This document shows, in pieces, positions 1-38,545 of a stretch of 38,545 nucleotides of DNA. The stretch is taken from the NCBI GenBank assembly GCA_023248915.1, contig JAHFDQ010000002.1:1-38545 (forward strand), given 5' to 3'. The position numbers and the translations under genes were made by a program. This DNA comes from Archangiaceae bacterium. GTDB lineage: Bacteria > Myxococcota > Myxococcia > Myxococcales > Myxococcaceae. Under the pieces are notes generated by a model, which was not told the origin of the DNA, searched no databases, and worked only from the letters and a program-made list of their open reading frames with translations. How positions within the stretch are numbered: the first letter of the stretch is position 1; every line of letters starts with the position of its first letter.

Positions 1-479
1 AGGCCGATGGCCGGGTCGCCGAGGAGCGCGGCATGCTCGCGCAGGTGGGCGGGGGCCACCCGCACGTTCGAGTCGGTGATTGCGATGAGCTCGTACCGGG
101 CCTTGCGCGTCAGCGTGATGAGCTGGTTCACCTTGGGGTTGTGCCCAGGCTCTCCTTCCTGCAGCACGAGCTGCACGCGGTCGGGGTACCGGTCCGCGAA
201 CTCCTTGGCGATGGGGTAGGCCAGGTCGGCCTCGCTGCGCACGCCAAGCAGAATCTCCCAGTCGGCGGGGTAGTCGATGGCCAGGTGGCTCTGGAGGTTC
301 TCGCGGAGCTCGTCGTCGAGACCGCACAGGGGCTTTAGGAGCGAAAAGCTGGGGTACCGCAGGGGTTCGGGCGGTCGCGAGCGGCGGAGCTTCCAGAGTG
401 CGTACAGCTCGACGAGCTGTACCAGCGCGCCGAAGGCCGCGAGCGCGAACAAAATCCACGTGGCGAGCGGCAGGGACAT
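1..479 (-). CDS. GT21 ceramide-glucosyltransferase/HpnI-like glycosyltransferase, N-terminal part (runs off window)
   Basis: Not in the ORF track because its 3' end lies beyond the window; I read it on the minus strand from ATG at 479. The product begins with a hydrophobic anchor (LATWILFALAAFGALVQLVELYAL), then SLLKPLCGLDDELRENL, a short DYPADWEILLGV stretch and NPKVNQLITLTRKARYELIAITDSNVRV. These match the start of family GT21 processive enzymes (ceramide glucosyltransferase and bacterial HpnI): a KPL(C)G motif, an NPKV motif and the metal-binding D-S-(D/N) position. Here that position reads TDSN. The enzyme should transfer a sugar from a nucleotide donor to a membrane lipid at the inner membrane. 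It starts 20 bp after the GNAT gene, so the two are probably cotranscribed. About 160 residues are visible; the catalytic (Q/R)XXRW end is not, so lipid or sugar specificity cannot be judged. Confidence 0.8.
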   Translation of the reverse strand, partial: MSLPLATWILFALAAFGALVQLVELYALWKLRRSRPPEPLRYPSFSLLKPLCGLDDELRENLQSHLAIDYPADWEILLGVRSEADLAYPIAKEFADRYPDRVQLVLQEGEPGHNPKVNQLITLTRKARYELIAITDSNVRVAPAHLREHAALLGDPAIG

Positions 480-499
480 GGGCGCCCTGGCCTTCTGGC

Positions 500-967
500 C
501 TACAGCCTCTTCTTCATCAAGAGGTGGGGCATGCCCGCCTCTTCGAAGATGGCGCCTTCGGGTTGGTACCCACGCCCGCGGTAGAAGTCCATCGCTGACA
601 CCTGCGCGTGGAGCAAGATGCCGGCGATGCCCTTCTTCCGGGCCTCGCCTTCCAGCGCGGTGAGCAACAGAGAACCCACGCCCAACTTGCGCGAGGCGTG
701 CAGCACCGCCATGCGCCCTACCTGCGCCCAGGTGCCCTTCTCGCCCTCGGGCGGAGCCGGCAAAGTCACCAGCCGCCCCGTCCCCACGGCGTGCCCCCCT
801 TGCAGCGCGAGCAGGTGGTACGCCCGCGCGTCTTCGGCGTCGCGCTCGATGGTCTCGGGAACGTGCTGTTCCTCGATGAAGACGACCTCGCGAATGGCGA
901 GCGCCTGAGCGAGGCCGGCCTCGCTGGTCGCTGGGACAATCTTCACGGGGGGCGGCGCAGCCACCAT
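500..967 (-). CDS. GNAT family N-acetyltransferase
   Basis: A 155-residue single-domain GNAT protein. The N-terminal part (ALAIREVVFIEEQHVPETIERDAED) is the strand-helix region typical of the YjcF/ElaA-type subgroup. The acetyl-CoA binding segment is around QVGRMAVLHASRKLGVGSLLL, where the R/Q-x-x-G-x-G/A loop appears as RKLGVG. The end (AMDFYRGRGYQPEGAIFEEAGMPHLLMKK) is the usual C-terminal strand pair with a conserved FYxxxGY. It should acetylate a small-molecule amine, but the substrate is unknown. A TAGCGT hexamer lies 12 nt before the ATG. The glycosyltransferase follows 20 bp downstream. The long plus-strand ORF covering this gene is a shadow. Confidence 0.85.
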   Translation of the reverse strand: MVAAPPPVKIVPATSEAGLAQALAIREVVFIEEQHVPETIERDAEDARAYHLLALQGGHAVGTGRLVTLPAPPEGEKGTWAQVGRMAVLHASRKLGVGSLLLTALEGEARKKGIAGILLHAQVSAMDFYRGRGYQPEGAIFEEAGMPHLLMKKRL

Positions 968-979
968 AGGTGGTCCGCG

Positions 980-985
980 ACGCTA
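980..985 (-). promoter_or_regulatory. candidate -10 hexamer TAGCGT for the GNAT gene
   Basis: Minus-strand TAGCGT, 12 nt upstream of the ATG at 967. It belongs to a TAGNGT pattern seen before six genes of this window. No convincing -35 is visible. If real, the mRNA leader would be only a few nucleotides long. Confidence 0.35.
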
Positions 986-1042
986 CCGGAAAAGCCACGC
1001 CCCGGACACGGCGAAAAGAAAGATGGTAAGGCCTTAACGGAA

Positions 1043-2212
1043 ATGCCCCTTGAAACGTCGGCGCCGAGCCGGGTCGGCCTCATCGGGTTCTACGTGCTGG
1101 TGTTCGCCGCCACGGGAATCACCCTCCCGTACCTGCCGGCGTACCTGAAGTCCCTCGACCTCTCGGCGACAGAGGTCGGGGTGTTGCTCACCATCGGCCC
1201 TACCCTGGCGATGGTGGTCCCGTCCCTCTGGGGCCAGGTCGCGGACCGGACCGGCAGGCCAGACCGGGTGCTGACGTTGCTCGTCGTGGGCAGCGCCGCC
1301 TTCTTCGTCCCGCTGCTGTTCGTGCAACGGTTCGCGGTGCTGTTCGGAGTTCTGTGCGTCTACGGTCTGTTCTCGACCGGCATCTCGACGCTCATCGACA
1401 GCCTGACCTTGCACCACGTCGCGCTGCGGGGAGGCAGCTACGCGCGAATCCGGGTCTTCGGCTCGATGGGCTTCGTCGCTGCCTCGACGGCGTTCGGCGC
1501 GCTGGTGAACCGGGTGGACGTCACCGCGGTGGCGGTTCCACTCGCGCTCTTGGCGCTGGCCGCGGCCTGGAGCCTGACCTTGACGGCTCGTGTTCCGTCG
1601 AGTGGCCACGCCCCCAGCCTGCTCGGCGCCCTGTCGCTGGCCCGGTCGGCGCGGCTGTGGCCGTTCCTCGCCGCGGCCTGCATTCACTGGATTGCCTGCG
1701 CCCCTTGGAACGGAAGCCTCGCCATTCACCTCGCCGCGCTCCACCTGCCGACCTACGTGGTGGGCCTCGCCGCCGGCATGGGCGTCGTCGCCGAGATCGC
1801 CGCGATGCTCGCCTACCCGCGCTTCGCCGACCGCGTCGCCCCGCGCCACCTGCTCTTCGTCTCGTTCGCCGCCAGCGCCGCCCGCTGGGCCGGCATGGCG
1901 CTGACCAGCGACGCCGCGACGATCGTCGCGCTGTCGGCGCTGCACGGCCTGACTTTCGGCACCTTCTACGTCGCCTCGGTGGCCTACGTGGCGCGCCGGG
2001 TGCCGGTGTCCCTTCGCTCGAGCGGCCAGGCGTTGTTCGTCTCGGTGGCGTTCGGGGTGGGCGGACTGGTGGGGCTGCTCTCGGGTGGCGCGGCGTACGA
2101 CGCGTTCGGAGGCCGGTGGCTGTTCGGTGCGGCGGCGGTCGTCGAGCTCGTCGCCGCGGCGGTCGCGCTGGGGCTGAAGCCGCCGACACCGGCCGGGCTG
2201 CTGGCCGAATAA
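1043..2212 (+). CDS. MFS transporter (MFS_1-like)
   Basis: The ORF track opens this frame at 608, but the first 145 residues are a shadow of the GNAT gene. The first plausible start is ATG 1043 (MPLETSAPSRVGLIGFYVLVFAATG), giving 389 residues, a normal size for a 12-helix MFS carrier. TM1 begins at once (IGFYVLVFAATGITLPYLPAYL). The cytoplasmic loop between helices 2 and 3 carries the MFS signature GQVADRTGRPDRVL, matching G-x-x-x-D-R-x-G-R. The first half reads like the MFS_1-like group (LacY/nucleoside-symporter/HcaT relatives). Substrate and direction of transport cannot be told. It is divergent from the GNAT gene with a 75-bp gap and is followed by a separate secreted-protein gene. Confidence 0.85.
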   Translation: MPLETSAPSRVGLIGFYVLVFAATGITLPYLPAYLKSLDLSATEVGVLLTIGPTLAMVVPSLWGQVADRTGRPDRVLTLLVVGSAAFFVPLLFVQRFAVLFGVLCVYGLFSTGISTLIDSLTLHHVALRGGSYARIRVFGSMGFVAASTAFGALVNRVDVTAVAVPLALLALAAAWSLTLTARVPSSGHAPSLLGALSLARSARLWPFLAAACIHWIACAPWNGSLAIHLAALHLPTYVVGLAAGMGVVAEIAAMLAYPRFADRVAPRHLLFVSFAASAARWAGMALTSDAATIVALSALHGLTFGTFYVASVAYVARRVPVSLRSSGQALFVSVAFGVGGLVGLLSGGAAYDAFGGRWLFGAAAVVELVAAAVALGLKPPTPAGLLAE

Positions 2213-2268
2213 CCGCGCTCTCCCGCCGTCGGTCGCCGGGTTCAGGCCTGGAGGTCGCGCCCCGGTGC

Positions 2269-2274
2269 TAGAGT
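2269..2274 (+). promoter_or_regulatory. candidate -10 hexamer TAGAGT
   Basis: TAGAGT ends 11 nt before the ATG at 2286. The same hexamer lies 10 nt before folD. No -35 match is apparent. Initiation about 7 nt downstream would leave a leader of only 3-5 nt, with no Shine-Dalgarno sequence. Confidence 0.4.
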
Positions 2275-2285
2275 TTCAACCGACG

Positions 2286-3326
2286 ATGGACACGCGGCTC
2301 GCCACGCTCTTCCTCGCGCTGCTCACGGCCAGCCCCGCCCTCGCCCAGCGGGAGTACTTCTTCGGCTCGGGTAAACCTCCCGTCTTTCGCGAAGAGGACG
2401 TCGATCGCCGGTTCGCCAAGTCGAAGCTGGCCCGGGCGCTGGCCCAGGGCACCGAAGACCCGGCCTGCATGCAGGTGCTGGGCGGGCTCTTCACGGTGCT
2501 GGCCGAGATTGGCCCGACCCTGCACAAGCGCGACGAGAACTTCTCGGTCGACCCTGCTCTCCTGCAGGCGATGAGCGCCCAGTTGGTCAGCCCGAAGTTC
2601 CCGGGCAACGCCTACCTGACGGCGATGGTGCGCCGGGTGCTGATCGACCGGAAGCTCCCCGACGAGTGGCTGGCCACGGCCGAGGCGATCAACTCGAAGG
2701 TGCAGATCATCGACGTCGGGAAGCTCAAGTTTCTCAACGAGGGGCTTTCGCCCATCGACAGCCTGTACTTCACGCTGCCCGCATTGCGCGACCGCTACGA
2801 CATCGAAGTGCAGCGCGCCACCTCGGCCGCCTCGAGCGACGTCGCGGCCGACTTCCGGGACACGTACCTCGATCGCGACGTCGCGTGGGGCGGCGCGGTG
2901 ATGGTCGAGGCGGGCATCGCCAAGCCGGTGACGCCAAAGGGCAAGAAGAAGCCGCCGCCCGAACCGGGAACCGAGCAGGTGATGGCCATTCTCGAGTGGT
3001 GGCCCCCGCAGCCGACCCAGACTCAAATCGTCGTCTTCGCGGCCAAGCCGGTTCCTCCGGTGAAGATCATCGCCAGGCTCGCCCCGAAGCAGTACCTCGA
3101 ATTGGCGAAGGTGCCGAAGGGCAAGCGCCTGATGGTGCGCGGCCGCTTCTGGGAAATGAATCGCTCGGTCACCGAAGTCGAAGTACGCGACGCCCTGCTC
3201 TTCGAAGACCGGGACTGGTCGCAGGGGGCGCTCTTGGCAACCCCCGCGGCGGTGGCGGCGTGCCCGCTCGCGTTCAACGAGCTGACCGGTTCGACGCCGA
3301 AGCAGATCGGCGGGTTCGCGCACTAG
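2286..3326 (+). CDS. secreted protein of unknown function
   Basis: A 346-residue protein. I chose ATG 2286 rather than the ORF start at 2265 because it places a clean signal peptide at the N-terminus (MDTRLATLFLALLTASPALA, cleavage before QREYFF). The mature protein has no motif I recognise. A mostly helical first half includes a DPACMQVLGGLF segment. A loop rich in Lys and Pro (PKGKKKPPPEP) separates it from a second half with beta-like strands (QTQIVVFAAKPVPPVKIIARL, KRLMVRGRFWEMNRSVTEVEVRDALLFED) that could form an OB-like or barrel domain. Probably periplasmic or envelope-associated. No ribosome-binding site is visible. Confidence 0.7.
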   Translation: MDTRLATLFLALLTASPALAQREYFFGSGKPPVFREEDVDRRFAKSKLARALAQGTEDPACMQVLGGLFTVLAEIGPTLHKRDENFSVDPALLQAMSAQLVSPKFPGNAYLTAMVRRVLIDRKLPDEWLATAEAINSKVQIIDVGKLKFLNEGLSPIDSLYFTLPALRDRYDIEVQRATSAASSDVAADFRDTYLDRDVAWGGAVMVEAGIAKPVTPKGKKKPPPEPGTEQVMAILEWWPPQPTQTQIVVFAAKPVPPVKIIARLAPKQYLELAKVPKGKRLMVRGRFWEMNRSVTEVEVRDALLFEDRDWSQGALLATPAAVAACPLAFNELTGSTPKQIGGFAH

Positions 3327-3343
3327 CGACCCGCGGTTCGCGA

Positions 3344-3361
3344 TTGGCACGGAGGCTGCTT
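3344..3361 (+). promoter_or_regulatory. sigma-54 (-24/-12) promoter
   Basis: TTGGCACGGAGGCTGCTT matches the RpoN consensus TTGGCACG-N4-TTGCTT with one mismatch (CTGC for TTGC). The invariant GG and GC lie exactly 12 nt apart (3346 and 3358). Initiation about 12 nt past the GC falls near 3371, ahead of a GGAGG ribosome-binding site and the ATG at 3389. The element is intergenic and correctly oriented. An activator site was not identified. Confidence 0.7.
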
Positions 3362-3388
3362 CGAGTCGCCCAACGCTCGGAGGCCTCG

Positions 3389-4162
3389 ATGAGAGTTGCC
3401 GGCACGGTGCGAGGCGAAGACGCCAAGCCCCTGAAATCAGGAAGCTTCAAGCAGGCCCTGCACCAAGTGAAGGGGGCCGCCCGTACCGACGCCGGGAGGG
3501 TCAATCCAGTCGGGCGGACTGGCACCAACCCAGGGGTGGCCGTCTCGTCGCGGGTCCGAGTTGCTTCGGCGCAGCGGGCTCGGGTCGACGGCCGGCCAGG
3601 GCCCGGCACGCCGGAAGGTCTCGCCCTGTCGCGCCAGCAGATGCACGCCGACGCGGGACGGCTGCTGACCGACCGGCGAGACGGGCAAGGTCACCAGAAC
3701 GAGCGGGCGTCCGAGCGCCTCTTGGAGATGATCTCCCGCGAGCTTTGCGACGCGCCCGGCACTTCCCCGGAGATCGCCCGCGCGCCGGGCCCCGCGGCCG
3801 GGCTGCCCGTACATGGCCCTTCCGAATCGAGCGCGGGCGGAAGCGCTCCGCTGCCCTACGGGCTCGAGGGCGTCCGCTCGGGACGCTCGCCTGCGGGCCC
3901 GGAAACTGCCGCCACCCGCGCGGCCTCGGCGCTCGAGCTGGTCACCAAGATCGAGGCGTTCGTCCGGTCGCAGCGACCTGCCCTGGCCCTGACCCTCAAC
4001 TCCGGTTTCGGAACCAAGGTCGAGATCGAACGGCTGGGCCCCAAGCAGGTCGCCGTCAAGGTGCACGGCCGCGGGGGGCCACCCGCTCCGGAAGATCTCG
4101 CCCGGCTACGCGACGAGCTGAGAGCCCGGGGACTGACGCTCTCGGCCCTGTCGGTGTCCTGA
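3389..4162 (+). CDS. disordered protein with FliK C-terminal-like domain
   Basis: The ORF frame opens at 2666 inside the preceding gene. The real start is ATG 3389, preceded by GGAGG and by a -24/-12 promoter, giving 257 residues. Residues 1 to about 180 are low-complexity (Arg, Gly, Pro, Ala, Ser) with one helical stretch (NERASERLLEMISRELCD). The last ~75 residues are ordered: ALELVTKIEAFVRSQRPALALTLNSGFGTKVEIERLGPKQVAVKVHG, then LARLRDELRARGLTLSALSVS. This pattern resembles the C-terminal domain of FliK/YscP-type hook- or needle-length regulators (L-x-L, V-x-V-x-L strands, then a helix ending in G-L-x-L-x-x-V-x-V). The disordered N-terminus also fits such rulers. The match is by eye only. 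No flagellar or type III genes are nearby, so the role is open. Confidence 0.6.
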   Translation: MRVAGTVRGEDAKPLKSGSFKQALHQVKGAARTDAGRVNPVGRTGTNPGVAVSSRVRVASAQRARVDGRPGPGTPEGLALSRQQMHADAGRLLTDRRDGQGHQNERASERLLEMISRELCDAPGTSPEIARAPGPAAGLPVHGPSESSAGGSAPLPYGLEGVRSGRSPAGPETAATRAASALELVTKIEAFVRSQRPALALTLNSGFGTKVEIERLGPKQVAVKVHGRGGPPAPEDLARLRDELRARGLTLSALSVS

Positions 4163-4284
4163 CTTCCCGAGGGCGCAAACACGCGAGCTGCGGTGTCGCA
4201 TGACTTGTGAATGCGGCGGTGGCAAGGTGCGTCTGGACCCTATTCCGTTCCGCCCGGCTGTCGGAACCCCGCCCGGAGATCGCA

Positions 4285-4968
4285 ATGCTGAACCGCCTCT
4301 TCATCGCACTGTCGCTCTTTCCCAGCCTCGCCTTCGCCCAGCCCGCCGTCCGCGAACGGCCCCCGCCCCCACCTCCTCCGGGGCGCCCGTTGGCGAGACC
4401 CCAGGTGGGCCCACCCCAGCATGGAGCGAGCGCCGTGGTGCCCGCGCCCATCGTCCCCGGTTTCCGCGTGAACATCGCGCCTCCGGCGGCACGGGTCGAG
4501 GTCCGGCCGATGGCTCCTTCGCAAGGCCACGTCTGGATTGACGGCCACTGGAGATGGCGCGGCAACCGACACCTGTGGGAAGCCGGGTACTGGGAATTGC
4601 CTCCTTCGACAGGGTACCACTGGGTCGCGGCACGCTGGGTCAATGAGGGTGGCGCTTGGATGTTCTACGACGGCTACTGGGACCCCGGGTACACGCCCGT
4701 CGCTGAGACTCCCTACGAACCGCCTCCTGCCCCCCCCGAGCCGGTCTACGCCGAAGAACAGCCCCCGCAGAACATCGTCGAAGTTCGGCCGGTGGTTCCG
4801 TTCGCGGGCGCAGTGTGGATTCCCGGGTACTGGCACATCCGCGGCCATCACCAGCGGTGGATTGGCGGGCACTGGTCGGCTCCGCGCGAAGGCCATCGGT
4901 GGGAAGAGGGCCGGTGGGAACACGACCGCCGCCACTACCGCTGGGTGCCCGGCGGTTGGCGCCGCTGA
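4285..4968 (+). CDS. secreted WXXGXW/YXWXGXW-repeat protein
   Basis: A 227-residue protein. I start it at ATG 4285, preceded by GGAG, because this gives a signal peptide MLNRLFIALSLFPSLAFA with cleavage before QPAV. A proline-rich linker follows ([14 protein letters not shown]). Then come repeats of the type W(I/V)xGHWxWRGxxxxWxxGYWE, YHWVAARWV, WIPGYWHIRGHHQRWIGGHW and HYRWVPGGWRR. These fit the YXWXGXW-repeat family of small exported proteins. Aromatic-Gly repeats suggest a beta-rich, possibly surface- or outer-membrane-associated protein; no enzymatic function is indicated. It stands alone, with 122 bp to the previous gene and 59 bp to the next. Confidence 0.8.
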   Translation: MLNRLFIALSLFPSLAFAQPAVRERPPPPPPPGRPLARPQVGPPQHGASAVVPAPIVPGFRVNIAPPAARVEVRPMAPSQGHVWIDGHWRWRGNRHLWEAGYWELPPSTGYHWVAARWVNEGGAWMFYDGYWDPGYTPVAETPYEPPPAPPEPVYAEEQPPQNIVEVRPVVPFAGAVWIPGYWHIRGHHQRWIGGHWSAPREGHRWEEGRWEHDRRHYRWVPGGWRR

Positions 4969-5027
4969 CGCCCTCTCCAGGAATTGCCGGCGCCTTTTCC
5001 CTTCTGGTTCGATAGCCTGTCGTCCCG

Positions 5028-6242
5028 ATGGGTCCGGTGTCGAATCTCGAGCTGTCAAACCTGAGCGAGTTCGCCACCAAGGTAGTCCGGTTTCTCGAGG
5101 CGGAAGGCGAGACGCGCGCGGTGGCGTACGACGCCGGGCGCGACGAGCTGGCGGTGGGCGACGGCCAGGCGCTGACTCACTTCATCGGCTTGGGCAGGCT
5201 GAAGGCCCGCCATGACGCCATCGCCGAGGCTTCCGCCCAGGCGCGGGTGTTCGAGCGGGACCTGATCGCGCTGCGCCGCATGCCGACGTCCTTCGACGCC
5301 GCGGCGCGCCGCCTGTACCCCCGGCTGCGGCCCCGGGCGACGCTCGCCACCCTCGAGCTTCGCCGCCAGGTACTGAGCGCCATGGGCCAGGGCGACGGAG
5401 ACGACATCTCGGTGCCGCACCAGGAAGTCAACTCAGCGTTGGCCGTCCACCTCGTGTTCCAGCTCTCCGAAGAAGCGGTCGATGTCGGCCAAGACAGGCT
5501 CAAAGCCTGGGGGCGAAGCTTCGACGAGCTGCTCGAGGTCGCCGTCGCGAATCTCGCCGCGTTGCCGGAGGACGAGCCCCGCGAGCTCCGGCCCGGCCTG
5601 TGGGCGCTGACCGGAGAGTCCGGTCACGTCGCGGCGCGTCTGGTGGTCGGTTCGGCGCTCGAGAAGACGACGCTGGGGCCCGACGCGGTGGCGATGGCGC
5701 CTAACCAGAACGTCCTGTTGTTCGCCGACCCGGCCGACGACGCGGCGCTGATTCAGATGGCGCGAATCGGCCTCGAGGCCAGCCAAGCGCCGCTCGGGCT
5801 CTGGGGCGTGACGATGGCCCGTAGTGACGGCCGGTGGGACCCGTGGCTTCCGGAAGCTTCACGCCCTTCCCACGGCCCGTTGAAGCTGGCGCGGTTGCCG
5901 GGCACGGCGAGGCTGTACGCGGCCCACCGCGACATCCAGGCGGCGTGGCACGAGATTCAGAACGTCGCGGACGAGGTCTCTCCGCTCTTGGCGGTGCAGG
6001 ACGACGGCAAGCCCTACGGTTCCGCGGTCTGGCAGCGAGGAGTCGCCACGCTGTTGCCCCCGGCCGATCGGGTCGCAGTCGTCGACGTCTCCACCGGCGA
6101 GCCCCGGGCCTGGAGCGTGCCCTGGGCCGACCTGGCCACGCTGGGCGTCACCCTCGTGCACGTCGAGGGCGTGCTCGACTACTGGCGGGCCACCGGCGAC
6201 GTGCCGCTCGAGTCGATCACCAGTTACCCCCGTCTGCAGTAG
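5028..6242 (+). CDS. DUF1444-like protein of unknown function
   Basis: A 404-residue soluble protein without signal peptide or membrane segment. The central block resembles the DUF1444/YtpQ architecture: a region lost to variable sequence, then AVHLVFQLSEEAVDVGQDRLKAWGRSFDELLEVAVANLAAL, then a strand region (LWALTGESGHVAARLVV) and a later LLFADPADDAALIQMARIG. The W-G-x-S/T-x-D/E-E-L-x-x-x-A-x-x-N-L string is the clearest shared feature. The last 150 residues look like a separate beta-rich region. ATG 5028 follows TAGCCT by 9 nt with no Shine-Dalgarno. No function is known for the family. Confidence 0.7.
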   Translation: MGPVSNLELSNLSEFATKVVRFLEAEGETRAVAYDAGRDELAVGDGQALTHFIGLGRLKARHDAIAEASAQARVFERDLIALRRMPTSFDAAARRLYPRLRPRATLATLELRRQVLSAMGQGDGDDISVPHQEVNSALAVHLVFQLSEEAVDVGQDRLKAWGRSFDELLEVAVANLAALPEDEPRELRPGLWALTGESGHVAARLVVGSALEKTTLGPDAVAMAPNQNVLLFADPADDAALIQMARIGLEASQAPLGLWGVTMARSDGRWDPWLPEASRPSHGPLKLARLPGTARLYAAHRDIQAAWHEIQNVADEVSPLLAVQDDGKPYGSAVWQRGVATLLPPADRVAVVDVSTGEPRAWSVPWADLATLGVTLVHVEGVLDYWRATGDVPLESITSYPRLQ

Positions 6243-6262
6243 AGGGCGGGCAGCGCGTCGGC

Positions 6263-7123
6263 TCAGCTCGCGCGCGCTCTTCCCGAGCGACGGCGCGACA
6301 AGAAGGGCAGCAGCGCGGCAAGGAAGAGGACGGGCCCCGGGACGACTCCGCACCCGCCGGGGCTCGAAGGAGCGGCGCCTCCGCCGCCACCTCCGCCGGC
6401 GCCCGAACCACCCGACCCACCCCCTCCGCCGCCCGAGCCTCCCACGGCGACGGTCGTCACGCGGCTGACGCCATAAGGTTCGAGCGTCGCGGTGACGGTG
6501 AGGTCGCCGGGTTGGGTGGGCGTCACGGCGACCGACTTCGTCGTGGCGTTGTCGGTCGCGTTGAAGTCGGTCGCGGTGAGGGTATTCGTGACGTCGATGC
6601 CCGCGCCAACGAGGTGCACCGTGACGGTCTCGGAACCCTGCGGTGCGGCGGTGACGAGGACAGCCCCCGCGCTGCCGGCCACCAGGCCGACCAGCACCTG
6701 GGCGAGCGGCGCCACGGTGACGGTGTTCGAGTCGATGTCGACGTAGCCCCCCTGCCCCGTCGCGTTGCCGCACCAGCAGGTGGCGCTGACGGCCCGCGCC
6801 AGGTACCGGGCGCCCGCGGGCTGGCTGGTCGCGGTGTGGGTCGAAGAACCCGAGGGGTCGACCCCCGCGGTGAAGCCCGTCGACAGGTAGCCGAACTGGG
6901 TGCCGGTCGCGGCATAGTGGAAGTCGGCTCCGCCGTTGACCCCGAAGTGCTTCTGGGGCGCTGACGAGGTGCAAGACAGCGAGCAGGTGAGGTCGAGGCT
7001 CATCGCGAGATCGTACCCGCCGTAGGCGTTGAAGGCCCCGGGGGTGAGCGTCATCGTCCCCGCGATGGACGCGGCGTGGGCGGCGGCTGCGGCGACGAGC
7101 GAGGCGAGGATGAGTGCGCGCAT
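6263..7123 (-). CDS. secreted protein with Gly-rich linker and MYXO-CTERM-like tail
   Basis: A 286-residue exported protein. The signal peptide is MRALILASLVAAAAAHAA, cleaved before SIAG. The mature part is Thr/Ser/Val-rich with beta-like repeats (TVTVAPLAQVLVGLVAGSAGAVLV; TVTVHLVGAG; DLTVTATLEPYG), suggesting one or two Ig-like domains. Cysteines near residues 47-51 and 115-117 may form disulphides. A poly-Gly linker (GGSGGGGGGSGGSGAGGGGGGG) leads to GGCGVVPG, a hydrophobic stretch (VLFLAALLPFL) and a basic end (SRRRSGRARAS). That is the MYXO-CTERM pattern: Cys, membrane anchor, Arg cluster. Such tails mark myxobacterial proteins for envelope or surface sorting. It converges with the DUF1444-like gene, 20 bp away. 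Confidence 0.75.
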   Translation of the reverse strand: MRALILASLVAAAAAHAASIAGTMTLTPGAFNAYGGYDLAMSLDLTCSLSCTSSAPQKHFGVNGGADFHYAATGTQFGYLSTGFTAGVDPSGSSTHTATSQPAGARYLARAVSATCWCGNATGQGGYVDIDSNTVTVAPLAQVLVGLVAGSAGAVLVTAAPQGSETVTVHLVGAGIDVTNTLTATDFNATDNATTKSVAVTPTQPGDLTVTATLEPYGVSRVTTVAVGGSGGGGGGSGGSGAGGGGGGGAAPSSPGGCGVVPGPVLFLAALLPFLSRRRSGRARAS

Positions 7124-7204
7124 CGGCGCAGTCTGGCCCTGGCCCGGGCCGGGCTACAAGCCCCCTTGCGTGCCGAGGCGGACGGACCGCGCTTGGGCGA
7201 TCTG

Positions 7205-7996
7205 TTACCTGCCCGTGAACTTGGCGGGGCGCTTCTCGAGGAAGGCCAGCACGCCCTCCTTCAGGTCTTCGCTGGGGAGGATTTCGGTCATCGCGTCCTG
7301 CTCGAGGTCCAGCGAATCGCGCAGGCTCATGCCCAGGCCCCGGTCGATGACGCGCTTCGACCAGGCAACCGCGAGCGGGCCGGCCTGGGCGATCTCGTGC
7401 GCCAGCGCCTTGGCCCGGATGAGCGCGTCGCCGGGCACCACCAGCTCGTTGACGACGCCCAGCTCGAGCGCCCGGACGCAAGGGTACTGGCGGCCGGTGA
7501 AGATCCACTCCTTGGCGATCGCCGGCCCGACCAGGCGGGCCAGCCGCGTGGTGCCGCCCAGATCGGGCAGCATGCCGATCTTCGACTCGGGGAAGCCGAA
7601 GCGCGCGTCGCTCGACGCCACCCTCAAGTCGCAGGCCAAGGCCAGCTCGAGCCCGCCGCCCACGCACGCGCCCTCGAGGGCGGCGAGGGTGGGCTTCTCG
7701 AGCTCTTCGAGCCGGGTGAACAGGTTCTGGAGCTGGCGCTGCACCCGGCGAATCTTCTCGCCGTTCGGCCTGGACGACAGGTGCTCGAACAGCACGCCCA
7801 GGTCCATGCCCGCGCTGAAGGCCCGGTTGCCGGCGCCGGTGAGCACCACCGCGCGCACCGACGCGTCGTCGGCGGCGCTCGTCAACATCGCCTCGGCCAG
7901 GGTGAGCATCTCGAAGGTGAGCGCGTTGCGCTTCTCGGGCCGGTTCAGCGTCACGACGAGGACGTCGCCGTCGCGTTCGGTGATGAGGTCGGGCAT
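7205..7996 (-). CDS. enoyl-CoA hydratase/isomerase family protein
   Basis: A 263-residue crotonase-fold enzyme. I use ATG 7996 (MPDLITERDGDVL) instead of the ORF start at 8083, which lies inside the SDR gene. The oxyanion-hole segment is NRAFSAGMDL. Both catalytic glutamates of classical enoyl-CoA hydratase have counterparts, in GGGLELALACD and in FGFPESKIGMLPDLGG. The second motif has Asp where rat hydratase has Gly (PDLGG versus PGAGG), as in several side-branch members. It should hydrate or isomerise an enoyl-CoA. Its ATG overlaps the SDR stop codon by one base (TGATG), with GGAG just upstream, so translation is probably coupled in a ferredoxin-SDR-hydratase operon. Confidence 0.9.
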   Translation of the reverse strand: MPDLITERDGDVLVVTLNRPEKRNALTFEMLTLAEAMLTSAADDASVRAVVLTGAGNRAFSAGMDLGVLFEHLSSRPNGEKIRRVQRQLQNLFTRLEELEKPTLAALEGACVGGGLELALACDLRVASSDARFGFPESKIGMLPDLGGTTRLARLVGPAIAKEWIFTGRQYPCVRALELGVVNELVVPGDALIRAKALAHEIAQAGPLAVAWSKRVIDRGLGMSLRDSLDLEQDAMTEILPSEDLKEGVLAFLEKRPAKFTGR

Positions 7997-8817
7997 CAGG
8001 GTTTCTCCATTCGTCTCATGACTTCCTCGGCCTGGCCGAGAAGCCCGCGGGACAGGCCGAGGCCTCCGTCGATGGTGAGGCACGCGCCGGTGACGTAACT
8101 CGCGAAGGGCGACGCCAGGTAGGCGACGGCGTCGGCCACTTCGTCCGACGACAAGAGCCGCCCGAGGGGAATGGTTGCTGACAGCGCGGCCTGCACCTTC
8201 GGGTCATCGAAGCCGAGGTTCTTTGCGGCGTTTTCGGTCACCACGATGCCCGGCGCGACCGCGTTCACGCGAATCTTCTTCCGCCCCCACTCGGACGCCA
8301 ACGTCTGGGTCAGGTTCCATACGCCGGCCTTGGCGGCTGCCGAGTGCGCGACACCCGGGGCCCCCGTCCAGGCGTAGGTCGCGATGAGGTTGACGATGTT
8401 GCCCGGCGCGTCGCGCCCTATCCAGTGCTTCGCCGCGGCGCGCGAGCACAGGAAGCTGCCGTTCAGCACGATGTCGACCACGGTGCGGAACCCGTTGGGC
8501 GTCAGCGACTCGGACGGCGAGGTGAAGTTCCCCGCGGCGTTGTTCACAAGCACGTCGAGCCGGCCGAACGCCGCGAGCGTCGCGGCGACGAGGGCGTCGA
8601 CCTGGTCGGGTTCGCGCACGTCGGTGGGCACGGCCAGGGCGTGAATACCCTGGGCGGACAGGTCTCGCGCCGCGGCGTCGAGCACCTCTTTCTTCCGGCT
8701 GGCGAGCACCACCGACGCACCGAGGCGGCCAAGCGTGCGCGCGATGGCCTTGCCGATTCCGGTGCCACCGCCGGTGACAATCGCAACGTGGTGCTCGAAA
8801 CAACCCTGCGGAAGCAT
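7996..8817 (-). CDS. SDR oxidoreductase, 2,4-dienoyl-CoA reductase type
   Basis: A 273-residue classical-fold short-chain dehydrogenase. The nucleotide-binding motif is TGGGTGIG (residues 15-22), followed by NNAAGN (92-97). The usual YxxxK is absent: the Lys is in HSAAAKAGV (K163) with no Tyr four residues before it. Instead Tyr148 (IATYAWTG) lies 15 residues before K163 and 11 before S159. That is the spacing of Tyr199/Ser210/Lys214 in human mitochondrial 2,4-dienoyl-CoA reductase, which shares the TIYAETG...SASAKAGV motif. It should therefore reduce dienoyl-CoA with NADPH during unsaturated fatty-acid oxidation. It lies 18 bp after the ferredoxin gene and overlaps the hydratase by one base. 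A trans-enoyl-CoA reductase role is the main alternative. Confidence 0.85.
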   Translation of the reverse strand: MLPQGCFEHHVAIVTGGGTGIGKAIARTLGRLGASVVLASRKKEVLDAAARDLSAQGIHALAVPTDVREPDQVDALVAATLAAFGRLDVLVNNAAGNFTSPSESLTPNGFRTVVDIVLNGSFLCSRAAAKHWIGRDAPGNIVNLIATYAWTGAPGVAHSAAAKAGVWNLTQTLASEWGRKKIRVNAVAPGIVVTENAAKNLGFDDPKVQAALSATIPLGRLLSSDEVADAVAYLASPFASYVTGACLTIDGGLGLSRGLLGQAEEVMRRMEKP

Positions 8818-8835
8818 CTCGGCCAGCGGTCTTGG

Positions 8836-9174
8836 CTACCCCGCGAACGGATTGGGGTCGAACAGAGCTCGCTTGCCTTCCTTCTCCTTGAATTCCTCGG
8901 CCTCCGGCAGCGCCGCCTTCTTCTCGGCGATGTTCGGCCACTTGGTGCAGTACTCCTTGTTGAGGGCCGTCCACTCCGCCCACTTCTCGGGCAGGTCGGA
9001 CTCGGGGAAGATCGCCTTGGTCGGGCACACCGGTTCGCACGCGCCGCAGTCAATGCACTCGTCGGGGTGAATGACGAGGAAGTTCACGCCCTCGTAGAAG
9101 CAGTTGACCGGGCAGACTTCCACGCAGTCGGTGTACTTACACTTCACGCACGGCTCGGCGACGATATAGGCCAC
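8836..9174 (-). CDS. fdxA: 7Fe-ferredoxin (FdxA family)
   Basis: A 112-residue ferredoxin starting at GTG 9174, preceded by AAGGAG. All nine cysteines of Azotobacter ferredoxin I are present with a one-residue offset: C9, C12, C17, C21, C25, C40, C43, C46 and C50. The first motif ([17 protein letters not shown]) and the [13 protein letters not shown] motif imply one [3Fe-4S] and one [4Fe-4S] cluster. The extension after residue 60 ([19 protein letters not shown]) is characteristic of the FdxA family. Cytoplasmic low-potential electron carrier. It is first in an apparent operon with the dienoyl-CoA-reductase-like SDR and an enoyl-CoA hydratase. The electron partner is not evident from the sequence. 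Confidence 0.92.
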
Positions 9175-9210
9175 TGGAGAGACTCCTTTCAGGGAGAAAC
9201 TTGGCGCGGC

Positions 9211-9216
9211 ACACTA
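9211..9216 (-). promoter_or_regulatory. candidate -10 hexamer TAGTGT for fdxA operon
   Basis: Minus-strand TAGTGT in the context CCTAGTGTGCC, 36 nt upstream of the fdxA GTG. The same hexamer precedes the M36 peptidase gene. A leader of about 30 nt would contain the AAGGAG ribosome-binding site. Confidence 0.4.
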
Positions 9217-9265
9217 GGAACAACCCGCGGCCCGCGCAACAGGGAATTCGGGACGGGAGCGCTCT

Positions 9266-10345
9266 CTAAAACAGCCCCTGAGCCCGCAACAGCTCGGCGA
9301 CCAGCACCGCTCCTTTGGCCGCCCCCAGCTTGGTGTTGTGGGAAACCAGGACGTACTTGACGCCGTTGGCCAGCACCGCGTCCTCGCGGATTCGGCCCAC
9401 GCTCGTGGCCATGCCGCCGTGGGTGTCGCGGTCGAGCCGCGGCTGGGGGCGGAACGGGTCGTCGAGCACCTCTATCCACCTCGGGGGGGCCGACGGCAGC
9501 CCGCGCGCCGCCGGGTCGCCCGTCCACTCGCGCATCGCCTGGGCCACCTCGGACGGCGAGGCCTTCTTCGACAGCGAGACGTAGACCGCCTCGGTGTGCC
9601 CGTCGAGCACCGCCACCCGCGTGCAGGTGCACGACACCCGCAGCGGGTGGGGAAGCACCGCCGCGCCTCGCAGCGTTCCGAGAAGCTTCTGGGTCTCGAC
9701 CTCGACCTTGCCCTCTTCCTTGGCGATGTGAGGAATGACGTTGTCGAGAATGTCGAGCCCGACGACGCCGGGCGACCGGCCGGCTCCCGAGACCGCCTGC
9801 AAGGAAGTCATCAGCACCGCCTCGACGCCGAACGCCTGCTGGAGCGGCGCCAGCGACACCGCCAACCCGGTGGTGGTGCAGTTGGGAATGGGGACGATGA
9901 AGCCGCGAAAGCCCCGCCGGCGGCGCTGCTCGACGACGAGCGGGGCGTGCGCGGCGTTGACGGGCGGCAAGAGCAGCGGGACGTCGTCTTCGTACCGGAA
10001 GGCGCTCGCGGTGGACAGCACCGGGACGTCCTTGGCGAGGCGGGGTTCGAGCTCGCGGGCGACGTCCGACTCGACCGCCGAGAACGCCAGGTCGAAGTCG
10101 CCGCCCTTGACCGCCGCCCCGTCGAGCACCGGCAGCGCCGCGACGCGGGCCGGCAGCGGTTCGTTCACGAACCAGGCGGTCATCCCGTTCGAAGCCTTCA
10201 GCGCCTCGGCGTACGTCTTGCCGGCCGAGCGCGCCGACGCCGCCACCGCGGCGACCTCGATGAACGGGTGACCTTCCAGCGCGGTGATGAACTGCTGCCC
10301 GGCGATGCCGGTCGCGCCGACGACGACGGAACGGAGCTTGGCCAT
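9266..10345 (-). CDS. asd: aspartate-semialdehyde dehydrogenase (archaeal/fungal-type)
   Basis: A 359-residue enzyme that reduces aspartyl phosphate to aspartate semialdehyde with NADPH, in the lysine/threonine/methionine pathway. The N-terminal Rossmann motif is VVGATGIAGQQF. The nucleophile is Cys156 in PIPNCTTTGLA, and the SGAGRSPG loop follows. His250 in the DGHTEAV segment is the likely catalytic base. Length and the NCTTTGLA motif fit the archaeal/fungal-type subfamily rather than the E. coli type, which has N-C-T-V/I-x-x. Cytoplasmic. It lies 43 bp after the rhodanese gene, possibly cotranscribed, with 91 bp to fdxA. Confidence 0.93.
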   Translation of the reverse strand: MAKLRSVVVGATGIAGQQFITALEGHPFIEVAAVAASARSAGKTYAEALKASNGMTAWFVNEPLPARVAALPVLDGAAVKGGDFDLAFSAVESDVARELEPRLAKDVPVLSTASAFRYEDDVPLLLPPVNAAHAPLVVEQRRRRGFRGFIVPIPNCTTTGLAVSLAPLQQAFGVEAVLMTSLQAVSGAGRSPGVVGLDILDNVIPHIAKEEGKVEVETQKLLGTLRGAAVLPHPLRVSCTCTRVAVLDGHTEAVYVSLSKKASPSEVAQAMREWTGDPAARGLPSAPPRWIEVLDDPFRPQPRLDRDTHGGMATSVGRIREDAVLANGVKYVLVSHNTKLGAAKGAVLVAELLRAQGLF

Positions 10346-10388
10346 GGTCGGGTTGTTACCCCATCACGCCCCGGCGGTCACGAGGCGG

Positions 10389-10736
10389 TCAGCGCGCGAC
10401 CGTCCAGCCCTCGTGGGCCGGCGAGGCATGCCGTTCGGTCGGGTACCCCGCCTGAATCCACTCACGCAGGCCTCCGTCGAGCACCTCGGGCGCTCGCCCG
10501 CGCAGGCGCAGCAGCCGGGCCGCGCGGCGCGAGTCGGCGCCGTCGGGCTCGAAGCCGCAGAGCACGATCAGCTCGTCGTCGGGGAGGCTGTCCGCGCTCT
10601 GGGTGAGCTCGGAAAGCGACAACCGCATCGCTCCGGGAATGTGCAGCATCAGCTCGTCCCACGCTTCCCGGTCGCGAAGGTCGATGACGAGGACCTCGTC
10701 GTCGCCCAGCCGAAGGAGCAGCTCCGTGCATTCCAT
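10389..10736 (-). CDS. rhodanese-like domain protein
   Basis: A 115-residue single rhodanese domain. I place the start at ATG 10736 (MECTELLLRLGDDEVLVIDLRD), preceded by AGGAGGT, not at the ORF start 16 codons earlier. Features in order: VLVIDLRDREAWDELMLHIPGAMRLSLSEL (the DxR...HIPGA signature), LIVLCGFEPDGADSRRAARLL with the putative active cysteine in the LCG loop, and VLDGGLREWIQAGYP (the GG-x-x-x-W motif). The active-site loop is longer than the classic CRxGxR and less basic, so sulfurtransferase activity is uncertain. It may act as a single-domain sulfur carrier or binding module. Cytoplasmic. Upstream of asd. Confidence 0.85.
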   Translation of the reverse strand: MECTELLLRLGDDEVLVIDLRDREAWDELMLHIPGAMRLSLSELTQSADSLPDDELIVLCGFEPDGADSRRAARLLRLRGRAPEVLDGGLREWIQAGYPTERHASPAHEGWTVAR

Positions 10737-10846
10737 GACGCTCGGACCTCCTGATTTTCCAACCCGCCGAACTCGCGACCCCATCCTTTCCTTCCCAAGC
10801 AGGCCCTCGTCAGGCCGCAGACTCGCGGCGGACAGAGGCCGTTTGC

Positions 10847-10852
10847 TAGTGT
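10847..10852 (+). promoter_or_regulatory. candidate -10 hexamer TAGTGT for M36 peptidase
   Basis: TAGTGT in TTTGCTAGTGTCC, 30 nt before the ATG at 10883 in a 146-bp divergent gap. It belongs to the TAGNGT pattern; no -35 is clear. Confidence 0.35.
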
Positions 10853-10882
10853 CCGCGCCTCTCCTTCCGCCGAGCGAGCCCC

Positions 10883-13492
10883 ATGGTCGCGTTCACCCTC
10901 GTACCGCTGATTCTTTCGGCAAGCTTTACCCCCGCCTTCACCGAGCGGGCGGTAGGGCCCCAGGGCGCGCTGCGGCTGGGCGTCGGGACGCTCTCCCTGC
11001 CGCTCCAGGGCGAGCTCCGGCTGGCGGCGCGCGGCTACGCCCTTTCGCGGCGCGCCGAGCTCGGCCTGCCGGCGACGTCGGATCTCGGGGCGGCGGTCGC
11101 GTTCGGCACGCGCTTCGGAGCTTCCTTCCGCCTGCCGCAGCAGGTGGACGGCATCGAGGTGTACGGGGCGGAGGTGGTGGTGACGATCGACTCGAGCCGG
11201 CGCGTCACGCAGGTTGCCTCGAACCTGGCGCCGTACCGGAAGAGCGTCCTCGACTGGCGGATGACGCCGGCCGAGGCCCTGGCGCTGGCCGCCCGCGAGG
11301 TGCCCCTTTCGCTGGTGCAGGCCGGCGGCGCGCCGTACGGGGGCACCCGGCGACAGCTCTTCGAGGTGGGTGACGAGGTTCACTCGGGTTACCTCGCCTA
11401 CGTCCCCTCGGTCGACCTGCGGCAGAACTGGCTACTGGCGATCGACGCCACCACGCACGCGCTGCTCTGGGGGCAGAACCGGGTGTTCCACGCCGCGGAC
11501 GACGCCCAAGTCTACCTGGCGAGCCCCGGCGGGCTGGACGCCGGCGTGGGGCGCACGCCCACGAGCCCTGTGAAGCTCGAACACGCGGACGGCGGGTCGA
11601 TGCTGCTGCCGAACGACGGAGGCTTCCTGGAAGGAGACCTGCTCGAATCGTTCGGCTGCTGCCCGAACCAAGGCTGCTCGACAGGCGCCGACGCGGGGCC
11701 GAAGCGCGCCGACGGAGGCCTCAAGTACGGCAACTTCACTGTCCTCTACGATGTCGTCGAGTGCGACCGGGTGCAGCGAGCGTCGAACGACCCTGCGTCG
11801 AACCCCGACGCGAGCTTCGTCTACCCGCCGGTCGACCCGCCGTGGCTGCTCGACGGAGGCGCGGTGGGCCCGGTGGCGCAGGCTGACCTCGCCGACTCGG
11901 ACCCGTTCTCGGAAGTGCAGGCCTTCTACCAGGTGAACGCCGTCTACGACTTCGTGAAGGCGTTGTCCTCGGCCGCCGCGCCGGTCTTCCCGGCCAACGT
12001 GCCGGCCATCGGAGAGTTCAAGACTCGCGACGCGCAGTTGGCGCCCGCGAAGCGCACCGCCGTCTGGTCGAACGTCACCATCCCCGACTACAACGACCTG
12101 TACGCGAACATCAGCATCGTCGGCTGCGCGACCGGCGGGCCCTGCACCACCCACACCGATCGCCTCGCGCGGGTGGACAACGCGGCCTACATGGCCAAGG
12201 AGAACTTCCAGCAGCTCGTGCTCCCCGACTACATGCTCGATGTCGACACCCTGATGATTTTTCAGGGCGAGCGGGCGGACTGGGGGTACGACTCTGCGGT
12301 GCTCTGGCACGAGTTCGGCCACGGGGTGATCTACGCGACCGCGAAGTTCAACTCGTTCACGATCGACGGCCGGTCGGGCAACAACGAGGGAGGCGCGATG
12401 CACGAGGGCATCGCCGACTACCTCGCCGGAGCCTTCGGGCAGAACCCCAAGATGGGCGAGTACGTCGGCCCCCGCATCGCCCAGGGCAACTCCGGGCAGC
12501 TCGCGCAGGAGATGCCGCTGCGCAACCTCGAGAACACCTTCGCCTGCCCCGACGTGCTCTGGGGCGAGGTGCACCAGGACAGCCAGCACTTCTCGGCCGC
12601 CCTCTGGGAAGCGCGCGAGCTGCACTTCCTCGGCAACGACTCGGGGCGCACCTTCGACGCCGCCGTGTACGCCTCGCTGGTGTCGATGACGTCCGACATG
12701 GGCTTCGAGGCCGCGGCCGCCGTCATCGCCGCCCACCTGCCCGCCGCCTTCCCCGGCGTGCAGGCCGACCAGACGATGAAGGCGATCTTCGACTCCCGCG
12801 GAGTCACCCACTGCTCGAAGGTGGTGGACGTCACCGGAGCGACCGGGGCGCGCCCGTACTACGGCATCGGCGGCCGCGACGAAGCAGGGCTGGCGATCGG
12901 GTCCATGGTCCCGGGCCCGTACCAGATGAAGGTTTCGCTGCCGAAAGGCGCGCGGAGCCTGAACGTCACCGCCGCGATTCAGGCGGACCCCCTCGGGCAG
13001 AGCCAGACCTCGGCCGAGCTGCTCGTCAAGGTGGGCCAGCCCATCACGTTCAACCGCGCCTCGAGCGTCGTCACGAACGACGCCGACGTCACCGCCGGCG
13101 CGGTGGCCGCGGGCAGCAGCCTCTCGGCCCAGGCGATGATCGACGTGCCGTGCGGAGCCGACCTGTTCTTCACCCTCGCGACGACCGGGGCGCAGGGAGA
13201 GGTTCTCCAGGACGTGGCCGTCGATGTAATCAAGGCGGTTTCGTGCGCGCCCGACGCGGGCATCGATGCGGGCACTGACGCAGGCGCAGTCGACGCGGGA
13301 GCGCCAGTCTCGATTCCGTCGATCGCGGAGGAAGGTCGGGCCGGAGCCGGCCGCGCGCCCGAAGGTTGCGGCTGTGGCGCTTCGGGAGGAGGGCTGGCGC
13401 TGGCGGCCGCCGGACTGGCCGCGGCCCTCGCGCGTCGCCGGCGACAGGCGCCTTCCGTTCACCCCGAGCGGCGTCGAGGGCCCCGTAGTTGA
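10883..13492 (+). CDS. secreted M36 (fungalysin)-like zinc metallopeptidase with MYXO-CTERM tail
   Basis: An 869-residue exported protein starting MVAFTLVPLILSASFTPAFT, a short signal peptide. Residues ~50-200 look like an FTP-type propeptide (LPQQVDGIEVYGAEVVVTIDSSRRVTQVASNLAPY, then a second similar segment). The catalytic zinc motif is HEFGH (H476-H480) in VLWHEFGHGVIYAT. The third ligand is expected in NEGGAMHEGIADYLAGAF, as in fungalysins. A Cys-rich insert with Asp-Ala-Gly spacers (CCPNQGCSTGADAGPKRADGG) precedes it. The end has DAGIDAGTDAGAVDAG spacers, GCGCGASGGG, a hydrophobic stretch and RRRRQ, a MYXO-CTERM tail. Probable extracellular predatory or self-processing protease, sorted to the envelope by its tail. 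Confidence 0.85.
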   Translation: MVAFTLVPLILSASFTPAFTERAVGPQGALRLGVGTLSLPLQGELRLAARGYALSRRAELGLPATSDLGAAVAFGTRFGASFRLPQQVDGIEVYGAEVVVTIDSSRRVTQVASNLAPYRKSVLDWRMTPAEALALAAREVPLSLVQAGGAPYGGTRRQLFEVGDEVHSGYLAYVPSVDLRQNWLLAIDATTHALLWGQNRVFHAADDAQVYLASPGGLDAGVGRTPTSPVKLEHADGGSMLLPNDGGFLEGDLLESFGCCPNQGCSTGADAGPKRADGGLKYGNFTVLYDVVECDRVQRASNDPASNPDASFVYPPVDPPWLLDGGAVGPVAQADLADSDPFSEVQAFYQVNAVYDFVKALSSAAAPVFPANVPAIGEFKTRDAQLAPAKRTAVWSNVTIPDYNDLYANISIVGCATGGPCTTHTDRLARVDNAAYMAKENFQQLVLPDYMLDVDTLMIFQGERADWGYDSAVLWHEFGHGVIYATAKFNSFTIDGRSGNNEGGAMHEGIADYLAGAFGQNPKMGEYVGPRIAQGNSGQLAQEMPLRNLENTFACPDVLWGEVHQDSQHFSAALWEARELHFLGNDSGRTFDAAVYASLVSMTSDMGFEAAAAVIAAHLPAAFPGVQADQTMKAIFDSRGVTHCSKVVDVTGATGARPYYGIGGRDEAGLAIGSMVPGPYQMKVSLPKGARSLNVTAAIQADPLGQSQTSAELLVKVGQPITFNRASSVVTNDADVTAGAVAAGSSLSAQAMIDVPCGADLFFTLATTGAQGEVLQDVAVDVIKAVSCAPDAGIDAGTDAGAVDAGAPVSIPSIAEEGRAGAGRAPEGCGCGASGGGLALAAAGLAAALARRRRQAPSVHPERRRGPRS

Positions 13493-13513
13493 ATGCTCCT
13501 CGACGGAGCTTCG

Positions 13514-14665
13514 CTACAAGCCGAACTGGCGGGCGATGATCTCGTTCATGATCTCGCTGGTGCCTCCGCCGATCGGCCCCAGCCGGGCGTCGCGCCAGTG
13601 GCGCTCGATGTCGAACTCCTTCATGTAGCCGGCGCCGCCGTGAAGCTGCAGCGACGCGTCGGCGATGCGGCAGCACATCTCGGTGGCGAGCTTCTTGGCC
13701 ATCGACGTCTCGCTGATGGCGAACTCGCCCCCGGCGTGCAGCCGGAGCGCGTGGTAGGTGAGCTGCCGCGCAGCCTCGAGGTCTGTCGCCATGTCGGCGA
13801 GCCGGTGCTTGACCACCTGGAACTCGGCCACCGCCTTGCCGAAGGCCCGCCGTTGCTTCACATAGGCCACCGCCCCAGCGAGAATGTCGTCGGCCGCTCC
13901 GACCGCGCCCAGCGCCAGCGACAGCCGTTCCCACTGGAAGTTGCCCATGATCTGGTAGAAGCCCTGCCCCTCTTCGCCGAGCAGGTTCTCGGCCGGCACC
14001 CGGCAGTCCTCGAACACCAGCTCGCCGGTGTCCGACGCCCTCCAGCCCAGCTTCTCGAGCTTCTTTCCCACCGAGAAGCCCGGGGTCCCCTTCTCGACGA
14101 CGATCATCGACAGGCCCTTGTGGCCCTTGGTCGGGTCAGTCTTCACCGCCAGCACCACGAAGTCGGCCCGGACGCCGTTGGTGATGTACGTCTTCGACCC
14201 GTTCAGCACGTAGCCGCCGTCCACCTTCTTGGCGGTCATCTGCAGGCCCGCGACGTCCGACCCGGCGTTGGGTTCGGTGATGCCGAGCGCTCCCACCTTC
14301 TCGCCGCGAATCGCCGGCGCGAGGAAGCGCTTCTTCTGGGCGTCGGTGCCGAACAGGTGCAGTGGGCCGGTCGAGATGGTGAACTGCGCCCCCAGCCCGG
14401 CCGCGACTCCGCCCGACCCGCAGCGCCCCAGCTCTTCGATCAGCACCGCCTCGAACAGGCAGCCCGCGTTCGTCCCACCGTACTCCTCGGGGTACTTGAG
14501 GCCGAGGAACCCCAGCTCGCCGAAGCGCCGGAAGAGCGCGAGCGGAAACTCGCCCTTGTCTTCCCACTCTCGGGCGAAGGGCCGAAGCTCCTTGTCCACC
14601 ACCGCGCGAACCGTGCGCCGAAACGCCTCGTGCTCTTCCAGGTACAGCCCGTAGCCGGCCTGCAT
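13514..14665 (-). CDS. acyl-CoA dehydrogenase (isovaleryl/long-chain-type active site)
   Basis: A 383-residue FAD enzyme catalysing alpha,beta-dehydrogenation of acyl-CoA. ATG 14665 is preceded by AGGAGG. Signatures: GITEPNAGSDVAG (FAD contact), LNGSKTYITNG, RRAFGKAVAEFQVVKHRLADM, and LQLHGGAGYMKEFDIERHWRDAR. The usual catalytic Glu of medium-chain enzymes (IYEGTSEI) is Gly367 here (IGGGTSEI). A Glu is instead present at E247 in FQWERLSLALG, aligning with the base of isovaleryl-CoA and long-chain dehydrogenases (LDLERLVLA). The substrate is therefore likely branched- or long-chain. It is divergent from tRNA-Cys; a palindrome overlaps its presumed transcription start. Confidence 0.92.
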   Translation of the reverse strand: MQAGYGLYLEEHEAFRRTVRAVVDKELRPFAREWEDKGEFPLALFRRFGELGFLGLKYPEEYGGTNAGCLFEAVLIEELGRCGSGGVAAGLGAQFTISTGPLHLFGTDAQKKRFLAPAIRGEKVGALGITEPNAGSDVAGLQMTAKKVDGGYVLNGSKTYITNGVRADFVVLAVKTDPTKGHKGLSMIVVEKGTPGFSVGKKLEKLGWRASDTGELVFEDCRVPAENLLGEEGQGFYQIMGNFQWERLSLALGAVGAADDILAGAVAYVKQRRAFGKAVAEFQVVKHRLADMATDLEAARQLTYHALRLHAGGEFAISETSMAKKLATEMCCRIADASLQLHGGAGYMKEFDIERHWRDARLGPIGGGTSEIMNEIIARQFGL

Positions 14666-14678
14666 TCGTCAGCCTCCT

Positions 14679-14690
14679 GATTCGCGAATC
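14679..14690. promoter_or_regulatory. perfect 12-bp palindrome, candidate operator of the acyl-CoA dehydrogenase gene
   Basis: GATTCGCGAATC is its own reverse complement. On the minus strand it lies 5-16 nt downstream of a TAGAGT hexamer, so it covers the predicted transcription start. It lies just before the AGGAGG ribosome-binding site. This position suits a repressor site, for example of the TetR/FadR type. No regulator gene is adjacent. Confidence 0.45.
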
Positions 14691-14695
14691 GGCCG

Positions 14696-14701
14696 ACTCT
14701 A
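14696..14701 (-). promoter_or_regulatory. candidate -10 hexamer TAGAGT for acyl-CoA dehydrogenase
   Basis: Minus-strand TAGAGT in GGTAGAGTCGG, 30 nt before the ATG at 14665. Identical to the hexamers before folD and the gene at 2286. It lies back to back with the tRNA-Cys promoter, whose -35 starts at 14708. Confidence 0.4.
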
Positions 14702-14707
14702 CCTTTC

Positions 14708-14737
14708 TTGACCGGTTGCGCGAGGGGTGCGTATAAG
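14708..14737 (+). promoter_or_regulatory. sigma-70-type promoter of tRNA-Cys
   Basis: TTGACC, 18-nt spacer, TATAAG: each hexamer matches the consensus at 5 of 6 positions. Initiation is expected near 14744, about 10 nt before the tRNA 5' end. This is the strongest housekeeping-type promoter I see in the window. Confidence 0.75.
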
Positions 14738-14753
14738 CCGCGCCATCGTCCAT

Positions 14754-14825
<72 letters not shown>

Positions 14826-14830
14826 CAACT

Positions 14831-14864
14831 GGCCCGGCGCGCCTGGCTCGCCGGGCCGTTTTTT
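14831..14864 (+). terminator. rho-independent terminator of tRNA-Cys
   Basis: A perfect 9-bp GC stem (GGCCCGGCG / CGCCGGGCC) with a 9-nt loop, followed by G and six T. It starts 5 nt after the tRNA and ends 36 nt before the next start codon, separating the tRNA from the SpoIID-like gene. Confidence 0.93.
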
Positions 14865-14900
14865 CACCTACGCCTCGATCGCGCGAGTAGCCTGACGGCT

Positions 14901-16541
14901 GTGTGGCCGCTGGCCTTCGGGCTGTCTTTCGTCCTCGCCGCGGGCGACGCGGGCCTGGGGCTGCCACCGCCTCCCGGCGACCCGCTGGCCGGCACCTACT
15001 CGAAGCGCCTCGACTTCCGCGGAGGCGCGCCCATCGTCCCGGTGCGCCTGATGGAAGGCCAGACCGAGGTCACCTTCACGCCCCGGGGCCGGGCCCGCTT
15101 GAAGGTCGCCGGCGACATCGAGAAGACGGTCGAGTCGCCCGCGGGAGCCGCCCTCAAGGTCCGCCTGGTCGAAGGCACTCCGGCGGTCGTCTCGGCCCGC
15201 ATTCAGCTGGCCGAGTTTCCGTTCGTGGACAAGGCGGGGCTCGCCGCCGAGCAAGCCCAGTGGGCCGAGCGCGGGGTCGCCACGCGAGTGCAGACGCTGG
15301 GCTCGGTGTACGGCATCGCCGGCAAGGTCATCGACAACCGGCGCTACCTGCTGGTGGTGGACGAGCAGCTCGCCGACGCGGACGCCCTCGGCAAGCGCCA
15401 GGCCGAGCTCCTGCGCTCGTTCGGCGTGCGCACGACGTTGCTCGAGAAGCTCGAGAAGCCTCCGCGGGGCAAGCTCGAGCTGACGGACGCGCAAGGGGCG
15501 CCCCTCGCCCTGGCGGACGGGCGGATCGTCGTCGAGACGCTCGACGGGGCGGCTCTCGACGTGCGCCGGGTCGAGTATGGCGTCGGCTATGCCTTCCACG
15601 GCTTCCAGGACAGATCCTTCCGCGGAGGGCTCGAGCTGACGGTCGACCGCGCCGGGCACCTCGCCGTCGTCAACCTGGTCTCGCTGGAAGACCTGTTGAA
15701 GGGGCTGGTGCCGTCGGAGATCTTCGCCCGCGCCCACCCCGAGGCCTTGAAGGCGCAGGCGGTGACGGCCCGCGGCGAGGTGCTGGCGAAGATCGGCTTG
15801 AAGCACCTGGCCGACCCCTACCTCTTGTGCGCCGAGCAGCACTGCGCCGTCTACAAGGGGTTGTCGGGCGAGGCGGCGTCGACGAACGCGGCGGTCGACG
15901 CGACTCGCGGCGAAGGGCTGTTCGACGCCACCGGCAAGCTGGTCGACTCGGTCTACAGCGCGGTGTGCGGCGGCCACACCGAAGACAACGACGTGGTCTG
16001 GGGCGGCCCGCCCAACCCGTCCTTGCGAGGTCGGCCCGACCTCTTGCCGGGGAAGTCGTCCGGGACGACTCCCAAGGACTTGCCCGCCTTCCTGGCCGCC
16101 GAGCTGCCGGCGGCTTGCCGCCTGTCGAGCTTCGCCCAGCCTTCGAAGTACCGCTGGGAGCGCCGCTTCACGGCCCGTGAGGTGGACGAGCTCACCGCGT
16201 CGCTGAAGCTGGGCCGGGTAATGGCGATCTCGGTGGCCGACCGCGGCGTCTCGGGCCGGGCGCGGCTGTTGACGCTCTCGGGCGAGCTCGGGGCGACGCA
16301 GGTTCGCGGCGAACTCAACATCCGCAAGCTGTTCGCCAACCTGAACAGCGCGATGTTCGTCGTCACGGCCGAACGCGGGCCGGACAAGAAGCTCACCGGC
16401 TGGCTGTTCAAAGGCGGCGGCTGGGGCCACGGCGTCGGCATGTGCCAGACGGGCGCCATCGGGCGCGCAGAGGCCGGGCAGAGCTACCGCGACATCCTCT
16501 CGCACTACTACGGCGGCGCCGAGGCGGCCCGAATCTACTGA
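14901..16541 (+). CDS. SpoIID/LytB-domain protein (amidase enhancer/lytic transglycosylase family)
   Basis: A 546-residue protein read from GTG 14901 (signal peptide MWPLAFGLSFVLAAGDAG); the ORF start at 14817 lies in the tRNA. The SpoIID block begins with GGLELTVDRAGHLAVVNLVSLEDLLKGLVPSEIFARAHPEALKAQAVTARGEVL. It continues with HCAVYKGLSGEAASTNAAVDATRGEGLFDATGKLVDSVYSAVCGGHTED and ends GGWGHGVGMCQTGAIGRAEAGQSYRDILSHYYGGAEAARIY, all hallmarks of the family. SpoIID of Bacillus cleaves glycan strands of denuded peptidoglycan; LytB-type relatives enhance amidases. The N-terminal 230 residues probably bind peptidoglycan or act as an SPOR-like region. Likely periplasmic cell-wall remodelling. A role in myxospores is only a guess. 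Confidence 0.88.
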   Translation: MWPLAFGLSFVLAAGDAGLGLPPPPGDPLAGTYSKRLDFRGGAPIVPVRLMEGQTEVTFTPRGRARLKVAGDIEKTVESPAGAALKVRLVEGTPAVVSARIQLAEFPFVDKAGLAAEQAQWAERGVATRVQTLGSVYGIAGKVIDNRRYLLVVDEQLADADALGKRQAELLRSFGVRTTLLEKLEKPPRGKLELTDAQGAPLALADGRIVVETLDGAALDVRRVEYGVGYAFHGFQDRSFRGGLELTVDRAGHLAVVNLVSLEDLLKGLVPSEIFARAHPEALKAQAVTARGEVLAKIGLKHLADPYLLCAEQHCAVYKGLSGEAASTNAAVDATRGEGLFDATGKLVDSVYSAVCGGHTEDNDVVWGGPPNPSLRGRPDLLPGKSSGTTPKDLPAFLAAELPAACRLSSFAQPSKYRWERRFTAREVDELTASLKLGRVMAISVADRGVSGRARLLTLSGELGATQVRGELNIRKLFANLNSAMFVVTAERGPDKKLTGWLFKGGGWGHGVGMCQTGAIGRAEAGQSYRDILSHYYGGAEAARIY

Positions 16542-16724
16542 CGTGAGGTAGGCGTGGCGCTTACCTGACCTCCGAGCCGTCGAGCCGGTTCGAGTCGATT
16601 CGCGGCGTTGCGGCACTCCGGGGTCGTGCCTTGGAGATCGACTTTCGAGGCACCATCTTTTTGCGGGCAGAGCACGGGGGCCGACCGTGTTCTACGGCGT
16701 TATGATCGGTCGAGCGTGGGGCGA

Positions 16725-17969
16725 ATGAGCATCTACCCCGACGAACCCGGACGCCGCCGCGACGGCCTGGGCCGGGGCCTGCTCGCGGCGCTGCTGGCGC
16801 TCGCGTTCCACGCCGTCTTCGCGACGCTGCTGGTGTTCGTGTCATTGCTGCACTTGAAGCTCCCGGCTGACCACGCGCCGCCGCTCCGGGCGGTGACGTT
16901 GCGGTCGCTGACGCCGCACGAGTGGTCGACGAACCGGGGCGCCTCGAAGCTCGACGCTCGCCGCGAGGACGAACGCGCCGTCGCCCGCCGCGAGGAGGAA
17001 CCGCCGAAGCCCGAGAAGAAGCCCGAGGTGGTTCCAAAAGGCCAGGTGGTGGACGTCGCCCCAGGCAACGGCGAAGAGGCCGCAGACGCCAAGTACCTGG
17101 CCGAGTCCGCGAACAAGGTGAAGAAGGAAACGCGCGCCAAGGACCAGACGGCCTTCTACCGGAACGCCCAACCGCGACGGACCTCGTCGGCCCCGGTCGA
17201 AGGCAGCGGCCGCGACCAGGTAGACAAGGCTCAGGTCGCCGGCAACAACGGCATCGGCGACGACGACCGGCCGTTGCGCGAGCCGGGGCCGAGGAAGAGC
17301 GTCTTCGAGATTCCCGACGCGCACCGGCGGGAAGAGATCGCCCTGAAGACGAACCTCGACGGCCGGGGGCCCGGCGCGCCCATCTCGAACCAGGCGCAGA
17401 GCGACGAGGTGCGCGGCAACTCCAAGCGTCTGAAAATCCAGCCGGGAGACCCCGGCGCCACCGAAGAGGCCTCGCGCGGGCACACCGGCCTGCCGGGCGT
17501 GGCGAGCCTGACGCCTTCGATGGCGGTGCTCGACAAGATCTCTGGCGCCGCGCCGAATGATCACCTCGCGAATACCGACGAGGGCGAAGGCACCTACCTC
17601 AACACCAAGGAATGGAAGTTCGCGAGCTTCTTCAACCGGGTGAAGCAGAGCGTCGGCATGCACTGGGACCCCGGCACGTCGCTTCGCCAGCGAGACCCGA
17701 CCGGCGACATCTACGGCGGCCGCGACCGGTACACCCTGGTCAACGTCACGCTGAGCGACGCGGGAAACGTGAAGGACATCTACGTCGAGAAGAGCTGCGG
17801 CGTGGACTTCCTCGACCTCGAGGCGATTCGGTCGTTCGAGCGCGCCCAGCCCTTCCCCAACCCGCCGCCGGGGCTGGCGTCGGCCGACTCGACCGTGCGC
17901 TTCTCGTTCGGCTTCTTCCTCGAGATGGGCGGCGGCCCGAGGCTGCGGCTCTTCCGGCAGGCGAACTGA
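16725..17969 (+). CDS. TonB-like energy-transducer family protein
   Basis: A 414-residue protein read from ATG 16725; an in-frame GTG lies 9 nt upstream. It has a cytoplasmic basic N-terminus, one membrane helix (LLAALLALAFHAVFATLLVFVSLLHL), and a long charged Glu/Lys/Pro linker (RREEEPPKPEKKPEVVPK). A C-terminal TonB_C-like domain follows: YTLVNVTLSDAGNVKDIYVEKSCGVDFLDLEAIRSFERAQPFPNPPPGL...VRFSFGFFLE. That is the layout of TonB: inner-membrane anchor, periplasm-spanning linker, outer-membrane-contacting domain. No exbB or exbD is present in the window, so it may work with remote ones or serve another periplasmic role. A TATGAT hexamer lies 18 nt before the start. It follows the SpoIID-like gene after 183 bp. 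Confidence 0.75.
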   Translation: MSIYPDEPGRRRDGLGRGLLAALLALAFHAVFATLLVFVSLLHLKLPADHAPPLRAVTLRSLTPHEWSTNRGASKLDARREDERAVARREEEPPKPEKKPEVVPKGQVVDVAPGNGEEAADAKYLAESANKVKKETRAKDQTAFYRNAQPRRTSSAPVEGSGRDQVDKAQVAGNNGIGDDDRPLREPGPRKSVFEIPDAHRREEIALKTNLDGRGPGAPISNQAQSDEVRGNSKRLKIQPGDPGATEEASRGHTGLPGVASLTPSMAVLDKISGAAPNDHLANTDEGEGTYLNTKEWKFASFFNRVKQSVGMHWDPGTSLRQRDPTGDIYGGRDRYTLVNVTLSDAGNVKDIYVEKSCGVDFLDLEAIRSFERAQPFPNPPPGLASADSTVRFSFGFFLEMGGGPRLRLFRQAN

Positions 17970-17991
17970 CGCCTAGGCCCGCGTCCCGTCG

Positions 17992-20841
<2,850 letters not shown>

Positions 20842-20845
20842 GGGG

Positions 20846-21238
20846 CTAGCGCGCCGCTTCCTTCAGCAGCGCCTCGTAGGCCCCGGGTTCGAGCAGCGCG
20901 TCGTACTGCTTGGCGTCGCTGGGTTCGACCTCGATGATCCACCCGGCCTGATACGGGTCGTGGTTCACCGTCTGCGGGTCGGCGGTCAGCGTGTCGTTCA
21001 CCTTCACCACCTTGCCCGAGATGGGAGCGAACAGCTCGGATACCGCCTTGGTGGACTCGATCACCCCGAACGCCTTGCCGGCCGTCACGGTGGCGCCGAG
21101 CTTGGGCAACTCGACGTAGACCACGTCGCCGAGCGCTTCCTGTGCGTGGAAGGTGACGCCGATCACGACCGCGGCGCCGGCCTTGCGCGCCCACTCGTGG
21201 TCCTTGGTGTACTTGAGGTTCTTCGGGTAGTCGGCCAT
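20846..21238 (-). CDS. gcvH: glycine cleavage system H protein
   Basis: A 130-residue lipoyl carrier protein. The lipoylation site is Lys64 in [33 protein letters not shown] at the start and the later [23 protein letters not shown] are typical. It shuttles the aminomethyl intermediate from GcvP to GcvT. Middle gene of the operon: 22 bp after gcvT and 4 bp before gcvP, so the three are almost certainly cotranscribed and expressed in proportion. Confidence 0.98.
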
Positions 21239-21260
21239 CTGTCTTTCCGGGTTTGGGGAA

Positions 21261-22349
21261 TCAGGCGGGGTTGTAGAACGGCGTCTTGACGACTCTCGCG
21301 GCCACCAGGCGTCCGCGCATCTCTACGTGAAAGGTCGAGCCTTCGGGCGCGAGCGCCAGCGGGACGTAGCCGATGCCGATGGCCTTCTTCACCGACGGGC
21401 CCATCGTGCCGGACGTCACCTCGCCCACCGGCTTGCCGTCCTTGAGTATCGGGTAGTGCGGGCGGGGGATGCCGGGCTCGGTCGTCTCGAAGCCCACCAG
21501 CTTGCGGGTCAGGCCCTGAGCTTTCTGCCGGCGCAGCACGTCGGCGCCGATGAAGTCGTGGTTCTCGAGCTTGACGATCCACCCCAGGCCCGCATCGAGC
21601 GGCGTGTGGGTGTCGTCGATGTCGTTGCCGTAGAGCGCGAACTTCATCTCGGTTCGCAGCGAATCGCGCGCGCCGAGGCCTGTCGGTTTCAGGCCGTCGG
21701 CCTTGCCCTCTTCCAGCAACGCCCACCAGAGCTTCTCGGCGCCGCCCGGCGGGCAGTAGAGCTCGAAGCCGTCTTCGCCGGTGTAGCCGGTGCGCGAGAT
21801 GATGCACTCGACGCCGGCGACCTGCCCTTGGGTGAAGCGGTAGGTGCCCACCTTGGCCTTCGAAACGTCCACCTTCGTCAGGCGCTGCACGATGCCGGCG
21901 GCCTTGGGGCCCTGGACGGCCAGTTGGGCGAACTCGTCGCCGCGATCTCGCGGGACGACTCCGCGGGCCCGGCTCTTCATCCAGGCGAAGTCCTTCTCGC
22001 GGTTGCTGGCGTTGACGCAGAAGAAGATGCGCTCGGGAGAGAACCGGTAGACGACGACGTCGTCCACGAAGCCGCCCTGGTCGTTCAACAGGCCCGAGTA
22101 CAGCGCCTGGCCGTCGACTGCCCGGGTGAGGTCATTCGTGATCAGCGCGTTGGCCGATTCGAGGGCGCCCTTGCCGGCGAACTCGATCTCGCCCATGTGC
22201 GACACGTCGAACAACCCGGCGGCCGTGCGCACGGCCTCGTGCTCGGAGATCACCGAGGTGTACTGCACCGGCAGGTCCCACCCGGCGAAGTCGACCATCT
22301 TCCCGCCCAGCTTGCGGTGGGCCGCGTTCAAGGGAGTTTGGCGGGGCAT
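21261..22349 (-). CDS. gcvT: aminomethyltransferase (glycine cleavage T protein)
   Basis: A 362-residue T-protein that transfers the methylene group from GcvH to tetrahydrofolate, releasing ammonia. Landmarks: LNAAHRKLGGKMVDFAGWDLPVQY, FDVSHMGEIEF, and LLNDQGGFVDDVVVYRFSPERIFFCVNASNREKDFAWM, which contains the catalytic Asp in VDD. The end is MGPSVKKAIGIGYVPLALAPEGSTFHVEMRGRLVAARVVKTPFYNP. The length is that of bacterial GcvT. First gene of gcvTHP, with GAGGAG before the ATG and a plausible TTGATC-16-TATAGT promoter. It is divergent from metF, another folate enzyme. Confidence 0.98.
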   Translation of the reverse strand: MPRQTPLNAAHRKLGGKMVDFAGWDLPVQYTSVISEHEAVRTAAGLFDVSHMGEIEFAGKGALESANALITNDLTRAVDGQALYSGLLNDQGGFVDDVVVYRFSPERIFFCVNASNREKDFAWMKSRARGVVPRDRGDEFAQLAVQGPKAAGIVQRLTKVDVSKAKVGTYRFTQGQVAGVECIISRTGYTGEDGFELYCPPGGAEKLWWALLEEGKADGLKPTGLGARDSLRTEMKFALYGNDIDDTHTPLDAGLGWIVKLENHDFIGADVLRRQKAQGLTRKLVGFETTEPGIPRPHYPILKDGKPVGEVTSGTMGPSVKKAIGIGYVPLALAPEGSTFHVEMRGRLVAARVVKTPFYNPA

Positions 22350-22388
22350 CGGGACTCCTCGATTCGAGAGCGGCCGGAAGGCGCGCGG

Positions 22389-22416
22389 ACTATAGCGACC
22401 GAGCCCCGTCGATCAA
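22389..22416 (-). promoter_or_regulatory. candidate sigma-70-type promoter of gcvTHP
   Basis: On the minus strand TTGATC (+ 22411-22416), a 16-nt spacer, and TATAGT (+ 22389-22394); the hexamers match consensus at 4 and 5 positions. Initiation near 22382 gives a ~33-nt leader with GAGGAG. There is no room for a glycine riboswitch in such a leader. Confidence 0.5.
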
Positions 22417-22473
22417 GGTGCAATGGCGGACACTACCGCCCACTCCACAGGCGGGCTTATGGTGCGGCGCGAA

Positions 22474-23346
22474 ATGAAGATTCGGAACAGGCTGAACCCT
22501 TCGAACCCCTGTTTTTCGTTCGAGTTCTTCCCGCCGAAGACGCCGGACGGAGAGCACGCGCTGTGGCAGGCGCTGGAGGACCTGCGGGCGCTCGACCCGG
22601 GCTTCGTGTCGGTCACCTACGGAGCCGGCGGCAGCACCCGCGACCGCACGGTGGACCTGGTGACCCAAATCAAGGCCAAGACGGGCATCGAGGCGATGGC
22701 GCACGTCACCTGCGTCGGCCACACCCGGGACGAGCTGGCGGCGATTCTGGACACTCTGGCGGCGGCCAAGATCGAGAACGTTCTGGCCCTGCGCGGTGAC
22801 CCGCCCGCGGGCTCGCGCAATTTCCTGCCGGTCGAGGGCGGGTTTCGCTACGCGAGCGAGCTGGTGACCTTCATCCGCGAGAAGGACTACGCCTTCTCGC
22901 TGGGCGGCGCGGCCTACTGCGAGGGCCACGTCGAGACTCCGTCGCGCGACGTCGACCTCAAGAACCTGAAGGCGAAGGTGGACGCCGGGCTGGACTTCGT
23001 CATCACCCAGCTCTTCTTCGACAACGCGTTCTACTTCGACTTCGTCGAGCGGGCTCGGAGGTCCGGGGTGAACGTCCCGATCGTCCCGGGCATCATGCCC
23101 ATCACCAACTTCGACCAGCTCAATCGGTTCGTCCGCATGTGCGGAGCCACGGTGCCGATGCGCCTACAGCTTCAGCTCGAGAGGGTGAAGGACGACCCCG
23201 AGGCGGTGGCGCAGCTGGGAGTCGCGCATGCGACGGTCCAGTGCATGGAATTGCTCTCGCGCGGCGTGCCCGGAATTCACTTCTACACGCTGAACCGTTC
23301 GCCCGCGACGCGGATGATCGTCGGTGCGTTGCGGTTGCGCGGGTAG
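22474..23346 (+). CDS. metF: methylenetetrahydrofolate reductase
   Basis: A 290-residue TIM-barrel flavoenzyme reducing 5,10-methylene-THF to 5-methyl-THF for methionine synthesis. Landmarks: CFSFEFFPPKTPDGEHALW (with the catalytic Glu), FVSVTYGAGGSTRDRT, AHVTCVGHTRDEL, NVLALRGDPP, AAYCEGHVE, VDAGLDFVITQLFFDN, VPGIMPITNF, and HFYTLNRS at the end. The ORF track starts at 22423, and ATG 22459 is also in frame. I prefer ATG 22474 (MKIRNRLNPSNP) because it gives the usual short lead before FEFFPP; this choice is uncertain. Divergent from gcvTHP and convergent with folD, so three folate C1 units sit together. Confidence 0.95.
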   Translation: MKIRNRLNPSNPCFSFEFFPPKTPDGEHALWQALEDLRALDPGFVSVTYGAGGSTRDRTVDLVTQIKAKTGIEAMAHVTCVGHTRDELAAILDTLAAAKIENVLALRGDPPAGSRNFLPVEGGFRYASELVTFIREKDYAFSLGGAAYCEGHVETPSRDVDLKNLKAKVDAGLDFVITQLFFDNAFYFDFVERARRSGVNVPIVPGIMPITNFDQLNRFVRMCGATVPMRLQLQLERVKDDPEAVAQLGVAHATVQCMELLSRGVPGIHFYTLNRSPATRMIVGALRLRG

Positions 23347-23374
23347 GCGGCCTCCCCGCGGGGCTCGCCTCGCG

Positions 23375-23455
23375 AGGCTCTGCCCTTCTCTATGCCGCAC
23401 TTCGGTTTCCGCCCTCTGAGGAATTCGAGGTCCGGCATGGAAAAGAGCAGAGCCC
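23375..23455. repeat. long imperfect inverted repeat between metF and folD
   Basis: Arms 23375-23397 (AGGCTCTGCCCTTCTCTATGCCG) and 23433-23455 (CGGCATGGAAAAGAGCAGAGCCC) pair along 23 nt with four mismatches, one of which could be a G-U pair. They enclose a 35-nt loop that can itself form a CCTC/GAGG hairpin. A separate GCCTCGCGAGGC palindrome overlaps the left end. Its place between convergent genes suits a bidirectional terminator or mRNA 3'-end stabiliser, but there is no T-run. It may be a copy of a dispersed repeat. Confidence 0.6.
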
Positions 23456-23464
23456 GATTCCGAG

Positions 23465-24307
23465 CTACCCGCCGGCGGCCAGCAGGGTGTTCTGCATCAG
23501 CATCGCGACCGTCATCGGGCCGACTCCGCCCGGGACGGGGGTGATGAACGAAGCGCGCTCACAGGCGGCCTGGAACTCGACGTCGCCCTTCAGCTTCCCG
23601 TCAGGACCGCGGTTCATCCCCACGTCGATGACGACGGCTCCCGGCTTCACCCAGGCGCCTTTCACCAGCTCGGCCACGCCCACCGCCGCCACCACCAGGT
23701 CGGCCTGCTCGACCTCGGCGCGTACGTTGCTCTTGCTGTGGCACATCGTCACGGTCGCGTCGGCCTGGAGCAGCATCATCGCCATCGGCTTGCCGACGAT
23801 GTTGCTGCGGCCCACCACCACCGCTTTCTTGCCTCGCGGGGCGAAGTGAATCTCCTCGAGCAGCCGCATCACACCGAACGGGGTGCAGGCCCTCGGGCCC
23901 GGCCGGCCCTGCATCAGCCTCCCCGAATTGATCGGCAACAGCCCGTCAACGTCCTTGCCCGGGCTGATGGCGAAGAGCAGCTCGTCCGCGTCCAGGTGCT
24001 TCGGCAGCGGTAGCTGCACCAGAATGCCGTGGACGGCCGGGTCTGCATCGAGCGCGCGCACCTTCGCCAGCACCTCTTCTTGCGTCGCCTTCTCCTCGAA
24101 GATGCACTCCCAGGCGTTGAACCCGACCTCTTCGGCGGCCTTCCGCTTCGCGCCAACGTAGACCTTCGAGGCCGGGTCGTCCCCCACCCTCACGACCGCG
24201 AGGCCGGGGACAATGCCGCGCGTCTGCTTCAACTTCGCGACCGCGTCCTTGACCGAGGCCCGGACCTTCGCCGCGACCGCTTTCCCGTCGATGACTTGAG
24301 CGCCCAT
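23465..24307 (-). CDS. folD: bifunctional methylenetetrahydrofolate dehydrogenase/methenyl-THF cyclohydrolase
   Basis: A 280-residue enzyme interconverting 5,10-methylene-, methenyl- and 10-formyl-THF. I start it at ATG 24307 ([16 protein letters not shown]); the longer ORF is an Arg/Pro-rich shadow. Catalytic motif [17 protein letters not shown] contains the conserved Tyr and Lys (YxxxK). Also present: [57 protein letters not shown] (NADP site) and [19 protein letters not shown]. Size is normal. The TAGAGT hexamer ends 10 nt before the ATG and no ribosome-binding site is seen, so the mRNA may be nearly leaderless. Confidence 0.97.
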
Positions 24308-24317
24308 GTTGGGCCGG

Positions 24318-24323
24318 ACTCTA
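24318..24323 (-). promoter_or_regulatory. candidate -10 hexamer TAGAGT for folD
   Basis: Minus-strand TAGAGT in GCATAGAGTCCGG, 10 nt upstream of the folD ATG. With initiation about 7 nt downstream the leader would be 3-4 nt. No -35 is clear. Confidence 0.4.
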
Positions 24324-24360
24324 TGCGACACTGGGCGAAACTCGCGGGAGATACCGCACG

Positions 24361-25152
24361 GTGTACGGGAAGCTCTTGGGTGCGATCGCGGGGGCGGCGG
24401 CAGGGCTCTTGGCCCATTCGCCGGCCACCGCCGTGGTGCTGGCCGCGGTCGGGGCGCTGGTCGGCCACCTGGTTGATTCCTCCCACGCCGACCCCGAACC
24501 CGACCTGGCAGCGTCATTGACGCCCGGCGTGGCGGCACCCGGCCCCGAGACCGCGGGGGCGCGCGCCCGCGCCGCCTTCGCTCGGCACCTGTGCACCCTC
24601 TGCGTCGAGGTAGCCCGGGCGGACGGGCCAATCGTCCAGGACGAGATCCACGTCGTGCGCGAGTTCTTCGAGAAGGACTTGCTGTTCGCCCCCGACGAGC
24701 TCGAGCAGGTTCGCCTGCTGCTCAAGGAAGCAGTGGCCACCCCGCGCGATCTGGCCGCCGCGGCGCAGGCCTGCCGCGACGAGCTCTTGCCCTCCGAGCG
24801 GCTGTTGCTGGTCAACGCCCTGTACGAGCTGGCGCTCGCGGACGGGCCGCTGAAACGCGCCGAGGGCGACACCATCCGGGCTGTGGTCGCCGGGCTCCAG
24901 GTGTCCGACGAGGACCACCGGTCGATCTCGGCCGTGCACCTCGGCCTCGGCGGCGAGCACTACTCCTTGCTCGGGCTGGAGCCAGGCGCGGCCGACGACG
25001 AGGTGAAGGCGGCCTACCGCCGGCTGGCCGCCGCCCACCACCCGGATAAGGTAGCCCACCTCGGCCACGGACCGGTCGAGGTTGCCTCGCGGCGCTTCCG
25101 CGAGCTGAAGGACGCCTACGACGAGATCCGCAGGCTGCGGGGCCTGCTCTAG
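24361..25152 (+). CDS. DjlA-like membrane J-domain co-chaperone with TerB domain
   Basis: A 263-residue protein from GTG 24361, with GGGAG 10 nt before it. The architecture is that of E. coli DjlA. It opens with a Gly/Ala-rich N-terminal membrane segment ([35 protein letters not shown]). A TerB-like all-helical domain follows (residues ~75-175), with two repeats carrying acidic residues ([20 protein letters not shown] and [19 protein letters not shown]). It ends with a J domain ([32 protein letters not shown]...[15 protein letters not shown]). The HPD signature is intact, so it should stimulate an Hsp70 ATPase. A DnaK-family gene lies 12 kb away in this window. Divergent from folD by 53 bp; 41 bp before the deaminase gene. 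Confidence 0.85.
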
Positions 25153-25193
25153 AGCCTCGACGGACGCGGCCGGTCGTGCGAGCTTCCTCGCTC

Positions 25194-26189
25194 ATGGCTC
25201 GCGAGCTCGTCGATCTGCACATTCACCTGGGCGGCGCCGTCGCTCCGCACATTCTCTGGTCGATCGCCCACCAGCAGGGCTTCAAGCTGCCGGTGAAGAA
25301 CTACTTCGAGTTCGTCGAGCTGATTACCGCCCGGCCCGGCAAGGTCACCAGCCTCGCCGAGTACCTGAAGATCATGCACACCTGGACCGAGAAGATTCAG
25401 AGCTCGCCCGCGGCGATCGAGCGCTCGGTCTACGAGGTGATAGGCAAAGAGTACCGCGGCAGCCGCGTCACCCACATCGAGCTTCGGTTCAACCCGGCGA
25501 AGCGGAACTTGAGCTCAGAGCTCGACCTCGACCACATCATCCACGCCGCCATCCGCGGCATGGACCGCGCGGTGCTCGAATACGGGGTCAAGGCCGGGCT
25601 CATCTTCTGCCTCGCCCGCGAGTTCGATCACCGCCTGAACGGCATCATCCTCGACAAGGCGATTCGCTACCGGCACCGGGGCGTCTGCGGCATCGACCTG
25701 GCCGGCACCGAGGAGAACGCGCTCGAGCTCAGGCCCGAGCTGGTGCCTCAATACGAAGACCTGTTCGACCGGGCCCGGAAGGCGGGCCTGAAGACGACGG
25801 TGCACACCGGAGAGACGGCGGGCACCGGGGCCGAAGGGGTGGTAGCCGTGGTCGAGCGGCTGAAGCCCCACCGCATCGGCCACGGCATCCGCGCGGCCTA
25901 TGACGAGTCGGCGATGCGGCTGCTCAAGGAGCGCGACGTGCTGCTCGAGCTGTGCCCCACGTCCAACCTGCAGACGCGGGCGGTGAAGAACCTCGCCGAG
26001 CTCGAGCACATCATCCGCACGTTCTGGGACCGCGGCGTGAAGTTCTGCATCAACACCGACGGCCCCTACCTGCTCGACACGCACATGCACACCGAGATCG
26101 AGGTGGTCGAGCAGAGCGGCATTCTCAGCCCGTCCCAGGTTGACCAGACCCTGGCCTGGGCGCGCGAGTACTCGTTCATTCCCGCCTGA
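25194..26189 (+). CDS. adenosine deaminase-family amidohydrolase
   Basis: A 331-residue TIM-barrel metal hydrolase. I chose ATG 25194 (MARELVDLHIHLGG), but an in-frame GTG at 25176 is possible. Zinc ligands: H9 and H11 in DLHIHLGG, the His in TTVHTGETAGT (the Glu is the catalytic proton donor), the His in HRIGHGIRA, and the Asp in CINTDGP. CPTSNLQT is also conserved. In true adenosine deaminases the last motif is N-T-D-D-P, where the second Asp helps bind the purine; here it is Gly. The substrate may thus differ from adenosine, so I withhold the symbol add. It ends 2 bp before pyrD and is clearly cotranscribed with it. Confidence 0.87.
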   Translation: MARELVDLHIHLGGAVAPHILWSIAHQQGFKLPVKNYFEFVELITARPGKVTSLAEYLKIMHTWTEKIQSSPAAIERSVYEVIGKEYRGSRVTHIELRFNPAKRNLSSELDLDHIIHAAIRGMDRAVLEYGVKAGLIFCLAREFDHRLNGIILDKAIRYRHRGVCGIDLAGTEENALELRPELVPQYEDLFDRARKAGLKTTVHTGETAGTGAEGVVAVVERLKPHRIGHGIRAAYDESAMRLLKERDVLLELCPTSNLQTRAVKNLAELEHIIRTFWDRGVKFCINTDGPYLLDTHMHTEIEVVEQSGILSPSQVDQTLAWAREYSFIPA

Positions 26190-26191
26190 CC

Positions 26192-27292
26192 ATGTACCCG
26201 CTCCTGCGCAGGCCGCTCTTCTGGCTCCCGCCTGAAACGGCGCACCATGCCAGCCTGTGGGCGCTGTCGCTGTTCGACGCCAGCCCCGCGCTGTGCCGGC
26301 GAATGAGGGCGGGCGCGCCAGCCGACGGCCGCCTCTCGGTGACCATCGCCGGGCTCAAGTTCCCCAACCCCATCGGCCTCGCGGCCGGCTTCGACAAGGA
26401 CGCCGAGGCGGTTCAGGGTCTGTTCGCGCTCGGCTTCGGGTCGGTCGAGGTGGGGACGGTGACTCCCCGGCCCCAGAGCGGCAACGAGCCGCCGCGGCTC
26501 TTCCGCCTGCCCGGCCACCGGGCGCTCGTCAACCGCATGGGCTTCAACAACCGAGGCGCGTCCGCGATGGCGGCCCGGCTGCGCGAGCTCGAATGGCGGC
26601 CGGGACCGGTCGGAGTCAACCTCGGGAAGAATCGCGAAACGCCGCTCGAACGCGCCACCGAAGACTACCTGGCCGGAGTGGACGCGCTCGCTCCTTGCGC
26701 AGACTACCTGGTGGTGAACGCCTCTTCGCCCAACACTCCCGGGCTCCGCACGCTTCAGGAACCCGAGGCGCTGGCGGCGCTCCTCGCGGCGGTGCGGGCC
26801 CGGCTGGGCACGGTCGCTCCCGGCAAGCCGCTGTTCCTGAAGATCGCCCCCGACCTGGCGCCCGAGGCCGTCGACGCCATCGTGGACGTGGCGCTCGCAC
26901 AGCGCATCGACGGGCTGATCGCCACGAATACGACGCTCTCCCGCCCGGTTTCCGGAGACCCCGACCGCTACCCCGCAGGCGGCCTGTCGGGCGCTCCGCT
27001 GCGCGGCCTGGCGAACGCCGTCATCCGACGGGCGCACCGGCGCGGCGGCGCGCGGCTGCCGATCATCGGCGCGGGGGGCGTCTTCACCGCGGACGACGCC
27101 TACGAGAAGATCCTCGCCGGAGCATCGCTGGTCCAAGTCTACACCGGCTTCGTCTACGAGGGCCCGGCGGTGGCCCGGCGGATATTGCAGGGGCTCGTGG
27201 CGCTGCTCGAGCGCGGCGGCTTCGCCTCGGTCGCCGACGCGGTGGGCGCGGAAGGCCGCGCTCGCGGCCGATCTGACACCGCCGTGCAGTGA
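26192..27292 (+). CDS. pyrD: dihydroorotate dehydrogenase (quinone), class 2
   Basis: A 366-residue flavoenzyme oxidising dihydroorotate to orotate in pyrimidine synthesis. The N-terminal extension MYPLLRRPLFWLPPETAHHASLWALSLF is the membrane-associating helical pair of class 2 enzymes, which use quinone. Landmarks: FPNPIGLAAGFDKDAEAVQGLFALGFGSVEVGTVTPRPQSGNEPPRLFRL, NRMGFNNRG, VGVNLGKNRETP, and VVNASSPNTPGLRTLQ, whose Ser is the catalytic base of class 2. IATNTTLSR, GGLSGAPLR and IIGAGGVFTADDAYEKILAGASLVQVYTGFVYEGP complete the FMN site. The last ~15 residues (GAEGRARGRSDTAVQ) are unusually polar. Starts 2 bp after the deaminase gene. Confidence 0.97.
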   Translation: MYPLLRRPLFWLPPETAHHASLWALSLFDASPALCRRMRAGAPADGRLSVTIAGLKFPNPIGLAAGFDKDAEAVQGLFALGFGSVEVGTVTPRPQSGNEPPRLFRLPGHRALVNRMGFNNRGASAMAARLRELEWRPGPVGVNLGKNRETPLERATEDYLAGVDALAPCADYLVVNASSPNTPGLRTLQEPEALAALLAAVRARLGTVAPGKPLFLKIAPDLAPEAVDAIVDVALAQRIDGLIATNTTLSRPVSGDPDRYPAGGLSGAPLRGLANAVIRRAHRRGGARLPIIGAGGVFTADDAYEKILAGASLVQVYTGFVYEGPAVARRILQGLVALLERGGFASVADAVGAEGRARGRSDTAVQ

Positions 27293-27528
27293 ATCCGCGC
27301 CCAGCGGAGCGCCCGTCACACGCAAACCCCAGTCGCTGGGCGTGAGTCACCGCCGGGCCAGAACGCCCTGCCCGTTCCGGCGCATGCCCGCTGCGCGCGA
27401 CGTCCGCGACCGCTTCGGCGCGCCCGGTGAGGCGTCGGCATCAGCCGTCTGGGACTCGGCGGCGGTCTCGGCTTCCGAAAGGGCGCCGCGATTCCAGTCC
27501 CGGGCTGCGGGACGGTAGAGGCGGCCGA

Positions 27529-28722
27529 TCAAGCACGAATGCATGTGCCTATTGTCGCGTTCGAGCGGTCCGGAGTTTCCTTCGGGCGTGCAATCCTCCG
27601 GTACCAGCGATCATGCCGTTCGACGAGATGGGCCGCGGTCAGCTCGCGTTCGACGAAGTCTCGGCCGGCAATTCCCAGGCGGCGCGCCCGAGCATGATCC
27701 GTCACGAGCCCGGCGATGGCGTCCGCCAGTTGATCAGGCCGGCGAGGCTCGACCAGGAGCCCTCGCTCGCCGTCGGTCACCAGCTCGGGGTTGCCCCCCA
27801 CCCGGGTCACCACCATCGGCAACCGCGCCGCCATGCCTTCGATGATCGCGTTGGACAGGCCCTCGACGTCCGAACAGAGAACGCCCACCGACGCCCTAGC
27901 GAGAATCGCCGGAATGTCGGTTCGAAACCCGAGGAAGTGCGCCAGGTTCTCGAGCTTCAAGCGCCGCGCGAGCTCTTCGAGTTGCGGCCGCCGGCAGCCG
28001 TCGCCCACGAAGAAAGCGTGCACCGACCCCACCTGCTCGCGCACCCTCGCGAGCGCTTGCAGCAGGTCTTCCTGGCGCTTCACCACGTGGCTCATGTTCG
28101 CGACCTGGACCACCGCCGGAGACGTGCCGACCTCGGGCACCGGGGCGTCGGGGGGCAGCGCCAGCCGCGCGTCGAACCGCGGGAGGTCTAGGCCGTTGCG
28201 AATGAGCGTCATTCGCTCGCCGGGAATTCCCTGAGCGAGGCAGGACTGGCGCACCGCCTCGGCGTTTACCACCACCCCGTCGGCGGCTCGGCTCAGCATG
28301 CCGAGCGCGGCGGACCGCGACGGGCCGTGCCAGTGCAGGAGGTCGAGCCGACCCACCACCACTTTGACTCCCGCCAGGCGCGCCGCCGGCACCCCGACCA
28401 GCGTCGAATAGAAGTCGTGCGCGTGCACCAGCTCGGCCCCGGTGTCCCTCAACCAGCCCGCCATCCGCTTGATCTGCCGGGCGGTATTGACCGACAGGAA
28501 CGAACCTCGCAGCGGAAACGCCCGGGGAAGGAAGCCCAGGCTTCGCACTTCCCCTACGAGCGGACCGACTTCGTCCAAGACCGCTACGGAGATCTCGTAC
28601 CCCGGGCCAAGGCCTCGCAGGAGCTCGACTACCTGGCACTCGGTGCCGCCAAGCCAGAATGCCTTGGTGAACTCCACGAGCCGAATGGGTGAGGGAGTGG
28701 CGTGCGCGTCGCGGTGGACCAT
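27529..28722 (-). CDS. GT4-family glycosyltransferase
   Basis: A 397-residue GT-B enzyme. The N-terminal acceptor domain opens RLVEFTKAFWLGGTECQVVELLRGL, the GG-x-E/T pattern of family 4. A linker ELVHAHDFYSTLVGVPAARLAGVK follows. The C-terminal donor domain has VANMSHVVKRQEDLLQALARV, HAFFVGDGCRRPQLEELARRL, HFLGFRTDIPAILARASVGVLCSDVEGLSNAIIEGMAARLPMVVTRVGGNPELV and GLLVEPRRPDQLADAI. The E-x7-E motif falls in EGLSNAIIE. It transfers a sugar from a nucleotide-sugar, probably in polysaccharide or glycolipid synthesis. No other cluster of polysaccharide genes is near. GGAGGGG precedes the ATG. It follows the DUF6178-like gene after 108 bp, which hold a GCTCC/GGAGC hairpin without T-run. Confidence 0.9.
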   Translation of the reverse strand: MVHRDAHATPSPIRLVEFTKAFWLGGTECQVVELLRGLGPGYEISVAVLDEVGPLVGEVRSLGFLPRAFPLRGSFLSVNTARQIKRMAGWLRDTGAELVHAHDFYSTLVGVPAARLAGVKVVVGRLDLLHWHGPSRSAALGMLSRAADGVVVNAEAVRQSCLAQGIPGERMTLIRNGLDLPRFDARLALPPDAPVPEVGTSPAVVQVANMSHVVKRQEDLLQALARVREQVGSVHAFFVGDGCRRPQLEELARRLKLENLAHFLGFRTDIPAILARASVGVLCSDVEGLSNAIIEGMAARLPMVVTRVGGNPELVTDGERGLLVEPRRPDQLADAIAGLVTDHARARRLGIAGRDFVERELTAAHLVERHDRWYRRIARPKETPDRSNATIGTCIRA

Positions 28723-28830
28723 CGTCGGGCCCCTCCGCGGTCTAGCAGCGCCCGTGCCAAGACGGCGCCCTTGGCTCCGCTCTCAGGGAGCAGTTTCCGC
28801 GACGGGACTCTCGGCGCCGGCGTCCAGAAG

Positions 28831-30480
28831 TTACAGGAACGCCTGGCCGGCCACCGGGAGCGAGAGGATTGTCTTCGGGTCGACCCGCCCCTCTGCGAGG
28901 TACGCCGGCCCGAGCTCGGCCAGCAACCTTTCGAACACCCTCGCCACCATCAGGCCCGCCTCGGGTTGCGCCTCGGCGCCGACGCGGGCGGCGATGGCCT
29001 TGGCCGACCGCTCGAGCGCCGCGGGCCGCAGCTTCGGCGCGGCGGCGTCGCCCTCGAACAGCCGCTCGAACAGCTCGACCAGGCGCCCCTCGGGCACCGG
29101 GGACAGCCGGGGCTCGCCGTCGAGCAAGGCCCAAGCGGCCGCCGCGAGGAACAGGCGTTCGGGCGCTCCGGGGGTCAACACCCCGCCGAAGCGGGCGAGC
29201 ACCGCTTCCCAATCGCCCCCCGACAAGGCCGCGAACACCTCCCGCTGCCGTTCGACCCGGCCGAGCAACTGGCGCGCCTCTGCCAGCTCGCGCCGCGTGC
29301 GAAAGGGCACCGGGTCGGCCCCCTCGACCTTCACGGCCTTCATGGGACGGGGTCGCTGCAACGCCTCGAGCGCGGCGGCTTCGTCGTCGAGCGCCCACCA
29401 GACCGCGCCGTGCCGGGCCCCCTTCACGTGGCCGAGCCGGTCGGCCTGGCGCTTCAGCGTGACGGTTAGCGAGAACCCGACCTGGAAACACTTCTTGGCC
29501 GGATGCTCACGGATGGCGTCGGTCGCGAATTCGGAGTCGCCCCCGGAGAGGTGCTCGAGGCCGAGCGACAGGTAGTCGCGGGTGAGCTCGGTCACCCAGC
29601 GCAGCGCGGCCGGGTCACCCGGTTCGGCGCGTTCGGCGACGAGGGCCGAGTTCACCAGGTAGCGCAATTCCTGGGTCAGCGCCTCGGCCTCGCCGCTGTC
29701 GAGCCCTTGGAAGGCCGCTTCGACGAAGTCCACCCGGCGGGCCGCCTCGAGCGCCGGCCCAGGCGCGGGTCGGGGCGCGGGCGCCAGCTTCTCGGGGTCG
29801 ACGTAGGTGAACAGCTCGGCGGCCTCGGCCGGATCTGGGAAGCCGAGGTCGGCCAGGCGGCCCGACCGGAAGTGGAGGGCAATCTCTTCGAGCTCGGACG
29901 GCATTTCCCAGCGCACGGCCTCGAAGAGCCGCGTCGCCTCGAGCGGGTTCTCGGCCACCAGGTCCGAGACCAGCCCCTTCAGCGCGACCAGATCGAGCCC
30001 TTCGGCCTTGAGCTCGATCAGGTACCTGCCCTCGGGCGTTTCCATCGTCACCCCGGGCGGGTTGACGTCGGGGTTCTCTTCGAGATCGTGCATGACCGTC
30101 AGCGACCGCAGGACGATCTCGAGCACCTCCTGGTCGATGAAGTGCACCTTCCGGAGGAAGTCCCCGGTGTCTTCGCCCCGGGCGGCCCGTAGCCAGGCGA
30201 GCACCTGAAGCGGGGCCAGGGCGTTCGCCTTCCACGCGGCCAGGTCGACGCAGGTGCGGAACTGCTCGGGCGAAGCGAGCTGCACCACCTCGACGGCGTC
30301 GGCCAACCCCACTTCGGCGATCGCCAGGTACAGGTCCTCGGCCGGCACGGCGCGGACCAGCCCCCGGGCGTCGGCTCCTTCGATGAGGGCGTCGAGGCGC
30401 TGCCTCGGGGCCAGCTGCATCAGCCGTCGCGCGAGCTGAGCGCGCGCCGTGCCGTGATCGTGCCCGTTGCCCTTCGCCAC
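28831..30480 (-). CDS. DUF6178-like protein of unknown function
   Basis: A 549-residue soluble, helix-rich protein. It starts MAKGNGHDHGTARAQLARRLMQLAPRQRLDALIEGADARGLVRAVPAEDLYLAIAEVGLADAVEVVQLASPEQFRTCVDLAAWK. That looks like repeated helical units and matches my memory of the DUF6178 family from Deltaproteobacteria/Myxococcota. Other recognisable parts are VMHDLEENPDVNPPGVTMETPEGRYLIEL and LTRDYLSLGLEHLSGGDSEFATDAIREHPAKKCFQVGFSLTVTL. No signal peptide, membrane helix or catalytic motif is seen. The family has no established role that I know. It lies 33 bp after the propeller lipoprotein gene on the same strand. Confidence 0.7.
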   Translation of the reverse strand: MAKGNGHDHGTARAQLARRLMQLAPRQRLDALIEGADARGLVRAVPAEDLYLAIAEVGLADAVEVVQLASPEQFRTCVDLAAWKANALAPLQVLAWLRAARGEDTGDFLRKVHFIDQEVLEIVLRSLTVMHDLEENPDVNPPGVTMETPEGRYLIELKAEGLDLVALKGLVSDLVAENPLEATRLFEAVRWEMPSELEEIALHFRSGRLADLGFPDPAEAAELFTYVDPEKLAPAPRPAPGPALEAARRVDFVEAAFQGLDSGEAEALTQELRYLVNSALVAERAEPGDPAALRWVTELTRDYLSLGLEHLSGGDSEFATDAIREHPAKKCFQVGFSLTVTLKRQADRLGHVKGARHGAVWWALDDEAAALEALQRPRPMKAVKVEGADPVPFRTRRELAEARQLLGRVERQREVFAALSGGDWEAVLARFGGVLTPGAPERLFLAAAAWALLDGEPRLSPVPEGRLVELFERLFEGDAAAPKLRPAALERSAKAIAARVGAEAQPEAGLMVARVFERLLAELGPAYLAEGRVDPKTILSLPVAGQAFL

Positions 30481-30513
30481 GCGCCAGCCCTTACCAGGTG
30501 GCTGCGCGGGCGG

Positions 30514-32418
30514 CTAGCCGATCTGCCCCTGGCAGGACCAGATCACGCTGAACGACTTGAGCACCGGAGCCGCGCCACCCGCCGTGGAAGTCAGCACGAA
30601 TTCGACGCGGATGTACTCGCCGTGCGGCACGCCGGCCGCCCCGAGGTCGACGGGGGACGAGGTGTAGGGGCCGTACCTGGGAGTGGCGGCGCTGTCGAGG
30701 GCGGCCAGGCTGCTGGCCACCTTCACGTACAGCTTCACGCTGGTGTTCGGCGGAGCGGCTGAGTCCCAAATGACTTTCTTCCACTCGGTGTCGGTGCCGC
30801 AGCCCTTCATGTCGCGGCGGTAGGTGCCGTGGGGAGCGGTGAACTTGCGGAGCTGGTACCCGGTGAAGTCCGAGTAGGTGTAGAGCCCGGCGCTCTGCTG
30901 AGCAGTCCTGGTGATCGCCCCGGTGTTCCGGTCGATGCGCATCGCGTTGCCGCTGAAGTTGTTGGTCCAGGGTTGGCCGTCCGAGTCGATTCCGACTCCG
31001 ATGCTCGAGCTGGTGTTTCCGTCGGTGGCGTCGATGCAGTTCGCCGGCCCCGAAGCCGTGTTGAAGGGCAGCACCGCTCCGCTCTCGGCGTCGAACTTGA
31101 TGAGCTGCGCCCCCGGGTCGTCGGCGCTCATGAAGATGACGCCCTGATCGTCCGCGGCGATGCCCCGGCCCCGGCCGAAGTTCGCGCCCGCCGAGCAGGG
31201 CTTGTTGTTGAAGTCGAAGCGAGTCCACGTCCCCATCGTGGCGGTGACACCGGGGCCGTGATCATACCGGCAGGCAACCGCGCCCGAGCCCCAGCCGGGC
31301 AACCACACTCGGTCCTTGCCGTCGATGCCGATGGCGTAGGCACCGCAATCCGTGCCTGAGGCCGGCTTGATCTGGTTCGAGACGAGCGTCCCCGCCTTGG
31401 TGTCGATGAGCGCCAGCCAGGCCGCGCCCGGGTACACCGTCCACAGGCGCTGTTTGCTGTCGATCGCGGCCCCGTACATTCCCCAGCCGACGTCGATGCT
31501 CGTCGCCCCGGACGCATTGACCGGCACCACCTGGCCGTTGCCCGGGTCGAGCCTGTAGAACCTCATCTCACGGTAGACGCCCGCCCAGATGTCGCCCGCC
31601 GTGCCCTCGATGCCGGCCGAGATGGCTAGGGCGCGAACGGCCACGTCGCCGCTCGTGCCCCCGAGGGGCGTCGAGAATTGCACGCACTCGTCGTACTCGA
31701 GCGGGTCTGCCCAGTTCGTCGGAACCACCATCTCGCCGGCGGCGGGGTCGGTCGAGATCTGCCCGTCGCCGTTCACGTCGTGGCTGGTACGAATGACGCT
31801 GTCGTTGTTGCGGTCGATGCAGGACGAAGGGTCGTTCGAGATCTTGGTCACGCTGCCCGTCAGCCCCGGGGCGCGGTTCGCGATCCAGACGTCGCCGTAC
31901 AGGTCGATGGCGGTGCGGCTGGGGCTGTTCGGGTTGTTGCCCAGAACGTCGGAGTGGATGACCCCGCCGGCGCAAGGAGGCCCGACGCTGTTGGCGCAGT
32001 CCTTCGGGACGACCGAGTAGTACCGGCCTACTTCGTTCCCGGTTCGGGTGTCGTACTTCGAAACGGTGCCTTCGGAGGAGTTGGCGATCCACATGAAGTG
32101 GAACTCGATCGAGCCCGAGTTCAGCGTCACCCAGCCGTTGGGGTCGATCGTCACTCCGTCGCCCTGCCCGTTCGGCCCGCCGTCGAGGATGAAGCCCCCG
32201 GGGTCCACGCCGCCGGTGACGGTGCCGTCGCCCGCGTCGAAGTCGGCCCCGCCGCCTCCTCCCCCGCCCCCGCCGCCTCCGCCGTCAGAGGCGCCGCCCC
32301 CCCCGTCATTCTTGCCGGCGTCACCGGGGAAGTAGACGTCGTTCCCACAGCCCTTGCACTGGCAGCCCCCGACGACTGAAGCGGCGAACGCGATCAGAAC
32401 GAGTGGTTGGCGGAGCAT
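30514..32418 (-). CDS. lipoprotein with poly-Gly linker and Vgb/NHL-like beta-propeller
   Basis: A 634-residue protein. The lipoprotein signal is MLRQPLVLIAFAASVVGGC, with Cys19 as the probable lipidated residue. A disordered spacer follows (DAGKNDGGGGASDGGGGGGGGGGGG). At least six blade-like repeats of the form G/A-x-D-x-x-G/K-x-x-W occur: AIDLYGDVWIANR, AIDSKQRLWTVYP, GIDGKDRVWLPGW, AADDQGVIFMSAD and GIDSDGQPWTNNFSG, with D-T/N-x-T/A-G strands after them. That is the pattern of virginiamycin-B-lyase/NHL-type propellers. An insert with two calcium-type loops (DRNNDSVIRTS, DVNGDGQIS) resembles EF-hand/dockerin motifs. The C-terminal ~120 residues look like a separate beta-domain. Surface or periplasmic binding protein, ligand unknown. 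No Shine-Dalgarno is visible; a GTAAGG/CCTTAC inverted repeat lies ~14 nt upstream. Confidence 0.8.
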   Translation of the reverse strand: MLRQPLVLIAFAASVVGGCQCKGCGNDVYFPGDAGKNDGGGGASDGGGGGGGGGGGGADFDAGDGTVTGGVDPGGFILDGGPNGQGDGVTIDPNGWVTLNSGSIEFHFMWIANSSEGTVSKYDTRTGNEVGRYYSVVPKDCANSVGPPCAGGVIHSDVLGNNPNSPSRTAIDLYGDVWIANRAPGLTGSVTKISNDPSSCIDRNNDSVIRTSHDVNGDGQISTDPAAGEMVVPTNWADPLEYDECVQFSTPLGGTSGDVAVRALAISAGIEGTAGDIWAGVYREMRFYRLDPGNGQVVPVNASGATSIDVGWGMYGAAIDSKQRLWTVYPGAAWLALIDTKAGTLVSNQIKPASGTDCGAYAIGIDGKDRVWLPGWGSGAVACRYDHGPGVTATMGTWTRFDFNNKPCSAGANFGRGRGIAADDQGVIFMSADDPGAQLIKFDAESGAVLPFNTASGPANCIDATDGNTSSSIGVGIDSDGQPWTNNFSGNAMRIDRNTGAITRTAQQSAGLYTYSDFTGYQLRKFTAPHGTYRRDMKGCGTDTEWKKVIWDSAAPPNTSVKLYVKVASSLAALDSAATPRYGPYTSSPVDLGAAGVPHGEYIRVEFVLTSTAGGAAPVLKSFSVIWSCQGQIG

Positions 32419-32492
32419 GGAATCGGTTCTCAGGTAAGGACCCCTTTGCAGCCTTACGGATTATCGAAGAATCGACCCAGGCCCTCCCAGGG

Positions 32493-33125
32493 TCAACTCG
32501 GGGCCCGCCCTGGCCGCGAAATCGCCCGGAGGAGCGTATCCCACACCTCGGCGATTCCCGTTTTCTCGGTGGCCGAGAACGGCAGCACCCCGGCTTCGGG
32601 CAGCTCGAGCTGGCGGGCAATGGCCTGCAATTGCGGCTTTCTGCGAGCCTTGGCGAGCCGGTCGACCTTGGTGGCCACCACCAGAATGCGCTTCACGGCC
32701 CCGGCCAGGTAGTCGACCGTGGCCACGTCGTCGGCGGTCAGCCCGACTTCCGCGTCGACGATGATCACCACCGCTTCGAGGTCTCGGCGGTTCTCGAGGT
32801 AGGCCGAGATCATCTCGTGCCATCCGGAACGGTCGGTCTTGGACGCCTTGGCGAATCCGTACCCCGGCAGGTCGGTCAGCCGGATGGTTCGCCGTTCGCG
32901 GCCCCGCTCGAGGTCGACCTCGAAGAAGTTGAGCGTGCGCGTCCGGCCCGGGGTGTTGGACACGCGCACCAGCTTCCGGCGGCCGGCCAGCGCGTTGATC
33001 ATCGATGACTTGCCGACGTTCGAGCGCCCGGCGAAGGCCACCTCGGGCAGCGCGCTGCGCGGGTACTGGCCTGCGTCGACCGCCGTGGCGACGAAGCGCG
33101 CGTCGGTGACCCGGGTCTCGCTCAC
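32493..33125 (-). CDS. engB: ribosome biogenesis GTP-binding protein EngB/YsxC
   Basis: A 210-residue GTPase, normal for the family. I start it at GTG 33125 (MSETRVTDARFVATAVDAGQYPRSALPEVAFAGRSNVGKSS); the longer ORF runs into the cytochrome gene. GTPase motifs: G1 GRSNVGKS (residues 33-40), G2 TPGRTRTLNFF, G3 DLPGYGFAK, G4 TKVD, G5 SATEKTG. It helps assemble the large ribosomal subunit. The start codon overlaps the cytochrome stop by 4 nt (GTGA), so the two genes are probably translationally coupled. Confidence 0.96.
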   Translation of the reverse strand: MSETRVTDARFVATAVDAGQYPRSALPEVAFAGRSNVGKSSMINALAGRRKLVRVSNTPGRTRTLNFFEVDLERGRERRTIRLTDLPGYGFAKASKTDRSGWHEMISAYLENRRDLEAVVIIVDAEVGLTADDVATVDYLAGAVKRILVVATKVDRLAKARRKPQLQAIARQLELPEAGVLPFSATEKTGIAEVWDTLLRAISRPGRAPS

Positions 33126-33589
33126 TTCTTCTTCTTCAGTTCGGCGGCGGCACGGGCCGCGGACCAATGATCTATTCGCTTCAGCTTCTCGACGAACTCG
33201 AACGGCCTCAACGACGGGGACGAGGCGTCGTGGCAGGTGCGGCACCCCTTCTCGGAAGGGTCGGCCAGACCGGCCAGGCGCACGAGCTCTGAGTCCTTCA
33301 TCACGTAGCCGGTGGCGTAGTAGCGGCCTCCCCCGTGGCAGGTCTCGCAGCTCACCGCGGCAGTGCGCTGGTCGGCCTCGTTGGGCGAGTGGCACGACAG
33401 GCAGCGGGCGTCTTTCTGCTGAGCGGGCGAGAGCGAGTCCTTGGCGCGCGCGTGCGGCGTCTGGCGCCAGATCTGGTAGGCCTCGGGGTGGCAACCGCGG
33501 CAGCTTTCGGGGCCGACAAAGTCGAAAGCCCAGCCGGTGGCCGACCCGGCCAGCACGGCCGCGAAAACCCAGAGCGAAGAAGCGCGCAT
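33122..33589 (-). CDS. periplasmic tetraheme cytochrome c
   Basis: A 155-residue exported protein. Signal peptide MRASSLWVFAAVLAGSATGWA, mature start near FDFVGPESCRGCH. Four CxxCH heme c sites are present: CRGCH, CLSCH, CETCH and CRTCH. HARAK and other histidines could be distal ligands. Its pattern (GPESCRGCHPEAYQIWRQTPHARA) matches the cytochrome c554-like/multiheme families, where E-x-C-x-x-C-H and W-x-x-x-x-H-A recur. It should carry electrons in the periplasm; the donor and acceptor are unknown. It overlaps engB by 4 nt. Confidence 0.87.
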   Translation of the reverse strand: MRASSLWVFAAVLAGSATGWAFDFVGPESCRGCHPEAYQIWRQTPHARAKDSLSPAQQKDARCLSCHSPNEADQRTAAVSCETCHGGGRYYATGYVMKDSELVRLAGLADPSEKGCRTCHDASSPSLRPFEFVEKLKRIDHWSAARAAAELKKKK

Positions 33590-33689
33590 CGGCGGGGTTC
33601 AGGAGTAACAGACCTCTCGCCGTGCCGGCAAGGAGTTAGGCGTACACGGGGCTTGAGCCGAGGCCCCACAATCCGCTAGGAACGGGGCG

Positions 33690-34151
33690 ATGCGAGCCCC
33701 AATCGTCTTCCTGGCGTTGCTCTCGGCGTCCGCCCTGGCCAAACCGTGGAACGGTATCGACCCCGGAACCAGCAAGCGCGAGGACGTGGTCAAGAAGTTC
33801 GGCGAACCGACGAAGTCGGTGCCGAGCGAGGGCAAAGAGGTGATCGCCTACCTGGGCAAGCAGCTCATCAAGGGCACCACCCAGGCCCAGTTCCGCGTCG
33901 ACGCGACGACGAAGGTGGTCGAACGCATCGACGTCTTCCCCGGGCCGGTCATCGACCGCGAGTCGGTCGAAAACAGCTACGGGCCCGCCTGCCCGGCCGG
34001 CGCCCAGCCCGAGGGCCCCTGCTACGTCAAAAAGGTGACCGACGACTTCCAGACGTACTTCCAGTACCCGAAGCTGGGCCTGGCGGTGTTCCTCAACACC
34101 GACGGCAAGACGGTTCAGTCGTTCATCTACACCGCGCCGAAGACGAAGTAG
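33690..34151 (+). CDS. secreted BamE/SmpA-like small protein
   Basis: A 153-residue exported protein: signal peptide MRAPIVFLALLSASALA, mature start KPWNGIDPG. The segment WNGIDPGTSKREDVVKKFGEPTKS has the G-x-T/S-x-x-D-V-x-x-x-x-G-x-P pattern of BamE/SmpA/OmlA and DUF3862-type small outer-membrane proteins. The rest predicts beta strands (EVIAYLGKQ, TQAQFRVDATTKVVERIDVF, GLAVFLNTDGKTVQSFIYTAP). No lipobox is present, so it is soluble in the periplasm if exported. TAGGAA lies 7 nt before the ATG, so the mRNA may be leaderless. The stop codon abuts the coaE start (TAG|GTG). Confidence 0.7.
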   Translation: MRAPIVFLALLSASALAKPWNGIDPGTSKREDVVKKFGEPTKSVPSEGKEVIAYLGKQLIKGTTQAQFRVDATTKVVERIDVFPGPVIDRESVENSYGPACPAGAQPEGPCYVKKVTDDFQTYFQYPKLGLAVFLNTDGKTVQSFIYTAPKTK

Positions 34152-34748
34152 GTGCGCTTCGTCGGGCTCACGGGCGGCATCGCCTCGGGCAAGAGCACCG
34201 TCTCGGCCATGCTGCGCGAGCTGGGCGCGACCGTCCTCGACGCTGACGTCATCGCCCGTGAAGTGGTCGAACCCGGGCAGCCGGCGCTCGGGGAGATCGC
34301 CGCGCGCTTCCCAGGCGTCGTAGGCCCAGACGGCCACCTCGACCGGTCGAAGCTCGGGGCGCGGGTGTTCGGCGACGAGGCGGAACGCCGGGCGCTGAAC
34401 GCCATCGTGCACCCGCGAATCCAGGCCGAGGTAGCGGCCCGCACCCAACGGCTGTCGGCGGAAGGGGTGAAGGTCGTCGTGTACGACGCCGCCCTCTTGA
34501 TCGAGAACGGCGTGGACGGAACGATGGACGGCATCATCCTCGTCAGCGCACCGCGCGAGGCGCAGGTGACCCGGTTGATGGCGCGCGACGGCCTGACCCG
34601 CGACGAGGCGCTGGCGCGAGTCGCCGCCCAGCTTCCGCTGGAGGAGAAGGCCCGGCACGCCACGTGGATCATCGACACCTCGGGCGAATACGCGCGAACG
34701 CGCGAGCAGGTGCGCGCCGTCTGGGAGTCGATTCGTGCCCGGGCGTGA
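34152..34748 (+). CDS. coaE: dephospho-CoA kinase
   Basis: A 198-residue P-loop kinase for the last step of coenzyme A synthesis (3'-phosphorylation of dephospho-CoA). P-loop: GLTGGIASGKST at the N-terminus. Other landmarks: GATVLDADVIAREVVEPGQPALGEIAARF, LDRSKLGARVFGDEAERRALNAIVHPRI, and VVVYDAALLIENGVD followed by a lid segment (REAQVTRLMARDGLTRDEALARVAAQLPLEEKARHATWIIDTSG). Normal size. The start is GTG 34152, directly after the preceding stop codon, so it depends on readthrough from that cistron. It is followed after 15 bp by the SDR gene. Confidence 0.96.
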   Translation: MRFVGLTGGIASGKSTVSAMLRELGATVLDADVIAREVVEPGQPALGEIAARFPGVVGPDGHLDRSKLGARVFGDEAERRALNAIVHPRIQAEVAARTQRLSAEGVKVVVYDAALLIENGVDGTMDGIILVSAPREAQVTRLMARDGLTRDEALARVAAQLPLEEKARHATWIIDTSGEYARTREQVRAVWESIRARA

Positions 34749-34763
34749 GCTATACCCGCGCCG

Positions 34764-35915
34764 GTGAGCGCGCCGGCCAAGAAGCCCGCTGAACTTTCCG
34801 AGCCAGGGACCTACTTCGTCACCGGCTACCCCGGCTTCATCGGCAAGCGGCTGGTCAGGCACATCGCCGAGAGAGATCCTCGCGGGCGCGTCTACCTCTT
34901 GGTGCAGCCGAAGTTCATCAAGGAAGCCCACCGGTACGCGAGCGCCATCGAAGGCGCCCCCATCGAGATCCTGTCGGGCGACATCGTCGACATGCACCTG
35001 GGGCTGTCGGGCGAGGAATACCAGCGCCTCGCCGACACGGTGACCGACGTGTTCCACCTAGCGGCCATCTCGTACCTGGGCATGCCCAAGGAAACCGCCT
35101 GGCGCGTGAACGTCGACGGCACCCGCAACGTGCTCGAGCTGGCGCGCGACTGTTCCAGGCTGCGGCGCTTCAACCACTTCTCGACCTGCTACGTCTCGGG
35201 CGACCGGCTGGGAGTCATCGCCGAGGACGAGCTGGACTGCGGCCAGTCCTTCCGCAACGCCTACGAAGAGACCAAGTTCCAGGCCGAGAAGCTGGTGCAG
35301 CGCGCCGCCGACGCGCTGCCGGTCACCGTTTACCGGCCCTCGTCGGTGGTCGGCGACTCGAAGACGGGCGAGATCGACCGGTTCGAGGGGCCCTACTACC
35401 TGGGCATCTTGCTGGTGATGTCTCCGCTGGTGATGCCGCTGCCGCTGCCCGGCAACGGGGTCGCCCCGCTGAACGTGTTGCCGGTCGATTACCTGGTCGA
35501 GGCGGTGTGGCGGCTGTCGCGCGACCCGCGGGCGCTCGGCCGGACCCTGCACCTGGTCGACCCGAACCCGATGAGCGCCCGCCGGGTGTACGAGCTCATC
35601 GCAGAGAAGGCGCACAAGCGGCTGCCCAAGTTCAACCTCTCTGCGCGCGCGGCCGACGTGGTGCTGCGGCTGCCGGGGCTGGAGAAGCTGGCGCGCCCGC
35701 AGCGGGCGGCGATCAACTACGTCAACCACCTGGCCATCTACAACTGCCACAACACGCTCGAGTTGCTCGACGGCACGGGAATTCGCTGCCCCCCGCTGTC
35801 CACCTACCTCGACCAGTTGGTCGCCTACGTCCGCGAGTACTACCGCAAGCGGCGAGAAGACGCGGCCGAGGTCGACGACCCGCTCGACCGGCCGGCGAAG
35901 TCCGCGGGCGAGTAG
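34764..35915 (+). CDS. extended SDR family NAD(P)-dependent oxidoreductase (thioester-reductase/male-sterility-like)
   Basis: A 383-residue protein from GTG 34764. Nucleotide motif YFVTGYPGFIGKRLVRHI (TGxxGFIG) and a catalytic NAYEETKFQAEKLV (YxxxK) place it among extended SDRs. GDIVDMHLGLSGEEYQRLADTVTDVFHLAAISY and the RVNVDGTRNVLELA segment are typical of the NAD-binding_4 (fatty-acyl reductase/thioester reductase) branch. VYRPSSVVGDSKTGEIDRFEGPYYLGILLVMSP supports a related acyl or lipid substrate, but the product is unknown. The C-terminus is polar and basic. It probably shares a transcript with coaE. It converges on the TPR gene with a 6-bp gap. Confidence 0.82.
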   Translation: MSAPAKKPAELSEPGTYFVTGYPGFIGKRLVRHIAERDPRGRVYLLVQPKFIKEAHRYASAIEGAPIEILSGDIVDMHLGLSGEEYQRLADTVTDVFHLAAISYLGMPKETAWRVNVDGTRNVLELARDCSRLRRFNHFSTCYVSGDRLGVIAEDELDCGQSFRNAYEETKFQAEKLVQRAADALPVTVYRPSSVVGDSKTGEIDRFEGPYYLGILLVMSPLVMPLPLPGNGVAPLNVLPVDYLVEAVWRLSRDPRALGRTLHLVDPNPMSARRVYELIAEKAHKRLPKFNLSARAADVVLRLPGLEKLARPQRAAINYVNHLAIYNCHNTLELLDGTGIRCPPLSTYLDQLVAYVREYYRKRREDAAEVDDPLDRPAKSAGE

Positions 35916-35921
35916 ACGCCG

Positions 35922-37187
35922 TCAGCCGACGACGATCACGCCTTCCTCGACGAGCTGCGCCAAGATTCGCGCGGTGTCCAGCCGCGACATGCCCGACACC
36001 GAGAAGAGGTCTTCGAAGGTCACCGAGCCGTCTATCTGCGCCAGCACGAAGCCGGCGCGGTGGTCGAGGTTCAACCAGATGATCTCGTCTTCCTTCAGCT
36101 TCACCCGCGGCACGCGGTCCAGCCGGCCCAGCTTCGACTCGAGCATCGTCTGGAGCACCCGCTCGCTCGTCTCGCGCATCCGCAGGACTTCGGGGTCATT
36201 CGGAGCGACCGCCTGGGCCTTGACGATGAGCTCCATCGCCCCGGTGTGATCATCGAGGTCGAGCAGGTCCTTGGCGCCCCGGAGCAGCGTCTTGGCCTCT
36301 TCCTTTCGCTCTTCGTTCGACGATGGGCCGGCGGCCGAGGCCAGGTCGGACGCGACCAGGTCCATGGCGGCGCCCATGCCGGGACGGCCGGCCTGGATGT
36401 TGAGCCCCGGGTTCGAGCTCGAGTCCCACCCGCTGGTGGCGCCAGCCGGCGGCTCTTTGCCCGGCAGGGGCCCGGTAGGAGTCACCCAGAGGTCGGGGCT
36501 TAGCCCGGCCTGGCCACGGCTCTCGGGCGCCACCCGGGACAGCGCTGGCGTGACGACGGGCTGGGTGGGGGTGGGCGAGAAGTCGCGCAGGTTCACCTGC
36601 TTGACCTGCTCGGTAGGCCGAACGTCGCTGCCAAAGTCGATCGACGGTTCCACCGGCTGGGTCGACGTCAGTTCTATGTCGAACTCGCCAGCGGCCGCCG
36701 GAGGGGTCGGCTCGACGTCGAAAGCGTCGGGCGAGGCTCCGGGCTCGGGGTCGGACAGGTCGATGTCGAAGGCGTCGGGCGGCGATTGGCCGGGGTCAGG
36801 CAGGAGCGACGACAGGGGCGCGGCGGCCTTCGGCGCGGCCGACGCGGGGGCCTTGGGTGTCGTCGCGTCGGGCACCGTCCCCCAGTCGAGGCGGCCCGGC
36901 TTCTTCGCCGGAGGTGGCGCCGCGGCGCCCCCCCGGGAGAACGGGTTCCCGAACGGCTGGGTGGGAATGCGGCGCCCAGGCTGACCGGGCTTCGCCGGCG
37001 GACCGGGAGGCTCGGGCGTCGGCGAGACTTCCTTCCCCGGAGCGGCGCCGAGCAACTGCCGGGCCCGCTCGTGGGTCGGGTCGAGCTTCAAGGCCTGCTC
37101 GAACAGCCGCCGGGCCCCTTCGGGGTCGCCCGAGAGCCGAAGCCACAGGCCTGCTTCGACCAACTGAGTCGCCCGCGCCGAGCTCAT
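35922..37187 (-). CDS. TPR protein with Pro-rich linker and C-terminal winged-helix-like domain
   Basis: A 421-residue protein that begins immediately after the dnaK stop codon (TAG|ATG). It opens with TPR-like helices (ARATQLVEAGLWLRLSGDPEGARRLFEQALKLDPTHERARQLLG). A long disordered Pro/Ala/Ser linker contains repeated DAFDI-type acidic motifs (PDAFDIDLSDPE, PDAFDVEPTP, GEFDIELTSTQP). A second TPR-like helical pair follows (RGAKDLLDLDDHTGAMELIVKAQAVAPNDPEVLRMRE). The end is LNLDHRAGFVLAQIDGSVTFEDLFSVSGMSRLDTARILAQLVEEGVIVV, the pattern of a small winged-helix domain common in myxobacterial TPR proteins. It may act with the adjacent DnaK-like protein; function unknown. Confidence 0.75.
   Translation of the reverse strand: MSSARATQLVEAGLWLRLSGDPEGARRLFEQALKLDPTHERARQLLGAAPGKEVSPTPEPPGPPAKPGQPGRRIPTQPFGNPFSRGGAAAPPPAKKPGRLDWGTVPDATTPKAPASAAPKAAAPLSSLLPDPGQSPPDAFDIDLSDPEPGASPDAFDVEPTPPAAAGEFDIELTSTQPVEPSIDFGSDVRPTEQVKQVNLRDFSPTPTQPVVTPALSRVAPESRGQAGLSPDLWVTPTGPLPGKEPPAGATSGWDSSSNPGLNIQAGRPGMGAAMDLVASDLASAAGPSSNEERKEEAKTLLRGAKDLLDLDDHTGAMELIVKAQAVAPNDPEVLRMRETSERVLQTMLESKLGRLDRVPRVKLKEDEIIWLNLDHRAGFVLAQIDGSVTFEDLFSVSGMSRLDTARILAQLVEEGVIVVG

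Positions 37188-38545
<1,358 letters not shown>

Follow-up and report, generated by a model that had tools for sequence, protein, structure and literature searches.

The window analysed here, a stretch of 38,545 nucleotides from an Archangiaceae bacterium (contig JAHFDQ010000002.1), carries at 3389..4162 (+) a gene whose product is, with a probability that we put at roughly three in four, the ruler and specificity switch, of the SctP/FliK type, of the "short" myxobacterial type III secretion system (T3SS), encoded remotely from that machine and controlled by sigma-54. This reading is carried by the membership of the protein in the SctP/FliK family, a conserved promoter that the gene shares with the short operon, its orphan location, its co-distribution with the short system and an N-terminal motif held in common with proteins of that system, all of which were computed here. 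We call it the lone gene.

A conserved sigma-54-type promoter precedes the lone gene

The lone gene is an open reading frame of 257 codons that begins with the ATG at 3389. A co-directional gene (2286..3326, +) ends with its stop at 3326, and the 62-nt gap between the two genes holds both a promoter and a ribosome-binding site. The promoter, TGGCACG-GAGG-CTGCT at 3345..3360 (+), is intergenic, is oriented with the lone gene and has its −24 (TGGCACG) and −12 (CTGCT) boxes at the correct spacing for sigma-54. As the GC of the −12 box lies at 3358-3359, transcription would be expected to start 12 nt further on, near 3371, ahead of the GGAGG at 3379..3383 (+), which stands 5 nt before the ATG. The earlier note had proposed this promoter, with its spacing and orientation, and had placed a GGAGG and the ATG downstream of the predicted start; both readings were upheld. 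The genome also encodes RpoN (PF04552 match, 210 bits), and a sigma-54 activator gene was seen on another of its contigs.

The quality of the motif alone was rejected as evidence for a promoter, the exact motif occurring 7 times in the 6-Mb genome compared with 13 times for a reversed-pattern control. The match counts as significant because it is conserved upstream of the orthologues, not because the motif is rare. When the best 16-mer within 70 nt of each start codon was scored, a score of at least 10 of 11 was reached in 46 of 49 distinct orthologue upstream regions versus 1 of 729 other open reading frames in the fetched loci. In the upstream alignment the elements sit 12-39 nt ahead of the start codon; the GG, the A and the TGC are invariant across 33 aligned sites, while the 4-5 nt spacer and most flanking columns vary. 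The promoter match might instead be an accident, with the lone gene read through from upstream. The background frequency of the exact motif would allow for this, as would a match of equal quality elsewhere in the window that is not conserved, but a footprint with a variable spacer across so many distinct regions, and the occurrence of the same element ahead of the short operon (see below), leave this reading almost no weight.

Elsewhere in the window the exact motif recurs at 28744-28759 (−), 21 nt ahead of the start codon (ATG) of a gene for a GT4 glycosyltransferase (27529-28722). This match was rejected as a promoter, as it is not conserved in three orthologues of the glycosyltransferase gene, and its sequence is probably a chance match; it therefore serves as a negative control for the promoter of the lone gene.

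Outside the common form, a genome from another family (G036) has the variant CGGCATG-N4-CTGCA upstream of its homologue, and in genus g7 the −24 box is retained but the −12 box is degenerate. No clear site was found upstream of the orthologues in two genomes of a third family (G037 and G056; f3). In one clade (L017, L018, L019, L092, L093 and L095) the start codon follows just 12-17 nt past the promoter element, which would leave the predicted mRNA with little or no leader.

The lone gene encodes a protein of the SctP/FliK family

No Pfam family passes its cut-off with the window protein itself, for which Flg_hook (PF02120) scores 13.6 bits (E 0.06). Most orthologues likewise fall below the Flg_hook cut-off, in which they differ from the known family, but one of them (L126:4615-4869, from G037) passes it at 30.1 versus 29.8 bits; PF02120 was matched by 4 of 26 domains of the lone-gene family, the best at E 1e-5, below cut-off. 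Since its own Pfam score is sub-threshold, the membership of the window protein in the FliK/SctP family rests on orthology.

In the full-length AlphaFold model a short helix at F20 is followed by a confident helix at residues 75-121 (3611..3751, +; pLDDT 82-95), which would belong to a putative ruler part, then by disorder and a compact C-terminal domain. The "long disordered region" of the earlier note has to be corrected in one respect, as this long helix is predicted to lie inside it. The C-terminal, switch-type domain (residues 174-256; 3908..4156, +) has the predicted topology helix, three strands, helix, strand. Modelled in isolation it reached a mean pLDDT of 72, and Foldseek placed 5CUK, the PscP switch domain, first of 350,542 chains, with a weak E of 0.024, a probability of 0.84 and a TM of 0.41; 2RRL and 5CUK were the reference folds for the switch domain. 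The full-length model returned no FliK or SctP structure, and a sequence search of the PDB with the family returned no FliK or SctP chain. Alignment of the family by hhalign with the long-system SctP and with FliK gave no informative match, and this comparison is uninformative because the positive control, long-system SctP against FliK, failed too. The C-terminal domain of Pseudomonas aeruginosa SctP has been reported to resemble the FlhB-binding core domain of FliK (PMC6972891). The FliK/YscP likeness that had been drawn by eye therefore stands at the level of the family, on the Flg_hook match of L126 and the weak first place of 5CUK, and the Foldseek comparison proposed alongside it pointed weakly the same way with the isolated domain and gave no FliK or SctP hit with the full-length model.

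The sequence and the model together describe an SctP/FliK-like architecture, with an N-terminal motif, a helical and disordered middle and a C-terminal domain. F20 and L24 are invariant within an otherwise variable N-terminal region of the orthologue alignment, the codons of F20-K-Q-A-L24 occupying 3446..3460 (+). The pattern F-x3-hydrophobic is present in 58 of 59 and in 10 of 10 orthologues and recurs, in comparable positions, in all 25 SctI proteins and the first-gene product of the short operon as well as in the long-system SctP. Early flagellar subunits carry a similar small hydrophobic motif for gate recognition (PMC8983047, PMC10936197), and by this analogy F20-x3-L24 is a candidate export/gate motif.

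The short type III system lacks a recognisable SctP

The earlier note had regarded the gene as unusual for an apparently non-flagellar organism. This view did not hold, as the genome has, besides rpoN, two type III systems and a separate SctP, which adjoins SctQ on contig C437; of its two SctV genes, one is split across two contigs. Across the relatives, SctV/FlhA proteins, sorted by score and sequence similarity, fell into three classes, namely a probably flagellar one, a "long" and a "short" myxobacterial one, and most Myxococcaceae have both the long and the short system. The long-system locus has the order SctL-N-O-P-Q and includes its own PF02120 protein, the C-terminus of the long-system SctP matching that profile. 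The short-system operon reads first gene, SctI, SctJ, a 171-aa open reading frame, SctQ, FliO and SctR, S, T, U and V. Its SctI matches PF17001 (E 2e-4), and no recognisable SctP was found in it. In genomes with only the short system, SctL-SctN-SctO form a third locus, also without SctP; here the SctL and SctO labels come from gene order and sequence character, a profile having been applied to SctN only. The lack of SctP in both the short operon and the third locus supports the assignment of the lone gene to this machine. The short-system SctU retains the NPTH self-cleavage site, so that a potential partner for the lone-gene protein exists.

These long and short loci fit those described by Abby and Rocha in 2012 (PMC3459982). 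Loci L047, L056 and others match the description of the short system in having no secretin and no classical needle. In the parts of that study available to us, the short system is placed at the root of the non-flagellar T3SS tree, SctP is treated as not analysable by sequence similarity, and none is assigned to the short system. Descent from an ancestral non-flagellar T3SS has been proposed for the short system, which is regarded as needleless. The product of its first gene (L056:2442-2888 and equivalents) is conserved, ends in RHDSAKAAINNIR and gives weak, repeated matches to the HrpF, needle and HrpA pilin profiles, which makes it a candidate for a so far unrecognised polymer subunit of these "needleless" systems. 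A paralogue of this protein occurs in the long system.

The short operon and the lone gene have a promoter type in common by sequence

An element of the form GGCA[CT]G-N5-TG[ACG][AT] precedes the first gene in 25 of 25 short operons at a distance of 25-49 nt, and at most a few of them depart from it, by a single mismatch in the outer positions. In the genome of the window it reads CGGCACGCCCGGTGAA and lies 34 nt ahead of the start. When 729 upstream regions were screened, the element was found in three, each of them upstream of a short-system first gene, and in 0 of 726 unrelated ones. In Myxococcaceae the −12 box of the short operon is mostly TGAA, an off-consensus form, rather than TGCT. Judged by their sequences, the lone gene and the short operon have the same type of promoter. 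Sigma-54-type elements were also looked for before the genes of the long system, where none was found, and for most SctL-N-O loci, where sigma-54 control was not found either.

The lone gene stands apart from the secretion genes

The neighbours of the lone gene are conserved in Myxococcaceae, and no type III secretion gene is among the conserved neighbours in the loci compared, which agrees with the earlier description of a gene standing alone without secretion genes nearby. The same comparison gave a different result in three genomes of another family, likely Anaeromyxobacteraceae (f5; the family name is our inference), in which the homologue comes after two others, a gene whose TPR product weakly matches the type III protein HrpB1_HrpK (E 2.6e-4) and a small open reading frame (G083, G084 and G069); synteny with type III genes, which the earlier note had suggested examining, is thus absent in Myxococcaceae and present as this type III-like neighbour in f5. 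A lone location does not disqualify a protein from the SctP/FliK family, because scattered T3SS exist (PMC3459982).

The upstream gene (2286..3326, +), a positionally conserved partner, encodes a protein with a signal peptide and no match in Pfam, NCBIfam or PHROGs, and lies outside the mechanism proposed below. It directly precedes the lone gene in most of the Myxococcaceae loci examined and also in f2 and f3 genomes. On the 3' side the next gene (4207-4968, +) encodes an unrelated product with WXXGXW repeats (PF12779). A record titled Comamonas sp. KCTC 72670 (L080; BNCN01000003.1) carries the lone gene in myxobacterial synteny and is probably mislabelled.

From this context one could argue that the gene is unrelated to type III secretion and that a FliK-like fold has been reused, for example together with the conserved upstream exported protein. 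Synteny with that gene is conserved in three families, no type III gene lies nearby in Myxococcaceae, and the lone gene is missing from a complete genome that has the short operon (G105). We nevertheless regard this as very unlikely: the promoter type is held in common with the short operon and with none of the 726 unrelated genes, the promoter itself separates the lone gene from the upstream gene, the N-terminal motif recurs in short-system proteins, a type III-like TPR gene is the neighbour in f5, and the lone gene is distributed with the short system.

The lone gene is distributed with the short system

The lone gene has homologues in 34 of 60 relatives, nearly all from one family whose named records are Myxococcaceae. 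The lone gene was present in about 100 of 112 short-positive genomes versus 3 of 32 short-negative ones, counts of our own that are not independent because the genomes are related; the three short-negative carriers are incomplete or fragmented genomes. Genomes with the short system almost always carry the lone gene, in a single copy. In G006, G008, G011 and G026, four genomes whose only detected SctV is of the short type, the lone gene is present and PF02120 has no match elsewhere. It is absent from the three genomes of genus g20, which have the long system only, and from G020, in which no type III system was found, and all families with neither system are negative. In the likely Anaeromyxobacteraceae a broader profile matched a homologue in 10 of 20 genomes. 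The exceptions to co-occurrence are G105, G031 and the f5 genomes without a detected homologue. G105, a complete genome from the same family, has the short operon with its first gene, and its lack of the lone gene is apparently a recent loss.

The same distribution bears on the idea of a role for the lone gene in a flagellum or in the long system, which is probably the "needleless" T3SS* of M. xanthus. Most Myxococcaceae do have both systems, and an N-terminal motif like that of the lone-gene protein occurs in the long-system SctP. The long system, however, already has its own SctP beside SctQ, the lone gene is missing from long-only genomes and kept in short-only ones, and no such promoter was found at long-system loci, so that we consider service to the long system or a flagellum highly improbable.

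A proposed role in the short system

Assignment to the short system as its SctP/FliK-type ruler and switch is thus the reading that we prefer, and from it we infer export of the protein, binding to SctU, switching and any measurement of length. Sigma-54 RNA polymerase and a putative enhancer-binding protein would transcribe the lone gene together with the short operon. The protein would leave early through the apparatus by means of its N-terminus (F20-x3-L24), its middle, part helix and part disorder, would span the growing substructure, and its C-terminal domain would dock on the short-system SctU, with its conserved NPTH. Docking would then end the export of the early subunits, SctI and the first-gene product. 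Whether length is measured would depend on whether the short system builds a polymer. A wider proposal, which we put forward tentatively and hold to be somewhat less probable than its opposite, is that the short system is a complete sigma-54-controlled machine with a length-limited periplasmic or surface polymer of SctI and the first-gene product, measured and switched by the remote SctP.

Alternatively, the protein might bear a switch-like domain yet act only as one of the short system's substrates or effectors, made together with the machine rather than controlling it. The promoter type and an N-terminal motif in common with SctI and the first-gene product would fit any co-expressed substrate equally, and a lone location is typical of effectors. 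But the C-terminal domain is of the SctP/FliK kind, the machine is otherwise without an SctP, and near-universal, single-copy presence with the short system is unlike most effectors; we therefore consider this unlikely.

The short system is widespread in predatory myxobacteria, and the portions of the literature covered by our search yielded no function for it. A conserved SctP would imply early and late substrates and a structure of controlled size, and hence a machine rather than a relic. The shared sigma-54-type promoter offers a testable regulatory entry point, leading to the activator and then to the condition, and gives a first handle on the timing of the machine.

Comparison with known systems

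Like FliK, YscP/PscP, HrpP and HpaP (PF02120), the lone-gene protein combines a putative N-terminal export motif, a flexible middle and a C-terminal switch-type domain, for which the PscP switch domain is the nearest, if weakly matched, solved fold. It differs from the usual members in being encoded away from the machine behind a sigma-54 promoter, and at 257 aa it is shorter than Salmonella FliK with 405 aa (PMC6972891). The family is known; a remote SctP for the short system and the shared promoter did not appear in the literature searched, which was covered incompletely, nor are they described in the available parts of the study of the short system, the machine to which we assign the gene (PMC3459982). 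A related apparatus in the same bacteria, the needleless T3SS* of M. xanthus (mxan_2434-2464, PMC12075869), is without secretin, needle and translocon and is probably the long system, which, unlike the short one, has its own SctP in the L-N-O-P-Q order and no detected sigma-54-type element. The T3SS genes of Chlamydiales are likewise scattered over several loci (PMC3459982), in an unrelated lineage for which no common promoter of the lone-gene type is claimed.

A second copy of the C-terminal domain is encoded on contig C70 of the genome of the window (L055:838-1101, −) by itself, in a small protein that lacks the long middle part; this may be a soluble, ruler-less switch or the product of a contaminating contig. 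In G022, a genome with two systems, the gene at C1:2844516-2845784 encodes the sole FliI/YscN-type ATPase above cut-off, a hint that both systems may depend on a common ATPase.
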